From: Sulfitobacter sp. HGT1
GTDB taxonomy: Bacteria; Pseudomonadota; Alphaproteobacteria; Rhodobacterales; Rhodobacteraceae
NCBI RefSeq assembly: GCF_013282155.1
Contig: NZ_BLWI01000008.1
Span: 372,001-436,000 of the forward strand
Direction of reading: 5' to 3'
DNA length: 64,000 nt
Numbering within the stretch: the stretch's first letter is position 1; every line of letters starts with the position of its first letter. Under the pieces are notes generated by a model, which saw only the letters and a list, made by a program, of their open reading frames with translations, was not told the DNA's origin and searched no databases. The position numbers and the translations under genes are program-made. Below, one piece after another: positions 1-64,000 of the stretch.

Positions 1-73
1 GCGACGGAAAGGGGCGCGCGTGCAATTCGCTATTGAGCGCGTAACGCAGGGGGTGGTCCTTGATCGAAGCCAT
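1..73 (-). CDS. DUF3422 family protein, N-terminal fragment
   Basis: The reverse strand opens with an ATG at 73 and stays open to the window edge, giving 24 residues that begin MASIKDHPLRYALNSELHAR. The block DHPLRYAL-x-x-ELHARPFP is the recognisable N-terminus of the DUF3422 family of large proteins with C-terminal membrane segments, of unknown function. An AGGA ribosome site sits about 5 bases before the ATG. It lies downstream of pntAB in the same orientation but is separated by the pntB terminator, so it probably has its own promoter in the 260-base gap. Only the start is present; the rest lies left of the window. Confidence 0.8.
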   Translation of the reverse strand, partial: MASIKDHPLRYALNSELHARPFPS

Positions 74-336
74 TCGGGTCCTCGTCGGTGAAAACGGTTA
101 TTTGCGCCAAGATACAACAATCGGCGGCAAAGGATATATAAAATATCGAATATTTCCAGAGCCTTACGGTGTACCATTGGATACCACGCGGGGCTTTGCG
201 CTGTTCTGTGTCGTCAGGTTGCAGCGCCGCCAAAGGTTTCCGGGGCCTCACCGTCTCAAGGGGAGAGCAGGCAGAACACCAAATCTGGATGCCCAACGAC
301 CGGGTTGGCGTAAACCTCGGGGGCGACAAAACGCGA

Positions 337-364
337 AACGCCCCGTCATTTCTGACGGGGCGTT
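337..364 (-). terminator. Intrinsic terminator of pntAB
   Basis: A perfect 12-bp inverted repeat (AACGCCCCGTCA / TGACGGGGCGTT) with a 4-base loop lies 40 bases after the pntB stop. On the reverse strand it is followed by TTCGCGTTTTG. The remainder of the 74-403 gap holds only the presumed promoter of the DUF3422 gene; no other gene is seen. Confidence 0.8.
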
Positions 365-403
365 CCAGTTCGGTAGCAGCGGGATGGTTCCCCGCCAGAC
401 TTA

Positions 404-1843
404 TCAGTCGATCAACGGCAGCAGCTTGTCCAAGCTGGCCTTGGCATCGCCATAGAGCATCCGCGTGTTGTCCTTGAAGAACAGCGGGTTTTCGATGCCG
501 GAGTAGCCTGTGCCCTGCCCGCGCTTGGACACGATCACGTTCTTGGCCTTCCAGCATTCCAGAACCGGCATACCGGCGATGGGGCTGTTTGGATCGTCCT
601 GTGCGGCGGGGTTTACGATGTCGTTGGACCCGATCACAATGGCAACATCCGTGCTGGGGAAGTCGTCGTTGATTTCGTCCATCTCCATCACGATGTCATA
701 GGGCACCTTGGCCTCGGCCAGCAGCACGTTCATGTGACCCGGCAAACGCCCCGCAACGGGGTGAATGGCGAAACGCACGTTCTTGCCTTGGGCGCGCAGC
801 TTTTTGACCAGCTCGCTGACCGCTTGCTGTGCTTGGGCAACCGCCATCCCGTAACCTGGAATGATGATGACGCTATCCGCTTCGTTCAGCATCGTCGCAA
901 CGCCGTCGACTTCGATTGCGACCTGTTCGCCTTCGACCGCCATCTGTTCGCCTGCAGGGCCACCAAAGCCGCCCAGAATCACGCTGACAAAGGACCGGTT
1001 CATCGCCTTGCACATGATGTAAGACAGGATCGCCCCCGAAGAACCGACCAGCGCGCCAACAACGATCAACAGATCATTGCCAAGGCTAAAGCCGATCGCC
1101 GCCGCGGCCCAGCCGGAGTAGCTGTTGAGCATCGACACAACCACCGGCATGTCGGCACCACCGATGCCCATGATCAGATGGTAGCCAATGAACAAGGCCG
1201 CCAGCGTCATCAGCAACAGCGGCAGGAAGCCACCGGTGTTGAAGTACCAGATCAGCGTCAGCACAGCGACAGCCGCCGCCGCGATGTTCAGCATGTGACC
1301 GCCGGGCAGTTTTTCCGCCTTGGAGGACACGCGACCCGCCAGCTTGCCATAGGCAATCACCGAGCCGGTGAATGTCACCGCACCGATGAACACGCCCAAG
1401 AACAGTTCGACCCGCAGAATGCTCAGCTCGACACCGGATTTCTTGGCGATCAACGCCGCGAAAGTGCCCAGTTCATAGGGGTCACCGCCGTCAGCGATGA
1501 AACCACCCACGCGGCCGATCTCGAAATGTGCGATCAGACCGACGAACACCGCTGCCAGACCGACAAGGCTGTGCATCGCGGCAACCAGTTCGGGCATCTG
1601 CGTCATCTGCACCTTGGTCGCCAGCTGATAACCGATGGCACCGCCACCGGCGATCAGGATGATCGACAAAAGCCAATAGCCGGAACCCGGCCCGATCAGC
1701 GTTGCAGCCACGGCCAAAGCCATACCCACAATACCGTACCATACCGCGCGTTTCGCGCTTTCCTGCCCGCTCAACCCGCCAAGCGACAGGATAAACAGGA
1801 TTGCTGCGACCACATAAGCCGCTGTTGTGAAACCAAAATCCAT
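404..1843 (-). CDS. pntB: NAD(P) transhydrogenase subunit beta
   Basis: This is the 479-aa beta subunit of the proton-translocating transhydrogenase, which moves hydride between NADH and NADP+ across the inner membrane and supplies NADPH. The first about 260 residues are strongly hydrophobic (the dII membrane domain). The C-terminal about 180 residues form the NADP-binding dIII domain, with [10 protein letters not shown], a [22 protein letters not shown]-type stretch and the late [16 protein letters not shown] segment. Length matches the family. It starts 13 bases after pntA with a purine-rich ribosome site, so the two are cotranscribed. Confidence 0.97.
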
Positions 1844-1856
1844 GATTCCCGCCCCC

Positions 1857-3431
1857 TTAAGATTTCTGGAACATGGCGAGCATGCGCCGTGTCACGAGGA
1901 AGCCGCCGAATATGTTGATCCCACACATGAAGACCGACAAAGCCGCCAAAACAATCACCAAGAAGGAACTGGAACCGATTTGCATCAGCGCGCCCAGAAT
2001 GATGATCGACGAGATCGCATTGGTCACCGCCATCAACGGTGTGTGCAAGCTGTGCGCCACGCCCCAGATGACTTGGAAACCGATAAACACCGACAGAACA
2101 AACACGATAAAGTGCTGCATGAAGCTGGCCGGAGCCACCAAACCAACCGCCAGCAGCAACGCGCCGCCAACAGCCAGCAATGTGACCTGCGACTTGGTCT
2201 GCGCCTTGAACGCGGCCGTTTCAGCGGCGCGCTTTTCTTCCGGTGTCAGTTCCTTGACCGGTGCCTTTTTCGGGGCAGCCGCAATCGCTGCCACTTTGGG
2301 GGGCGGCGGCGGGAAGGTCACTGCGCTTGCGTGGGCGATGGTCGCGCCACGGATCACGTCGTCTTCCATGTTGTGGTTGATCACGCCGTCTTTTTCCGGC
2401 GTCAGATCGGTCAACAGGTGACGGATGTTGGTCGAATAAAGCGTCGACGCCTGCGTCGCCATCCGGCTTGGGAAATCGGTATAGCCAATAATGGTCACGC
2501 CATTATCGGTGACGATCTTTTCGTCCATCTTGGTCAGCTTGCAGTTGCCGCCCTTTTCCGCCGCCAGATCGATGATCACCGAACCGGGTTTCATCGCCGC
2601 GACCATGTCTTCGGTCCACAGCTCAGGCGCTTCGCGGTTGGGGATCAACGCCGTGGTGATGACGATATCGACTTCGGGGGCCAGTTCGCGGAACTTGGCC
2701 AGCTGCGCTTCGCGGAATTCCGGCGAAGACACCGACGCATATCCACCCGAGGTGGAGCCGTCTTTCTGTTCTTCCTCGAAATCGAGGTAGACGAATTCGG
2801 CACCCATCGATTCGACCTGCTCGGCCACTTCGGGACGCACGTCAAACGCGTAAGTAATCGCACCCAGGCTGGTCGCAGTCCCAATCGCGGCAAGACCGGC
2901 AACACCGGCACCGACAACCAGAACCTTGGCCGGGGGCACCTTGCCCGCCGCCGTGATCTGACCGGTAAAGAAACGACCAAAGTTATTGCCCGCCTCGATC
3001 ACCGCACGGTAGCCTGCGATGTTCGCCATCGACGACAAGGCATCCATTTTCTGCGCGCGGCTGATCCGGGGGATCATTTCCATCGCGACAACGGTGGCCC
3101 CTTTGTCAGCGGCGGCCTTCATCTTGGCCTCGTCCGCGACAGGGCTGAAGAACGAGATCAACGTCTGACCGCTGCGCAGTCTTTTCATCTCGGCGTCGTC
3201 CGGTGCGCGCACCTTGGCAACCACATCAGCGGCTTTCCAAAGCGCCGCCGCCGTCTTGACGACCTCAACACCAGCAGCGGTATAGGCTGCATCGTCAAAA
3301 CCCGACGCAATCCCTGCGCCTGTTTCGATCATGCACTCATGACCCAGTTTTTGCAGCGCAAGTGCTGACTCGGGGGTCATCGCAACGCGGCGTTCCCCCT
3401 CAAATACTTCCTTTGGCGTCCCGATCTTCAA
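1857..3431 (-). CDS. pntA: NAD(P) transhydrogenase subunit alpha
   Basis: The 524-aa alpha subunit carries the NAD-binding dI domain and the C-terminal membrane helices. The start is taken as TTG at 3431 because it gives the family N-terminus [17 protein letters not shown], has GGGGGA upstream, and gives the usual length. A longer frame reaches 3641 but its extra 70 residues look non-coding, and the next in-frame ATG would remove the conserved KEVFEGERR. Visible motifs: [14 protein letters not shown] near residue 170 (NAD Rossmann loop) and three to four hydrophobic helices in the last 110 residues. The alanine/proline-rich linker near residues 375-400 is normal for the family. Confidence 0.95.
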
Positions 3432-3666
3432 TCCAGAATCCCCCGTGTTGCCGTGTCGCGACCACCGTGGCGCAACATTATTGCTCTGAGCAGTACCGCT
3501 TGGGTTCCTATAGTACAAGTCGTGGCCAGGGATTGAAGGCCAATTCTGCCCCCTGCTAGCGCTAAAAGTTCGATTTCCGGGCATGCGACGTTGCGTGACA
3601 GTGCCGCATGGCTTGCGCCCATCGGCCCCGGTCGCCAGCATGGTCTAAATTCAAAGGGAGAAGATC

Positions 3667-4419
3667 ATGGAATTGAACGGAAAACACGCATTCATCACCG
3701 GTGGCGGCACCGGCATCGGTCTGGCAATCGCGCAGGATCTGGCCGCCAAAGGTGCGCATGTCACCATCACCGGCCGCCGCCAAGACGTGCTGGACGAGGT
3801 CGCAGGCCCGAACATGACCGGCGTGGCAATGGATGTGCGCAACGAGGATGACGTGGTCGCCAAGATCGCCGCTGCCGTTGCCGCCCATGGTCCGATCCAG
3901 ATTTGCATTCCCAACGCAGGCATCGCCGAAGGCAAAGCCGTGCATAAAACCGATATGGAATTCTGGCGCAACATGATGGCGACCAATCTGGACGGCGCGT
4001 TTCTGACGATCCGCGAATCGTTGAAATCCATGCGCGAAACCGACTGGGGCCGCGTGATCGCGATTTCCTCGATGGCGGGTCTGCGCGGGCTGCCCGGTGC
4101 CGCGGCATATTCCGCCTCCAAACACGGGATGATCGGGCTGGTCCGTTCCCTCGCCGAAGATTACATGGGCCAGCCCTATACGTTCAACGCCATTTGCCCC
4201 GGCTATGTGGACACGCCGATTGTCACCCGCAACACCGCGTCCATCTCGCAACGCGCTGGTATCTCCGAGGAAAAAGCCCGCGCGATCATGGTAAATTCCA
4301 ATCCCCACAAACGTCTGATCGACGTCTCCGAAGTCTCTGCGGCAGCCGGCTGGTTGATCGGCCCCGGTTCCCAAAGCATCAATGGCCAGTGCATTCAGGT
4401 CACCGGCGGCCACATGTAG
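3667..4419 (+). CDS. SDR family NAD(P)-dependent oxidoreductase
   Basis: A 250-aa classical short-chain dehydrogenase. The cofactor motif TGGGTGIG is at residues 12-19, NAG near 77-79, the catalytic Ser in ISSMAG near 137, and YSASK near 149-153. The C-terminus SINGQCIQVTGGHM is standard for FabG/3-hydroxyacyl or hydroxybutyrate dehydrogenase-like members. The ribosome site AAAGGGAGAAG precedes the ATG. It is divergent from pntA, with a 235-base intergenic region that must hold both promoters. The Rossmann residues after beta-2 (TGRRQD) would favour NADP(H); the substrate cannot be told from sequence. Confidence 0.9.
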   Translation: MELNGKHAFITGGGTGIGLAIAQDLAAKGAHVTITGRRQDVLDEVAGPNMTGVAMDVRNEDDVVAKIAAAVAAHGPIQICIPNAGIAEGKAVHKTDMEFWRNMMATNLDGAFLTIRESLKSMRETDWGRVIAISSMAGLRGLPGAAAYSASKHGMIGLVRSLAEDYMGQPYTFNAICPGYVDTPIVTRNTASISQRAGISEEKARAIMVNSNPHKRLIDVSEVSAAAGWLIGPGSQSINGQCIQVTGGHM

Positions 4420-4467
4420 GCCGGGCGTCAGGTCCAATCGGTCAAAAGTAGAATTGGCTTCAACATT

Positions 4468-4506
4468 CATTAACCATGCGCCGCTAGTCTCTGTGCATGG
4501 TTAATG
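4468..4506. promoter_or_regulatory. Perfect 12-bp inverted repeat with CtrA-like half-sites
   Basis: CATTAACCATGC and GCATGGTTAATG flank a 15-base spacer, matching at all 12 positions. Each arm contains TTAACCAT, the 8-base CtrA half-site. On the left arm a TTCA occurs 7 bases upstream, giving TTCA-N7-TTAACCAT, one base away from the full CtrA box TTAA-N7-TTAA. It lies 48 bases after the SDR stop, has no T-run, and the right arm contains the ATG of a 23-codon ORF. It could be an operator or an SDR 3' hairpin. Confidence 0.5.
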
Positions 4507-4568
4507 TCTTTGTCATCCTCGATTACGCACTGCGCGCTGCCCGCCCCTATGATGGCGGGCCCGCATGA
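4497..4568 (+). CDS. Possible 23-aa leader ORF
   Basis: ATG at 4497 opens a 23-codon frame (MVNVFVILDYALRAARPYDG and three more residues) whose TGA overlaps the ATG of the following 61-aa frame (ATGA at 4565-4568). The arrangement is that of translational coupling. There is no clear ribosome site; the upstream sequence is the inverted repeat. No homologue is recognised. Kept at low confidence. Confidence 0.2.
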   Translation: MVNVFVILDYALRAARPYDGGPA

Positions 4569-4750
4569 TAAAGCTGTCCTTTAAAAGCCGTCGCAAGCCC
4601 GGCACGCCGCCACCGGTCGGTTCCGAACCACCCTTGCCGGTGCAGATACAGCGAAATCCGCCCGGCTATGTCTGGCGGTCACGGCGCAAAGCAATTGCAT
4701 CCCCGCCCCGCCATACCTTTGACTTCAAAGCGGAAAAACACCCAGCCTAG
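4565..4750 (+). CDS. Hypothetical small basic protein, 61 aa
   Basis: The frame encodes a lysine/arginine- and proline-rich 61-residue product (MIKLSFKSRRKPG at the start, then PPPVGSEPPLPV). No domain is recognised. It begins within an ATGA overlap with a 23-codon ORF and ends convergently, overlapping the end of the peptidase C26 gene by 4 bases. Composition is compatible with a small nucleic-acid-binding or ribosome-associated protein, but this is only a remark on charge. It may be spurious. Confidence 0.35.
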   Translation: MIKLSFKSRRKPGTPPPVGSEPPLPVQIQRNPPGYVWRSRRKAIASPPRHTFDFKAEKHPA

Positions 4751-5523
4751 GCGGTTTGCAACAATCCCTGACGCTTGCCCACAACCCAGGCTTTTGCGGC
4801 TTCGCCGAACCGTTCGAACAAGGGGCGCGACACCGGATCATTGGCGGCGTCCCATTCGGGATGCCACTGCACTGCAAGGGTGAAACCGGGTGCGCCTCTG
4901 ATATAAATCGCCTCTGGCGTGCCATCATCGGCAAAGCCGTCAATCACCACGCGCGGGCCGGGTTCCTTGATGCCCTGCCCGTGCAAGGTATTGGTCCGCA
5001 CCTTTGCCGATCCCAGAATTTGATGGAAAACGCCGCCCTGCGTAAAGGTCACATCATGGCGCAGCTCGAATTTTTCCTCGATCGTGCCGTCGGGGGGCAT
5101 CCGGTGGTTCATCCGCCCCGGCAAATCGCGGATCTCGGGGTACAGCGACCCGCCCATCGCGACATTGACCTCTTGAAAGCCACGGCAGACCCCGAAAAAC
5201 GGCTGCCCGCGCTCGACACAGGCGCGGATCAGACCCAATGCAACCGCATCCCGCGCCCGGTCAAAGGTACCATGGGCTTCGGTCTCGGCCTCGCCGTATT
5301 CTTCGGGGTGCACATTCGGACGGCCGCCCGTGAACAAAAACCCGTCGCAGGCGTCCAACAGTTCCGGAACGGAGACAAGCGACGGGTCACTGGGGATGAT
5401 CAAGGGCATACAGCCCGAAACCTGCGCCACCGCCACCGTGTTCATCGTACCGGCAGCGTGGATAGGGTATTGGTCATTCAAAAGGCCGGCGTTGCCAATA
5501 ATACCGACGACAGGACGTGACAT
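4747..5523 (-). CDS. Gamma-glutamyl-gamma-aminobutyrate hydrolase-like (peptidase C26)
   Basis: A 258-aa class I glutamine-amidotransferase-like hydrolase of the PuuD/peptidase C26 family, which cleaves gamma-glutamyl amides. The nucleophile elbow GVCRGFQEVNVAMGGSL gives the catalytic Cys near residue 115, and VQWHPEW near residue 225 supplies the His-Glu pair. ATG 5523 is preferred over TTG 5535 because GAGG lies 8 bases before it. It is the last gene of a leftward set behind the GlcG-like gene (78-base gap). True substrate (gamma-Glu-GABA or another gamma-glutamyl compound) is not determined by sequence. Confidence 0.88.
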   Translation of the reverse strand: MSRPVVGIIGNAGLLNDQYPIHAAGTMNTVAVAQVSGCMPLIIPSDPSLVSVPELLDACDGFLFTGGRPNVHPEEYGEAETEAHGTFDRARDAVALGLIRACVERGQPFFGVCRGFQEVNVAMGGSLYPEIRDLPGRMNHRMPPDGTIEEKFELRHDVTFTQGGVFHQILGSAKVRTNTLHGQGIKEPGPRVVIDGFADDGTPEAIYIRGAPGFTLAVQWHPEWDAANDPVSRPLFERFGEAAKAWVVGKRQGLLQTA

Positions 5524-5601
5524 ATGCAGCCTCAAACTTGCGAATAGATCAAAGCTTATCGCGTCCCATGCGCGACCTCAACACCTCTTAAAGCGACGGT
5601 T

Positions 5602-6027
5602 TCACGCTTCGGCAGCGATCCCCGCAGCGGCGATGCCGGCCATTCCGGCCTCCACATCATTGTCAGACGTGTCACCCGTGACCCCCACGGCACCGATGAC
5701 AACGCCCTTGTCATCGCGCAACAAGATACCACCGGGCACAGGCACAACCGCCCCGCCGTAAACCCCGTTCACAGCCGCCATGAAATAGGCCTGCGCCTCG
5801 GCCCGCGCCATCTGCGCCTTACCGGCCATCCCAAGCATCACCGACCCGTAGGCCTTGCCATGCGCAATACCGAAACGCCCCGGTGCAGCACCGTCTTCGC
5901 GCTCGAACGCCTGCAGATGTCCGCCCGCGTCCAAAACCACGACCGACAAAGGCTTGAACCCCATCTCGCGGCCTTTTTTCAGCGTCTCTGCAATAATCAC
6001 CCGCGCCTGCTCTAACGATACCATCAT
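5602..6027 (-). CDS. GlcG/HbpS-like haem-binding family protein (DUF336)
   Basis: The 141-aa product matches the GlcG/HbpS family throughout: VVVLDAGGHLQAFEREDGA, the glycine/alanine-rich middle, GGAVVPVPGGILLRD and IGAVGVTGDTSDNDVEAG. In E. coli the family member GlcG lies beside malate synthase GlcB in the glycolate operon; here too it directly follows glcB on the same strand (70-base gap), although no glcDEF is present in the window. Function within the family is not settled (haem binding for HbpS). AAGG lies 6 bases before the first of two adjacent ATGs. Confidence 0.88.
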   Translation of the reverse strand: MMVSLEQARVIIAETLKKGREMGFKPLSVVVLDAGGHLQAFEREDGAAPGRFGIAHGKAYGSVMLGMAGKAQMARAEAQAYFMAAVNGVYGGAVVPVPGGILLRDDKGVVIGAVGVTGDTSDNDVEAGMAGIAAAGIAAEA

Positions 6028-6038
6028 TCTAAACCTTT

Positions 6039-6085
6039 TTCATTTTGCCAAAAAAACTCCGGGGTGCGCGAGGGGCTGGCCCCTC
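6039..6085. repeat. Dispersed 22-bp element plus GC hairpin, copy A
   Basis: TTCATTTTGCCA followed by AAAAAACTCC (6039-6060), then the palindrome GAGGGGC-TG-GCCCCTC (6070-6085). The same 22-bp element occurs at 46585-46606 and, inverted, at 22388-22409. Each copy is just after a stop codon, beside a GC-rich hairpin. Here it lies between glcB and the GlcG-like gene. Likely a small intergenic mobile or terminator-associated repeat. Confidence 0.65.
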
Positions 6086-6097
6086 GCTCCCGAACCA

Positions 6098-8251
6098 TCA
6101 CCCTTGTGCGGCCTTCAACTCCAGCCGCCGCGCGTGCAACACAGGCTCGGTATAGCCCGAAGGCTGCACCCGCCCCTTCATCACCAGATCACAGGCCGCC
6201 TTGAACGCGATCCCGTCAAAACCCGGTGCCATGGGGCGGTACAGCGGATCACCCGCGTTCTGCCCGTCAACCACGGCTGCCATTTTCTTCAAACCGGCCA
6301 TCACCTGATCCTCGGAAATCACCCCGTGATGCAGCCAGTTCGCCAGCGCCTGCGCAGAAATCCGGCAGGTGGCGCGGTCTTCCATCAGGCCCACATTGTG
6401 AATGTCAGGCACCTTGGAACAGCCCACGCCCTGATCGATCCACCGCACCACATAGCCAAGGATACCCTGGGCGTTATTCTCGATCTCTTGCGCGATTTCC
6501 GCGTCCGACAGGTTGCGACCCGTCAGAACCGGAATGTGCAACAGTGCGTCCAGCGTGCCACGGGCACCGCCGGCCTTGATCTCTTCCTGCCGCGCCAGCA
6601 CGTCAACCTGATGGTAATGCATCGCGTGCAGCGTCGCCGCCGTTGGCGATGGCACCCAGGCGCAGTTCGCACCGGCTTTGGGGTGGCCGATCTTGGCCTC
6701 CATCATGGCGGCCATCATGTCGGGCATCGCCCACATGCCCTTGCCGATCTGGGCCTTGCCCTGCAAACCGCAGGCCAGACCGATATCGACGTTGCGATCC
6801 TCATAGGCGGCGATCCACGCTGAATTCTTCATCTCGCCTTTGGGCACCATGGGTCCCGCCTCCATCGAGGTGTGGATTTCATCACCCGTGCGGTCAAGGA
6901 AACCGGTGTTGATAAAGGCCACCCGCGATTTTGCCGCGCGGATACATTCGGCCAGATTGGCCGAGGTGCGGCGCTCTTCGTCCATGATGCCCAGCTTGAC
7001 CGTGTTGGCAGGCAGAGCCAGCACGTTTTCCACATGGGTGAAAATCTCATCGGCAAAGGCGACTTCGGCAGGGCCGTGCATCTTGGGTTTGACCACATAG
7101 ACCGATCCCGCGACCGAATTGCGCATCCCGCCGGTCTTTTGCAGGTCGTGCATGGCAATCAGCGTGGTGATCATCGCATCCATCAGCCCCTCGCCCACTT
7201 CCAGACCGTCACGGTCCAGCACGGCGGGGTTGGTCATCAGGTGGCCCACATTGCGGATCAGCATCAGTGACCGGCCTTTGACGGTCAGCGCACTACCATC
7301 CGGCGCGGTATAGTCGCGGTCGGGGTTCATCGCGCGGGTGACCTGCTGGCCGCCTTTTTCGAATGTCTCCGACAGATCGCCCTTCATCAGGCCCAGCCAG
7401 TTGCCATAGGCGACAACCTTATCTTCGGCATCAACGGCGGCAACGCTATCTTCGCAATCCATGATCGTGGACAGCGCGGATTCCATCAACATATCCGACA
7501 CATGCGCCGGGTCGGTTTTGCCAATCGGGTGATCCGCGTCGATTTGCACTTCTATATGCAGCCCGTTGTGTTTCAGCAAAATCGCCGTCGGCGCGTCTGC
7601 ATCCCCGCGGTAGCCCGCAAATTGCGCAGGATCGGCAAGGCCGCCCGCACTGGCCAAGGACAGAGCGCCGTCAGACAGTTTGATCCCCGACACATCCGCC
7701 CAAGAGCCGGACGCCAGTGGTGCCGCCTCGTCCAGAAACGCCTTGGCCTTGGCCACAACCCGTGCGCCGCGCGCCGCGTCATAGCCCTTGCCCTGCGGCA
7801 GGTCGCCCAGCGCATCGGTGCCATAAAACGCATCATACAGGCTGCCCCAGCGGGCATTGGCCGCGTTCAGGGCAAAGCGGGCATTGGTGATTGGCACAAC
7901 CAGCTGCGGGCCGGGCACCGACGCGATTTCAGGGTCAACGCCAGCGGTATCAATGGAAAACGCCGGCCCTTCAGGCACCAGATAGCCGATTTCGCGCAAA
8001 AACGCGGTATAGGCAGCCGCATCGTGATCCTGACCGGCACGTTCCTTGTGCCATGCGTCGATCTGCGACTGCAGGTCTTCGCGCACCTGCAACAGGTCGC
8101 GGTTCTTTTGCCCCAGATCATGCACGAGATCAGAAAATCCACTCCAGAAAACATCGGGTTTCACACCGGTTCCGGGCAGCGCTTGGGTTTCGATGAAGCG
8201 GACCAATTCGTCCGCGACCTGCAAGCCGTTCTTATCTGTGCGTTGGGTCAT
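6098..8251 (-). CDS. glcB: Malate synthase G
   Basis: The 717-aa product condenses glyoxylate with acetyl-CoA to malate. Length is that of the monomeric G isoform (about 720), not the shorter A form. Recognisable stretches: [22 protein letters not shown] near residue 265, [32 protein letters not shown] near residue 375, [39 protein letters not shown] and, late, [21 protein letters not shown] and [17 protein letters not shown]. The 5' region carries a long palindrome that is the likely operator. Neighbouring GlcG-like protein supports a glycolate/glyoxylate role. Confidence 0.96.
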
Positions 8252-8313
8252 TGAATGCTCCTAGGGGTTACGTCTGCGATCGCTTTCGCAAATGCTTAAA
8301 AGGTAACATCCAC

Positions 8314-8358
8314 TTGAGCAAGTCATATTGGTAAAATTATATTACCAATATGGCTCAA
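8314..8358. promoter_or_regulatory. Palindromic operator upstream of malate synthase
   Basis: Inner arms ATATTGGTAA (8325-8334) and TTACCAATAT (8342-8351) are perfect inverse complements around a 7-base AT centre. An outer pair TTGAGC (8314-8319) and GCTCAA (8353-8358) also matches perfectly. The TTGGT...ACCAA core resembles operators of GntR/FadR-type regulators, some of which control glycolate or lactate genes. It lies 63-107 bases before the glcB start. No cognate regulator gene is in the neighbourhood. Confidence 0.6.
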
Positions 8359-8553
8359 ACCCGCTTTTTCAGCGCCCCGCAGCACCTGTCAGAACAGGTG
8401 CGAACCGCATCCCAGTCTCTGGCCCATTTCTTGCGCCACATGAAAGGCAACCCGCATGCGGCGCAGATTTTCGTGGGCAGATCGGCTTTCTTGCGCATTT
8501 TGGGCATCGGGGGCCTCGCAGGGATCATCAAACAAAAAACAGGCAGGTCCTGA
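8350..8553 (+). CDS. Doubtful 67-aa ORF
   Basis: The frame encodes MAQTRFFSAPQHLSEQV... ending in a short hydrophobic stretch (FLRILGIGGLAGII). Its ATG falls inside the right arm of the glcB operator, leaving no room for a ribosome site, so it would need a leaderless transcript. The stop lies in the hairpin at 8540-8571. No family recognised; real status uncertain. Confidence 0.22.
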   Translation: MAQTRFFSAPQHLSEQVRTASQSLAHFLRHMKGNPHAAQIFVGRSAFLRILGIGGLAGIIKQKTGRS

Positions 8554-8571
8554 ACGCCAGAACCTGCCCTG
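8533..8571 (-). terminator. Intrinsic terminator of small membrane protein gene
   Basis: On the reverse strand CAGGGCAGGT pairs with ACCTGCCTG (one bulged base) around a 13-base loop, and is followed directly by TTTTTTG. It lies 23 bases after the stop of the leftward 79-aa gene. Confidence 0.75.
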
Positions 8572-8593
8572 AAATACTCGTTAAATCGGAAAC

Positions 8594-8833
8594 TTAATTA
8601 CTGTCCATGGTGCCTGTGGCCACCGGATCAACGGGCGCAGCCGTCGATGCGGCACCTGCGTCCTGTTCGATCAACACGCCATCTGTCGTAATGTCATCGC
8701 GGCCGTTATCGATGATGAAAAACAGCAATAGCATCACCATCATCACGCCAAAGACCATGGCGGCCATGATCCCCAAAAGGGCGGGTTTATGTTGCTTTTC
8801 CTGGGTGTCGATGTTTGTGTCGGGTGCTGACAT
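8594..8833 (-). CDS. Small single-pass membrane protein
   Basis: A 79-aa protein with a polar N-terminus, one hydrophobic helix (LLGIMAAMVFGVMMVMLLLFFII, residues about 21-43) and an acidic/alanine-rich tail after NGRDD. ATG 8833 is preferred over ATG 8839 because GGAG lies 7 bases before it. Orientation by charge would put the tail in the periplasm. No domain recognised. It is divergent from pepN and ends at its own terminator, so it is a monocistronic unit. Confidence 0.65.
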   Translation of the reverse strand: MSAPDTNIDTQEKQHKPALLGIMAAMVFGVMMVMLLLFFIIDNGRDDITTDGVLIEQDAGAASTAAPVDPVATGTMDSN

Positions 8834-8935
8834 GATCATTCTCCGTTCAATAGTTTCTCGCTCCCGCCTTGCGGGTGCTTCTTCGGGGGATTAACTTTGG
8901 AACAGGACATTCAGTTCCGAAATAAAGGAAATACC

Positions 8936-11488
8936 ATGCGCGACGCTGCCCCACAGACGATATACCTCGCCGATTACACGCCTTTCGGCTTTATTATCGA
9001 CAGCGTTGCCCTTCACTTTGATCTGGACCCGCACAAGACCCGCGTCAAAAGCACCATCGCGTTCCGGCCAAACCCCGATGCCACAGACCCCACGTTCTTT
9101 TTGCACGGTGAAAAGCTGAACCTGATCAGCGCCAAGATCGACGGCAAACCCGTAACGCCCGATGTCACCGCCGAGGGCCTGACCTGCGACGTGCCAAACG
9201 CCCCCTTTGTTTGGGAATCCGAGGTCGAGATTGACCCGACCGGCAACACCGCGCTTGAGGGGCTATATATGTCGAACGGCATGTATTGCACCCAATGCGA
9301 GGCCGAAGGCTTTCGCAAGATCACCTATTACCCCGACCGCCCCGATGTGATGGCCGTGTTCACCGTGACCATCAACGGCCCGCATCCGGTGCTGCTGTCC
9401 AACGGCAACCCTGTGTCCAACGACACCCACAGCGCCGAATGGCACGACCCCTGGCCCAAGCCCGCCTATCTCTTCGCGCTGGTCGCAGGCGATCTGGTCG
9501 CCCATCCCGGCAGTTTCACGACCAAATCGGGCCGCGATGTCACCCTGAACCTCTATGTGCGCCCCGGCGACGAGGGCAAATGCGCCTTTGGCATGCAGGC
9601 GCTGAAGGATTCGATGAAATGGGACGAAGACGTTTACGGCCGCGAATACGACCTTGATCTGTTCAACATCGTCGCCGTCGATGATTTCAACATGGGCGCG
9701 ATGGAGAACAAGGGCCTGAACGTCTTCAACTCCTCTGCCGTTCTGGCCTCGCCCGAAACCTCGACCGATATGAACTTTGAACGGATCGAGGCGATCATCG
9801 CCCACGAGTATTTCCACAATTGGACCGGCAACCGCATCACCTGCCGCGACTGGTTCCAACTGTGCCTCAAGGAAGGGCTGACCGTGTTCCGCGACAGCCA
9901 GTTCACCTCCGACATGCGCTCGGCCCCAGTCAAACGCATCAGCGATGTGATCGACCTGCGCGCCCGCCAGTTCCCCGAAGACCAAGGCCCGCTGGCCCAC
10001 CCCGTGCGCCCCGACAGCTTTCAGGAAATCAACAACTTCTACACCGCCACGGTCTATGAAAAAGGGGCCGAAGTCATCGGGATGTTAAAACTGCTGGTCG
10101 GCGACAAGGCCTATGCGGATGCGCTCGACCTCTATTTCGACCGCCATGACGGTCAGGCCTGCACGATCGAAGACTGGCTGCGCGTGTTCGAGGACACCAC
10201 CGGCCGCGACCTGACCCAGTTCAAACGCTGGTATTCACAAGCCGGCACCCCGCGTCTGTCAGTGACCGAAGACTGGGACCACGGCAAACTGACACTGACC
10301 TTTAAACAGCACACCCCGCCCAGCACTGCCACGCCTGATCCGCAACCGCAGGTGCTGCCCATCGCCGTGGGTCTGATCGACCAGGACGGCGACGAGGTCG
10401 AGGAAACCAATATACTCGAAATGACTAAAGCCGAACAAAGCTTTGTCTTCGACAACCTCGGCACCCGCCCCATTGTGTCGATCCTGCGCGGCTTTTCCGC
10501 CCCCGTGGTGCTGACCCAAGACTTAAGCGATGCCGACCGCGCGCATTTGCTGGCCTATGATACCGACCCGTTCAACCGTTGGGAACAGGGCCGCATTCTT
10601 GCGCGCAAATCGCTGCTGGCAATGATCCTCGAGGGCAAGAAACCGAACAAGGACTGGCTGAAAGGCATCCGCGCCGTGATCAGCGACGAACATCTTGATC
10701 CGGCCTACCGCGCGCTGATGCTCAGCTTGCCCTCGCAATCGGATCTGGCCCGCGCCTTGGCCGAAGACGGCCACACCCCAGACCCCGACATCATCTATGC
10801 CGCGGTCGAGGCCACCCGCGATGCGATGGCGAAATCCTATGCCAATCTGGTCCCGACGCTCTATATGCGCCACACGGTGACGGATGCCTATGAACCCAAT
10901 GCCGCGCAATCGGGCAAACGGTCGCTTGCCAATGCGGCCTTGTCGCTGCTTACCCGCACAGACGACGGTGCCATGGCGCAAAAGCAATACGGTGCCGCCG
11001 ATAACATGACCCAACAGCTTGGTGCCCTGGCGAACCTGATCCGCGCGGGCAAAGGCAGCGGCGCGTTAAAGGCGTTCGAGGCACAGTGGAAAGACGACCG
11101 TCTGGTGATGGATAAATGGTTCGGCCTGCAAGTCATGGAAGCCGACCCCGAAGAGGCCCACGAGGTCGTCGAAACCCTGACCGAACACGCCGATTTCAAC
11201 TGGAAGAACCCCAACCGCTTCCGCTCGGTTCTGGGGGCCTTTGCCGCCCATCATGCCGGGTTCCACCACGCGTCGGGCGCGGGCTATCGCCTGCTGGCCG
11301 ACTGGCTGATCAAGCTTGATCCGCTGAACCCGCAAACCACGGCACGGATGTGTTCCGCCTTCCAGACATGGAAACGCTATGACGCGGACCGGCAGGCCTT
11401 GATCAAAACCGAACTCGACCGCATTCTCGCCCAGCCCGACCTGTCGCGCGATACAACCGAAATGCTAACCCGTATTAGGGGGGCCTAA
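8936..11488 (+). CDS. pepN: Aminopeptidase N (M1 metallopeptidase)
   Basis: The 850-aa zinc aminopeptidase removes N-terminal residues from peptides in the cytoplasm. The exopeptidase motif GAMENKG is near residue 255, and HEYFHNWTGNRI with LKEGLTVFRD (HExxH-x18-E) near 290-320 supplies zinc ligands and catalytic Glu. The whole length matches proteobacterial PepN. ATG 8936 is chosen over the TTG at 8897 because AAAGGA precedes it and MRDAAPQTIYLADYTPF is the family N-terminus. The SDR follows after 3 bases, so the two are cotranscribed. Confidence 0.96.
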   Translation: MRDAAPQTIYLADYTPFGFIIDSVALHFDLDPHKTRVKSTIAFRPNPDATDPTFFLHGEKLNLISAKIDGKPVTPDVTAEGLTCDVPNAPFVWESEVEIDPTGNTALEGLYMSNGMYCTQCEAEGFRKITYYPDRPDVMAVFTVTINGPHPVLLSNGNPVSNDTHSAEWHDPWPKPAYLFALVAGDLVAHPGSFTTKSGRDVTLNLYVRPGDEGKCAFGMQALKDSMKWDEDVYGREYDLDLFNIVAVDDFNMGAMENKGLNVFNSSAVLASPETSTDMNFERIEAIIAHEYFHNWTGNRITCRDWFQLCLKEGLTVFRDSQFTSDMRSAPVKRISDVIDLRARQFPEDQGPLAHPVRPDSFQEINNFYTATVYEKGAEVIGMLKLLVGDKAYADALDLYFDRHDGQACTIEDWLRVFEDTTGRDLTQFKRWYSQAGTPRLSVTEDWDHGKLTLTFKQHTPPSTATPDPQPQVLPIAVGLIDQDGDEVEETNILEMTKAEQSFVFDNLGTRPIVSILRGFSAPVVLTQDLSDADRAHLLAYDTDPFNRWEQGRILARKSLLAMILEGKKPNKDWLKGIRAVISDEHLDPAYRALMLSLPSQSDLARALAEDGHTPDPDIIYAAVEATRDAMAKSYANLVPTLYMRHTVTDAYEPNAAQSGKRSLANAALSLLTRTDDGAMAQKQYGAADNMTQQLGALANLIRAGKGSGALKAFEAQWKDDRLVMDKWFGLQVMEADPEEAHEVVETLTEHADFNWKNPNRFRSVLGAFAAHHAGFHHASGAGYRLLADWLIKLDPLNPQTTARMCSAFQTWKRYDADRQALIKTELDRILAQPDLSRDTTEMLTRIRGA

Positions 11489-11491
11489 GCC

Positions 11492-12226
11492 ATGCGTCCG
11501 ATCCTTCTCATCACCGGTGCCTCTGCCGGCATTGGTGCCGCCTGCGCCCGTCTGGCCGCGCCCAGCTATGATCTGGCCCTGAACTACCGCTCCGATACTA
11601 CAGCGGCCAAAGCGGTCGCCGCACAGGCCGAAGCCCAAGGCGCACGCGTTTTGCTGTGTCAGGGCGATGTCGCCGACCCTGCCGATGTGGCGCGCATCTT
11701 TGACCAGATCGACCAACACTTTGGCCGCCTCGATGCGCTGATCAACAACGCGGGCATCGTCGACCAGATCGCCACGGTCGCCGACATGGACCACGCCCGC
11801 CTGAAACGCATGTTCGATGTGAATGTGATCGGGGCGATGATGGTGGCCCAGGCCGCCGCCGCCCGAATGCAAGCCCAAGGCAACGGCGCGATCGTCAACA
11901 TGGGGTCGATCGCGGCGCGGCTCGGGTCGGCAAATGAATTCGTGGACTATGCCGCCTCCAAAGCCGCCATTGACGCCTTCACCAAAGGCCTCGCCAATGA
12001 ACTTGCGCCCCAAGGCATCCGCGTCAATGCGATCCGCCCCGGCCTGATCGAAACCGAAATCCACGCCAAAGCAGGCGCACCAACCCGCGCCCAAGACCTT
12101 GCCAAAAACATCCCCATGCAACGCACAGGCACCGCCGACGAAGTCGCCAGCGCCACGTTGTTCTTGCTGTCGGATGCGGCCAGCTACATCACCGGCACGA
12201 CATTGGACGTCAGCGGCGGGCGCTGA
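11492..12226 (+). CDS. SDR family oxidoreductase
   Basis: A 244-aa classical short-chain dehydrogenase: TGASAGIG at residues 8-15, NNAGI near 86-90, the catalytic Ser in NMGSIAAR near 138, YAASK near 153-157 and the FabG-like end DVSGGR. Its ribosome site is the AGGGGGG inside the end of pepN. The stop overlaps the next ATG (TGATG). Substrate unknown; a glucose-1-dehydrogenase or FabG-like label is often given to such members. Confidence 0.88.
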   Translation: MRPILLITGASAGIGAACARLAAPSYDLALNYRSDTTAAKAVAAQAEAQGARVLLCQGDVADPADVARIFDQIDQHFGRLDALINNAGIVDQIATVADMDHARLKRMFDVNVIGAMMVAQAAAARMQAQGNGAIVNMGSIAARLGSANEFVDYAASKAAIDAFTKGLANELAPQGIRVNAIRPGLIETEIHAKAGAPTRAQDLAKNIPMQRTGTADEVASATLFLLSDAASYITGTTLDVSGGR

Positions 12227-12660
12227 TGCCCGCCCCGTTCACCTACCAGCGACAGGGGCGCAGCATCGGGGCGATGGTGCTGCTGGCAGCGATCTGGACG
12301 GCGCTGGCCTGCGCCTGGGTTCTGATCGACGCCGCTCCGCTGATCCTCGGGATCATCGCCGCCTGCACCCTGCCCGCCCTCTATGATGTGGTCAAAAACC
12401 CCGCAGCCGGCCTCAGCCTCACCCAAGAGCAACTCCACTGGCACAGCGGCCCCCGTACCGCCGAAATACCGGTCACGGAAATCGACCGCCTCCGCCTCGA
12501 CACCCGGCTCGACTTTTCAGTCCGCGCAACGGTCATGCTGAAAAACGGCCGCAAAATCCGGATTCCGTTCGAGGCGACACCCCCCCATCACAGCTTTGAA
12601 CAGGCGCTAAACGCCCGAAACATCAAAACCGAACGCCATCATTTCAGCCTCAGGCAATGA
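12226..12660 (+). CDS. Two-helix membrane protein of unknown function
   Basis: A 144-aa product with two adjacent hydrophobic helices (residues about 12-50, IGAMVLLAAIWTALACAWVL and LILGIIAACTLPALY) followed by a soluble about 85-residue domain with alternating hydrophobic strands (SLTQEQLHWHSG, EIPVTEIDRLRL, VRATVMLKNGRKIRIPF). The tail resembles PH-like domains attached to bacterial membrane proteins, but no family is assigned. Its start overlaps the SDR stop, so it is translationally coupled to it. Confidence 0.75.
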   Translation: MPAPFTYQRQGRSIGAMVLLAAIWTALACAWVLIDAAPLILGIIAACTLPALYDVVKNPAAGLSLTQEQLHWHSGPRTAEIPVTEIDRLRLDTRLDFSVRATVMLKNGRKIRIPFEATPPHHSFEQALNARNIKTERHHFSLRQ

Positions 12661-12743
12661 CCCCCCGCTTCTCTGGCTCTTAAATATCCTCGCCGAAGGC
12701 ATCCCGCCCCCAGCGCCCATTCCCAAGATCGAAAAAACGCGCG

Positions 12744-13523
12744 CTATGGCCGCGCCTTGGGCCGGACCCGGTCCACAGGGGTACAATAGCTCTGCCCTCG
12801 CAGCCACCGCGCCATATCTCCCCGCTTGGCCTCGCTGCGCATGGGCCCCCAATCCGCCGCGACACCGCGCCCCTTGGGGCCATAGATCACCCCGTCCCGC
12901 GGGACCGTCACCGCCATGATCCGAATGCCACAGCTCAGGTTCGCGCCGCCGCTTTTCAGCGCCTCACCGCTGCCCGCATTGCATTTGTACCCCCGTGCAG
13001 TGGCGGGCAAAATCTGCAACAACCCGTACCACAGCCCCCCACCGCCGACAGCATAAGGCTTGTAGGTGCTTTCATGTTTTGACAGCGCTGACAGGAAACC
13101 GACCCAAAACGCGCGACGTCCCCTTTCATCTGCTGTGGGGTATGCGGGGCACCAGTCGCCGATATCTGCCGGCACCATATCAACCAGAGGTTTGCCGTGG
13201 CTCTTGAGCGCCGACAGCGCCACCCGTGTCCAAAGCGCATGCCCCGGCTGATGCTGGAACCGCGTGCGGGGCAGGTTTGCGGGCCGTGCCGGGGGCGACA
13301 GGTTTTCCCGGCTCAACCGGGCGCGCGGTGTCAGATCCGTCAGCCCCGCAGCGGCGGGTGCATCCGCAGTCTGCCCGACGGCAACCGATGGCAACGGCAC
13401 CACCGCATCTGACCCGATAGAGCCATCCGCCCGCGCAATCGGGCGCAGCAAATCATCGGCCTGCGCAACCGCATAGGTTGCGCACCCGATCAGGGTCAAA
13501 CTCAGAACTGAAAGTCGTCTCAC
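12744..13523 (-). CDS. Lytic transglycosylase (SLT domain), exported
   Basis: A 259-aa protein with an N-terminal signal peptide (MRRLSVLSLTLIGCATYAVAQA), a proline/alanine-rich linker, and a C-terminal goose-lysozyme-like SLT fold. SALSKHESTYKPYAVGGG near residue 150 carries the catalytic Glu, and GLLQILPATARGYKC follows. A pair of later cysteines could form disulphides. It cleaves peptidoglycan in the periplasm. It is convergent with the preceding gene (83-base gap) and divergent from the 437-aa gene; the 245-base upstream gap shows no further gene. Confidence 0.85.
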   Translation of the reverse strand: MRRLSVLSLTLIGCATYAVAQADDLLRPIARADGSIGSDAVVPLPSVAVGQTADAPAAAGLTDLTPRARLSRENLSPPARPANLPRTRFQHQPGHALWTRVALSALKSHGKPLVDMVPADIGDWCPAYPTADERGRRAFWVGFLSALSKHESTYKPYAVGGGGLWYGLLQILPATARGYKCNAGSGEALKSGGANLSCGIRIMAVTVPRDGVIYGPKGRGVAADWGPMRSEAKRGDMARWLRGQSYCTPVDRVRPKARP

Positions 13524-13768
13524 GTCCTCATCCCCCCTGTTCTCCCTTGAAATTCAGGCAAATCACCATTCCCGCAAGCTGTTTCAACAAAGCTGTCGCA
13601 TTTCGGCTACCGTTTCCAACCCTCATACAATTCGTCAGAATTTAGCCCGAAACACACGCTTTGGCTGTAGATAAATCGCACATGAACCTTGCCGCAGCCA
13701 TGTTCGCGCCCAAATCTGCGGCCATCTTAATCTGATAAAAGACGTTCACACGAAAGACTGGACAAAAC

Positions 13769-15082
13769 ATGATGCAGATTAAGAACTTTTTCAAACGCAA
13801 GAAAACGTCATCTATTACACATGGCGCTGTCAACATGTCTTCGATCCCGTCCCTTGCTGATCTGTCCGAAAAATTAACGAACGCCAAGCTGTGCCAGCGG
13901 CAATCCCGCGAGCCGCTGGCAAAACCCGATCGGGATATGCTGAAGATCAACTGTCCCGACCCCACTGCCGAAGAACGCGCGCGCGATGGCTATCAACAGA
14001 CAGGTCAACGTCTGGTGCGTCAGGAAAACTGGACAGCCCTAAGCCAGGTGATCCGCCAGCATGATGACGCCAGTACCTTGACCCAAGGCGCAATGCCGGT
14101 GGCGGATTTGATCGCCTTTGGTGCCCGTGGCGATGTGGTCATGGCTGCCGAACACGCGATCCGCGAAAGCGACACCTGCGTCGCCAAGGAAGTCCTTACC
14201 GGCATCGAAGACTTTGAACATGTGCTCGAAGAATATCCCAACGACTATATCGTGGCCTGCATCGTGGCCCATGCCCATATCGACGTCGGCTGGGCGTGGC
14301 GTGGCAACGGGTGGGATGCGGAAATCCCGCAGCGCAACCGCGATGCCTTTGAGGCGCATTTCGCCCGCGCCCAAGAGATCATCGAACCGTTTTTGGACCA
14401 ACACCCCGACAGCCCCCTGCTGGCTGCAACCCATTGCGCCCAGGTCTGCGGACCCGTCGGGGCAAAAAGCCACGTGGCTGACAGATACGAACACCTGATT
14501 GACCTCAACCCCCGCAATCCCGGGCCAATGCGGGCGATGGGCAACCATCTTCTGCCGCGCTGGTTTGGCAGCTATGCCCAGCTTGAGCTCGAGGCCCGGC
14601 GCACAGCGGCGCGCACGGCAGATATCTGGGGGGCTGGCGGCTATACCTGGGTGCAGTTCGACGCGATTTCCTGCGATGACGAAGCCTGCGCGCATCTGGA
14701 CCTGCAATTCTTTATCGACGGTCTGCGCGACATTCTGGAGCGCAGCCCGGATGCCTATACGGTGAACCTTCTTGCGGCCTATTGTGCCAACACCATCGGT
14801 CAGGGCTTTACCGGCAATGACGAAGCCGACCAGGTTCGCGCCCAGATTGCCGCTTGCACGGAATGGATTGTGCGTGAACATCTGACCGAATTGCACCCGA
14901 TGATCTGGGCCCATGCGGCACACGGGTTTGACAACAACCTGCGCATCCGTTCACCGCATAAATTTGCGGCTGCGGGTCAGGATGATGCCATGCGGATCAT
15001 GGCAGGCCTGTTCAAAGCAGAGATCGAAGCCGGTAAACGCATCGTATTCACGGAAAACGGCCCGCAGGCCCACGCCTTTTAG
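13769..15082 (+). CDS. Hypothetical protein, 437 aa, helical-repeat-like
   Basis: Unrecognised. The product is soluble, rich in Ala, Asp and His, and mostly predicted-helical by eye, with segments such as VVMAAEHAIRESDTCVAKEVL and AHAHIDVGWAWRGNGWDAEIP that recall tetratricopeptide-like repeats. The first about 25 residues are strongly basic (KNFFKRKKTSS). Start is uncertain among ATGs at 13769, 13772 and 13835, as no strong ribosome site is seen. It is transcribed alone, between the transglycosylase and gatB, and is followed by a long hairpin. Confidence 0.75.
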   Translation: MMQIKNFFKRKKTSSITHGAVNMSSIPSLADLSEKLTNAKLCQRQSREPLAKPDRDMLKINCPDPTAEERARDGYQQTGQRLVRQENWTALSQVIRQHDDASTLTQGAMPVADLIAFGARGDVVMAAEHAIRESDTCVAKEVLTGIEDFEHVLEEYPNDYIVACIVAHAHIDVGWAWRGNGWDAEIPQRNRDAFEAHFARAQEIIEPFLDQHPDSPLLAATHCAQVCGPVGAKSHVADRYEHLIDLNPRNPGPMRAMGNHLLPRWFGSYAQLELEARRTAARTADIWGAGGYTWVQFDAISCDDEACAHLDLQFFIDGLRDILERSPDAYTVNLLAAYCANTIGQGFTGNDEADQVRAQIAACTEWIVREHLTELHPMIWAHAAHGFDNNLRIRSPHKFAAAGQDDAMRIMAGLFKAEIEAGKRIVFTENGPQAHAF

Positions 15083-15134
15083 GGCATTCCGTTTCCAGGT
15101 CGCTCCGTTCGGGATGCCGTCCGATGACCGTCGC

Positions 15135-15178
15135 GCCATCGCGCCGGACTGGCCCTTGCGCCGGTCCGGCGCGATGGC
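15135..15178. terminator. 15-bp perfect hairpin between the 437-aa gene and gatB
   Basis: GCCATCGCGCCGGAC (15135-15149) and its exact inverse complement (15164-15178) enclose a 14-base loop. There is no T-run on either side, so it is either a Rho-assisted terminator/3' stabiliser of the upstream transcript or an intergenic repeat. It lies 53 bases past the 437-aa stop and 91 bases before gatB. Confidence 0.55.
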
Positions 15179-15268
15179 TTTGGGCGACAGGGGCCAAGCC
15201 CCCTCTTGCAGCACCCCGCCCCCTGTCTTATGACCGACACAGATCCCTAAGATGCCAAAGGTGCCCGA

Positions 15269-16780
15269 ATGCTTGACCTGACCTATGACACCCCAAAAGT
15301 CCGCACAATTGCCGGTGCCAAACATGACTGGGAACTGGTCATCGGGATGGAGGTCCACGCGCAGGTGCTGTCAAACGCCAAACTCTTCTCGGCGGCATCC
15401 ACCAAATTCGGCGCAGAACCCAACAGCAACGTGTCATTCGTCGATGCCGCAATGCCCGGGATGCTGCCCACGCTGAACGAATTCTGCGTTGAACAGGCGG
15501 TGCGCACCGGTTTGGGCCTCAAGGCGCAGATCAATCTGGAAAGCGCGTTCGACCGCAAGAACTACTTTTACCCCGATCTGCCGCAAGGCTATCAGATTTC
15601 CCAGCTGTACCACCCCATCGTGGGCGAAGGCGAAGTGCTGGTTGAAATGGGCGACAACACCGCGCGTCTGGTGCGCGTCGAACGCATCCACCTTGAACAG
15701 GACGCGGGCAAATCCATTCACGATATGGACCCGAACATGTCGTTTGTGGATTTGAACCGCACCGGTGTTGCCCTGATGGAGATCGTCAGCAAACCCGACA
15801 TCCGCGGCCCCGAAGAAGCCGCCGCCTATCTGACCAAACTGCGCCAGATCCTGCGGTACCTGGGCACCTGCAACGGCGACATGCAGTCCGGTGCCATGCG
15901 CGCCGACGTGAACGTGTCGATCTGCCTGCCCGGCCAGTATGAAAAATACCAGGCGACGCAAGATTTCAGCCATCTCGGCACCCGCTGCGAGATCAAGAAC
16001 ATGAACTCCATGCGCTTTATCCAGCAGGCCATCGACGTCGAAGCCAAACGCCAGATCGCCATTGTCGAAGGTGGCGGCGAAGTTGTGCAAGAAACGCGGC
16101 TGTTTGACCCGGACAAAATGGAAACCCGTTCTATGCGGTCCAAGGAAGAAGCCCATGATTACCGCTATTTCCCCGACCCCGATCTGCTGCCACTGGTGAT
16201 TGAACAGGCGTGGGTCGACCAGATCAACGCAACCCTGCCCGAACTTCCCGACGCCAAGAAAGCACGCTTTATCAACGATTTCGGCCTCAGCGACTATGAT
16301 GCATCGGTGCTGACGGCAGACCTCGACAGCTCCAGCTATTTTGAGCAAACCGCCCAAGGGCGTGACGGCAAGATGGCTGCAAACTGGGTGATCAACGAAC
16401 TCTTCGGTCGTCTCAAGAAGGACGAGAAAACGATCAATGAAAGCCCCGTCACCCCCGCCCAGCTGGGCGGCGTGGTTGATCTGATCGCGTCCGATGCCAT
16501 TTCCGGCAAGATCGGCAAAGACCTCTTCGAGATCGTCTATACCGAAGGCGGCGATCCTGCCGTGATCGTTGAAGAACGTGGCATGAAGCAGGTCACCGAC
16601 ACCGCAGCCATCGAGGCCGCCGTGGACGAGATCATCGCCGCCAACCCCGATCAGGTTGCCAAAGCCCGCGAGAACCCCAAGCTGGCCGGTTGGTTCGTGG
16701 GTCAGACCATGAAAGCCACAGGCGGCAAGGCAAACCCCAAGGCGGTCAATGAAATCGTGGCGAAAAAGCTGAACGGCTGA
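15269..16780 (+). CDS. gatB: Asp-tRNA(Asn)/Glu-tRNA(Gln) amidotransferase subunit B
   Basis: The 503-aa tRNA-binding kinase subunit of GatCAB, which amidates mischarged Glu-tRNA(Gln) or Asp-tRNA(Asn). Family signatures: [12 protein letters not shown] near residue 25, [31 protein letters not shown] near 95, and [22 protein letters not shown] near 290. The C-terminal 150 residues form the helical YqeY-like tail ending in [16 protein letters not shown]. Length is typical. gatA and gatC are not in the window. AAAGG lies before the ATG. Confidence 0.97.
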
Positions 16781-16789
16781 GGGCGGCGC

Positions 16790-16832
16790 GGAATTTTTCA
16801 AAAATTCCGGCCCGTTTTCTTTCAAGAAAACG
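16790..16832. repeat. Two tandem AT-rich palindromes after gatB
   Basis: GGAATTTTT-C-AAAAATTCC (16790-16808) and CGTTTTCTT-TC-AAGAAAACG (16813-16832) are both perfect, 5 bases apart. They follow the gatB stop by 10 bases. Either could act as a terminator; the tandem form looks like a small intergenic palindromic repeat. Confidence 0.6.
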
Positions 16833-16873
16833 CCCCCCGCCCAAAGTCTATCGCCCTAACGAGAGGTTGCCCC

Positions 16874-17341
16874 TTGGAAACGCCCTTTAAATCATCGCTA
16901 CGTGCTGTCAGACCCGAATGGATCGACTTTAACGGCCATCTGAACATGGCCTATTATTCGGTGCTGATGGATAACGCGGTCGATGATGCCTACGATGTGC
17001 TTGGCTTTGGCCCCGAGTATCAAAAGCAGGGCTGCACCACCTATGTCGCCGAATTCCACATCTGCTATGTGCGCGAATTGCACGAGGGCGCGCAGACCTA
17101 CTGCACCTTCCAGTTGCTGGATTACGACGAAAAGCGCTTTCACAGTTTTGTGGAGCTTTGGCACGCAGATGGCTGGCTTGCCGCCACCGGAGAGGCGCTG
17201 ACCCTCCATGTCGATCAATCCGGCCCCCGTGTTGCCCCCATGCCAGACACGATCCTGTCCAAGCTTGACGCGATGAAGCAGGCCCACAGCAGCCTGCCTT
17301 TCCCCGACCGGGCGGGGCGCAAGATCGGCCTAAAAAAGTAG
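16874..17341 (+). CDS. Hotdog-fold acyl-CoA thioesterase
   Basis: A 155-aa 4HBT-type hotdog protein: RPEWIDFNGHLNMAYYSVLMD contains the D-x-N-x-H active-site region (residues about 16-22), and TTYVAEFHICYVRELHEG forms the long beta strand. The overall pattern resembles the thioesterases linked to carnitine degradation (betainyl-CoA thioesterase), but no carnitine gene is nearby, so the substrate is open. The start is TTG at 16874 with GAGAGG 7 bases upstream; no in-frame ATG precedes the conserved region. Confidence 0.85.
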   Translation: METPFKSSLRAVRPEWIDFNGHLNMAYYSVLMDNAVDDAYDVLGFGPEYQKQGCTTYVAEFHICYVRELHEGAQTYCTFQLLDYDEKRFHSFVELWHADGWLAATGEALTLHVDQSGPRVAPMPDTILSKLDAMKQAHSSLPFPDRAGRKIGLKK

Positions 17342-17435
17342 CAATGCCTGATAAGTTGTAGAAACTGCGGCGCGATCCCGTTGAAGGACATTTTCCAATG
17401 GGGTATGACAGGGCAAGCAACCCCGAAGGACGCAC

Positions 17436-17957
17436 ATGCCCCGTTACGAATACAAAGTCGTACCCGCCCCGAACAAGGGCCTGAAAGGCAAGAACGTCAA
17501 AGGGGCCGAGGCCCGGTTTTCCCACGCATTACAAGAGCTTATGAATGGTCTTTCCGGCTATGGCTGGGAATATCAACGCGCCGAAACCCTGCCTTCGATT
17601 GAACGTGCAGGCCTTACCGGGTCCACCACCGAATGGCGCAATGTGCTGGTGTTTCGCCGCCCCCGCGAGGGCGATGCGGAAGCGTTTAACCCCGAATTGC
17701 TGCCTGCCCCGCAGGCCTTTGCGCCCGATCCAGACCCGATCGAAGCCAAAAAGAACGAAATTTCCAGCAACCCGCAAGGATATCAGGGGTTCTTTCAAGG
17801 CGAAAACGGCGTCGAGGATCACGACGATTTGAACGCGGCCCCTGCCTTGCTCAATTCGCTTGCCAAGCGGCGCAAAAAACCCGCTGCGGGTGACGAGGCC
17901 GCAGGTGACGCTGCTGAGGCCGCCCCAGCCGACACGCCCCCCGCCGCCAAAGACTAA
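17436..17957 (+). CDS. DUF4177 domain-containing protein
   Basis: A 173-aa protein with an N-terminal DUF4177-like domain (MPRYEYKVVPAPNKG, then LMNGLSGYGWEYQRAETLP and a strand NVLVFRRPRE, residues 1-77). The remainder is low-complexity, Ala/Pro/Asp-rich and probably disordered. DUF4177 proteins are small and of unknown function. Its last bases overlap the end of bolA on the other strand by 4 bases. Confidence 0.8.
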   Translation: MPRYEYKVVPAPNKGLKGKNVKGAEARFSHALQELMNGLSGYGWEYQRAETLPSIERAGLTGSTTEWRNVLVFRRPREGDAEAFNPELLPAPQAFAPDPDPIEAKKNEISSNPQGYQGFFQGENGVEDHDDLNAAPALLNSLAKRRKKPAAGDEAAGDAAEAAPADTPPAAKD

Positions 17958-18211
17958 ACGTCGATGTCCAGCGCCAGCGCGTGGATGCGGCCAATCAACT
18001 CGGGTCCCAAGGCCCCGTGCACCGCGCGGTGCCGTGCAATCCGGTTCATGCCCTTGAATTTTTCGGACCTGATTTTTACGTTAAAGTGGCTTTCGCCTCC
18101 CTCTTGAAAGCCCGAATGCCCTCGGTGGCTTTCGCTATCATCCACAACGCTCAGTTCGGTTGGCGCAAAATCGGCTTCCAAACGGTCGGCAATTTCTTGA
18201 GTTACTGACAT
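17954..18211 (-). CDS. BolA family protein
   Basis: The 85-aa product has the BolA core: GGESHFNVKIRSEKFKGMNRIARHRAVHGAL (residues about 38-68), with the conserved RHRAV-x-x-AL and a final LIGRIHALALDI helix. BolA proteins bind [2Fe-2S] clusters with monothiol glutaredoxins and take part in iron sensing and Fe-S delivery; some also act as transcription factors. It is monocistronic and divergent from the J-domain gene, a 74-base promoter gap separating the two. Confidence 0.92.
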   Translation of the reverse strand: MSVTQEIADRLEADFAPTELSVVDDSESHRGHSGFQEGGESHFNVKIRSEKFKGMNRIARHRAVHGALGPELIGRIHALALDIDV

Positions 18212-18285
18212 TTTTTCGCAAAGCCCCCTTCAATCTGGCGCTGCAATCTTTAGAGTGATCGTCCTGAGTCGGAAAGGTCCATATC

Positions 18286-18915
18286 ATGCCCAAGCCTGAT
18301 CCCTTTGGATTCGACATGTCCGTGTCGTCTTCCAAAAAGAAAAACCCCCGTGGCCGAAGGGGTATGTCCGGTGCATCCGAGACATCACAACGGCTGTGTT
18401 CCCACGAGGGATGCCAGGAGCCCGGTAAATACCGCGCACCCAAGGCTCCTGACGTGCTGGATGACTACTTTTGGTTCTGCCAGCAGCACGTGCGCGAATA
18501 TAATCTCAAGTGGAACTTCTTTGACGGCACCACCGAGGCCGAATTGAATGCCCAAATGTCCAAGGACAAGGTCTGGGAGCGCACGACCAAGCCGCTGGGT
18601 GATCCAGAAGCACGCGCCTGGGCCCGTCTGGGCATCGAAGACCCCCATCAGGTGCTGGGCAAGAACGCGACCCAAAACCCCGGCAAAGGCCCCGCAGCGG
18701 GGCGCCGTTTGCCACCCACCGAACGCCGCGCGATCGAGATTCTGGAGGCCAAGGACAACTGGACCAAGCCCGAAGTGCGCAAGGCGTATAAGGCGCTGAT
18801 CAAAGTCCTGCACCCCGACATGAACGGCGGCGACCGCAGCCAGGAAGAACAGCTGCAGGAAGTCGTCTGGGCCTGGGACCAGATCAAGGCCAGCCGCAAC
18901 TTCAAAGACAAATAA
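18286..18915 (+). CDS. J-domain protein with N-terminal Cys/His motif
   Basis: A 209-aa protein. The C-terminal about 60 residues form a J domain: AIEILEAKDNWTKPEVRKAY, then LIKVLHPDMNGGDRS with the essential HPD, so it should stimulate an Hsp70 ATPase. The N-terminal half contains CSHEGC and, later, FCQQHVREYN, a possible zinc site conserved in this alphaproteobacterial type of J protein. It lacks the G/F region and zinc-finger of DnaJ. The next gene downstream is cobS, after a 207-base gap with no visible gene. Confidence 0.9.
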   Translation: MPKPDPFGFDMSVSSSKKKNPRGRRGMSGASETSQRLCSHEGCQEPGKYRAPKAPDVLDDYFWFCQQHVREYNLKWNFFDGTTEAELNAQMSKDKVWERTTKPLGDPEARAWARLGIEDPHQVLGKNATQNPGKGPAAGRRLPPTERRAIEILEAKDNWTKPEVRKAYKALIKVLHPDMNGGDRSQEEQLQEVVWAWDQIKASRNFKDK

Positions 18916-19122
18916 ACAAAGCTCCGCGCGCGCCCGCTTGGCATGAGCAGCAGCGCGCGGACGATATCAGGGGGTGCAGCCGGTTGCACCGTTTTTGCAC
19001 AGACCGCGGGGCGACATTGCCGCAGATGCGAATTGGCCCTTTCCCTCAGGCTTAAGAAAGATATGTTGCCTAACGAAACCGCCCTGACTTGCAGGCGCGC
19101 ATGATTATGAAGGACGCACAGA

Positions 19123-20109
19123 ATGGCCGAGACCTCATTGGATCTTAACGCAAAACCCACCAAAGAGATCTCCGTTCGCGAAGTCTTTGGCATCGACACA
19201 GACATGATCGTGCATGGTTTTGAGGAACGCACAAGCCGCGTCCCGGACCAAGACAGCACCTATAAGTTCGATCCCGACACCACGATGGCCATTCTTGCCG
19301 GCTTTAACCACAACCGCCGCGTGATGGTTCAGGGTTATCACGGCACGGGTAAATCCACCCACATCGAACAGGTGGCAAGCCTGCTGAACTGGCCTTGCGT
19401 GCGCGTCAACCTTGACAGCCACATCAGCCGGATCGACCTGATCGGTAAGGACGCGATCAAGCTGGTGGATGGCAAACAGGTCACCACCTTCCAGGAAGGC
19501 ATTTTGCCCTGGGCCCTGCGCAACCCGACTGCGATCGTGTTCGATGAATACGATGCTGGCCGCGCCGACGTGATGTTCGTGATCCAGCGCGTGCTGGAAG
19601 TCGACGGCAAGCTGACGCTGCTGGACCAGAACAAGGTGATCGAACCGCACCCCTATTTCCGCATTTTCGCGACCGCCAACACCGTTGGTCTGGGCGATAC
19701 CACGGGCTTGTATCACGGCACCCAGCAGATCAACCAAGGTCAGATGGACCGTTGGTCGCTGGTGGCCACGCTGAACTATCTGGGCATCGAGGCCGAGACC
19801 CAGATCGTTCTGTCCAAGAACCCACATTACAACACCGACAAGGGCCGTAAGACGATCAAACAAATGGTCACCGTTGCCGATCTGACCCGCACCGCCTTTA
19901 TGAACGGTGATCTGTCGACCGTGATGTCGCCGCGCACCGTGATCGCATGGGCCCAAAACGCCGAGATTTTCCGCAACGTCGGCTATGCCTTCCGCCTGTC
20001 CTTCCTCAACAAATGTGACGAGCTTGAGCGCCAGACGGTTGCCGAGTTCTATCAGCGCCTGTTCGACGAAGAGCTGCCTGAATCAGCGGCCAGCGTGAGC
20101 CTTGGGTAA
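19123..20109 (+). CDS. cobS: Aerobic cobaltochelatase subunit CobS
   Basis: The 328-aa AAA+ ATPase subunit which, with CobT, drives cobalt insertion by CobN in aerobic cobalamin synthesis. The N-terminal [18 protein letters not shown] is family-specific. Walker A is [10 protein letters not shown] near residue 69 and Walker [10 protein letters not shown] near 139, followed by the sensor [11 protein letters not shown] near 184. cobN is not in the window. Its stop overlaps the start of a small ORF, which in turn overlaps cobT, so the three form one operon. Confidence 0.96.
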
Positions 20110-20494
20110 AGGCGCATCCACCATCGGCATCTGTGCCGCCCTGCTGACAGGCAGCGGCGCGCAGGCCTATGATGATGTTGCACTTTATCCAGCCGCGCAA
20201 TGCGCTGCCTTTTGGCTGGGGTTCGATGACTATGCCAAACGGTCGCCTTTCTTGGACAGTTCGCCCGACCATGTGAAACGATCAGATGCATTTCGCGCTG
20301 TTGCTGTCAGACTGGCCCCTGACCGCGTCACCGAAATTGACCGGACGATCCAAGACCAACGCAGCGCAATGGCCCTTTTGGCCGAAGCCGTGATTTACGC
20401 CAACGACAAGCCGTCTCGCAAGGTGTTTGAAACACTGACACAAACCTGCGAGAGTTTTGCCAGCAACCATCCTGAGACGCGAGATTTGAAATGA
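20102..20494 (+). CDS. Small exported protein between cobS and cobT
   Basis: A 130-aa frame starting with TTG at 20102, overlapping cobS by 8 bases and cobT by 4 (ATGA). The N-terminus ([22 protein letters not shown]) reads as a signal peptide with an AxA-type cleavage site. The mature part is about 108 residues, helical, with two cysteines (AAQCAAFW and TQTCESF) that could form a disulphide. No family is recognised. The double overlap argues for a real, translationally coupled gene, but an exported protein is unexpected among cytoplasmic chelatase subunits. Confidence 0.7.
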
Positions 20495-22368
20495 GCAAAC
20501 CATCAGACAATCCCGCAGACGCGTTCAAAAAGGCGCTGGCCGAAGCGACCAAGGTGATGTCGCATGACCCCGATCTGACGGTCAGCTATTCGGTCGATCC
20601 GTCGGGCCTGTCGGGTGACGCGATGCGCCTGCCGCAAGTCAGCCGCCGCATGACCCGCGACGAGGTGTTGCTGGCCCGTGGCACGGCAGATGCGCTGGCG
20701 CTGAACCGGCGTTATCACAACGGCCAGACCCATTCGAAATACCTGCCCAACGGCGACATGGCCCGCGAGCTGTACGAGGCGATGGAAACCGCCCGTTGCG
20801 AGGCCGTAGGGGCCCGCGACATGCCCGGCACCGCCGGCAACATCGACGCCAAAATCAAACACGACGCGCTGCGCAAGGGCTACGATCAGGCCAAACAGCC
20901 CAGCGATGTGCCCCTGTCCACCGCTGCCGGATACCTTGTGCGCCATCTGGCCACGGGCCGCGATCTGCCCCCCGGTGCATCCGAGGCGCTGGAACTGTGG
21001 CGCGGCTATATCGAAAATCAGGCCGGTGGCACGCTCGAAACCTTGAACGACACATTGGACGATCAGGCCGCGTTCGCGCGGTTTGCCCGCAAGATGATCG
21101 TCGATCTTGGCTATGGCGATCAGCTGGGCGACGACCCCGACCAGTCGGATGACGACCAGGACAGCGCCGAAGAAGAAGGCACCGAAGAAGAGCAAGACCC
21201 AGATAGCACCGGTCAGGACGAAGACGACGACGAGCAGGCAGAAGCCTCGCCCGAGCAGTCGCAGGACCAGCAGCAGGACGAATCCCAGGCGCAGGTGTCG
21301 ATGGACGACATGGCCGATCAGGAACTTGGCGACGAAGCCGAGATGCCCGATGGCGACGCCCCGATGGAGCCACCTGCCCCGCCGCAAGCCTCAGACGCGG
21401 ACCCCAATTATCTGGTCTACCGCACCGACAATGACGAGGTGATCGGTGCAGAAGATCTGGCCGAACCCGCCGAATTGGAACGCCTGCGCGCCTATCTGGA
21501 CCAGCAGTTGGAGCCACTAAAGGGGGCCGTAAGTCGCCTTGCCAACAAGCTGCAACGCCGCTTGCAGGCCCAGCAAAACCGGTCGTGGGAATTTGATCTG
21601 GAAGAAGGCACGCTGGACGCGGGCCGTCTGGCGCGGATCGTGGCGAACCCGACCACACCGCTGTCGTTCAAGATGGAAAAAGACACCGAATTCCGCGACA
21701 CCTGCGTAACGCTGCTGCTGGATAACTCCGGCTCCATGCGCGGACGGCCGATCTCGATCGCGGCGATTTGTGCGGATGTTCTGGCGCGCACGCTGGAACG
21801 CTGCAACGTCAAAGTCGAAATCCTCGGCTTTACCACCCGCGCCTGGAAAGGTGGCCAGGCCCGCGAGGCGTGGCTGAACGAAGGCCGCCCCGTGCAGCCC
21901 GGCCGTCTGAACGACCTGCGCCACATCATCTATAAATCCGCCGACGCGCCCTGGCGCCGCACGCGGCCCAATCTGGGGCTGATGATGAAGGAAGGCCTGC
22001 TGAAGGAAAACATCGACGGCGAGGCGCTGGAATGGGCGCACCGCCGCATGATGGCCCGCCACGAGTCGCGCAAGATTTTGATGGTGATCAGCGATGGGGC
22101 ACCGGTCGATGACAGCACCCTGTCGGTGAACCCCGCCAATTATCTGGAAAAGCACCTGCGCGATGTGATCGCCATGGTCGAAAAACGCAAAGCCGTTGAA
22201 TTGCTGGCAATCGGGATCGGCCATGACGTGACGCGGTATTACGACCGCGCGGTCACGATCACCGATGTCGATCAACTGGCCGGTGCGATGACCGAACAAC
22301 TGGCCGCATTGTTTGACACCGATCCCCGCGCCCGGGCGCGGGTCATGGGCATCCGCCGCGCGAGCTGA
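20491..22368 (+). CDS. cobT: Aerobic cobaltochelatase subunit CobT
   Basis: The 625-aa partner of CobS. Residues about 215-310 form a highly acidic, Gln-rich linker (many DDD/EEE/QDQ runs), normal for CobT. The C-terminal third is a von Willebrand A domain with the MIDAS start [13 protein letters not shown] (DxSxS) near residue 410, and ends with [16 protein letters not shown]. It forms the hexameric chaperone-like module with CobS. Translationally coupled to the small exported ORF upstream. Confidence 0.96.
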
Positions 22369-22387
22369 GACGGCGGACGCTCCGCGG

Positions 22388-22409
22388 GGAGTTTATTTGG
22401 CAAAATGAA
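22388..22409 (-). repeat. Dispersed 22-bp element, copy C (inverted)
   Basis: Read on the reverse strand: TTCATTTTGCCA followed by AATAAACTCC, differing from the 46585 copy at one position. It lies 20 bases after the cobT stop beside the GC hairpin GCGGA-CGC-TCCGC and 15 bases before the next gene. Confidence 0.65.
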
Positions 22410-22423
22410 GAGGGACTTGCGTC

Positions 22424-24214
22424 ATGTTTCAATCGTTTGAGGTGACTTCGAGGCCCGAACAGGGGCCACCGCGTTTGGCGGCGTTGCGGGTCGAATTAGC
22501 AGCCGAAGGGCTGGACGGTTTTCTGGTGCCGCGCGCGGATGCGCATCAGGGCGAATATGTTTCCCCCCATGACGAGCGGTTGAGCTGGCTGACAGGCTTT
22601 ACCGGGTCCGCCGGTTTTTGCGCGGCGCTGACGGGCGTTGCAGGTGTGTTCATCGACGGCCGGTATCGTACGCAGGTCAAGGCGCAGGTGGCGGATGTGT
22701 ATAGCCCAGTGCCCTGGCCCGAGGTGTCTTTGGCCGACTGGCTGCGAGAGCAATTGCCCAATGGCGGGATTGTCGGCTTTGATCCGTGGCTGCATGCCGT
22801 GGGGCAGATCGAACAGCTTGAAGAGGCCTTGAAGGGCAGCGGCATCAAGATGCGGCGCTGCGATAATCTGGTGGACCGGATCTGGCAGGACCAGCCTGCG
22901 CCACCGATGTTTCCTGCCAAGGTGCATCCGCTTGAGTTCGCAGGAGAACCCCATGCCGACAAATGCGCCCGCCTGGGCGAGGAGTTGCGCAAGAAAGGCG
23001 AAGCGGCGGCTGTCATTACCCTGCCCGACAGTCTGTGTTGGCTGCTGAACATCCGCGGTGCGGATATTGCGCGCAATCCGGTCGTGCACGGCTTTGTCGT
23101 GTTGCACGGGTCCGCGGCGGTTGATCTGTTTGTCGCCCCCCAGAAGGTTGCCGGTCTGGCAGATCATCTGGCCGACGGCGTGACCGTCCATGCGCCTGAT
23201 GCGCTGCTGGGCTATCTTGCCACCCTTGCCGGCCCGATCCGGCTGGATAAAACTACGGTTCCGGTGGCTGTGGCCGATGCTGTGGGCGACCGCGTGTCCT
23301 GGGGCGATGATCCCTGTGCGCTGCCCAAGGCCTGCAAGAACGAGGCCGAGCTTGCGGGATCGGCTGCGGCGCATTTGCGCGACGGGGCGGCGCTGGTCGA
23401 ATTGCTGGCCTGGCTGGATGCCCAACCCCCCGGCACGGTGACCGAAGCTCAGGTCGTGCGCCAGCTTGAGACTTGCCGCCGCCGCGACAATGCCTTGCAG
23501 GACATCAGCTTTGAGACCATCGCAGGCACGGGGCCCAACGGCGCGATCATGCATTACCGCGTGACCGAGGAAACCGATAGCACCCTTGAAGATGGTCACC
23601 TGTTGGTGCTGGATTCAGGCGGGCAATATCTGGATGGCACAACCGACATCACCCGCACCATCGCCATTGGCACCCCGCCGCTGGAGGCAAGGCAGGCCTT
23701 TACCCGTGTCCTGATGGGCATGATCGCGATGAGCCGCCTGCGCTGGCCGCAGGGCCTTGCGGGCCGCGATATCGAGGCAATCGGCCGCGTGCCGCTGTGG
23801 CTGGCGGGACAGGATTTCGACCACGGGCTGGGCCACGGCGTTGGTGCCTATCTCAGCGTGCATGAAGGCCCGCAACGGCTGAGCAAGATCAGCACGGTGC
23901 CCTTGATGGCCGGGATGATCCTGAGCAACGAGCCGGGATATTACCGCGAGGGGGCCTTTGGCATCCGGATCGAGAACCTGCTGGTGGTGCGCCCTGCCCC
24001 TGATCTGCCGGGGGGCGACGCGCATCGCAAGATGCTGGATTGGGAAACCCTGAGCTTTGCGCCCATCGACCGGCGGTTGGTCCTTGTGGAGATGCTGGGG
24101 GAGGATGCCCGCGACTGGCTGAATGCCTACCACCATAACGTTGCGGAAAAAATTGGACCCCGGCTATCGCCTGATGCAAAATTGTGGTTGGATGCCGCAA
24201 CGGCACCTATTTGA
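22424..24214 (+). CDS. Xaa-Pro aminopeptidase family (M24B)
   Basis: A 596-aa protein with two N-terminal creatinase-like domains and a C-terminal pita-bread metallopeptidase domain. Metal ligands are visible: LVLDSGGQYLDGTTDITRT (two Asp, near residues 395-406), HGLGHGVGAYLSVHEGP (His, near 472), LSNEPGYY (Glu, near 505) and FGIRIENLLVV (Glu, near 518). Length fits the long eukaryote-like aminopeptidase P common in alphaproteobacteria. It cleaves the bond before proline in dipeptides and peptides. The upstream RBS is the AGAGGGA at 22409. Confidence 0.93.
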   Translation: MFQSFEVTSRPEQGPPRLAALRVELAAEGLDGFLVPRADAHQGEYVSPHDERLSWLTGFTGSAGFCAALTGVAGVFIDGRYRTQVKAQVADVYSPVPWPEVSLADWLREQLPNGGIVGFDPWLHAVGQIEQLEEALKGSGIKMRRCDNLVDRIWQDQPAPPMFPAKVHPLEFAGEPHADKCARLGEELRKKGEAAAVITLPDSLCWLLNIRGADIARNPVVHGFVVLHGSAAVDLFVAPQKVAGLADHLADGVTVHAPDALLGYLATLAGPIRLDKTTVPVAVADAVGDRVSWGDDPCALPKACKNEAELAGSAAAHLRDGAALVELLAWLDAQPPGTVTEAQVVRQLETCRRRDNALQDISFETIAGTGPNGAIMHYRVTEETDSTLEDGHLLVLDSGGQYLDGTTDITRTIAIGTPPLEARQAFTRVLMGMIAMSRLRWPQGLAGRDIEAIGRVPLWLAGQDFDHGLGHGVGAYLSVHEGPQRLSKISTVPLMAGMILSNEPGYYREGAFGIRIENLLVVRPAPDLPGGDAHRKMLDWETLSFAPIDRRLVLVEMLGEDARDWLNAYHHNVAEKIGPRLSPDAKLWLDAATAPI

Positions 24215-24254
24215 GCGTCGGTTATCATAAGAGTTTCAGGGAGGGCGGTCCGAG

Positions 24255-24599
24255 ATGTCAGACCATATAAAGATTTTGAATGCCGATGGCACATGGACAG
24301 TCCGCGCAGGGGGGGCCGTTCTGGCCGAGACCAGAAATGCGCTTGAGCTGCGCGAAGGTGACATGGATGCGGTGATCTATATCCCGCGCGAAGACATCGC
24401 GATGGCATTTCTGGACAAGACCAACAAGACCACCCATTGCCCCTACAAGGGCGATGCGACCTATTACTCGGTCGTCACCAAAAGCCGGACGTTGCAGAAT
24501 GTTGCCTGGTCCTATGAAAATCCCACCGAGGCTGTCGCTGGGATCAAGGGCTATCTGGCCTTTTACAATCTGCCCGAAGTCACCGTCGAGCAGATTTGA
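24255..24599 (+). CDS. DUF427 domain protein
   Basis: The 114-aa product matches DUF427 throughout: VRAGGAVLAETRNALELREG, VIYIPREDIAMAFLDKT, THCPYKGDATYYSV and the final AVAGIKGYLAFYNLPEVTVE. The family is small, soluble and of unknown function. It follows the aminopeptidase by 40 bases with GGGAGGGCGG before the ATG, and ends convergently 4 bases from the RTX gene. Confidence 0.92.
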   Translation: MSDHIKILNADGTWTVRAGGAVLAETRNALELREGDMDAVIYIPREDIAMAFLDKTNKTTHCPYKGDATYYSVVTKSRTLQNVAWSYENPTEAVAGIKGYLAFYNLPEVTVEQI

Positions 24600-24603
24600 A
24601 CGT

Positions 24604-26361
24604 TTAGACGTTAAGCAACCAGCTGGTGTCGGCGCTTAGGGCGGCGGCATCGGTGTTTTGCAAGATCACAACCACATTCCCCCCGACAACGATTTCACTA
24701 TCCGTGCCGTTTGCAGCAGTGCGGATCTCGAAATTACCATCGCCGGGTGCGAATTTCGCGGGTGATGTCTGGGTTTCCTGCAAATACAGACCGTCTTCGG
24801 CCAGATTGAAATCTGTCACGATCACCGGTGCCGTGCCGACCTGATCATAGCCGATGGCGTTGATGATGTCCGATCCGGCACCGCCAGTCACGCTGTCGCC
24901 GTTATTGGCGCTGATGGTGTCATCGCCATCGCCCCCGACAACCGTATCAGCCAGCGTATCGGATGCGCCTGTGACATCCGTGCCAAAGTCGAAATCATAG
25001 GCGCGAATAACGTCGTTTCCAGCGCCACCATCAATGCTGTCCACCCCGGTGCCTGCCAGCAGGAAATCATTGCCTTCGTTGCCCAGCATCGTGTCATTGC
25101 CCGGCCCGCCAAAGATGGCGTCATTGCCCAACCCGCCCGAGATGACGTCGTCGCCCTTGTTGCCAGCCAGTTGGTCGGGGCCATCGCCACCGTCAAGCGT
25201 GTCATTGCCCGGACCGGCGTTGAGCGTATCAGCGCCGCTGCCCCCCGACATATTGTCGTTGCCGCCACCGCCATTCAGCAAATCGCTTTGGGTGCCGCCA
25301 TCAAGCACATCATCGCCTGCGCCGCCGTTCAACGTGTCATCCGACCCGCCGCCCAGCAAGGTATCGTTGCCGGAATTGCCGTTGATCAGGTCACTGCCGC
25401 CTTCGCCGTCCAGCATGTCATCACCCGACAGACCGCTAAGCGTGTCATTGCCAACGCCGCCCAACAGGGTGTCATTGCCCGCGCCGCCGTTCAGACCATC
25501 GTTGCCTTCGTTGCCCGACAGCAGGTCATTGCCATCATTGCCCGCAAGATAGTCAAAGCCTTCGCCGCCCGACAGCGTATCGAACCCGCGACCGCCAAAC
25601 AGGGTATCGGCCCCAAAGTTGCCTTGCATGTCGTCATTGCCCGAACCGCCATTCAGCAGGTCGTTGTTGGTGCCGCCGCGCAGCACGTCATTGCCCTTGC
25701 CGCCAAACAGCGTGTCGGCCAAGCCGTTGCCAAACAATGTGTCAGCGCCGTCGCCGCCATCCAGATTATCGGCACCGTTGCCGCCAACCAATGTGTCCTG
25801 ACCGCCAAAGCCCGCGATGCTGTCATCGCCAAAGTTACCCTCGAGATAGTCATCCCCTGCACCGCCATCCAGCGTATCATTGCCGTTTTCGCCCGCCAGA
25901 ATGTCATTGCCCGTGCCGCCGCGCAGCAGATCGGCACCATCACCGCCAAGCAGCAGATCATCGTCACCGAAACCGGTCAGAACGTCGTCACCGGCACCGC
26001 CGGACATGCCGTCAGACTGCGGCCCACCGTTCAAGGTGTCATTGCCGTCGTCGCCCAGCAAAATGTTGTCTCCACCGCCGCCCGAAATGCTGTCGGCACC
26101 GGGGCCGCCCTGCAATGTATCATCATTGCCAAACCCGTTGAGTGTGTCGTCGCCCTCAAGCCCGTCCAGATCGTCCTTGGCACCAGTGCCGTTCAACAGA
26201 TCGCCCTCGGAGGTGCCAGATGCGGCGATGATCTGGGGATCGACAACAGGATCGATCACATCGGGATTGGTGTCTTGGGCATCGGTGTCGTCGTCGCCAC
26301 CGTCAAGAAGCCCCGCCAATCCGAAAAGAGCAATCGCAGGCAGCAAAACCAGACCAAGCAT
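24604..26361 (-). CDS. RTX-type calcium-binding repeat protein
   Basis: A 585-aa protein made of about 40 nonapeptide repeats of the form GGxGxDxLxG (residues about 50-500). They should fold as a calcium-loaded beta-roll. The start is ATG 26361, with AAGGAT 7-9 bases upstream; an earlier in-frame start at 26439 is less likely. The N-terminus MLGLVLLPAIALFGLAGLLDGGDDD is a single hydrophobic anchor or uncleaved signal followed by acids. The C-terminal about 100 residues (ending SADTSWLLNV) match the tail of Roseobacter RTX proteins exported by type I systems. No catalytic domain is present. No ABC exporter genes lie nearby. Confidence 0.92.
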   Translation of the reverse strand: MLGLVLLPAIALFGLAGLLDGGDDDTDAQDTNPDVIDPVVDPQIIAASGTSEGDLLNGTGAKDDLDGLEGDDTLNGFGNDDTLQGGPGADSISGGGGDNILLGDDGNDTLNGGPQSDGMSGGAGDDVLTGFGDDDLLLGGDGADLLRGGTGNDILAGENGNDTLDGGAGDDYLEGNFGDDSIAGFGGQDTLVGGNGADNLDGGDGADTLFGNGLADTLFGGKGNDVLRGGTNNDLLNGGSGNDDMQGNFGADTLFGGRGFDTLSGGEGFDYLAGNDGNDLLSGNEGNDGLNGGAGNDTLLGGVGNDTLSGLSGDDMLDGEGGSDLINGNSGNDTLLGGGSDDTLNGGAGDDVLDGGTQSDLLNGGGGNDNMSGGSGADTLNAGPGNDTLDGGDGPDQLAGNKGDDVISGGLGNDAIFGGPGNDTMLGNEGNDFLLAGTGVDSIDGGAGNDVIRAYDFDFGTDVTGASDTLADTVVGGDGDDTISANNGDSVTGGAGSDIINAIGYDQVGTAPVIVTDFNLAEDGLYLQETQTSPAKFAPGDGNFEIRTAANGTDSEIVVGGNVVVILQNTDAAALSADTSWLLNV

Positions 26362-26489
26362 TGAAAATATCCTTATTTGAAAATGAGTTAATAAAATCTT
26401 ACTCGAAATTTTGCCGCTGTTAAATCTTAATCTTGCCACATTTCAAATGGTTGACGCCTATTGGCGGACAATAAAAAGGGCGCATTCGC

Positions 26490-26512
26490 ATTGTGTCTTA
26501 ATGTGACACAAT
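26490..26512. terminator. Inverted repeat at the end of the ClC gene
   Basis: ATTGTGTC and GACACAAT flank a 7-base centre just after the ClC stop; on the reverse strand the T-rich CCCTTTTTATTG follows about 10 bases later. It is probably the ClC terminator, though the spacing to the T-run is long. The 26362-26489 stretch is otherwise the RTX promoter region. Confidence 0.45.
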
Positions 26513-28197
26513 CAGGAATGTTCTTCTGCCGCAGTCTCGGCCAGGGCGCGGTTATAGGCCTTGAGGGCGTCCACATGGAACAGCGCGCCAAGCAGTTCGG
26601 GCGGAGAATCAGGCTTGAGGGTCACAACCGGAATAAAGGCCGCACCGGACTGTTCAAATATCGGCATCGCGGCCTCCAGCGTGGCTGCCCCGTCGATATA
26701 GGTGCCCTCGGCGATCAGGTCCCAGCAGGTTTCCTCGTTCGCGGCGCGCGGGTCATCGCGGGGGCGCATGATCCGGCCCACCAAGAACATCGCCAGCAAA
26801 TAAGCCTGCGGCCCCGCCGCCAGATGTACACCGCGCCGTTCCATCTGGGTCAGGAAAAAACTGCGATCGACAAGCCGCGATGCAACGGCGGTGGAAATGC
26901 TGACCGCCACCATGACCGCAAGGCCGGTCTGCCAGTCGCCTGTCAGTTCAAACACGATCAGGGTCGTCGAAATCGGCGCGCCCAGCACGGCGGCGGCCAC
27001 GGCCCCCATCCCCGCCAGCGCATAAAGCGACGTGACCCCGGACACATTGGGAAACACGCTGGTGGCGATCAGCCCAAAGGCCAGCCCGGTCAGCGCGCCC
27101 AGCATCAAGGACGGTGAAAACACCCCGCCGCCCATCCGGCCCCCCAGCGTGATCGACACCGCAACGATCTTGAGAGCGGCAAAAACAATCGCTTCGTTCA
27201 GCACCATATTTCCGGCCAACGCACGGGTCGTTGTCTCGTATCCGACACCGATAATGTGCGGGAACCACAAGGCGATACACCCCAGCAAGGCCCCCGCAAC
27301 CGCAGGGCGCAAATAGCGGGGCAGCCTCGTTTTGTCCTGAATGAAGTTGCCGATGTCTTCGGCCCAGAAAATACTGCGCATCAAGATGACAGCGACCAGC
27401 CCGCAGGTCAGGCCCAACAGCAAGAACGCCGGCAATTCGGCGTAAAAGGCCACGTCACCGACGGTCGGAAGGGCAAATTCGGTCAAGCCGCCAAACTCCA
27501 GCCGGTTGATCACCGTTCCGGCGGCCGAGGCAATGACGATCGGCGCAAACGCATGCACCGCGAAATGCCGCAACACCACCTCGAGCGCGAAAAGCGCGCC
27601 CGCAATCGGCGCGTTAAAGCTGGCGGACACGGCAGCTGCCACAGCACAGCCCAACAGATCGCGCCCCGTGATGCCGCTGGCGTTGATCCTGCGGCTGACA
27701 AGGGTGGAAATCACGCCGGCAAGGTGGACAACCGGCCCTTCACGCCCCGAAGACCCGCCCGTGCTAAGCGTGATCATCGACGCCAGGGCAGATGCCAGAC
27801 CGGCGCGGGTTTCGACCCTGCCCTCGTGCATGGCCGCGCCCAAGATCACATCCCCGACACTGCGCACACGGGCGTCGCGGGTGAAAATATGCAAGATCAG
27901 CCCAACCACCAAACCACCCGTGGTCGGGATCAGGACAACCCAGTACCAGTCAAGGCTACCGATAAAACTATGCAGATGCTGTACGTCTTCGGTGCCGTAA
28001 AGAAACGCCTGTATCAGGTTGATTCCCTTACGGAAAAGAAGTGCGGCAAATCCGGCGGCGATGCCAACGGCCAGAGCGATGAACCAGAAAGTGACCTTGC
28101 CCGGCCCCTTTTGGCGCAACACATCCCAACCGCTGCGCGCCTTGGCGCGGGCAACATCATATTGCTGGGTCAGATAGGGGTGCGGGTTCACGGGCAA
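26512..28197 (-). CDS. ClC-family chloride channel/transporter with C-terminal CBS-like region
   Basis: A 561-aa inner-membrane protein with about ten or more hydrophobic helices. It contains STGGSSGREGPVVHLAG near residue 175 (selectivity motif GREGP with the gating Glu) and GRMGGGVFSPSLMLG near 355 (GxFxP). The first selectivity motif GSGIP is not seen; the equivalent stretch reads RVRSVGDVI. The last about 90 residues look like a partial CBS domain. The start is uncertain (TTG 28197 or GTG 28191); no strong ribosome site is visible. Confidence 0.88.
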   Translation of the reverse strand: MPVNPHPYLTQQYDVARAKARSGWDVLRQKGPGKVTFWFIALAVGIAAGFAALLFRKGINLIQAFLYGTEDVQHLHSFIGSLDWYWVVLIPTTGGLVVGLILHIFTRDARVRSVGDVILGAAMHEGRVETRAGLASALASMITLSTGGSSGREGPVVHLAGVISTLVSRRINASGITGRDLLGCAVAAAVSASFNAPIAGALFALEVVLRHFAVHAFAPIVIASAAGTVINRLEFGGLTEFALPTVGDVAFYAELPAFLLLGLTCGLVAVILMRSIFWAEDIGNFIQDKTRLPRYLRPAVAGALLGCIALWFPHIIGVGYETTTRALAGNMVLNEAIVFAALKIVAVSITLGGRMGGGVFSPSLMLGALTGLAFGLIATSVFPNVSGVTSLYALAGMGAVAAAVLGAPISTTLIVFELTGDWQTGLAVMVAVSISTAVASRLVDRSFFLTQMERRGVHLAAGPQAYLLAMFLVGRIMRPRDDPRAANEETCWDLIAEGTYIDGAATLEAAMPIFEQSGAAFIPVVTLKPDSPPELLGALFHVDALKAYNRALAETAAEEHS

Positions 28198-28275
28198 GAC
28201 TGCTTTTCATCAAGGGTACATCCTGTCTAGGACACAGTTGCCCATAGGAAAACCCCTGCAACAGCAGCGCGCAGA

Positions 28276-29937
28276 TTACTCTGCGAATTGACCGCCCAAA
28301 AGTTCGCGCGCGGCGGCCCGTGCAGCATCGGTAATCGTGTCGCCGGACAACATGCGGGCGACTTCGTCCACCCGTTCGGCATCTGACAGGGGCGTGACCG
28401 TGGACAGGGTCATGCCCTTTGAAACCGCCTTGGACACCCGCCAGTGATGCGCGCCAAGGGCGGCCACCTGGGGCGAATGGGTCACGACCAGAACCTGTTC
28501 GCCCTGCGAAAGCGCCGCAAGCCTGCGCCCGACGGCATCGGCAGTCGCCCCGCCCACGCCACGGTCGATTTCGTCAAAGATCATCGTCAGCCCGCTTTGC
28601 CCCTTGGTCAGAACCACCTTGAGCGCCAGCAGGAAGCGGCTGAGTTCACCACCTGATGCGATTTTGCCCAAGGGGCCGGCAGGCGCACCGGGGTTGGTGG
28701 CCACGGTGAATGACACGGCATCGCGCCCTTCGGGGCCAGCGGTTTCGGGGCTGATTTGGGTCTGGAACACGGCGCGTTCCATCTTGAGCGGGGCAAGTTC
28801 GCCGCCCACGGCCTTGTCGAGCTTGCCAGCGGCCTTGGAGCGGGCCGCAGACAGCGCATCTGCGGCTTTATCATAGGCCGCCTGCGCATCGCGAACGGCC
28901 TTTTCCAGCCCCGCCTGTGCCGCCTCGCCCGCATCCAGCGCATCCAGCTTGTCGCGCAATGTATCGGCAAACCCCGCCAGATCATCCGGCTGGACCTCGT
29001 GCTTGCGGGCCAGACCGCGGATCGCGAACAGACGCTCTTCGGTTTCTTCCAGCTCGATCGGGTTGAACGACATGGTGTCGATCGCGGCAACCACACCTTC
29101 CATGGCATCGTCCAGTTCGACCATGGCGCGTGCAAGGGCCGCCATCGGGGCCTCCAGCGTGCCTTCGGCCTTGTGCGCCACACCGTCCAGCCATCGCAAT
29201 GCATCGCCCAACTGGGTCTCTGCTCCGCCCTGCCCCAGCATTTCATAGGCGTTGACCACATCAGACCGGATCTTTTCAGCGCCCTGCATCAAACGACGGC
29301 GGGCATCCAGCTGCGCCTCTTCGCCTTCCTGCGGGTTCAGCTTGTCCAGCTCGCCCACTGCATGACGCAAGAATTCTTCTTCGGCGGCAATGGCGGCGCG
29401 TTCCTGTGCGGCCTTGGTCGCGGCCTTGCGCGCGGCTGCAAGGGCCATCCACGCCTGCCGGACCTTGTCGCGCAGGCCCGATGTGCTAGCAAAATCATCC
29501 AAGATCGCACGGTGGCCTTTGGGGTCCAGCAAGCCACGGTCGTCATGCTGCCCGTGCAGTTCCACCAGCGTTTCCGACAGCGCCCGCAACACTTCGCCGG
29601 AACAGCGGCGGTCGTTGACCCAAGCGGTCTTGCGCCCGTCAGACGCGTTGATACGGCGCAGGATCAATTCGGGGCCACCGGGCAATCCGGCTTCCTCCAG
29701 CACGGCATGGGCGGGATGGGTGTCGGTCAGATCGAACCAGGCCGTGACCTCGCCCTGATCGGCCCCTTGGCGGACCAGATCGGCACGACCGCGCCAGCCC
29801 AGCACAAACCCCAGACTGTCGAGCAGAATAGATTTACCGGCCCCGGTTTCGCCCGTCAGAACGTTCAAACCCGGCTGGAACGCAAGCTCCAGCCGGTCGA
29901 TGATCAACATATTCGAAATATCTAGGCCGCGTAACAT
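28276..29937 (-). CDS. recN: DNA repair protein RecN
   Basis: The 553-aa SMC-like ATPase of double-strand break repair. The N-terminus LRGLDISNMLIIDRLELAF and Walker A LTGETGAGKSILLDSL (residues about 25-40) are diagnostic. A long coiled-coil middle (rich in AARRKAATKAAQERAAIAAEE) separates it from the C-terminal ABC signature KIASGGELSRFLLALK near 425 and Walker B TMIFDEIDRGVGG near 458. It follows bamD by 37 bases in the same direction. No LexA site was identified. Confidence 0.97.
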   Translation of the reverse strand: MLRGLDISNMLIIDRLELAFQPGLNVLTGETGAGKSILLDSLGFVLGWRGRADLVRQGADQGEVTAWFDLTDTHPAHAVLEEAGLPGGPELILRRINASDGRKTAWVNDRRCSGEVLRALSETLVELHGQHDDRGLLDPKGHRAILDDFASTSGLRDKVRQAWMALAAARKAATKAAQERAAIAAEEEFLRHAVGELDKLNPQEGEEAQLDARRRLMQGAEKIRSDVVNAYEMLGQGGAETQLGDALRWLDGVAHKAEGTLEAPMAALARAMVELDDAMEGVVAAIDTMSFNPIELEETEERLFAIRGLARKHEVQPDDLAGFADTLRDKLDALDAGEAAQAGLEKAVRDAQAAYDKAADALSAARSKAAGKLDKAVGGELAPLKMERAVFQTQISPETAGPEGRDAVSFTVATNPGAPAGPLGKIASGGELSRFLLALKVVLTKGQSGLTMIFDEIDRGVGGATADAVGRRLAALSQGEQVLVVTHSPQVAALGAHHWRVSKAVSKGMTLSTVTPLSDAERVDEVARMLSGDTITDAARAAARELLGGQFAE

Positions 29938-29974
29938 GGGTCAAATTCCGTATGGGACGCTTTGCTTGCGTCCG

Positions 29975-30847
29975 TCAGATCCACTCGCCCTTGATGGTTT
30001 GGCGGTAAATCGCGGTCAGCCAGTTGTTTCCAAACGATTTCATCTGAAGACCCTTGCCCGTCAGCAATCTATAGCTAGCCTCGTACCATTCCGTGGACTG
30101 GTAGTTGTGGCCCAAAATCGCACCGGCTGTCTGGGCTTCGTCGGTCAGACCAAGCTGGAGATAGGCCTCCACCAGACGGTGCAAGGCTTCGGCTGTGTGG
30201 GTTGTTGTCTGGAAATCCTCGACAACGACGCGGAAACGGTTGATCGCGGCGGAAGGATGGTTACGGCGCAGGTAATAGCGACCGACTTCCATTTCCTTGC
30301 CCGCAAGATGGTCAAAGGCCAGATCGAATTTCAAAACAGCCGAGCGCGCATATTCGCTGTCGGGATAGGTTTCGATCACCTGACGCAACGCCTGTAACGC
30401 CTGAAAGGTCAGGCCCTGATCGCGACCGACTTCGTCAATCTGGTCATAATAGCTGAGCGCCAAAAGATAGCTGGCATAGGCCGCATCATCATCATCGGGG
30501 AAGAAATCAATGAACCGCTGGGCCGCAGAACGGCTGTTGGGGTAGTCCTGATCTTGATGAAACGCAAAGGCTTGCATGATCAACGCGCGCTTGGCCCATT
30601 CGGAATAGGGATAGAGGCGTTCGATCTCAGAGAAGTATTCAGCCGCTTCAGCAGGGCGCTTGCGGTTCAGTTCGAATTCGCCACGCTCGAAGATCTGCTC
30701 GGCTGTATATGTTTCAAGCGGGATTTCTTTGCGGTTGAAAAAACTGTTGGTAATACGACCAGTGTTCTGGTTGCCACTACATGCGCCAAGCACAGCGACC
30801 ATAACCACCGCACCGACCAACCGCTTGCGCGACTTTGCAATTGTCAT
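29975..30847 (-). CDS. bamD: Outer membrane protein assembly factor BamD
   Basis: A 290-aa lipoprotein of the BAM complex, which inserts beta-barrel proteins in the outer membrane. The signal ends in the lipobox LGAC (Cys near residue 23) after VVMVAVLGAC. Five TPR-like repeats follow, with FERGEFELNRKRPAEAAEYF, IERLYPYSEWAKRALIMQAF, and YPNSRSAAQRFIDFFPDDDDAAYASYLLALSYYDQI-type units typical of BamD. It lies between lpxC (187-base gap) and recN, an arrangement common in alphaproteobacteria. Confidence 0.96.
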   Translation of the reverse strand: MTIAKSRKRLVGAVVMVAVLGACSGNQNTGRITNSFFNRKEIPLETYTAEQIFERGEFELNRKRPAEAAEYFSEIERLYPYSEWAKRALIMQAFAFHQDQDYPNSRSAAQRFIDFFPDDDDAAYASYLLALSYYDQIDEVGRDQGLTFQALQALRQVIETYPDSEYARSAVLKFDLAFDHLAGKEMEVGRYYLRRNHPSAAINRFRVVVEDFQTTTHTAEALHRLVEAYLQLGLTDEAQTAGAILGHNYQSTEWYEASYRLLTGKGLQMKSFGNNWLTAIYRQTIKGEWI

Positions 30848-31034
30848 GCCCTACACCCTCGCTTCATTTCTTCAGCCACGTTTTTGATACGCCTTTGCAT
30901 GTGACTAGCACAATAGATCGCGCAACAAAACGATGATTAATCCCGCAAGACAAAGTCTTACTGCCACCGGTTTGCTTTTCAAGGATAGGATTAACCAAGC
31001 TGGAGCGGAGTTTCAACTCCACAAGCGCGAGCCC

Positions 31035-31958
31035 TTAGGCAACCGCAGGAATCTCGTCCCAAACCAGACCATAGCCCGGCAAACGCTTCTCCATCGCCTC
31101 GTCACACTCCACCAGACGCACGGCACCGGGTGTTGCAAACAAGGCGCGCAACAGGGTGTTGGTCAGCGTGTGACCCGCGCGCAGGCCTGTATAATGGCCG
31201 ATCAGCGGGGCACCGGCCAAGGCCAGGTCACCCAAAGCATCCAGCATTTTATGGCGCACGGGTTCATCGGCATGGCGCAAACCGCCAGGGCTCAGCACCT
31301 TGTCGCCGTCAAACACGACCGCGTTTTCACCTGAATTGCCACCTAGGGCCAAGCCGTTCGCCTGCATCGCATCCACATCGGCCTGACGACAAAAGGTGCG
31401 GCTGTCACAAAGCTCGCGGGCAAAGGACCCGTTGTTCATGACCAGAGATTTCTTTTGGTTGCCAATGGCGGCATCGACAAAATCAATCTCGAAATCGATT
31501 TTCATGGTGTCGCTGGGGGCGATGGTGGCCGAGGCGTCGCCTTCGGTCACGGTGACCGTTTTCAACACTTCAAAGGCCATCACAGGTGCCGTCAGGGCAC
31601 GCACACCGCGCTGCATGATGCCGCGCACGAAGGGGGCGGCAGACCCGTCAAGGATCGGAACCTCTGGGCCATCAATCTCGATCAGGGCGTTGTGAATGCC
31701 ACAACCGGCAATCGCGGCCATCAGGTGTTCGACGGTCGAAACCTGCAAACCCGATGCGTTCTCAAGCTTGGTACACAAAGGGGAGCGGTTCACCGCGTCC
31801 CAACGGGCGGGGATCAAACGATCGCCGACGTCCAGATCGCTGCGCGAAAACCAGATGCCGTGATGTGCAGCAGCCGGACGGATCGTAACAGTCGCCGGAA
31901 GGCCCGAATGCAGGCCCTTACCGATAAAACTGATCTCTGTCTTGATTGTTGTCTGCAC
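31035..31958 (-). CDS. lpxC: UDP-3-O-acyl-N-acetylglucosamine deacetylase
   Basis: The 307-aa zinc deacetylase performs the committed step of lipid A synthesis. Motifs: TEISFIGKGLHSG at the start, VSTVEHLMAAIAGCGIHNALIEIDGPEVPILDGSA near residues 75-105 (zinc His and catalytic region), and HADEPVRHKMLDALGDLALAG near 235 (zinc His and Asp). Length is normal. It lies just after ftsZ but is cut off from it by the ftsZ terminator, so lpxC has its own promoter in the 300-base gap upstream. Confidence 0.97.
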   Translation of the reverse strand: MQTTIKTEISFIGKGLHSGLPATVTIRPAAAHHGIWFSRSDLDVGDRLIPARWDAVNRSPLCTKLENASGLQVSTVEHLMAAIAGCGIHNALIEIDGPEVPILDGSAAPFVRGIMQRGVRALTAPVMAFEVLKTVTVTEGDASATIAPSDTMKIDFEIDFVDAAIGNQKKSLVMNNGSFARELCDSRTFCRQADVDAMQANGLALGGNSGENAVVFDGDKVLSPGGLRHADEPVRHKMLDALGDLALAGAPLIGHYTGLRAGHTLTNTLLRALFATPGAVRLVECDEAMEKRLPGYGLVWDEIPAVA

Positions 31959-32257
31959 GATGAAACCTCAGTGGTCAAAGAACGTCTGTCTAAGTTGAAC
32001 AATCTCCTATCGGCGTGGTTCCTCATGCTCAACTCAATCATTGCTACGGTCTGAAACATGAATGTTACAATTGGGCGCAAAGGCGCTTACGGCCCATCAA
32101 CACACTGAATTAAATTGATTTTTAACCGCTACAACCCTGCCATTACCGTCAAAAGCGTGATCTGTTTTCTGTCATAAACTCACGAAAATCGGCCAAATAT
32201 TACATTGCGACCGACCGCCCGTCGCCCCGCGCCGCCCCCGGAAACCGGCCCGAAATG

Positions 32258-32283
32258 CAAAAAGACCACCCCGAAGGATGGCC
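32258..32283 (-). terminator. ftsZ intrinsic terminator with UUCG tetraloop
   Basis: On the reverse strand GGCCATCC-TTCG-GGGTGGTC (two G-U pairs) is followed by TTTTTGC, 34 bases after the ftsZ stop. A wider pairing AAGACCACC/GGTGGTCTT (32262-32270 with 32301-32309) could extend it. It ends the dcw transcript before lpxC. The rest of the 31959-32316 gap (358 bases) is AT-richer and holds only the lpxC promoter region. Confidence 0.85.
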
Positions 32284-32316
32284 TTTTCGATCGTTTACGA
32301 GGTGGTCTTCGTCGTC

Positions 32317-33945
32317 TTAGTTCGCCTGACGGCGCAGGAACGCAGGGATCTCGATGCGTTCTTGATCTTCGTCCTGGGCGTCGCGCGGCTGTGGTGCGGC
32401 CGAGGAAACGCGGGTCTGGATCGGTGGCTGCTGGCGTGTGGGGCGCTGCTGCGCCTCTGGCTCGCCGTGGCCTGTCATGCGGTTGATCAACGAATTGATG
32501 CCGAAACGCTTTTCACCATGCTCTGCCGCGGCAGGCTGTGGGCGCTGCTGTGGCTGAGGCTGAGGACGCTGCTGACCACCGGTAGGCGAGGATTTCTGTG
32601 CAGCGGCACGCAAACGGGCCAGCGCTTCGGGCGATGGTGTACCGGGTGCAGGCGCACGCGGTGCAACAAAGGTTTCCTGCTCGGGCTCGTGGGCTACTTC
32701 TTCGCGACGCGGCTGAAAGGATGCGACTTCGGGGCGGTATGCGGGCGGTGGCAGATCATCTGCTTCGCCTGCGTCTTCTGCAAAGATGTCATCCTCGCCA
32801 AAGCCGCCGTTCCCTTCGGACGCGCTTTCAAACAGCTGTGGCTGTTCGTCTTCATACTGCTCTTGTGCTACTACAGGCTCGGCTTTTTCTTCAAAGGCCG
32901 CTGGCATCGGTGCCGACACGCGTTGTGTCAAAGGCTGCGACATGGAGCGGCGCGGCACGGGCATTTCCGTGTTCACGTCAACCGCATCGATACCTGTTGC
33001 AACAACGCTTACGCGCATGATGCCACCCAGTTCGGTATCCAGCGTGGAACCGACGATGATGTTTGCATCCGGATCGACTTCTTCGCGAATGCGGTTCGCC
33101 GCTTCGTCCAGTTCGAACAGGGTCAGGTCGTGGCCACCGGTGATGTTGATCAGAACGCCCTTGGCACCGCGCAGGCTGATTTCGTCCAGCAGCGGGTTTG
33201 CGATGGCTTTTTCTGCGGCTTGGATCGCGCGATCTTCGCCCTCGGCCTCGCCTGTGCCCATCATCGCCTTGCCCATTTCGTCCATTACGGCGCGAACGTC
33301 AGCAAAGTCGAGGTTGATCAGGCCGGGACGGACCATCAGGTCGGTCACACCTTTAACACCTTGGTACAAAACGTCATCCGCCATGGAGAACGCTTCGGTG
33401 AATGTGGTTTTTTCATTCGCCAGACGGAACAGGTTCTGGTTGGGAATGATGATCAGCGTATCAACGACCTTTTGCAGGGCTTCGACACCCTCTTCGGCCT
33501 GACGCATGCGCTTGTTGCCTTCAAACTGGAACGGCTTGGTCACAACACCAACAGTCAGAACACCCAATTCACGTGCGGCCTGCGCGATGATCGGTGCGGC
33601 ACCTGTCCCGGTGCCCCCGCCCATACCAGCCGTGATAAAGCACATGTGCGCACCGGCAAGGTGATCAACGATCTGCTCAATGCTTTCTTCGGCAGCGGCA
33701 GCCCCGACGCTTGCGCGCGCACCGGCACCCAGACCTTCGGTCACTTTCATGCCCAGCTGGATGCGGTTCTCGGCCTTGGCTTGCTGCAACGCTTGCGCAT
33801 CGGTGTTTGCCACTACGAATTCAACACCGTCGAGGTTCTTCTCGATCATGTTGTTCACAGCGTTGCCGCCTGCACCACCCACACCGAAAACGGTAATCCG
33901 TGGTTTCAGATCGCCCTGTCCGGGCATTGAAAGATTAAGAGTCAT
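32317..33945 (-). CDS. ftsZ: Cell division protein FtsZ
   Basis: The 542-aa tubulin-like GTPase that forms the division ring. The start is ATG 33945, with GGCGGACGG upstream; the longer frame to 33996 adds residues with no conservation. [15 protein letters not shown] is near residue 17 and the tubulin G-box [10 protein letters not shown] near 105. The conserved GTPase body ends near residue 320. A long alphaproteobacterial linker (Glu/Gln/Pro-rich, about 190 residues) and the C-terminal [10 protein letters not shown] binding peptide follow. The 171 bases before the gene may hold a separate ftsZ promoter. Confidence 0.98.
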
Positions 33946-34117
33946 GTGCCGTCCGCCTGTATTGCTTGCCCACTTGCGGGGCATTTTGTGGTTCAATCCC
34001 CTTCAGAGTATAGGGATTAAAGCTTTACGTCACCCGAAAAACACAATTCCAACACATTATCTGGGCGTTTTTTTGCCGATTCTTACCCGATTTCGACCAA
34101 AGCACCCTATCTTGCGT

Positions 34118-35449
34118 TCACCAGTTGTCTCTGAACCACTTGACAGCGCGCTTTAACGACCGCGCAGGATAGCGATCTGCCGGAATGTCAAAGTCCCACC
34201 ATTCGTCTTGGGGATTTGCCGCGAACAGCGCCAGACCCACGGCAGAGGCAAAACTGGGCCCCGTCGCGGCCTGCGGCAACCCATGCACGCGCAGCGGACG
34301 GCCAAGGCGCACCTGCTGGCCCAAAATCTTGCTGGCCAATCCGTCAAGGCCCGGTATCTGGCTGCCACCACCGGTCAGCACGATCTGCTGGCTGGGCAGG
34401 TGATCGAACCCTGCGGCATCCAGACGCGCGCGGACTTCTTCCAGAATCTCTTCGACGCGGGGGCGCATGATGCCGATCAATTCGGCGCGGCTGACCGTGC
34501 GGCGGTCATGTTCATAGTCGCCGGTGTCCCCGCCGATATCGATCATCTCGCGGTCATCCATGCCTGTCGCATGTACCCCGCCGTAAAATGTCTTGATCCG
34601 TTCGGCGTTGTTGGTGGGCACTTGCAAACCCATCGAAATATCCGAGGTAATGTGATCCCCGCCCATGCGCACACTATCTGCATAGATCATGTGTTTGCCG
34701 ATAAAGATCGAAATCGACGTCGAACCGCCACCCAGATCGATACAGGCAGCACCCAGTTCCTGTTCGTCCTCGACCAGCGCCGATATCCCCGACACATAGG
34801 CCGAAGACGCGATGCCCGCCAATTCAAGGTCACAACGTTTGATGCAATGGGCCAGATGCTGCACGGCGGCGGCATTGACAGTCAACATATGCATATCGAC
34901 AGAAAGGGAATTGCCAAGCTGCCCGCGCGGGTCCGACAGACCCGACCGGTTATCAATGGCAAAGTTCACGGGCTGCGCGTGCAGCACTTCGCGGTCTTCA
35001 CCGTATTCAGGGACATCACAGCTGGCCAGAACCTGTGCGACATCCTGCTCGGACACCACCTGCCCTTCCAGATCAATCTGCGCATCCAGACCATAGCTGC
35101 GCGGTTCGGCCCCCGAGAAACAGGCGATCACGTGATCAACACGGATGTTGGCCATCTTTTGGGCGGCCTGAAGCGCCGTGCGCACCGCACGTTCGGTTTC
35201 TTGCATGGCGGTAATTTCGCCAAAACGCACCCCGCGCGAACGGGTTGTCGCCGCCCCGATGACGCGGAAACCGGACTGACCGGCAAGCGAGCCGATCTCG
35301 CCCTCGTCCGACATGCGGCCGGACCCGTCAAACCGCAGGACAAGGCACGCGATTTTGGAGCTGCCCACGTCCAAAATAGCCACAACGCCCCGCTGCATTG
35401 CAAGCTTGCGCATGTGGCGCATCGACCGTTGACTGTCGTAAAGATCCAT
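34118..35449 (-). CDS. ftsA: Cell division protein FtsA
   Basis: The 443-aa actin-like protein tethers FtsZ to the membrane. Visible: VVAILDVGSSKIACLV near residue 20 (phosphate-1), IDLGGGSTSISIF near 215 (phosphate-2), VLTGGGSQIPGLDGLA near 365 (adenosine) and the C-terminal amphipathic helix RSLKRAVKWFRDNW that binds the membrane. It begins 4 bases after ftsQ. Confidence 0.97.
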   Translation of the reverse strand: MDLYDSQRSMRHMRKLAMQRGVVAILDVGSSKIACLVLRFDGSGRMSDEGEIGSLAGQSGFRVIGAATTRSRGVRFGEITAMQETERAVRTALQAAQKMANIRVDHVIACFSGAEPRSYGLDAQIDLEGQVVSEQDVAQVLASCDVPEYGEDREVLHAQPVNFAIDNRSGLSDPRGQLGNSLSVDMHMLTVNAAAVQHLAHCIKRCDLELAGIASSAYVSGISALVEDEQELGAACIDLGGGSTSISIFIGKHMIYADSVRMGGDHITSDISMGLQVPTNNAERIKTFYGGVHATGMDDREMIDIGGDTGDYEHDRRTVSRAELIGIMRPRVEEILEEVRARLDAAGFDHLPSQQIVLTGGGSQIPGLDGLASKILGQQVRLGRPLRVHGLPQAATGPSFASAVGLALFAANPQDEWWDFDIPADRYPARSLKRAVKWFRDNW

Positions 35450-35453
35450 AGCG

Positions 35454-36341
35454 TTACTGTCCCGAAATTTGCCTGATGCGCCACCATTCTTGGGTGGCCT
35501 CTTTATTCATTTGTACGGTTGGTCTTTGTGCCAACCGCATATCGACCCGTGCTACATCGCGGGTCAGAACCTCTTGGGCACCTTCCAGCGCAATGACGCG
35601 TTCCAATGCCTGTATCGCGCCCTTTTCGGGCAGCAAAATCCGCTGCTCGCGGTCCAGCACCACATCCCACCGACGCCCGCCCATGCGCACGAACCCGCGC
35701 AAACGGTCGCCCAAGGGGGACGCGACCCGCAACAGGTCCAGCGCCTCGGTGACACTTACGTTGGCCTGATCACCGGCAACAAGCGGCAGATCGGGGCGAT
35801 CTGTGCGATGCTCCAGTTCACCGATAAAGGTGCCTTCGGCGTCAATCAGCGCCAGACTGTCTTCGCTGCGCCAGACGGCAACAGCCACACGCGGCTGCAC
35901 CTCGACATGCAAAACACCGCCCGGCTTCACCCGCAAGCTTGCCTGTTTGACGCCGGGCAATTCCATGATGGCAATACGCATCCCCGGCAGATCCAGATCA
36001 AACGAGCTGGTGGGAAAATCAACAGGAACCGCCGCGCGCACATCCGCCGCCAATTCAGCGCCGACCCCGTCGATGGCCATCAGTTTGACCATGAATTCGG
36101 GGCGTTGTTCGATGCTGTCGCGCAATTCGGCATAGGTTTCGGTCAGCTGCCCGCGCCGCGCATCATCGGCCAAGTATATTGTACCCGCGACCAGCGCCAA
36201 ACTGAACGGTACACCGACGCGCAGACCGAACAGGAATGTCGGCGTCAGCATCAGACGCTGCATCCGCCACGCCCAGCGGGACGGTGCCGGATCAGACTTG
36301 AGCGTCTTGGAGGGTTTGACGCGCCGGATCAGCGATTGCAT
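35454..36341 (-). CDS. ftsQ: Cell division protein FtsQ
   Basis: A 295-aa single-pass division protein. A basic cytoplasmic N-terminus is followed by a helix near residues 35-60 (LFGLRVGVPFSLALVAGTIYLA), then the POTRA region (VDFPTSSFDLDLPGMRIAIMELPGVKQA) and FtsQ domain. ATG 36341 is chosen over the frame start at 36368 because GGAGG lies 7 bases before it; this makes a 13-base overlap with ddlB. Confidence 0.94.
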   Translation of the reverse strand: MQSLIRRVKPSKTLKSDPAPSRWAWRMQRLMLTPTFLFGLRVGVPFSLALVAGTIYLADDARRGQLTETYAELRDSIEQRPEFMVKLMAIDGVGAELAADVRAAVPVDFPTSSFDLDLPGMRIAIMELPGVKQASLRVKPGGVLHVEVQPRVAVAVWRSEDSLALIDAEGTFIGELEHRTDRPDLPLVAGDQANVSVTEALDLLRVASPLGDRLRGFVRMGGRRWDVVLDREQRILLPEKGAIQALERVIALEGAQEVLTRDVARVDMRLAQRPTVQMNKEATQEWWRIRQISGQ

Positions 36342-37243
36342 GACGCGTCCTCCACCATCCAGGCGCAAAGTTCGCCAAAGGAAATCCCGACCGCCTGCGC
36401 CTGTTCGGGCGACAGCGATGTGGGCGTCATGCCCGGTTGGGTATTGGTTTCCAGCAGGATCAGGCCGTCGGCACCGCGGGTTTCATCCCAGCGGAAATCC
36501 GTGCGGCTGACACCACGGCACCCAAGCGCGTTATGGGCGCGCAGGGCGTAATCCATGCAAAGTTCGAAAATCTCGTGCGGGATATCGGCAGGCACCACAT
36601 GGGTGGAGCCGCCCTCTTTGTATTTCGCGTCGTAATCATACCAGCCGGTGGTCAGGATATCGGTCACGGTCAAGGCGCGCTGGCCCATCACAGTGGTGGT
36701 CAATTCGCGACCGGCGGCGAATTTTTCGACCATGACTTCGGCAGGCATATCGGCATCAAGCTGCGGCGGGCCGTTGTTTTCGATTTCAACCAGATAGACG
36801 CCGACGGATGACCCTTCGTTATTGGGTTTCACCACATAGGGCGGTTCCATCAAGTGCCGCGCGCGTACATCCGAAGCTGCGGCGATAATGCTTTCGACAA
36901 CGGGCAACCCGGCAGAGCGGAACACTTCCTTGCTGCGTTGTTTGTCCATCGCAAGGGCAGAGGCCAGCACGCCCGAATGGCTGTAGGGGATGCGCATCCA
37001 TTCAAGGATACCCTGAACGCAGCCGTCTTCGCCCCAGCGACCGTGCAAACAGTTCAACACAACGTCAGGGGATGCGGCACGCAAATCTGCGTACAGATCA
37101 GGACCCGCGTCCACTTCGGTTACGTTAAAGTTTCTGTCCCGCAAAGCAGCAGCGCATGAACGCCCACTTGAAAGCGACACTTCGCGCTCTGCGGAAGGGC
37201 CACCCATCAATACCACCACTTTCGGGTCTGTCCTGCTCGACAT
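36329..37243 (-). CDS. ddlB: D-alanine--D-alanine ligase
   Basis: The 304-aa ATP-grasp ligase makes D-Ala-D-Ala for the peptidoglycan stem. Motifs: VLMGGPSAEREVSLSSG at the N-terminus, LHGRWGEDGCVQGILE near 70, PYVVKPNNEGSSVGVYLV near 137, and the metal/ATP region ILLETNTQPGMTP near 270. ATG 37243 is preferred; a GTG at 37249 is possible. It lies between murB (93-base gap) and ftsQ (overlap). Confidence 0.96.
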   Translation of the reverse strand: MSSRTDPKVVVLMGGPSAEREVSLSSGRSCAAALRDRNFNVTEVDAGPDLYADLRAASPDVVLNCLHGRWGEDGCVQGILEWMRIPYSHSGVLASALAMDKQRSKEVFRSAGLPVVESIIAAASDVRARHLMEPPYVVKPNNEGSSVGVYLVEIENNGPPQLDADMPAEVMVEKFAAGRELTTTVMGQRALTVTDILTTGWYDYDAKYKEGGSTHVVPADIPHEIFELCMDYALRAHNALGCRGVSRTDFRWDETRGADGLILLETNTQPGMTPTSLSPEQAQAVGISFGELCAWMVEDASCNR

Positions 37244-37336
37244 GCCCACTCAATGTGCCTTTTTAACTGGGTCTTATTGACCCTATTTGTTATGTAGTTT
37301 GCCGCAATGCGGCCTCGTGCCTGTGCGCCCGCGCGT

Positions 37337-38260
37337 TTATCTTTCGCCGATCCGCATAATTTCCCACTCTAGCGTGATACCGCTGGAATCGTAAACCTTT
37401 TTTCGCACCTCTTCGCCCAATCCTTCCAACTCTGCGGCAGTGGCCCCGCCTGTGTTGATCAGAAAGTTCGGGTGTTTGGGGCTCATCTGCGCGCCACCCA
37501 AGGTTGCGCCGCGCATCCCGGCATCATCAATGACCTTCCACGCCTTCAGATCATGGCGATCATCCGCCTGCCCCGTGCTGGAAAATCCGGCAGGATTGCG
37601 AAAGGTTGATCCTGCGCTGCGGTCTTTGGTCGGCTGGGTTTCATCGCGCTTGCGCAGCTGGTCTTCCATGCGGGTATGCAGCGTTTCGGGGTCGCCTTTT
37701 GGCGGGGCAAACGTGGCGGAAATCACCACGCAGCCTTCGTCCAGCGTGGTCTGGCGGTATTTGAAATCAAGGTCTTGCGCGGTCAGGGTGATCAGATCGC
37801 CGCTGCGTGTAATCGCCTGCGCGCTGACAAAATGATCGGCCGTATAGCTGCCGTAGCAGCCTGCGTTCATCCGCACGGCACCACCGATGCTGCCCGGGAT
37901 CGTGCGCAGGAATGTCAGATCCAGACCTGCATCCGCCGCCTTGCGTGCCACATGGGCATCCAGCGCCGCCGCCCCTGCGGTAACATGGTCGCCGTCAATC
38001 TCGATCTGGTTAAAGCCGCGGCCCAGCCGGATCACCACCGCCCGCAACCCGCCATCGCGCACGATCAGGTTTGACCCCACGCCCATGGGGAAAACTGCCA
38101 CATTTTCAGGCAATGCGCGCATGAACGCCGCCAGATCCTCGGCATCGGCGGGTTGGTACAGGTAATCGGCCACACCGCCGACACGCAACCATGTCAGATC
38201 GCTCAGCGGGCGTTGCGGCGTCAGTTTGCCGCGCATATCGGGGAATGAAATATCGGTCAT
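37337..38260 (-). CDS. murB: UDP-N-acetylenolpyruvoylglucosamine reductase
   Basis: The 307-aa FAD enzyme reduces enolpyruvyl-UDP-GlcNAc to UDP-MurNAc. The FAD-binding stretch [15 protein letters not shown] near residue 72 and [15 protein letters not shown] near 125 are clear. [10 protein letters not shown] near 220 has the Ser active-site region of the type I/II family, and the C-terminus has [18 protein letters not shown] 38260 gives the usual length; an upstream start at 38296 adds unconserved residues. Confidence 0.96.
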
Positions 38261-38292
38261 GGCGTGGGGCCTAGCGCTGTTTTCGGATGGCG

Positions 38293-38589
38293 TCAAACCT
38301 GCGGTTCTTTTTCAACGCGGCTGGCCCGCCACTGGCGCATGAACCGACCGATCAGCCACCCGGTCGCCAAGGCGCAAAACGCGTACATCAGGGCCGAGAT
38401 TTGCGCCATCACCACCGGAGGCTCGATCAGCTTTGCGCCAAGGCCGAATATCATCCACGCCCAGTTCAGGCCAAGCCCGATCAACAGCACCAGCAGCGCC
38501 AGCAAAAACCGTTTGGCATAGCCACACCAGCCCAAGGCAAACATCCAGACCACCAGCACAGCAATCAAAAGCGCCAGTGTCGGCGTCAT
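38293..38589 (-). CDS. Small membrane protein of the murC-murB interval
   Basis: A 98-aa protein with three hydrophobic helices (about residues 2-22, 27-50 and 62-82) and a basic tail ([17 protein letters not shown]). It starts in an ATGA overlap with the preceding DUF2484 gene and ends 32 bases before murB, so it belongs to the dcw transcript. Family not recognised; it is found only by context. A role in envelope biogenesis is inferred from position alone. Confidence 0.8.
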
Positions 38590-38846
38590 TCGGCCGGGCC
38601 CTGAAAGGTCACGCGGCGCAACCAGCGCATCAGATATATCACCGGCCAGCGCAGCACCGAACATCCCGCCGCCAGCACCAGCATGGCGACCCATGGGCCA
38701 TGCTGCATCGTGACATAGCCCAGAATCGGAATGCCAATCGCGATCAACCCATAGGCATTGCGCCAATGGTTATCCGAACTTGGGGTCAGCGCGATGATAT
38801 TGGCGATCACGGCCCATAAACAGGCAAGCGTCAGGGAAAGGCTCAT
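38586..38846 (-). CDS. DUF2484 family membrane protein (second copy)
   Basis: An 86-aa protein with three hydrophobic helices; SLSLTLACLWAVIANIIALTPS, then HWRNAYGLIAIGIPILGYV and LRWPVIYLMRWLRR fit DUF2484, small membrane proteins reported in Rhodobacteraceae next to murB. Its start overlaps the first DUF2484 gene by 4 bases and its stop overlaps the next gene by 4. The WRN/PxxY-type positions are shared with the neighbouring copy, suggesting tandem duplication. Confidence 0.85.
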   Translation of the reverse strand: MSLSLTLACLWAVIANIIALTPSSDNHWRNAYGLIAIGIPILGYVTMQHGPWVAMLVLAAGCSVLRWPVIYLMRWLRRVTFQGPAE

Positions 38847-39103
38847 CTTGGCACCTCGGGGTTTTTGCCGCGCAGTTTTGCCAGCAGAAACAGCAAAGGG
38901 TTGCGGAACATGGACACATAGGCAGCAAGAGCAAGCACACTAAAGATAAAGCCGACCTCGAAACCGATCGCGACAATCAGAACCGGTCCGGCAACCAGCA
39001 GGATCGAGCCGGGAATATATTGCATGCGCATCGGAAGGGTGGCGACGGTGGCGGACAGGAAAACCCAGATCAGGCTCAGCCAGACCAAGGTCACGCAACG
39101 CAC
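38843..39103 (-). CDS. DUF2484 family membrane protein (first copy)
   Basis: An 86-aa protein like its neighbour: VTLVWLSLIWVFLSATVATLP, then a second helix near 30-50 and SMFRNPLLFLLAKLRGK at the end. The length is identical to the second copy and the helix layout the same, but sequence identity is low, so the duplication is old. It begins 24 bases after murC ends, in the same direction. Confidence 0.85.
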   Translation of the reverse strand: MRCVTLVWLSLIWVFLSATVATLPMRMQYIPGSILLVAGPVLIVAIGFEVGFIFSVLALAAYVSMFRNPLLFLLAKLRGKNPEVPR

Positions 39104-39126
39104 CTAAGGATGACGGGGCGTGCCAT

Positions 39127-40542
39127 TCAGACGGCTTCCTTTTTCAACGCTTCAAGGGCTGCGGGCAGGCCATTGGCCCAGGCGCTGATTGTACCGGCCC
39201 CAAGGCAGACCACCATATCGCCCGGTCCGGTTTGCTCCGACACAAGGCGGGCAAGGTCTTCTTCGCTGCGCACGGCGCAGGCGTGACGGTGACCGTGACG
39301 GATCAGACCGGCCACCAGATCATCGCGGCTTGCCCCTTCGATCGGGTCTTCGCCAGCGGCATAGACTTCGGCAATGCCCACAACATCGGCATCGTTGAAA
39401 CAGGCGCAGAATTCTTCGAAATGGTGATGCAAACGGCTATAACGGTGCGGCTGGTGCACCGCGATCACGCGGCCTTCGGTTGCTTGGCGCGCGGCCTTGA
39501 GAACGGCGGTGATTTCAACCGGATGATGGCCATAATCATCAATGATCGTGACGCCGTCCACTTCGCCCACTTTGGTAAAGCGGCGGTTCACCCCCCCGAA
39601 ACCGGCAAGGGCGGCGCGAATTTCCTCGGCCTTCATACCAAGGTGACGCGACACGGCGACAGCGGCCAGCGCGTTCGATACGTTATGATCCCCCGGCATC
39701 GGCAGGCTGCAATCCTTGATCACAATGTTTTCGGCCTGCAACTGAATGTCGAAATGCGCAACGCCGGCTTTGTAATGCAGGTTGACCGCACGCACGTCGG
39801 CCTGCGCGTTAAAGCCATAGGTCATCACACGGCGGTCGGTGATCTTGCCGACCAGCGCCTGAACCTCGGGGTGGTCAATGCAGCAGATCGCCAAGCCGTA
39901 AAACGGAATGTTCGACACGAAATCAAGGAACCCCTGACGCAAGGTGTCAAAATCACCCCAATGCTCCATATGTTCGGGATCGATGTTGGTCACAATCGCG
40001 ATGGTCGCAGGCAGGCGGTTAAAGGTGCCGTCGGATTCGTCGGCCTCGACCACCATCCATTCGCCCTGCCCCATCCGCGCGTTCGACCCGTAGGCGTGGA
40101 TGATCCCGCCGTTCACGACAGTGGGGTCAATGCCGCCTTTGACCAGCAATTCGGCAACCATCGTGGTGGTCGTCGTCTTGCCGTGGGTGCCCGCAATCGC
40201 GATGTTGGATTTCAGGCGCATCAATTCGGCCAGCATTTCGGCACGGCGCACAATCGGCAAACCGGCACGGCGCGCCGCATCCAGTTCGGGATTGCCCGGC
40301 TTGATCGCCGAGGAAATCACAACGACCTCGGCCCCTTGGATGTTTTCGGCTTTTTGCCCCTCGAACACGGTCGCGCCCAGGTCGACCAGACGGTCGGTGA
40401 TCTTGGTTGTCTTCAGGTCGGACCCTTGCACGCGGTAGCCGTGGTTTAGCAAAACCTCGGCAATGCCGGACATGCCGATGCCACCAATGCCGACAAAATG
40501 GATCGGGCCCACATCGGTGGGAAGCTTGGTGGCTGCGTTCAT
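39127..40542 (-). CDS. murC: UDP-N-acetylmuramate--L-alanine ligase
   Basis: The 471-aa Mur ligase adds L-Ala to UDP-MurNAc. [19 protein letters not shown] near residue 18 binds the nucleotide sugar, [17 protein letters not shown] near 117 is the ATP P-loop, and [15 protein letters not shown] and HQPHRYSRL near 330-360 are Mur C-specific. It overlaps murG by 4 bases. Confidence 0.97.
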
Positions 40543-41645
40543 GTTGCGGGTCCTTTATTTCCCAGGTGTTCTACCATTTGTGCCAGTTCTTCCGCCGCGT
40601 CGGGCTTGCCCACAGACAAGGCCGCTTGGGACATCTGCTGCGCGCCGCGCGGATTGGACAGCACCATTTCGATTTGCGCCGTCAGGCTTTCGGGGTTGGC
40701 CATGTTTTCAGGGACCATGATCGCTGCGCCCGCATCCACTAGGCCCCGCGCATTGGCGGTCTGGTGATCCCCCGTTGCCGCAGCATAGGGGATCAGGATC
40801 GCAGGGCGGCCAATGACCGACAGATCCGCCACGCTCGACGCACCGGCGCGGCTGATCACCAGCTGTGCTTCGGACATGCGGCGCGGCACGTCGTGAAAAA
40901 ACGGCTGCACATCGGCGTTGATACCGCTTTGCGCATAAAATTCGGAGACCCGCTGCGCATCTTCATCCCGCGCCTGATGGCTGACGCGGATGTTGCGCAG
41001 CATTTCCATCGGCAGATTGGCAATCGCAGGCGGGACCACCTCGCTCAGGATGCGCGCGCCCTGACTGCCGCCCATCACCAGCAGTTCCATCGGATAATCA
41101 CCCGGCTCGATATAGCCTGCACCCGCGCGCTCCAGCACAGAGGACCGCACCGGATTTCCCACGTGATAGCCCTCGACGCCTTCGGGCAAGGTGGTCGGCC
41201 AGGTGCCACAGGCAACCGCATCGACGCGCTTGGCGAAAATCGTATTCACCCGCCCCAACACCCCGTTTTGTTCATGGATCATCCGCGGTTTGCGCAAGAT
41301 CCATGCCGCTGCCAAGGCAGGTATCGACGGATAGCCGCCAAAGCCTACAACCACATCGGGCCTGTCGCGCAACATGCCAAACACCGCACCGATAACGCCG
41401 CCCAGAATGCGAAACGGCACCAGCGCCTTGGCCAAAATCCCGCCGCGCGCAAAGGTGGCGCTGCTGATCTGCTGAATTTCGACAGAATGCGGAAAGCCCC
41501 CCGTATAGCGCGCGCCGCGTGCATCGGTTGACAGCTTGACCCGCCAACCGCGCGCCAACATGACCTCGGCCAAAGCCTGCGCGGGGAACATATGCCCCCC
41601 GGTCCCGCCCGCTGCGATAATCAATAATGGTGCGCGTGTGGTCAT
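40539..41645 (-). CDS. murG: Undecaprenyldiphospho-muramoylpentapeptide beta-N-acetylglucosaminyltransferase
   Basis: The 368-aa GT-B glycosyltransferase adds GlcNAc to lipid I, giving lipid II at the inner face of the membrane. The N-terminal G-loop [18 protein letters not shown] and the mid-motif [15 protein letters not shown] near 188 are diagnostic, as is the UDP-binding region [13 protein letters not shown] near 263. Overlaps ftsW upstream and murC downstream by 4 bases each. Confidence 0.97.
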
Positions 41646-42811
41646 CGGTTTCGCCCCCGACCTAACAAATCTGAAATCTGGCCCTGCGGCCGTGTGCGCG
41701 TAAACGCCAGCAACATGCCAACCGCAATGCCGGACGCGATCACGGACGATCCGCCATAACTGACAAAGGGCAAGGTCATCCCCTTGGCCGGCAGCAACCG
41801 CACCGCAACGCCCATGTTGATCATCGCTTGAACCCCGAACATACAGGCCAGCCCGGTGCCCGCCAGCCGGATAAACGGATCACGTTCCCGTACCAGACGC
41901 AGCAGCGATCTGACAACCACAACAGCATAAAGCGCGATCACGATCATGACCAGGATCAGGCCGTATTCCTCGGCAGCGACTGCGATGATAAAATCCGTAT
42001 GTGCATCGGGCAAAGACCATTTCACCTGCCCCTCGCCCACGCCAACCCCGAACAGGCCCCCCTCGCGGATGGCATCGGTAGCATAGCCAAGCTGCGTGCG
42101 CGGGTCGATATCGGGCGACAGAAACCCGTCGATCCGCCGGGCAAAATGTTCGGAATTCGAATAGGCGACAGTGCCCGCAATCACGACCATTCCGGCCATG
42201 CCCACCAGCAACACCAGCGGGGCACCGGCCACAAAATACATCACGCCCCAACCGAACAACACCAGACAGGCCTGCCCGAAATCGGGCTGCAACGCCAGCA
42301 TCAGCACGATCGAAATGCACAAGGCAAAGGACCATGTCTTGCCCGGCGGGCCGTTAATCTCGACCGAGGCGGCCATCATCCACGCCGAAACAACGACGAA
42401 ACCGGGTTTCAAGAACTCGGACGGCTGAAACGACGCAAAACCCATCGAATACCAGCGCACCGCGCCTTTGCCAAAATCCGTCCCGAAAAACGGCAGCAGG
42501 GCCAAGGCCACAAAGGACGCCAGAAACCCCAAAACCGCCAGACGGCGCACCATGGTTGGTGTCATCATCGACGTCAGCATCATCGCAACAATGGCAAGGA
42601 AACCGAACGCGGCCTGTCGCTGAACGTAATGAAAGGACCCGAACCCGTTTTTGGCAGCCAGCGGCGGCGACGCGGCCAGCCCCAGCAAAATGCCCACGGC
42701 AAACAACATGAGGATGCAGAACATGCCCCATTTGTCGATCGTCCGCCACCATTTTGGAAGGATAGGTTCGCCATCCCGAACGGGAACTGCGCCATAGACC
42801 ATTTCTGTCAT
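41642..42811 (-). CDS. ftsW: Lipid II polymerase FtsW
   Basis: A 389-aa SEDS-family membrane glycosyltransferase of the divisome with about ten hydrophobic helices. Motifs: [24 protein letters not shown] near residues 115-140, [23 protein letters not shown] near 235, [15 protein letters not shown] near 270 and [21 protein letters not shown] near 345. ATG 42811 gives the usual length. Overlaps murG by 4 bases. Upstream lies a gene on the opposite strand. Confidence 0.96.
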
Positions 42812-42975
42812 GGAATCTGCCTTACACTGCCTCAAAACGCCCCTTTTCGGGGTCTGGCTTTAACTGTAACGCGAATTTTCCATCGGCGCTAGCCCGTTTT
42901 CGCGCGGCCCGCGCAAAGCTGCCCATGCCCACGCGGCCCTTGACCACCCTGCCCGCCTCAGGCAAAGCGCGGTCC

Positions 42976-44157
42976 ATGCACTATGATACCGTCATCCTTG
43001 GCGCCGGAGCCGCCGGCATGATGTGCGCTGCCCACGCAGGCGGGCGGGTGTTGCTGGTCGATCACGCCAAAGCCCCCGGCGAAAAGATCCGCATCTCGGG
43101 CGGCGGGCGCTGCAATTTCACCAACATGCATTGCACGGCTGACGCCTTTATCTGCGCCAATCCGCATTTCCCCAAATCAGCACTGGCAAAATACACCCAG
43201 TGGGATTTCATCGAACTTGTCGATGCCCATGGCATTGCCTGGCATGAAAAGACCCTCGGGCAACTGTTCTGTGATACCTCGGCCAAGGAAATCGTCGCCA
43301 TGCTGCGCGGGTTGATGGACAAGGCCCGCGTCGAGCTGCGCCTGCAAAGCAGCCTTGCCGATATCGCCAAATCCGACAACGGCTTTACCATGATGCTAAC
43401 CACGCCGGATGCCAGCACGCAAATCACCGCCACCCATCTGGTCATCGCCTCGGGCGGCAAATCCATCCCCAAGATGGGGGCCACGGGCCGCGCCTACGAG
43501 ATCGCCGAAAGCTTCGGCATCCCCGTGACGCCCACCCGCGCGGGCCTTGTGCCCTTCACCTTCACCGATGCGCGGTTTGCCCCGATCTCCGGCACCGCTG
43601 TGCCCGCCCGTGTCACCGCTGGCGACACGACTTTCGACGAAGCCCTCTTGTTCACCCATCGCGGCCTGTCCGGACCTGCGATCCTGCAAGCCTCCAGCTA
43701 CTGGGAAGAAGGCACGGAAATCCGCCTCAACATTCTTCCAGCCAATGACCTGCTCGAAAAACTGCGCGACCAACGCCAAACCTATGGCCGCCGCAACTTC
43801 ACAACGGAACTGGCCAAACACCTGCCCTCCCGTCTGGTCGACCACCTTGCCACCCAGTTCGATCTGACCGGCAACCTTGCGGATTGGTCCGATGCCCGCC
43901 TGCAAACCCTCTGCGACAGCCTGTCAAACTGGCAAATGACCCCCTCCGGTACCGAAGGTTATCGCACCGCCGAAGTCACCCTTGGCGGGATCGACACCGA
44001 TGCGCTGTCCTCCAAGACGATGGAAACCAAAACCACGCCTGGCCTGTTTTTCATCGGCGAAGCGGTCGACGTCACCGGATGGCTCGGCGGGTATAACTTC
44101 CAATGGGCATGGTCCTCGGGAATGGCCGTCGCCCGCCACATTGCACAGCACAGCTAA
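42976..44157 (+). CDS. BaiN/HI0933-type NAD(P)/FAD-dependent oxidoreductase
   Basis: A 393-aa flavoprotein of the HI0933/YhiN/BaiN family. The FAD Rossmann motif is VILGAGAAGMMCA near residue 6, followed by GEKIRISGGGRCNFTN near 40, VIASGGKSIPKMGATG near 160, LFTHRGLSGPAILQASSYWE near 235 and the C-terminal GEAVDVTGWLGGYNFQWAWSSG. Start is set at ATG 42976, since the frame before it lacks conservation. It reads against the dcw cluster, wedged between murD and ftsW. Physiological substrate unknown. Confidence 0.9.
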   Translation: MHYDTVILGAGAAGMMCAAHAGGRVLLVDHAKAPGEKIRISGGGRCNFTNMHCTADAFICANPHFPKSALAKYTQWDFIELVDAHGIAWHEKTLGQLFCDTSAKEIVAMLRGLMDKARVELRLQSSLADIAKSDNGFTMMLTTPDASTQITATHLVIASGGKSIPKMGATGRAYEIAESFGIPVTPTRAGLVPFTFTDARFAPISGTAVPARVTAGDTTFDEALLFTHRGLSGPAILQASSYWEEGTEIRLNILPANDLLEKLRDQRQTYGRRNFTTELAKHLPSRLVDHLATQFDLTGNLADWSDARLQTLCDSLSNWQMTPSGTEGYRTAEVTLGGIDTDALSSKTMETKTTPGLFFIGEAVDVTGWLGGYNFQWAWSSGMAVARHIAQHS

Positions 44158-44185
44158 GTTCCAAATGGACTAAAATCCCGGGGGA

Positions 44186-44215
44186 GCAGCCAAAGGCTGC
44201 GGGGGCAGCGCCCCC
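44186..44215. repeat. Double GC palindrome between the flavoprotein gene and murD
   Basis: GCAGCC-AAA-GGCTGC (44186-44200) is directly followed by GGGGGC-AGC-GCCCCC (44201-44215). It lies 28 bases after the flavoprotein stop and 8 bases from the murD stop, between convergent genes, so it probably works as a two-way terminator. Layout resembles the hairpins next to the 22-bp element at 46585. Confidence 0.6.
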
Positions 44216-44223
44216 GGCCCCGC

Positions 44224-45618
44224 CTACAGAAACTTCTGCACCTGGGTGACAAAATCATCCCCGCGCCGCTCGAAACTGTCATATTGATCGAAACTCGCCG
44301 CCGCAGGGGCCAGCAGAACCACATCGCCCGCCTCTGCCTCCGCCACAGCCCGCGCCACAGCCACCTCCATCGTGCCGCAGACCTCGGCCTCGACCCCCAG
44401 CTTCATCGCAAACTGCGCCGCCTCGCGCCCGATCACATAGGCCTTGCGCACTGTCGGCAGGGGTTTGGTCAGATCGCCCAAGCCCCCCTCTTTCTCCAGC
44501 CCGCCACAAATCCAGCGGATGTTCTGGAAGGCCGCAACCGCCTTGACCGCGCTGTCCACATTGGTGGCCTTGCTGTCATTGACAAAGCGGATGCCGCGCA
44601 GCTCGCCCACCGTCTGGCTGCGATGCGGCAAGCCGCCAAAACTGTGAAATGCCGCCTCGATCACCTTGGGCGCAAACCCCAAAGTCCGGCAGGCCGCATA
44701 GGCCGAACAGGCATTCTGATGGTTATGCGCCCCCGGCAACCCCTCAACCTTGCGCAGATCAATCGAAGCAACCTGCTTGCCATTGCGAAACTCGGCCAGA
44801 AACCCCTTGCGTGCAAAGACATTCCACCCAAGCCCTACCAGCTTGCGGTCCACTGACACGCGAATGACCCGATCATCCGCCGCCCCTTCGCTGAGCTGCC
44901 CCGCCAAAAACCGCCCCTCGGCCTCGTCCACACCAATAATCGCACGGTCCGGCCCGCCTTCGGCGAACAACCGGCGCTTGGCCGCGAAATAGCCGCCCAT
45001 CCCCGCATGACGGTCCAGATGATCGGGGCTAAGGTTGGTAAATACCGCAATATCCGGCGTCAGATTGCGCGCCAGATCGGTCTGATAGCTCGACAGTTCC
45101 AGCACAACGACCTCGCCATCGATCGCAGGCTCGATATCCAGAACCCCGCGCCCGATATTGCCCGCCAGTTGCGTCGGCCGCCCTGCATGTTTCAAAATAT
45201 GATGGATCAACGCCGAGGTGGTCGATTTCCCGTTCGATCCGGTGATCGCAATCACCTTGGGGGTCTGGTCGAAACTATCCCAATCCTGCGTGGCAAAGCT
45301 CTGAAAAAACAAACCGATGTCGTTATCAACCGCAACGCCGGCATCCTGCGCGGCAACAATCACGGGGTTGGGCGCGGGATACAGATGCGGAATACCGGGG
45401 CTGACCACCAGACGCGCGATATCGTCAAACGCCCCCGCCTTCACCAGATCAAGACACTCGAACCCTTCGGCCTGTGCGGTGTCGCGCGCGGCCGGATTGT
45501 CATCCCAACACACAGGCACAGCCCCCCCCGCGGCCAAGGCACGCGCCGCCGAAAGGCCAGACCGCCCCAAGCCCAAAATAGCGACCCGTGCGCCTGTCAA
45601 ACCCTGAACTGGTATCAT
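44224..45618 (-). CDS. murD: UDP-N-acetylmuramoyl-L-alanine--D-glutamate ligase
   Basis: The 464-aa Mur ligase adds D-Glu. The start is ATG 45618 with AGGAG 7 bases upstream, giving [21 protein letters not shown]; the frame runs open further upstream to 45855 without conservation. P-loop [18 protein letters not shown] is near residue 118, and [21 protein letters not shown] with [12 protein letters not shown] lie near 315-345. It is isolated from mraY by the divergent glutaminase gene, so a promoter must lie in the 48-base gap or within glsA. Confidence 0.96.
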
Positions 45619-45666
45619 GCCCGATCTCCTGTTAGCGATGCCCCTGAAGTGACCTTCGGAGCCCAT

Positions 45667-46578
45667 ATGCCCCCTCTGCCAGATATTCTGTCCCAGCTCA
45701 ACGACGACATGCGCCGCGACGATGACTGGGGCGCTGTGGCCAGCTATATCCCCGAACTTGCCCATATCGACCCTGCGCAATTCGCCATCGCCGTGACCAC
45801 CGCCGACGGAGAGGTGTTTACCGCAGGCGATGCCGACACACCGTTTTCGGTGCAATCAATCACCAAAGTCTATACCCTCGCCATCGCCCTTGGCCGGTCG
45901 GGCGATCAACTTTGGCGGCGTGTGGGCCGCGAACCCTCGGGCAAGGCGTTCAACTCGATTGTCCAGCTCGAACAGGAAAACGGACGCCCGCGCAATCCCT
46001 TCATCAACGCAGGTGCCATCGTCACCACCGATGAAATCCTCACCGGCCGCCTGCCCCGCGAAACGCTGGCCGAAATTCTCCAGTTCATCCGCGCGGCCGC
46101 TGGCGATGACAATATCCACATCAACGAAACCGTCGCCGCCTCCGAGAAAGCCCACGGCCACCGCAACTTCGCGCTGGCCCATTTCCTCGCTTCCTGCGGC
46201 AACCTCAACAACGCGCCGGAAAAAACCCTCGGCACCTATTTCCACCACTGCGCCATCGAAATGTCGGCCCGCCAACTCGCCATGTCCGGCCGCTTCCTGA
46301 TCGACACGCCAAAACTGCCGCGCCTGATCCTGCCCCAACGCATCCGCCGCCTGAACGCGCTGATGCTGACCTGCGGGCATTACGATGGCTCGGGTGATTT
46401 TGCCTACCGCGTCGGCCTGCCCGCCAAATCCGGCGTCGGCGGCGGCATTCTGGCCATTGTGCCCGGCGTCGCCAGCGTGGCTGTCTGGTCGCCCGGCCTG
46501 AACCGCTACGGCAATTCCCAAAAAGGCACCGAAGCCATGGCCCGCCTCGCCCGTGAAATGAGCTGGTCGATCTTCTAA
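45667..46578 (+). CDS. glsA: Glutaminase A
   Basis: A 303-aa glutaminase with a serine beta-lactamase-like fold, converting glutamine to glutamate and ammonia. Catalytic SxxK is in [17 protein letters not shown] near residue 64; [19 protein letters not shown] near 110 and [16 protein letters not shown] near 258 are family hallmarks. ATG 45667 has GGAG upstream, and the length fits. It is on the strand opposite to dcw, between mraY and murD. Confidence 0.95.
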
Positions 46579-46584
46579 AGCAAA

Positions 46585-46643
46585 TTCATTTTGCCAGATA
46601 AACTCCGGGGGGATCGGCCAACGGCCGATGGGGGCTGGCCCCC
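46585..46643. repeat. Dispersed 22-bp element plus hairpins, copy B
   Basis: TTCATTTTGCCA with GATAAACTCC (46585-46606), then ATCGGCC-AAC-GGCCGAT (46613-46629) and GGGGGC-TG-GCCCCC (46630-46643). It starts 6 bases after the glsA stop, in the gap towards convergent mraY. See the copies at 6039 and 22388. Confidence 0.7.
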
Positions 46644-46708
46644 GACACCGCCCGCCGCAGGCGCATCCCCAACCGTCAGAACACCAACGACCAAGGACCC
46701 CGCAGGTC

Positions 46709-47791
46709 TTACCGGACTTTCAGCGTCGCCAAGCCGATCATCGCCAGGATGAGCGAGATGATCCAGAACCGGATCACGATCTGCGGCTCGGCCCAGCCTT
46801 TTTTCTCATAGTGGTGGTGGATCGGGGCCATCAGAAACACCCGTTTGCCGGTGCGTTTGAAATACAGCACCTGAATGATCACCGACAGGGCCTCGACCAC
46901 GAACAAACCGCCGACGATGGCCAGTACCAATTCGTGTTTGGTGGCAACCGCAATGGCCCCCAACGCGCCGCCAAGCGCCAGCGATCCGGTGTCGCCCATG
47001 AACACGGCGGCAGGCGGGGCGTTGTACCACAAAAACCCAAGGCCCCCGCCAAAAATACCCGCCGTAAAGATCAGGATTTCGCCTGTGCCCGGCACATAAT
47101 GCACATCCAGATAATCGGTGAAATCGACCCGTCCGACCGCATAGGCAATCACACCCAAAGCCCCCGCAGCAATCATCACCGGCATGATCGCAAGCCCGTC
47201 CAGACCGTCGGTCAGGTTCACCGCATTGGCCGACCCGACGATCACAATGACGGAAAACGGCACAAACAGGAAACCAAGGTTGATCAGCGTGTCCTTGAAC
47301 ACCGGCAGCGCCAGCTGGTTTTGCAGGCCTTCAGGATGGTATTGCGCGGCCCAGAATCCCGCGATTGCGGCAATGATCAGCCCCAACATCAGGCGCATCT
47401 TGCTGGAAACACCCGCCGTCGTCTGTTTGCTGACCTTGGCGTAATCATCGGCAAAACCGATGGCGGCAAAGCTCATTGTCACGAAAAGCACCATCCAGAT
47501 AAACGGATTGTCCAGCCGCGCCCACATCAGCGTCGAGGTCAGCAAAGCCCCCACAATCAGCAAACCACCCATCGTCGGTGTGCCCGCCTTGACGAAATGC
47601 CCCTCGGGGCCATCATCGCGAATGGGTTGGCCTTTGCCCTGACGTTTGCGCAGAACTGCGATCAGCGGCTTGCCAAACAGGAAGCCGAAAATCAGCGCGG
47701 TCAGAAACGCACCACCAGCCCGAAAGGTGATGTAGCGGAAAAGGTTGAAGAAATCGCCGCCATCCGACAGCAGGGTCAACCAATAGAGCAT
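46709..47791 (-). CDS. mraY: Phospho-N-acetylmuramoyl-pentapeptide-transferase
   Basis: The 360-aa membrane enzyme transfers phospho-MurNAc-pentapeptide to undecaprenyl phosphate, making lipid I. About ten hydrophobic helices are visible. Catalytic aspartates lie in [10 protein letters not shown] near residue 113 and [17 protein letters not shown] near 187; [23 protein letters not shown] near 320 is the HHH motif. It is 32 bases downstream of murF. Confidence 0.97.
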
Positions 47792-47823
47792 TGTGCGCGT
47801 CCTAACTCAAAATCTTGCGGGCC

Positions 47824-49260
47824 TCAGCCCTGTTCTTCGTTGGTGACCGGATGGCCCATTTTGCGGATCGCGTCAACGATCAGGCCCAATTTCATCGACA
47901 AAGACCCTTTGGCCAGCACAACATCGCCGCTGTCCAGATGTCCCGACAATCCGTGCAATAGTTCTGCCGATGTCGCCGCCCATTCACCGCGCTGATGCGC
48001 CGGAATCAGATCGTAAAGCGATCGCATCAACGGGCCAACGCAATGGATCACATCCAGCTTTTTGGTCGCTTCCAGATGGGCCAGCCCTGCGTGCAAGGCG
48101 ATTTCATCGGGGCCAAGTTCTTTCATGTCGCCCAGATAGGCAATGCGCCGTCCCTTGCTGACGCGGCCAATGTCATGGGTGACCTCTGCTGCCGCCAACA
48201 CCTCCAGTGCGGCCGCCATTGAGGTGGGGTTGGCATTATAGCTGTCGTCGATCAGGTTGAGCGTCATGTTGATTTCAACGCGATCAAGATGGATGACCTC
48301 GCGGACGCCGCGCCCTTTGTAAGGCGTCCAACGGCCCAGCGATGCCGCCGCGAGCGCCAGATCGGCCCCCATGGCCTGCGCCACAGCCAGCGCGCCAAGC
48401 GCGTTCATCGCGAAATGCCGCCCCGGCGTGCCGATCTTGAACAGCAGCGGCGTGCCGTCGGCATCCGCCTGCACGACGGTCACATCGCCCTGGACCTGCA
48501 CATCCTTAAGCTTGAAATGATAGGCATTTTCGCCGAACTCGATGTCGCGCAGGCGGCGGTCCACGGCTTTGGCCATCAGGATCGCGGCATGGTCGATATC
48601 GGCATTGATCACGGCCACGCCACCGGGTTCAAGGCCGTCGAAAATCGCCGCCTTTTCCACCGCAATGCCCGCCACATCGTCGAACGCTTCCAGATGCACC
48701 GCCGCAACGGTGGTGACCATCGCCGCATCAGGCTTGGTCAGGATCGCCAGCGGAGAGATTTCTCCGGGATGGTTCATCCCGATCTCGATCACGGCATATT
48801 GGGTATCGACAGGCATCCGCGCGAGTGTCAGAGGCACGCCCCAGTGGTTGTTATAGCTGTCCACCGATGCATGTGCCCGCCCCTGATCCGCGAAAATCGC
48901 CAGCAGCATTTCCTTGGTCGAGGTCTTGCCGACGCTGCCCGTCACCGCGACCACCTTGGCCTTCGTGCGCGCACGCGCAGCAGCACCAAGCGCCTCAAGC
49001 CCCGTCAACACATCATCAACAATCAGCAGCGGCGCATCTGCGGCCACCCCTTCGGGCACATGGCTGACCAGCGCCGCACCTGCGCCTTTTTCCAGCGCCA
49101 TCGCAACGAAATCATGCCCGTCGCGCACATCCCTGAGGGCGACAAACAGATCGCCCGCCTGAATTGTGCGGGTGTCGATCGACACCCCGTCACAAGACCA
49201 ATCACCGACCGCGCGGCCTCCGGTGGCTTTTGCCGCCTCTGCTGCTGTCCACAAGCTCAT
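47824..49260 (-). CDS. murF: UDP-N-acetylmuramoyl-tripeptide--D-alanyl-D-alanine ligase
   Basis: The 478-aa Mur ligase adds D-Ala-D-Ala to the UDP-MurNAc tripeptide. P-loop VVAVTGSVGKTSTKEMLLAI is near residue 105, IEIGMNHPGEISPLA near 160, and LIDDSYNANPTSMAAALEVL near 335 (MurF signature). It overlaps murE by 4 bases. Confidence 0.96.
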   Translation of the reverse strand: MSLWTAAEAAKATGGRAVGDWSCDGVSIDTRTIQAGDLFVALRDVRDGHDFVAMALEKGAGAALVSHVPEGVAADAPLLIVDDVLTGLEALGAAARARTKAKVVAVTGSVGKTSTKEMLLAIFADQGRAHASVDSYNNHWGVPLTLARMPVDTQYAVIEIGMNHPGEISPLAILTKPDAAMVTTVAAVHLEAFDDVAGIAVEKAAIFDGLEPGGVAVINADIDHAAILMAKAVDRRLRDIEFGENAYHFKLKDVQVQGDVTVVQADADGTPLLFKIGTPGRHFAMNALGALAVAQAMGADLALAAASLGRWTPYKGRGVREVIHLDRVEINMTLNLIDDSYNANPTSMAAALEVLAAAEVTHDIGRVSKGRRIAYLGDMKELGPDEIALHAGLAHLEATKKLDVIHCVGPLMRSLYDLIPAHQRGEWAATSAELLHGLSGHLDSGDVVLAKGSLSMKLGLIVDAIRKMGHPVTNEEQG

Positions 49261-50738
49261 GTTAGCCTCCCGTCCAGTGCCGCAACCGCGAGGCTGGCCT
49301 GTTCCACATCATCAAAGGGCAAGACATCATCGCCGATGGTCTGCCCGGTTTCATGGCCCTTGCCCGCAATCAGCAGCGCATCGCCGGGGCCGATGGCATC
49401 GACGCCGCGCAAGATCGCCTCGGCACGGTCGCCAACCTCGGTTGCGCCGGGGGCACCTGCCATGACCGCTGCACGGATCAGGGCCGGGTCTTCCGAGCGC
49501 GGGTTGTCGTCGGTCACAAATACCACATCGGCATGTGCCGCCGCCGCCTGCCCCATCAAGGGCCGCTTTGTCGTATCGCGGTCGCCGCCAGCGCCGATGA
49601 TCGCAACCAGACGTCCCATCACATGGGGGCGCATCGCCTGAAGCGCGGTCGCGATGGCATCGGGGGTATGGGCATAATCGACGAACACCGCCCCGCCATT
49701 GTCGCGGGTCGCGGCCAGTTGCATCCGGCCCCGCACGGTCGTCAGGTGGGGGATCGTGTCGAACACATCCGCAGAATTGGCCCCGCAGGCAATGACCAGC
49801 CCGCAGGCCAGCAAGACGTTATCGGCCTGAAACCCGCCAATCAGGTTGAGCCGTTTCTGATAGGTCTTGCCGCGCCAGTCAAAGCGCAGATCCTGCCCCG
49901 TGGCATCAAAGCGCTGGCCCGTCAGGTGCAGATCGCCGCCATCCCGGCCCACGCTGATCACCTCGCAACCGCGCGCACGGGCGATGGCAGTCATGTCGAT
50001 GCCTTTGGGGTCGTCGATATTGACCACGGCGGTGCCGTCTTCGGGCAGGACGCGCGCGAACAAACCCGCTTTGGCGTCGAAATACGCCTCGAAGGTCGCG
50101 TGGTAATCCAGATGATCCTGGGTGAAGTTGGTGAACCCGGCGGCCTTGAGCGTCACGCCATCAAGCCGGCGCTGGTCGAGCCCGTGAGAGGACGCCTCCA
50201 TCGCCGCGTGGGTAATGCCGTTAGCCGCAGCTTCGGCCAGCGCACGGTGCAGGGTGATCGGTTCGGGCGTGGTGTGGGCCAGCGGGGCGGTCCATGCGCC
50301 CTCGACCCCTGTGGTGCCAAGGTTGACGGCCGACAGGCCCATTTCAATCCAGATCTGGCGGACAAAGGTACTGACGGATGTTTTGCCATTGGTGCCGGTC
50401 ACGGCAACCATCGTGGCAGGCTGCGCGCCGAACCACAGCGCCGCAGAACGCGCCAGCGCCTCGCGGGGGGCATCGGTGACAACGACGGCAATGCCGGCAT
50501 CAGCCATCAGATCACCGGCGATTTCGGCACCTTTGGCATCGGTCAGAACCGCAACCGCGCCCATACGCACCGCATATTGAATGAATTCGGCCCCGTGAAC
50601 CTTGCTGCCGGGCATGGCGGCAAACAGAAAGCCGCTTTTTACCTGTCGGCTGTCAACGGCAATGCCGGTGATGTCGGGGTTGGCCTCCCCCTTTGCGGTC
50701 AGACCAAGTGAGGAAAGGGGGATGGTCTGTGTGCCCAT
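49257..50738 (-). CDS. murE: UDP-N-acetylmuramoyl-L-alanyl-D-glutamate--2,6-diaminopimelate ligase
   Basis: The 493-aa Mur ligase adds the third stem residue. P-loop VAVTGTNGKTSVSTFVRQIW is near residue 112. VTDDNPRSEDP near 408 carries DNPR, the signature for meso-diaminopimelate rather than lysine, so the wall is DAP-type. HTTPEPITLHRALAE near 150 binds the substrate. It starts 16 bases after ftsI ends. Confidence 0.97.
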   Translation of the reverse strand: MGTQTIPLSSLGLTAKGEANPDITGIAVDSRQVKSGFLFAAMPGSKVHGAEFIQYAVRMGAVAVLTDAKGAEIAGDLMADAGIAVVVTDAPREALARSAALWFGAQPATMVAVTGTNGKTSVSTFVRQIWIEMGLSAVNLGTTGVEGAWTAPLAHTTPEPITLHRALAEAAANGITHAAMEASSHGLDQRRLDGVTLKAAGFTNFTQDHLDYHATFEAYFDAKAGLFARVLPEDGTAVVNIDDPKGIDMTAIARARGCEVISVGRDGGDLHLTGQRFDATGQDLRFDWRGKTYQKRLNLIGGFQADNVLLACGLVIACGANSADVFDTIPHLTTVRGRMQLAATRDNGGAVFVDYAHTPDAIATALQAMRPHVMGRLVAIIGAGGDRDTTKRPLMGQAAAAHADVVFVTDDNPRSEDPALIRAAVMAGAPGATEVGDRAEAILRGVDAIGPGDALLIAGKGHETGQTIGDDVLPFDDVEQASLAVAALDGRLT

Positions 50739-50754
50739 GGGGGACGCTCTTTTA

Positions 50755-52542
50755 TCAGTTGCTGCTGGACAGCGTTATACCAGCGACACTGTCCGGTTCA
50801 ACAGTTGGTCTGAGCCCCAGCAAAGGTGCGATCCGGCGGATCATCTCGGCGGCGACGGGCACAGCCGTCCAACCCGCTGTGCGGCGCGGTTTTTCACCCG
50901 ATGTTTCAACAGGTTCGTCCAAGGTCAGGATCAGCACATATTTCGGATCAGTGATCGGGAATATGCTGGCAAATGTGTTGATCACCTTGTCTTCAAGATA
51001 TCCGCCACGGGGGCCGGGTTTGTCGGCAGTGCCGGTTTTGCCGCCCACATGATAGCCGGGAACCTCGCCAAAACTGGCGGTCCCTTCGGTGACGACCTTG
51101 CGCAGCATCATCCGCGCATCGGCGGCGGCGCGCTCGGACATCAGGCGTTCGCCCATTTTAGGCCCGTTCTGTTTCACCAAGGTCGGCAAAACCTTCAGAC
51201 CGCCATTCGCAATCGCAGCATATCCGGCCGCAAGATGCATCGGGCTGGAGGACAAACCATGCCCGTAGGAAATCGTGACCGAGCTGAGCTCTTCCCAGCG
51301 TTTGGGCAGCAAGGGCTGGCCCCCCGACGCTTCAACGATCTCGAAGGGGGTGGGTTCAAAAAAGCCGAGGCTTTTCAGGAATGCCTGTTGCCGCTCTGAC
51401 CCGATTTGCAAGGCAAGACGACCCGATCCGCGGTTCGAACTATGCACGATAATGCCCGTAACCGATTGTTTTCCGTAGTTCTTGCCGTTGAACTCTCCGA
51501 TTTTGAACCCGCCGACCTTCATCGGCCCGGAGGTGTCAATCACAGTGTCCGCATTCACCAACCCCAGATCAATCGCCTGCGCTGCCGCGAAAATCTTGAA
51601 GACGGAGCCCAATTCGTACACGCCTTGAACCGACCGGTTGAACAGCGGGCTGTCTGACGCGTCGCCCTTTACGGCGACGTGCGGGCGGTCGTTGGGGTCA
51701 AATGACGGCAGCGACACCGCGCTGATCACCTCGCCTGTGTGAATATCCATCAAGACCGATGTCGCGCCCTTGGCGTTCATCAGCTTCATGCCGCCGTATA
51801 AAATCCGCTCGGAGGCGGCCTGCACCGTCATATCAAGTGACAGTTCCAGCGGCTTGTTCCCGTTGGCGGGGTCACGCAGGTAGGTATCAAAGTATTTTTC
51901 CACGCCGGCAACGCCGATCACCTCGGCACCGTGCACGCCCTCTTTGCCAAAGCTGGCACCGCCCATGATATGCGCGGCCAGCGTGCCATTGGGGTACAGG
52001 CGCATGTCGCGCGGGGCAAACAGCAGGCCGGGTTCACCGATTTCGTGAACCGCTTGCATCTGTTCGGGGCTGATTTTCTTGCGAATCCACAGGAACTTGC
52101 GCTTGCCGGTAAAGTCGCGGATCAGCCGTTCCTCGTCCAGATCGGGGAACACCTTCATCAGCTTTTTGGCGGCGCGTTCGGGGTCGATCATGTGATGCGG
52201 CTGTGCATAGAGCGCATGGGTCTCGAAATTCGTTGCCAGCAGGTTACCGTTGCGGTCAACGATGTCGGCACGGGTGGCCGAAATCACCGATCCGGGGGCT
52301 GCGGCGCGGGGTTCTGTCGGGTCCGTGGTGGCCATGACGCCCATGCGCGCACCCACAACGGCAAAGGCGCAGAAAAAGAACACACCCAGGACCAGCAAAC
52401 GCCCTTCGGCACGCTGGCGCGAGGAATCGCGCATCTGTTCGTGCCGGATACGGGTGTTTTCACGTTCAATCGCGTCGGGGTTTTCGCCTTTTTGGCGTGC
52501 CTCAAGGATACGGGCCAGTGGACGCAGCGGGGTGCGGATCAT
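50755..52542 (-). CDS. ftsI: Division-specific transpeptidase FtsI (PBP3)
   Basis: A 595-aa class B penicillin-binding protein that crosslinks septal peptidoglycan. A membrane anchor lies near residues 45-70 (LLVLGVFFFCAFAVVGARMG), followed by the pedestal domain. The transpeptidase motifs are SVFK (in YELGSVFKIFAAAQ, near residue 310), SSN (near 365) and KTG (GGKTGTADKPG, near 500). Overlaps ftsL by 4 bases. Confidence 0.97.
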   Translation of the reverse strand: MIRTPLRPLARILEARQKGENPDAIERENTRIRHEQMRDSSRQRAEGRLLVLGVFFFCAFAVVGARMGVMATTDPTEPRAAAPGSVISATRADIVDRNGNLLATNFETHALYAQPHHMIDPERAAKKLMKVFPDLDEERLIRDFTGKRKFLWIRKKISPEQMQAVHEIGEPGLLFAPRDMRLYPNGTLAAHIMGGASFGKEGVHGAEVIGVAGVEKYFDTYLRDPANGNKPLELSLDMTVQAASERILYGGMKLMNAKGATSVLMDIHTGEVISAVSLPSFDPNDRPHVAVKGDASDSPLFNRSVQGVYELGSVFKIFAAAQAIDLGLVNADTVIDTSGPMKVGGFKIGEFNGKNYGKQSVTGIIVHSSNRGSGRLALQIGSERQQAFLKSLGFFEPTPFEIVEASGGQPLLPKRWEELSSVTISYGHGLSSSPMHLAAGYAAIANGGLKVLPTLVKQNGPKMGERLMSERAAADARMMLRKVVTEGTASFGEVPGYHVGGKTGTADKPGPRGGYLEDKVINTFASIFPITDPKYVLILTLDEPVETSGEKPRRTAGWTAVPVAAEMIRRIAPLLGLRPTVEPDSVAGITLSSSN

Positions 52543-52892
52543 TCTGATGCCTCCATCGTGGACACGTCGACGCCTTGGGTGATCTCGAACAGCGGGAATT
52601 CAGGCAGTGGCGGATAGCCGACCTGATCAATCGCGCCGAACTGGTCGGGGTGCAGCGGCAAAAGGCCAAGGCGGTCAAAGTTCATTTCCGCCAGATCACG
52701 CAGCCGGTCGGGGCGGTTCAGATAGGCCCATTCGGCGCGCAAAACGGCCAGACGGCTGTGCGCTTCGCGGATTTCGTGACGCAGACCGTCGGTATCGCTC
52801 AACGCCTTTTGCGTGGCATAGTTTTCGCGGTAGGCCCAAAATGCCAACCCGATGACAGACAATGTTGTGAGGACGTAAAGCACGGCTCTCAT
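52539..52892 (-). CDS. ftsL: Cell division protein FtsL
   Basis: A 117-aa bitopic divisome protein: membrane helix at the very N-terminus ([19 protein letters not shown]), a coiled-coil segment ([26 protein letters not shown]) and a conserved [20 protein letters not shown] region. Identification relies on context and this layout as much as sequence. Overlaps rsmH and ftsI by 4 bases each. Confidence 0.92.
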
Positions 52893-53881
52893 GGCAGAAT
52901 TCCTTTGACGACGGGCATCCCGAGCGATTTTGCATCAACGGGTCCGGCAGGCGCATCGGTACGAATGGCAACCCGCAGCTTGGCAGAACGGCTGCGCGGG
53001 TTTTCCTCAAGCTCTTGCGCATCCGGCCCGATGGCCTTGCGCTTTTTGACGATGAATTGCGGTGCTTCGGTTTCCATTTCAGGCGCAAAGCGGTTGGCAT
53101 TGCCACCGGTCCCTGCCCGCGCCGTCAAAAAGCGTTTGACCATGCGGTCTTCGACCGAATGAAAGGTGACGACGGCCAGTTGCCCGCCTGGTTTCAGCGC
53201 CCGTTCAGCGGCCATAAGCCCTTCGAACAATTCACCATATTCGTTGTTCACCGCGATGCGCAGCGCCTGAAAACTGCGGGTCGCGGGGTGCGACTGACCG
53301 GGTTTGGAGCGGGGCAAACAACCCTCGACCAACCCTGCCAGTTGCAAGGTTGTGGTAATCGGCGCTTCTTCGCGGGCCCGCACAATCGCCTTGGCAATGC
53401 GGCGGCTGGCGCGTTCTTCGCCGTATTGGAACAGGATATTGGCGATGGTTTCTTCTTCGGCCTCGTTGACGATGTCAGCGGCTGAGGGGCCTTGCTGGCT
53501 CATCCGCATGTCCAAAGGCCCGTCGCGCATAAAGGAAAAACCGCGTTCGGCCAGGTCAAGCTGCATCGACGATACGCCCAGATCCAGCACAACACCGTCA
53601 AGGTCCTGCGCGTATTCGTCCATCTTGGAGAAAACGCCCTGCTGCATGATAATCCGGTCGCCATAGTCAGCGGCCCAGCTTTTCGCCATCTCAAAGGCCA
53701 GCGGGTCACGGTCAACGGCGATGACCTGATCGGCACCGGCATCCAGCAAGCCGCGCGTATAGCCGCCCGCGCCGAATGTGCCGTCCAGCCAGCGGCCCGT
53801 GACAGGGGCAACCGCAGCCAGCAAGGGGCGCAACAGAACCGGTGTGTGGGGGGCTGAAGGGGTGTCAGAGGCAGCGGTCAT
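52889..53881 (-). CDS. rsmH: 16S rRNA (cytosine-1402-N4)-methyltransferase
   Basis: The 330-aa methyltransferase (MraW) modifies C1402 in the 16S rRNA P-site. [15 protein letters not shown] begins the conserved part; [16 protein letters not shown] near residue 31 binds [23 protein letters not shown] near 98 and [13 protein letters not shown] near 245 are family motifs. It begins 5 bases after mraZ. Confidence 0.97.
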
Positions 53882-53886
53882 ATCGC

Positions 53887-54390
53887 TTAAGCCCCCGGCT
53901 TGCCGTCCAGGAAGGCCATCGGATCGAAGTCTTCTGGCAATTCATCCAGCCATTCCTCTTCGCGGGCTTTTTCCTCGGTCTCATAGGTTTCGGGCTTCCA
54001 GATCTGGAACGTGTCACCGGCAGCGATAAAGAACGCCTCGCCTTCCAGGTCGATCTTGTTGCGCAGCTTGGCAGGCAGCACCAGGCGGCCCGTTTCATCA
54101 ACGGATGTGGGAAAGGACTGACCGTGGAACAGCCGTTGCAGCATCTTGCGTTCCATTGATCCGCGCGGCAGCGCGTCGATTTTATCGTCGACCTCGTCAA
54201 TCGCCTGCATGGTATAGCATTCAAGATAGCTGCGGCGGCTGTCGCCATAGACGATGACCAGTTCGGGCGTGCCGCCGTTTTGCCAATTCGGATCACCGGC
54301 TTCCAACACACGACGAAAAGAGGCTGGGATAGACACCCGCCCCTTCGTATCGACCTTGTGCTGGCTTTCGCCTCTGAACCTGCGGCTCAC
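53887..54390 (-). CDS. mraZ: Transcriptional regulator MraZ
   Basis: A 167-aa AbrB/SpoVT-fold protein that binds boxes upstream of its own gene and regulates dcw. Two repeats each carry the motif: [20 protein letters not shown] near residue 10 and [20 protein letters not shown] near 95. The start is GTG at 54390 (GTG-AGC-CGC), the only one that gives the family N-terminus. It heads the operon; three matching boxes lie at 54680-54704. Confidence 0.96.
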
Positions 54391-54460
54391 GTTTTAGTCC
54401 CTGCCTATGACGCGTTTCGCGCCTGAAATTCATGTCCCCGGTGATGCCCGACGTTTGATG

Positions 54461-54502
54461 TAAAAACGGCGGGTTGATCTGCTGCCACTGATCAACCCGC
54501 CG
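54461..54502 (-). terminator. Strong intrinsic terminator inside the mraZ leader
   Basis: On the reverse strand CGGCGGGTTGATC pairs perfectly (13 bp) with GATCAACCCGCCG around a 10-base loop and is followed by TTTTTAC. It lies 71 bases before the mraZ start and so sits within the leader of the dcw operon. Most transcripts should stop here, with read-through feeding mraZ and the rest. Confidence 0.9.
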
Positions 54503-54666
54503 CGTATCCCGCCGTTGCGGGGAAGTCCGACTGCGCGCGCCACCTGGGGGGATGTCTGCTCGCTCGCGCGCCGGATCTCTTGGTCTGATGAAAGCGAGGT
54601 GCCTGTATGAACCTGCTAGAGTTTTATTTGGTCGATGGGGTCGTTTGGTGCCCCGTGTCTCGTTCT
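54461..54666 (-). ncRNA. UpsM-like sRNA from the dcw 5' leader (approximate bounds)
   Basis: The 3' end is set by the terminator at 54461-54502. The 5' end is only estimated: a length near that of R. sphaeroides UpsM (about 206 nt, formed by partial termination upstream of mraZ) would put it near 54666, just downstream of the MraZ boxes. Positional and structural match, not primary-sequence match, is the basis. An internal hairpin-rich stretch with GGCGCGCGAGCGAGC precedes the terminator. Confidence 0.6.
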
Positions 54667-54679
54667 CATCCGATGCACT

Positions 54680-54704
54680 AGGGATGCCATGGGAAATCAT
54701 GGGC
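54680..54704. promoter_or_regulatory. MraZ operator, three boxes at 10-bp spacing
   Basis: Reading the top strand, aGGGA (54680-54684), tGGGA (54690-54694) and tGGGC (54700-54704) are separated by exactly 5 bases each. This is the TGGGN-N5 repeat known for MraZ, although here the G-rich strand is opposite to the mraZ coding strand. It lies about 290 bases before mraZ because of the long leader, and should overlap the dcw promoter. Confidence 0.75.
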
Positions 54705-54894
54705 GTCTACATTTTTTTTCGGGAAAAGGCACCGGATTTGGTTTTGCACAGGGGACATAAACAACATGTAGATTGGGAAATCACAGAAATATTACCGCAT
54801 CATGTTTATATTCATCGCCAGCACACCAGATGTAGTGCGAACGATCCTGACCCTGAATTTCCCACGGTTTCCCGGAAAAAATTCATCCTCAAAC

Positions 54895-54903
54895 TTATCC
54901 ACA
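54895..54903 (+). promoter_or_regulatory. Perfect DnaA box
   Basis: TTATCCACA, identical to the consensus DnaA box, in the AT-richer 54705-55176 gap between the dcw promoter and the divergent cytochrome gene. Only this one perfect copy is seen, so it is more likely a transcriptional or titration site than an origin. The rest of this gap has no gene. Confidence 0.4.
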
Positions 54904-55176
54904 AGCCATGTTCCCGCCTTGTTCCATAAATCAACGGGGTTAGACAACCGAAATCAAGAGCCGGAACCCGGATTTAAAGCTGAATCGGCACATTTCAGCC
55001 GAATCACCTCCGCGACGGGCAATCCGGACCCGCCAAAAATCCCATGAATTCCCGCGCGGGGCATCGACCTGGGATGCTGTGGGCCGAAATTCCCAGATCG
55101 GGCGCGATATTTTTATCTGCATTGACCCCTGTCGGGTCAAAACGCATTCTGCGCACAGACTATGAAAAGGCACCGC

Positions 55177-55575
55177 ATGAAACCTACCGTCCTCCTGATC
55201 GCCGCTATACCTGTCGCGATTGCAGCATGTACCCAACCCGCCCCGCAAAACCGCGGCGCAGATCTATACGCGGCGCATTGCATCAGCTGCCACGGCAAAT
55301 CCGCTCAAGGGGACGGGCCGTTGGCCGCGCAATACGGAATGCGGCCGGCAAACCTGACGTTGCTTAGCCAGAACAACGGGGGCGTTTTCCCGTCTGAGGG
55401 CGTGATGGCGCAGATCAACGGCTATCCCGGGCGTCACGACTTTGGCGGCATGCCTGAGTTCGAACATGTACTGTCGGGCACGACCGTCCGGTACCAGACA
55501 GCGTCGGGTGAGGTGATCGAAACCCAGCAGGCGCTCATCGACATCGCCACCTATCTTGAGACCCTTCAGCAGTAG
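55177..55575 (+). CDS. Mono-haem cytochrome c lipoprotein
   Basis: A 132-aa protein. The signal peptide ends with a lipobox-like VAIAAC near residue 16, so it is likely lipidated. The haem site is CISCH (near residue 35) followed by GKSAQGDGPLA; the distal Met is probably in GGMPEF near residue 90. ATG 55177 is chosen over 55162 because AAGG lies 6 bases before it. It is divergent from the dcw operon and convergent with mrp (12-base gap). The redox partner is unknown. Confidence 0.9.
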   Translation: MKPTVLLIAAIPVAIAACTQPAPQNRGADLYAAHCISCHGKSAQGDGPLAAQYGMRPANLTLLSQNNGGVFPSEGVMAQINGYPGRHDFGGMPEFEHVLSGTTVRYQTASGEVIETQQALIDIATYLETLQQ

Positions 55576-55587
55576 AAAGGCGGGGGC

Positions 55588-56658
55588 TTACGCCATCCCG
55601 CCCTTTATCAACCCTTCGGCAATGCGGGCATAGGCCTGCGCCATGGGACCATCGCCCGCTGCAATCGGCGTGCCACCGTCGCCGGCAAGGCGGGTATCCA
55701 GATCAATGGGCAGACTGCCCAGCAAGGGCACGCCGATCTTGTCCGCCTCGGCCGCGACACCGCCATGGCCGAATATCTGATGTTCGGACCCGCAATCGGG
55801 GCAGACAAACATCGACATGTTTTCGATCAGGCCGATAACCGGGGTTTTCAGGGTGTTGAACATGTCGATGGCCTTGCGCGCATCAATCAGCGCCACGTCT
55901 TGCGGGGTGGACACGACAATGGCCCCCGACAATTCGGACTTGGTACATAGTGTCAGCTGAACATCGCCTGTTCCGGGCGGCAGATCGACCAGCAGCACGT
56001 CAAGCTCGCCCCATTCAACCTGCCCCAACATCTGCTGCAGCGCCCCCATCAGCATCGGGCCACGCCAAACCACGGCTTTGCCTTCTTCCATCATGAAGCC
56101 GATCGACATCAGGGTTACGCCATGGGCGTGCAGGGGAATGATCGTTTTGCCATCGGGCGATGCGGGGCGTTTGTTGACCCCCATCATGCGCGGCTGGCTG
56201 GGGCCGTAAATATCAGCATCCAGCAGGCCAACCTTGCGCCCTGCCCGCGCCAGCGCCACCGCAAGGTTCGAACTGACGGTCGATTTGCCAACGCCACCCT
56301 TGCCCGACCCGATGGCCAGAATCCGCTGCACGCCTTTGGGCTTGGTGGGGCCGTCCTGCGGCTTGGGATGGCCGCCGATCTTGAGGCTGGGTGCCGGAGC
56401 CTTGGGCGCGGGGCCATGGGCGGTCAGGGCCACGGTGACGGAGCTCACACCCTCCATCGCCTTTACCACCTGTTCGGCCGCATCACGCAAAGGGGCCATT
56501 TGCGCGGCCACCTGCGCATTCGGGGCCTCGATCACGAAACGCACGACATCCCCGTCGATCGTCAAAGCACGAATCAAATCATGGGCAAGGATGGATTTCC
56601 CATCCGGCATTGTGACGCGTTCCAGTTCAGCTTCGACTTGAGCTTTTGTAACGGGCAT
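55588..56658 (-). CDS. mrp: Iron-sulfur cluster carrier ATPase Mrp/ApbC
   Basis: A 356-aa ParA-like ATPase. The N-terminal about 80 residues form a DUF59/MIP18-type domain. The deviant Walker A IGSGKGGVGKSTVSSNLA is near residue 115; DVLLVDLPPGTGDVQLTL near 215 is Walker B; FVCPDCGSEHQIFG near 270 contains the CxxC that binds a bridging Fe-S cluster. ATG 56658 has AAGGAAAACGAT upstream; the frame to 56736 adds unconserved residues. Probably monocistronic. Confidence 0.95.
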   Translation of the reverse strand: MPVTKAQVEAELERVTMPDGKSILAHDLIRALTIDGDVVRFVIEAPNAQVAAQMAPLRDAAEQVVKAMEGVSSVTVALTAHGPAPKAPAPSLKIGGHPKPQDGPTKPKGVQRILAIGSGKGGVGKSTVSSNLAVALARAGRKVGLLDADIYGPSQPRMMGVNKRPASPDGKTIIPLHAHGVTLMSIGFMMEEGKAVVWRGPMLMGALQQMLGQVEWGELDVLLVDLPPGTGDVQLTLCTKSELSGAIVVSTPQDVALIDARKAIDMFNTLKTPVIGLIENMSMFVCPDCGSEHQIFGHGGVAAEADKIGVPLLGSLPIDLDTRLAGDGGTPIAAGDGPMAQAYARIAEGLIKGGMA

Positions 56659-56792
56659 ATCGTTTTCCTTCTTATCCAGGGTTTTGACATGGCAGTTTTT
56701 GACCAAACCGCAAGAGCCTGTCGCCACACTGCCCACGCAAGCAGCAAAGCCCGAAATATCTGCCTAGAAAATAATCAAACCCCCTATGTTTC

Positions 56793-56838
56793 TGCTGCAT
56801 AGCTGCATTGCAGAATTTATATTTGTGCAACTGCAGCA
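56793..56838 (+). repeat. 46-bp duplicated element, copy 1
   Basis: Begins TGCTGCATAG and ends GCAGCA. Against the copy at 57016-57061 it is identical over positions 1-11, 13-18, 31-37 (TTGTGCA) and 41-46. It lies 42 bases before the upstream CCUCC hairpin pair. The ends are inverted (TGCTGCA...TGCAGCA). Likely a promoter/operator; a possible -10-like TATATT lies inside this copy only. Confidence 0.7.
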
Positions 56839-56879
56839 AATAGGTCAGAAAGGTTTCAGGACAGCACAAGCTGCTGACC

Positions 56880-56925
56880 AACAGAAAGACCAGACGCATC
56901 CATCCTCCTCCCGGATGTTTCTGTT
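56880..56925 (+). ncRNA. Upstream cuckoo-type hairpin 1 (CCUCCUCCC loop)
   Basis: AACAGAAA (56880-56887) pairs with TTTCTGTT (56918-56925), and CATCC with GGATG, leaving a loop with CCTCCTCCC. The left strand has a 9-base bulge. TTTT follows partly. Loop carries the anti-Shine-Dalgarno sequence typical of CcsR/cuckoo sRNAs. A further GGTCAG/CTGACC pairing (56843-56848 with 56874-56879) precedes it. Confidence 0.7.
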
Positions 56926-56928
56926 TTA

Positions 56929-56972
56929 GGCGACGGCACCCTCCTCCTCCCTGGTGTCGTCGCCATTTTTTT
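56929..56972 (+). ncRNA. Upstream cuckoo-type hairpin 2 with terminator tail
   Basis: GGCGACGGCACC (56929-56940) pairs with GGTGTCGTCGCC (56953-56964), all 12 positions with one G-U, around a 12-base loop CTCCTCCTCCCT. ATTTTTTTG follows, so it is also an intrinsic terminator. It ends the short unit that starts behind element copy 1, with no ORF in between. Confidence 0.75.
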
Positions 56973-57015
56973 GTCAAAATTTTTCAGGACCTTACGTCAA
57001 CTTTGCTTATGCATT

Positions 57016-57061
57016 TGCTGCATAGCAGCATTGACGACATGTGCATTGTGCAGACGCAGCA
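57016..57061 (+). repeat. 46-bp duplicated element, copy 2
   Basis: Same ends and spacing as the copy at 56793. Here the left end forms the palindrome TGCTG-CATAG-CAGCA. It lies 70 bases before the DUF1127 start, where a promoter/operator is expected. No convincing sigma-70 -35/-10 pair could be placed. Confidence 0.7.
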
Positions 57062-57130
57062 TCTTCCTACATATGGATCACAAGGAAACGCAGACGACGC
57101 AAACGCAGACGAAACAAACGAGGTGCTGAA

Positions 57131-57343
57131 ATGGCATATGTAAACGCAACAACCGCTCCTTCCATCGCAGACCGCTTTAACGCTGTTCTGTCCATGATCG
57201 CGACGCGCCGCAAACAAGCCCGCGTATACCGCGCCACATTCGACGAGCTGAGCTCGCTCTCGAACCGTGAATTGGCAGACCTCGGCATGAGCCGTTCACA
57301 AATCCGCAGCATCGCTCTGGAAACAGGCCGCAACGCTGCCTAA
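57131..57343 (+). CDS. DUF1127 protein (CcaF1-like)
   Basis: A 70-aa basic protein; the C-terminal half has the DUF1127 block (TFDELSSLSNRELADLGMSR followed by SQIRSIA), with arginines before it (ATRRKQARVYRATF). ATG 57131 follows GAGGTGCTGAA; upstream frame residues are not part of it. In R. sphaeroides the equivalent CcaF1 binds RNA, is stress-induced and lies upstream of the CcsR sRNAs with which it is cotranscribed; here too hairpins with CCUCC loops begin 15 bases after the stop. Function here is inferred from that parallel. Confidence 0.92.
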   Translation: MAYVNATTAPSIADRFNAVLSMIATRRKQARVYRATFDELSSLSNRELADLGMSRSQIRSIALETGRNAA

Positions 57344-57357
57344 ATGAATTGAGATCG

Positions 57358-57385
57358 GACACACACATCCTCCCTGTTGTGTGTC
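57358..57385 (+). ncRNA. Cuckoo/CcsR-type hairpin 1
   Basis: GACACACA and TGTGTGTC (8 bp, perfect) enclose CATCCTCCCTGT, with CCUCCC in the loop. First of four tandem hairpins behind DUF1127. Confidence 0.8.
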
Positions 57386-57390
57386 TGTAG

Positions 57391-57431
57391 AAGGCCTACG
57401 GTTTCCTCCTCCTCCCTGAAACCACGGCCTT
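57391..57431 (+). ncRNA. Cuckoo/CcsR-type hairpin 2
   Basis: AAGGCC and GGTTTC on the left pair with GAAACC and GGCCTT on the right, with a small internal bulge; loop CTCCTCCTCCCT carries CCUCCUCCC. Confidence 0.8.
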
Positions 57432-57436
57432 CATAA

Positions 57437-57477
57437 ACGTCTCCTTCCTCCTTTCCTCCCGATTGGATTGGAGACGT
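57437..57477 (+). ncRNA. Cuckoo/CcsR-type hairpin 3
   Basis: ACGTCTCC pairs with GGAGACGT (8 bp). The 25-base loop holds two CCTCC motifs (TTCCTCCTTTCCTCCC), more than the other hairpins. Confidence 0.75.
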
Positions 57478-57485
57478 CGAAAAAG

Positions 57486-57517
57486 ACGGCGGTGCTTTCC
57501 TCCCAAAGCGCCGCCGT
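57486..57517 (+). ncRNA. Cuckoo/CcsR-type hairpin 4 and terminator
   Basis: ACGGCGGTGCTTT pairs with AAAGCGCCGCCGT (13 bp with one G-U) around CCTCCC. TCTTTATTTC follows, so this last hairpin also ends transcription. Confidence 0.85.
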
Positions 57518-57653
57518 TCTTTATTTCAAAGGCACCCATTTTCAGAAATCCGGTATTTACGGGCATCAGGTGCGTGGTGGGCCAAGGTTTGCTCTGGGGG
57601 ACAAAACGGATCTTCAAGATCATCTAGCGAAGCTCCGCTTTGGTCGATGAACT

Positions 57654-58448
57654 CTATCGTCTTTGTATCAAGCGCTGCCAGCCTCCCGGAGAGATACCGA
57701 AGTTCGCTTTGAACTGTCGCGTCATGTGGGGCTGGTCGCTAAAACCCGCTCTTAAAGCAGCGTCAACCAAAGTAGCTCCAGAAACAATGTCGCCGCGAAC
57801 CTGATCTAGACGACGCAGTGTCAGGTATCGATACGGGCTGGTTCCGAACGCTTTTCTGAACTGACGCGCCAGCGCATACCGGTCCAAGCCGGTGATTTTT
57901 TCCAGTTCTTCGGAATGGACGGTCTGATCAAGATTGCCGTCAAGGTATTCTCTCGCTCGGTTTGTCGCTCTTAAGTCTATCAAGGAGCCTGTTGTGCGAT
58001 GGGCAGACGTGTCGTGTGCCAGCAACCCGTCCGCCAATAAAACGGCCAGTTCATCCATCGCAACCGTTTCCAGAATTGTGGCCATATCGGAGAATGCAGC
58101 ATGGATTGCGTGCATCAAGCGCGGGTCCGTAAGAACCGCGTCACGCAAAAAAGGAAGCGTGCTTGCCGACGGCCCTAAAGCCTCACGTACCAAAGATGGC
58201 TCGACATACAGCATCCGGTAGTGGAACCCGTCTTCTGTTCCGGCCTCGCCAGTGTGTACTTCGTCAGGGTGTAGAACAATTACCTGACCGGCAACACTAT
58301 CCGAACGCGCACCACGATAATCAAAGCTCTGGACGCCATTGATGGTATATCCGATTGCGTAAGTGTCATGTCGATGCGGGGCGTAAGCCTCACCGGAAAA
58401 ATGTGCCTCGATCCTCTGGATGCCGGCCTGCCAGGGCGCTGCTGCCAC
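57654..58448 (-). CDS. AraC family transcriptional regulator
   Basis: A 264-aa regulator. Residues about 10-90 form the cupin-like sensing half (IEAHFSGEAYAPHRHDTYAIG, VIVLHPDEVHTGEAG). The C-terminal about 100 residues are two HTH motifs: LEKITGLDRYALARQFRKAFG near 185 and TLVDAALRAGFSDQPHMTRQFKANFGISPG near 230. The start is GTG 58448 without a clear ribosome site. The frame stays open upstream and reads like coding (ERSCARDW), but no ATG, GTG or TTG occurs there. Base composition is lower in GC than the flanks. Divergent from the cupin gene, its likely target. Confidence 0.88.
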   Translation of the reverse strand: MAAAPWQAGIQRIEAHFSGEAYAPHRHDTYAIGYTINGVQSFDYRGARSDSVAGQVIVLHPDEVHTGEAGTEDGFHYRMLYVEPSLVREALGPSASTLPFLRDAVLTDPRLMHAIHAAFSDMATILETVAMDELAVLLADGLLAHDTSAHRTTGSLIDLRATNRAREYLDGNLDQTVHSEELEKITGLDRYALARQFRKAFGTSPYRYLTLRRLDQVRGDIVSGATLVDAALRAGFSDQPHMTRQFKANFGISPGGWQRLIQRR

Positions 58449-58589
58449 CCAATCGCGCGCGCACGATCGTTCAAGACCCGGCGTGAGGTCGTGTGATCTT
58501 GTCTCACTGGATTGTCGTTCGCTTTTAATCGGACAACTCCTGATGGCTTCGTGGCCATACCTGTAAAAACAATAAAAAGGACATCATCA

Positions 58590-58946
58590 ATGAAATCAGT
58601 CAACCTTGAGGAAAAACTGGCACAGTTTTCAACGCATTGGGACCCACATGTGATTGCCGATTATAACGACAATGAAGTCATGGTGGTCAAATTGATCGGT
58701 GAGTATCCATTCCATAAACATGACTCCACAGATGATTTCTTCTATGTGCTGGAGGGTGAGATGCAAATGGATATTGAAGGGGAGCCGTCGCGCACGGTCA
58801 AAGCGGGCGAGCTGTTTATTGTCCCAAAGGGCGTGGTCCATCGGCCACGCGCTGACAGTGAGGTCAAGGTACTTCTGATCGAGCCGAAAGGCGAACCCAA
58901 TTCAGGTGACTCAGATCGCAAAGCTGCCCCCAAGACCCGCATCTGA
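58590..58946 (+). CDS. Cupin domain protein
   Basis: A 118-aa single-domain cupin: GEYPFHKHDSTDDFFYVLEGEMQ (motif 1, with the two metal-binding His and Glu near residues 40-53) and GELFIVPKGVVHRP (motif 2, His near 88). ATG 58590 follows AAGGACATCATCA; the frame before it is not conserved. Divergent from the AraC gene with a 141-base gap. Low GC and codon use unlike neighbours suggest transfer as a pair. Substrate unknown. Downstream, 58947-59352 (406 bases) shows no recognisable gene. Confidence 0.88.
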   Translation: MKSVNLEEKLAQFSTHWDPHVIADYNDNEVMVVKLIGEYPFHKHDSTDDFFYVLEGEMQMDIEGEPSRTVKAGELFIVPKGVVHRPRADSEVKVLLIEPKGEPNSGDSDRKAAPKTRI

Positions 58947-59352
58947 TTAATAATAGCGGCGGGATAGGTGACGTTAATGCCCGCCGCAGCATCGGTCGCT
59001 CTGGGCTCGAAGTCGGCCTGCATCATCCTCCGAAACCGCAAGCGAACGCGGTCGCCGAACTGAAGCCTCGATCCACCATGAAGCCGCCCCGCCAAGCAGT
59101 TCTGCCTAATTCGAGCGCAGTTCCCCGCCAACTCCAATCCCGAAAACCCGCACCCGACGACAAATCTGTTGGTTTCCCCGCACAACCGTGGTTAAAATGC
59201 TGCATTACCTTGGCAATAAAGGCATTGCGCGCTGCTGCTTGGGTGAGCGGAGCCGTTCTGCTCACACTCCGGCCCCTGTTTGGCCCCTTGCGTGCAACCG
59301 GCTCCTTTCAGAATGAACAGGCGGCGCGCCGCCACAGTCGAAGGGTAAGACC

Positions 59353-60726
59353 ATGCTACACAATGATAAACTTGAACAATGGGACCGCGAGAATTTCTTT
59401 CACGCCTCGACCCATCTGGCTGAATTCGCACGGGGCAACATCCCGCAGCGCGTGATCAAAACCGCGTCCGGCGTGCATATCGAAGACCGCGATGGCAACC
59501 GGATGCTGGACGCCTTCGCGGGTTTGTATTGCGTCAACGTCGGCTATGGCCGCCCCGAGATCGCCGAAGCCATCGCCGAGCAGGCGAAAGAGCTGGCCTA
59601 TTACCATTCCTATGTCGGCCACGGCACCGAAGCGTCGATCACCCTTGCCAAGATGGTGATGGACCGCGCGCCCGATCACATGTCCAAAGTGTATTTCGGC
59701 ATGTCCGGCTCCGATGCCAACGAGACCAACATCAAATTGATCTGGTATTACAACAACATACTGGGTCGCCCGAAGAAGAAAAAGATCATCTCGCGCTGGC
59801 GCGGCTATCACGGATCGGGCCTGATGACCGGATCGCTGACGGGCCTCGACCTGTTTCACAAGAAGTTCGACCTGCCCCTCGCGCAGGTGATCCACACAGA
59901 GGCACCGTTTTATTTCCAGCGCAAGAATCAGGACCAAAGCGAAAGCGAATTCGTCGCCCATTGCGTGTCCGAGCTTGAGGCGATGATCCACGCCGAAGGG
60001 GCCGACACCATCGCGGCCTTTATCGGTGAACCCGTTTTGGGCACCGGTGGCATCGTGCCGCCGCCCGCAGGCTATTGGCCCGCCATCCAAGAAGTGCTGG
60101 ACCGCCACGATATTCTGCTGGTCGCAGACGAAGTCGTGACCGGTTTTGGCCGTTTGGGCACGATGTTCGGGTCCGATCACTATGGCATGCGCCCCGATCT
60201 GATCACCATCGCCAAGGGGCTGACATCGGCCTATGCGCCGCTTTCGGGGTCGATTGTGTCTGACAAAATGTGGGCCGTGCTTGAAAAAGGCACCGATGAA
60301 AACGGCCCGATCGGGCACGGCTGGACCTATTCGGCCCATCCCATCGGCGCTGCTGCGGGCGTTGCGAACCTGCAATTGATCGACAAACTGGGGCTGATGG
60401 AAAATGCAGGCACGGTTGGGGCCTATCTGAACACCCAGATGCGCGCCGCCTTGGCCGACCACCCCCATGTGGGCGACGTGCGTGGCGAAGGCATGTTGTG
60501 CGCGGTTGAATTCGTGGCCGACAAAGACAGCCGCACCTTCTATGACGCGGCCGACAAGATCGGGCCGCAGATCGCCGGCAAGCTGCTTGAGCAAAGCAAC
60601 GTCATCGCGCGGGCCATGCCCCAAGGGGATATTCTGGGCTTTGCCCCGCCCTTCTGCCTTAGCAAGGAGGAGGCCGATCAGGTCGTTGCCGCAACCCATC
60701 AGGCCGTGACATCGGTTCTGGGCTAA
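59353..60726 (+). CDS. Class III (omega) aminotransferase
   Basis: A 457-aa PLP enzyme. Near residue 117 [19 protein letters not shown] marks the substrate/PLP site, [17 protein letters not shown] near 255 carries the PLP-nitrogen Asp, and [16 protein letters not shown] near 285 the Schiff-base Lys. [14 protein letters not shown] and [13 protein letters not shown] are typical of aspartate-aminotransferase-family omega-transaminases of Rhodobacteraceae (pyruvate-linked, acting on amines, beta-alanine, taurine or putrescine). The exact donor cannot be told. ATG 59353 lies 10 bases after GAAGGG. Probably monocistronic, ending at a bidirectional hairpin. Confidence 0.92.
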
Positions 60727-60742
60727 ATCCGGCTGACATACT

Positions 60743-60772
60743 CATGGGGCGCTGCATCTGCCGCGCCCCATG
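60743..60772. terminator. Bidirectional terminator hairpin
   Basis: CATGGGGCGC and GCGCCCCATG (10 bp, perfect) enclose a 10-base loop, between the convergent aminotransferase and helicase genes. No T-run longer than 3 on either side. Confidence 0.65.
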
Positions 60773-60782
60773 AACCAATCCT

Positions 60783-63203
60783 TTAAAACGGTACGTCATC
60801 CGATCCGGTCAGAAACCGCGACACGACTTTTTTGATCCCGGCTTTTTCAAACTCGATCTCAAGCTTGTCACCTTCGATCCCGATCACATTGCCATAGCCG
60901 AATTTCTGATGGAACACGCGTTCGCCCATGGTGAAGCTGCTGACCGCGGCCATATCAATGGTGACATTGCGCGATTCCCTGGGCTGGCTCATCCCGCGAT
61001 CATTGCTGCGCGATTGCAGACGCCGCCAACCCGGTGAATTATAGACATTCGCCTCGGCGGCCTTTTCATGCAGATCGGATTTCGGCATCGCAGCGCCAAA
61101 CCCACCCCCATAAAGGCCGGGCGGGGTCAGGACATCCACGTGATCCTGCGGCAATTCGTCGATAAACCGCGACGGCATGGCGCTTTGCCATTGGCCAAAC
61201 ACCCGCCGGTTCGCGGCAAATGAAATGGTGCAGATTTCCTCGGCGCGGGTGATGCCGACATAGGCCAGACGGCGCTCTTCCTCGAGGCCCTTGACCCCGC
61301 TTTCATCCATAGACCGTTGCGACGGAAACAGCCCGTCCTCCCAGCCCGGCAGGAACACGGCGGGGAATTCCAGACCCTTGGCGGCGTGCAGCGTCATGAT
61401 CGACACCTTTTCGCCCTCGCCTTGCTGTTCGTTGTCCATAATCAGGCTGACGTGTTCAAGGAAACCTTGCAGATTCTCGAACTGTTCCAAGGCCTTGACC
61501 AATTCCTTGAGGTTCTCAAGCCGCCCCGGTGCCTCTGGCGTTTTGTCGTTCTGCCAGAAACCAGTATAGCCGGACTCATCAAGGATAATCTGCGCCAGCT
61601 CGACATGGCTCATCTCGGGCGGGCCGTATTCATAGCGCGCAATAGGCACGCCATCGTCGATCACTGAATTATCGTCGATCTCGGTGCGAATGCGCGGCCC
61701 GCGCGCCATCTCGCCCCAGCGTTCAATGCCGTCAATCAACAGCCGCAACTGCGCCGCCCCCTTGCCGCCGATCCCGCCATTGGCCAGCAATATCCGCGCG
61801 CCTTCCACAAGGTTCACGCCGTTTTCACGCGCCGTTACCTGTATATTCTGCTGCGCCTTATCGCCCAGCCCGCGCTTGGGCGTGTTCACGATCCGCTCGA
61901 ACGCCAGATCATCATCGGGCGATGTCACGACGCGGAAATAGGCCATCGCATCCCTGATCTCGAGCCGTTCGTAGAAGCGCGGCCCCCCGATGACGCGGTA
62001 GGGCAGACCGATGGTCAGAAACCGGTCCTCAAAGGCGCGCATCTGGTGCGAGGCCCGCACGAGGATCGCCATATCATCCAGCGAATACTTGCGCAGATCG
62101 CGGGTCCCGCGCTGCATGGATTCGATCTCGTCCCCGATCCAGCGGGCTTCTTCCTCGCCATCCCAATGGCCGATCAACCGAACCTTTTCACCATCCCGCG
62201 CTTCGGTCCAAAGCGTCTTGCCCAACCGCCCTTCGTTGCCCGCAATCACGCCGGACGCAGCAGCCAGAATATGCGGGGTCGACCGGTAGTTCTGTTCAAG
62301 TCGCACCACATGGGCACCGGGGAAATCGCTCTCAAACTTGAGGATATTGCCCACTTCGGCCCCGCGCCAGCCATAGATCGACTGGTCGTCATCCCCCACA
62401 CAACAGATGTTTTTATGCCCCGCCGCCAACAGCCGCAGCCACAGATATTGGGCGACGTTGGTGTCTTGGTATTCGTCCACAAGGATGAACTTGAACCAGC
62501 GTTGATACTGTTTCAGCAAGTTCTCGTGAGTCTGGAAAATCGTCACCATATGCAACAGCAGATCGCCGAAATCGCAGGCGTTCAGGTCTTTCAGCCGCGC
62601 TTGATACTGGGCATAAAGTTCGGTGCCACGGTGGTTGTAATGACCCGCATCGGCACTTGGCACCTTTTCCGGTGTCAGCGCACGGTTCTTCCAGCCGTCA
62701 ATGATCCCCGCCAGCATCCGCGCAGGCCAACGCTTGTCGTCAATACCTTCGGCCTTGATCAACTGCTTGAGCAGGCGCAACTGGTCGTCCGTATCCAGAA
62801 TGGTAAAGTTCGATTTCAACCCCACCAGCTCCGCATGACGGCGCAACAGCTTGACGCAGATCGCATGGAACGTGCCCAGCCACGGCATGCCTTCAATGCT
62901 TTGCCCCAACATGCCACCGACGCGGTTCTTCATCTCGCGCGCGGCCTTGTTGGTGAAGGTGACCGCCAAAATCTCGTTCGGGCGGGCGCGGCCCGTGTTC
63001 ATCAAATGCACGATCCGCGCAGTCAACGCCTTGGTCTTGCCGGTGCCCGCCCCCGCCAGCATCAACACCGGCCCGTCCATCTGTTCAACGGCAGCCCGTT
63101 GCGCGGGGTTCAGCCCGTCGAGATAGGGTTGCGGACGCGCGGCCATGGCGCGCGCTGATAAAGATGCGCCCTCAAAGGCGTCCATTTCGTCGAAATCATT
63201 CAT
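60783..63203 (-). CDS. uvrD: UvrD/PcrA-type DNA helicase
   Basis: An 806-aa SF1 3'-5' helicase of repair/replication. Motifs: LNPAQRAAVEQMDGPVLMLAGAGTGKTKALTARI near residue 35 (Q motif and Walker A), FILVDEYQDTN near 245 (Walker B), GDDDQSIYGWRGA near 278, LEQNYRST near 315, and TLHAAKGLEFPAVFLPG near 605, LAYVGITRAEE near 650. The last 60 residues (VFHQKFGYGNVIGIEGD) are the C-terminal RNAP-interacting Tudor-like fold. ATG 63203 gives the usual length; the frame extends to 63380 without conservation. Confidence 0.96.
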   Translation of the reverse strand: MNDFDEMDAFEGASLSARAMAARPQPYLDGLNPAQRAAVEQMDGPVLMLAGAGTGKTKALTARIVHLMNTGRARPNEILAVTFTNKAAREMKNRVGGMLGQSIEGMPWLGTFHAICVKLLRRHAELVGLKSNFTILDTDDQLRLLKQLIKAEGIDDKRWPARMLAGIIDGWKNRALTPEKVPSADAGHYNHRGTELYAQYQARLKDLNACDFGDLLLHMVTIFQTHENLLKQYQRWFKFILVDEYQDTNVAQYLWLRLLAAGHKNICCVGDDDQSIYGWRGAEVGNILKFESDFPGAHVVRLEQNYRSTPHILAAASGVIAGNEGRLGKTLWTEARDGEKVRLIGHWDGEEEARWIGDEIESMQRGTRDLRKYSLDDMAILVRASHQMRAFEDRFLTIGLPYRVIGGPRFYERLEIRDAMAYFRVVTSPDDDLAFERIVNTPKRGLGDKAQQNIQVTARENGVNLVEGARILLANGGIGGKGAAQLRLLIDGIERWGEMARGPRIRTEIDDNSVIDDGVPIARYEYGPPEMSHVELAQIILDESGYTGFWQNDKTPEAPGRLENLKELVKALEQFENLQGFLEHVSLIMDNEQQGEGEKVSIMTLHAAKGLEFPAVFLPGWEDGLFPSQRSMDESGVKGLEEERRLAYVGITRAEEICTISFAANRRVFGQWQSAMPSRFIDELPQDHVDVLTPPGLYGGGFGAAMPKSDLHEKAAEANVYNSPGWRRLQSRSNDRGMSQPRESRNVTIDMAAVSSFTMGERVFHQKFGYGNVIGIEGDKLEIEFEKAGIKKVVSRFLTGSDDVPF

Positions 63204-63366
63204 GGGCCATAACCTAGCGCGCCATGCGTCCAAATGAAAGACACGTTCGCAAAATGTTCTTGGCAGAAAACGGCCGTAATTGCCGCCGGTATTTCCGCCT
63301 CTGTGATGTTCAATCCGGTGCAGATGGCGGCTGGACAAACCCCGACTGTCCTGCCCAAATAAGCGC

Positions 63367-64000
63367 ATGGATTTGCACACAAACTACCCCGAACTCTCCG
63401 ACCTGCGCCGCCGCGCCAAACGGCGGATTCCGAAATTCGTCTGGGAATATCTGGACAGCGCCACCGGAGCCGAGACCACCAAACACCGCAACCGCCAGTC
63501 GCTGGACCGGATCGGCTTCATGCCATCGGTGCTGCATGGCGAATTCGACCCTGACCTGTCGACGTCATTATTCGGGGCCGATTTCCCCCTGCCCTTCGGG
63601 ATCGCCCCGATTGGCATGTCCGGGCTGATCTGGCCCGATGCCGAAGGCCATCTTGCCCGCGCCGCCGCCCGCGCCGGCCTTCCCTATTGCCTGTCCACAG
63701 TCGCCACCCAAAGCCCCGAAGACCTTGCCCCCCATATCGGCAAGGACGCGTGGTTCCAGATGTACCCCCCGCGCGACCCCGACATTCGCACCGACATGTT
63801 GAACCGCGCCAGATCCGCCGGTTTCAACGGGCTGATCCTGACCGTCGATGTCCCCGTGGCCAGCCGCCGCGAACGGCAAACGCGCTCTGGCCTGACCAAC
63901 CCGCCGCGCCTGACACCGCGCTTGCTGGCCCAAGTGGCGATGCGTCCGGCCTGGGCCATGGGCATTGCGCAGCGCGGGATGCCGCATATGCGGATGCTGG
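63367..64000 (+). CDS. lldD: L-lactate dehydrogenase-like FMN alpha-hydroxy acid dehydrogenase, 5' part
   Basis: The ATG at 63367 opens 211 codons to the window edge without a stop. MDLHTNYPELSDLRRRAKRR begins the protein; then FVWEYLDSATGAE near residue 24, FPLPFGIAPIGMSGLIWPDAEG near 75 (FMN-binding start), STVATQSPEDLAP near 105 and LTVDVPVASRRERQTRSG near 160. This is the family of L-lactate dehydrogenase (cytochrome) and glycolate oxidase; the presence of the RRxRQTRSG stretch favours LldD. C-terminal half, with catalytic His-Arg, is outside. Divergent from uvrD. Confidence 0.88.
   Translation, partial: MDLHTNYPELSDLRRRAKRRIPKFVWEYLDSATGAETTKHRNRQSLDRIGFMPSVLHGEFDPDLSTSLFGADFPLPFGIAPIGMSGLIWPDAEGHLARAAARAGLPYCLSTVATQSPEDLAPHIGKDAWFQMYPPRDPDIRTDMLNRARSAGFNGLILTVDVPVASRRERQTRSGLTNPPRLTPRLLAQVAMRPAWAMGIAQRGMPHMRML

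Follow-up and report, generated by a model that had tools for sequence, protein, structure and literature searches.

Layout of the locus

Between the divergently oriented mrp gene and a gene for a small DUF1127 protein lies a pair of hairpins with CCUCC loops. Both genes are part of the window, by which we mean the whole 64-kb stretch of Sulfitobacter sp. HGT1 DNA that was analysed. The features are as follows.

55588..56658, minus strand: mrp, encoding a Mrp/NUBPL-type P-loop ATPase, divergent neighbour (Pfam ParA/NUBPL, 325.8 bits)
56785..56838, plus strand: promoter element, copy 1 of the 46-bp element (repeat D1)
56823..56828, plus strand: TTGTGC, putative -35 hexamer of the predicted sRNA gene (present in 55/55 units of the genus)
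about 56858, plus strand: predicted transcript start
56859..56879, plus strand: 5' hairpin of the predicted transcript (folding against shuffles in the genus units)
56891..56923, plus strand: anti-SD hairpin 1, loop AUCCUCCUCCC (folding, covariation, Rfam CcsR1 match)
56929..56972, plus strand: anti-SD hairpin 2 and intrinsic terminator (stem-loop 56929-56964, T-run 56966-56972)
57008..57061, plus strand: promoter element, copy 2, the DUF1127 promoter
57131..57343, plus strand: gene for the 70-aa DUF1127 protein, which resembles CcaF1 in domain and layout (PF06568, 47 bits)
57356..57521, plus strand: four CCUCC-loop hairpins downstream of DUF1127 (full CCUCCUCCC kept in one of the four)

The first-pass annotation had described two CCUCC-loop hairpins upstream of DUF1127, and these are real, since both fold (hairpin 1 with -12.7 kcal/mol, z -2.2; hairpin 2 with -23.3 kcal/mol, z -6.0) and both stems covary. 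It had also seen a T-run behind the second hairpin, where seven T indeed follow directly, and had counted six anti-SD hairpins around one gene, which is correct with two on the 5' side of DUF1127 and four on the 3' side. The upstream unit stands behind its own copy of the element, as had been noted, the two copies (56785-56838 and 57008-57061) being 54 nt each and 70% identical. Read-through from mrp, which had been raised as an explanation that would do away with a separate gene, is excluded because mrp lies on the minus strand and runs in the opposite direction.

In agreement with the earlier view that no ORF separates element and hairpins, no conserved ORF was found in the upstream unit among 55 units of the genus. 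A start-to-stop frame of at least 20 aa past the predicted start occurs in only seven of them, and the ATG within the element (56786 here), which is 5' of the predicted transcript start, opens frames whose length varies between 10 and at least 200 codons across the 54/55 units that have it. With a -35 box, a 5' hairpin, two anti-SD hairpins and a terminator, the most fitting interpretation of the upstream unit is that of an independent sRNA gene belonging to the cuckoo/CcsR1/ar14 type, whose RNA would be about 114 nt long as predicted from its putative start and terminator.

In the whole genome, the loop sequence CCTCCTCCC occurs seven times, three of them at this locus, and there are four DUF1127 genes in all. 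The closest named relatives of the DUF1127 protein studied here are those of Sulfitobacter sp. CW3 and S. marinus, with 94% identity.

Conservation of the upstream unit

The upstream unit was found in 55 of the 58 genomes of the genus, at one locus per genome, although related genomes are not independent observations and all counts within the genus have to be read in this light. One further locus (L138, at the same place as L167) was left out of the 55, and 17 loci lacking the unit were set aside, namely additional DUF1127 loci in these genomes and the DUF1127 loci in G004 and G005. No such unit turned up in G004 (64% complete), G006 (84%) and G005 (99%).

Covariation supports both upstream stems, as judged from alignments that without repeated rows hold 49 (A1, hairpin 1) and 38 rows (A2, hairpin 2) of 55 each. 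In stem 1, which is variable, 86.6% of cells are paired, double-change cells number 115 and 10 of 11 pairs show change on both sides; the covariation score is 0.579, compared with 0.241 in shuffled and at most 0.170 in slid controls. Stem 2, which is fairly conserved in the genus, has 99.1% of cells paired and 22 double-change cells, with a score of 0.257 against 0.169 and at most 0.131, respectively. The slid controls weigh most because kinship of the sequences inflates the contrast with shuffles. From the alignment of the whole unit, nine four-hairpin units and one identical row were left out.

The remaining parts of the predicted transcript are also recurrent. The stretch of the 5' hairpin folds better than its shuffles in 54 of the 55 units, by more than 1 s.d. 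in 48 (mean z -2.26), and its first paired base falls 16-23 nt past the element (median 21), which is about where a -35 box at TTGTGC would place the transcript start. In one group of relatives, the 5' hairpin itself carries a CCUCCC loop. A T-run with at least six T in 8 nt follows hairpin 2 in 42/55 units and is weak in 13, nine four-hairpin units among them. These belong to nine relatives (L069-L071, L073, L074 and L155-L158) with four upstream hairpins and weak T-runs, as would result from copying of the first hairpin.

Beyond the genus, the family was sampled at about one genome per genus (120 genomes), of which 104 had a DUF1127 match, 102 of these in other genera; 88 of the 102 were examined. 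A divergent Mrp match starts 186-427 nt upstream of DUF1127 at 54 of these 88 loci, is further off at two and is missing from the stretch at 32. Any CCUCC hairpin within 500 nt upstream was seen at 18 loci, and the three with the full 9-mer were inspected one by one. A single ORF-less upstream unit emerged from these three (1/88), at L246 in G189, with three full-motif upstream hairpins, a terminator-like T-run and a single downstream hairpin; it is perhaps an independent case of an upstream unit in another genus. Two candidates, L214 and L220, were rejected as upstream units, their hairpins belonging to a preceding DUF1127 ORF. With a stand-alone upstream unit at 1/88 loci of other genera, the usual layout is therefore the one given in the first-pass annotation, with sRNA hairpins only downstream of DUF1127. 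Whether the upstream pair is fixed or lineage-specific, a question left to gene order in that annotation, can be answered on both counts, the pair being nearly fixed in the genus (55/58) and nearly absent outside it (1/88). The upstream gene thus appears nearly specific to this genus.

Loop motifs upstream and downstream

In the same 55 genomes, the full nine-letter loop CCTCCTCCC is present in 115 of 142 upstream hairpins vs 40 of 207 downstream ones. The share per genome is higher upstream in 52, lower in one and tied in two, and the last two upstream hairpins both have the full motif in 42. At the 88 loci of other genera, 11 of which have no hairpin, 263 of 334 downstream hairpins have the full 9-mer, as do 175 of 196 at a separate set of 30 named loci of other genera (a count that excludes L046, L048 and L057-L060). 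On these figures the stand-alone gene seems to have taken over the canonical RNA, the operon-bound copies being degenerate.

Comparison with Rfam models yielded no match at gathering score in the 64-kb window. In a permissive search, CcsR1 (RF02791) matched the upstream unit over its full length (56886-56968) with 42.1 bits (E 8.9e-9), below its gathering score of 65.3, and the downstream stretches with 22.5 and 14.5 bits (E 0.0057 and 1.3). The upstream unit was the best CcsR1 match at seven of eight genus loci scanned, no CcsR1 match being found in L082, and the highest score was 60.4 bits (L067), all of them below the gathering score. The ar14 model (RF02344) is less decisive in separating upstream from downstream hairpins. 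It gave 41.6 bits (E 3.8e-6) for the upstream unit and 37.4 bits (E 3.3e-5) for 57387-57522 downstream, both below its gathering score of 58.8, and in L090 the downstream match is the better one (43.0 vs 38.5 bits). Cuckoo RNAs, as their definition is quoted in PMC4504443, have two to four hairpins and a conserved loop motif, and this describes the upstream unit, with two anti-SD hairpins here and four in nine genomes.

The promoter element

The pattern TGCTGCATAGCWGCATTG has exact matches at the two copies of the element and nowhere else in the 3.8-Mb genome, with nine more matches at three mismatches. A profile trained on 74 of the 88 loci of other genera reads.ATGCa.tTgCTGCATaGCaGCATTG - 11 or 12 nt - ATTGTGCA...GCAGCA, by which the element is a putative promoter element of DUF1127 genes throughout the family. 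The upstream copy scores above all 176 shuffled regions in 55/55 genomes and the DUF1127 copy in 54/55. The upstream copy outscores the other in only 36 of 55; within the clade of the window, it is the one before DUF1127 that is the more canonical (72.9 vs 42.5 bits here).

A -10-like hexamer follows TTGTGC, scoring on average above control spacings at 15-18 nt in 54 upstream units and best at 16-18 nt in 69 loci of other genera (as in CCTATCTT or CCCCATGTT). In this strain's clade the -10 of the upstream unit is weak (CAGAAA-like). The DUF1127 promoter has its -35 TTGTGC at 57046-57051 and its -10 TACATA at 57068-57073, beyond the end of the repeat.

The first-pass annotation had seen in the upstream unit an orphan sRNA gene made by partial duplication. 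Its stand-alone nature and its duplicated promoter copy agree with this; the notion of a lone or decaying relic does not, the unit being kept in 55/58 genomes with the better preserved loops. Duplication itself holds for the promoter, which is clearly a second copy, but not so readily for the upstream hairpins, which match no single downstream hairpin well. No hairpin stood out as the donor, the best matches being second-position hairpins of other genera with 43% mean identity.

A candidate activator

Work on related bacteria offers a guide to the regulator. LsrB of S. meliloti is reported to bind TGCA-N6-GCAT at -72 to -60 of NfeR1, which needs LsrB (PMC10746234). Binding of LsrB is also reported for the promoter of abcR1, where GCAT-N3-TG-N3-T lies between -61 and -49 (PMC8844928). 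Brucella VtlR, with the motif CAATGCAGCCATGCA, is described as activating three DUF1127 genes and AbcR2 (PMC12595884). One of the two LsrB motifs is found near -72 to -49 in the upstream copy of this strain, in the form of an exact GCAT-N3-TG-N3-T at 56797-56809, 26 nt 5' of TTGTGC; the same copy has TGCA-N6-GCAA at 56826-56839, reaching one base beyond the repeat. TGCA-N6-GCAT is present in the DUF1127 copy at 57010-57023 and again at 57049-57062, the latter running past the repeat. The reverse complement of the VtlR motif, TGCATGGCTGCATTG, and TGCATAGCTGCATTG in this strain's upstream copy are one base apart.

At 64/88 loci of other genera the promoter contains TGCA-N6-GCAT at some position, compared with 0.34 expected; at 44/88 the motif lies 36-37 nt upstream of TTGTGC, near -72 when that hexamer is taken to begin at -36. 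GCAT-N3-(T/A)G-N3-T is found 26-27 nt upstream of the hexamer (about -62) at 50/88 of these loci and in 53/55 upstream units of the genus. The exact GCAT-N3-TG-N3-T is confined to 8/88 promoters of other genera and 3/55 upstream units, most having AG for TG, and it also arises by chance, with nine places in the window when both strands are counted. Only 6/55 upstream units have TGCA-N6-GCAT near -72, and in this strain that half-site reads TGTT. A LysR-like pattern had no match in the 64-kb window. The description of R. sphaeroides ccaF1 as driven by RpoHI/RpoHII (PMC10253847) was counted against this kind of control. Because motif, position and kind of target match, a LysR-type activator of the LsrB/VtlR type is nevertheless the best candidate for the putative regulator of the element.

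Other DUF1127 loci

Several relatives in the genus (L142-L148, L173, L175, L176, L178 and L180) have a second DUF1127-cuckoo operon, which was not seen in the window's own genome (L001-L004). The eight examined consist of two tandem DUF1127-like ORFs followed by two or three hairpins with CCUCC or CUCC loops, and two CTGC-N3-GCAG (PhaR-like) sites often flank the -10. On contig C10 of the window's genome (L009, at about 24.5 kb), a short ORF and a small CCTCCC-loop hairpin precede another DUF1127 gene. At about position 1653 of L005 (contig C1, about 260.65 kb) there is a DUF1127 gene without cuckoo hairpins, with TGCTGCATGGCAGCA upstream on the opposite strand. G067, a 99%-complete member of the genus, has no detectable PhaR or PhaC, which could reflect PHB loss or an assembly gap.

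Alternative explanations

PhaR is a competing regulator, in which case the element would be its operator and the sRNA would answer to the level of polyhydroxybutyrate. We regard this as unlikely. In its favour, CTGCATAGCAG/CTGCATTGCAG fits the PhaR site CTGCNNNGCAG described in R. sphaeroides (PMC12542648), sites of the CTGCNNNGCAG type are found in the phaR and phaP promoters of the genus, PhaR-type sites lie around the -10 of the second DUF1127-cuckoo operon, and the S. meliloti sRNA MmgR is reported to be repressed by PhaR. The centre of the site, though, is R-N-Y in all tabulated phaP and phaR sites of the genus vs ATA (38) or ATG (17) in 55/55 upstream elements. Compared with PhaR-type operators, the element does contain CTGCNNNGCAG, its consensus lacking the R-N-Y centre and this strain's upstream copy having an R-N-Y site in CTGCATTGCAG. 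PhaR is absent from three of 80 genomes searched. One of them, G084, has a degenerate element, which speaks for PhaR, while G186 (92% complete) keeps its DUF1127 element and G067, which lacks PhaC as well, has an intact upstream element that fits the consensus with 0 mismatches; phaR lies near phaC, so that one assembly gap could explain both absences in G067. A search for Phasin_2 in this connection gave no match. On balance, PhaR as the regulator is disfavoured by these sequence comparisons.

Two further readings were weighed. The hairpin pair might be an attenuator or 5' leader of DUF1127, so that transcripts begun at the first element would mostly end at 56972 and extend into DUF1127 under stress. 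It is on the same strand as DUF1127 and adjacent to it, attenuation has been reported for a DUF1127 gene in S. meliloti (PMC12218461), the T-run is weak in 13/55 units and many members of the genus have a degenerate element in front of DUF1127. Still, in this strain DUF1127 is preceded by an element, a -35 and a -10 of its own and the terminator is strong, and a plain attenuator would have no need of covarying stems with anti-SD loops, which makes this reading rather improbable. That the unit is a decaying duplicate without function can hardly be maintained. The promoter is partially duplicated, as such a relic would have it, but the unit persists in 55/58 genomes, with compensatory changes in its stems and loops that are mostly intact; the absence from close relatives with random decay that the first-pass annotation had named as a refutation was not observed.

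Proposed mechanism and origin

The explanation that we consider likely is a stand-alone anti-SD sRNA gene with a copied DUF1127 promoter element, control of the LsrB/VtlR type and its own terminator, which would be the main carrier of canonical loops. Transcription would start at about 56858 from a promoter carrying a copy of the family-wide DUF1127 element, at which a LysR-type activator of the LsrB/VtlR kind would bind, possibly in response to redox or nitrogen stress if LsrB is a guide. The 5' hairpin would cap the RNA and the second anti-SD hairpin would end it at about 114 nt. Its two CCUCCUCCC loops, if they act as in the known families, would mask the ribosome-binding sites of several mRNAs and lower their translation. 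A search of the genome for the exact complement GGGAGGAGG, which covers exact pairing only, gave four other sites and no convincing start codon.

As to origin, the ancestor of the genus would have duplicated the DUF1127 promoter along with two hairpins. The stand-alone gene would then have become the main carrier of canonical loops while the operon-bound hairpins downstream lost the full motif, and the dose of sRNA would thereby be uncoupled from that of DUF1127 protein. Because the ends of the RNA would be those of transcription start and stop, both RNase E release and the DUF1127 protein would be dispensable. The earlier proposal that the RNA is processed in trans by the neighbouring DUF1127 protein is therefore unsupported, the predicted start and terminator already defining both ends, although an effect of this protein on sRNA stability is possible.

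Relation to known systems

The kind of RNA (cuckoo, CcsR, ar14) is already known, and so is the rhizobial NfeR1 as a stand-alone gene. The locus shares paired CCUCCUCCC-loop hairpins beside a DUF1127 gene with the CcsR1-4/ccaF1 locus of Rhodobacter sphaeroides (RF02791; CIN1 layout). There, however, RNase E is described as releasing CcsR1-4 from the ccaF1 transcript (PMC10253847), whereas the Sulfitobacter unit lies upstream with its own promoter element and terminator, which argues against such a release from DUF1127 mRNA for the predicted RNA. With NfeR1/ar14 of rhizobia (RF02344), the unit has in common a stand-alone anti-SD sRNA of similar size and, next to the LsrB site reported in the NfeR1 promoter, an LsrB-like motif. 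NfeR1 differs in its 123 nt with three CCUCCUCCC hairpins (two and a 5' hairpin here) and in its reported NtrC control (PMC10746234), the Sulfitobacter unit being linked to DUF1127. The targets of LsrB/VtlR (AbcR1/2, VrsA and small proteins of Brucella) illustrate how one LysR-type regulator drives both sRNAs and small DUF1127 genes; unlike the Sulfitobacter unit, AbcR RNAs form another, Hfq-binding family, and the regulator established there is a candidate here.

The genus-wide upstream gene, the degeneration of the operon copies and an LsrB/VtlR-type box in Rhodobacteraceae were not described among the literature matches listed, while the founding papers (Reinkensmeier 2015, Grutzner 2021, Billenkamp 2015) may mention them. 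Titles and abstracts on CcaF1, LsrB, NfeR1 and CcsR1 make no link between the CcsR RNAs of Rhodobacteraceae and LsrB/NfeR1, and no paper on DUF1127, Roseobacter and sRNA was found by title or abstract.

We give about even odds to the wider idea that the DUF1127-cuckoo locus of Rhodobacteraceae corresponds to the LsrB/VtlR-NfeR1-DUF1127 circuit of rhizobia and that in Sulfitobacter (and perhaps again in another genus, at L246) the sRNA has escaped the protein operon, the operon copies then degenerating. The locus amounts to a natural experiment on the co-transcription of sRNA and DUF1127. No viable ccaF1 deletion strain is reported to have been obtainable in R. sphaeroides (PMC10253847); here, RNA and protein would be separately deletable. 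It also points to one LysR-type regulator as a possible link between the CcsR RNAs in Rhodobacteraceae and, in rhizobia, NfeR1/AbcR and the DUF1127 genes.
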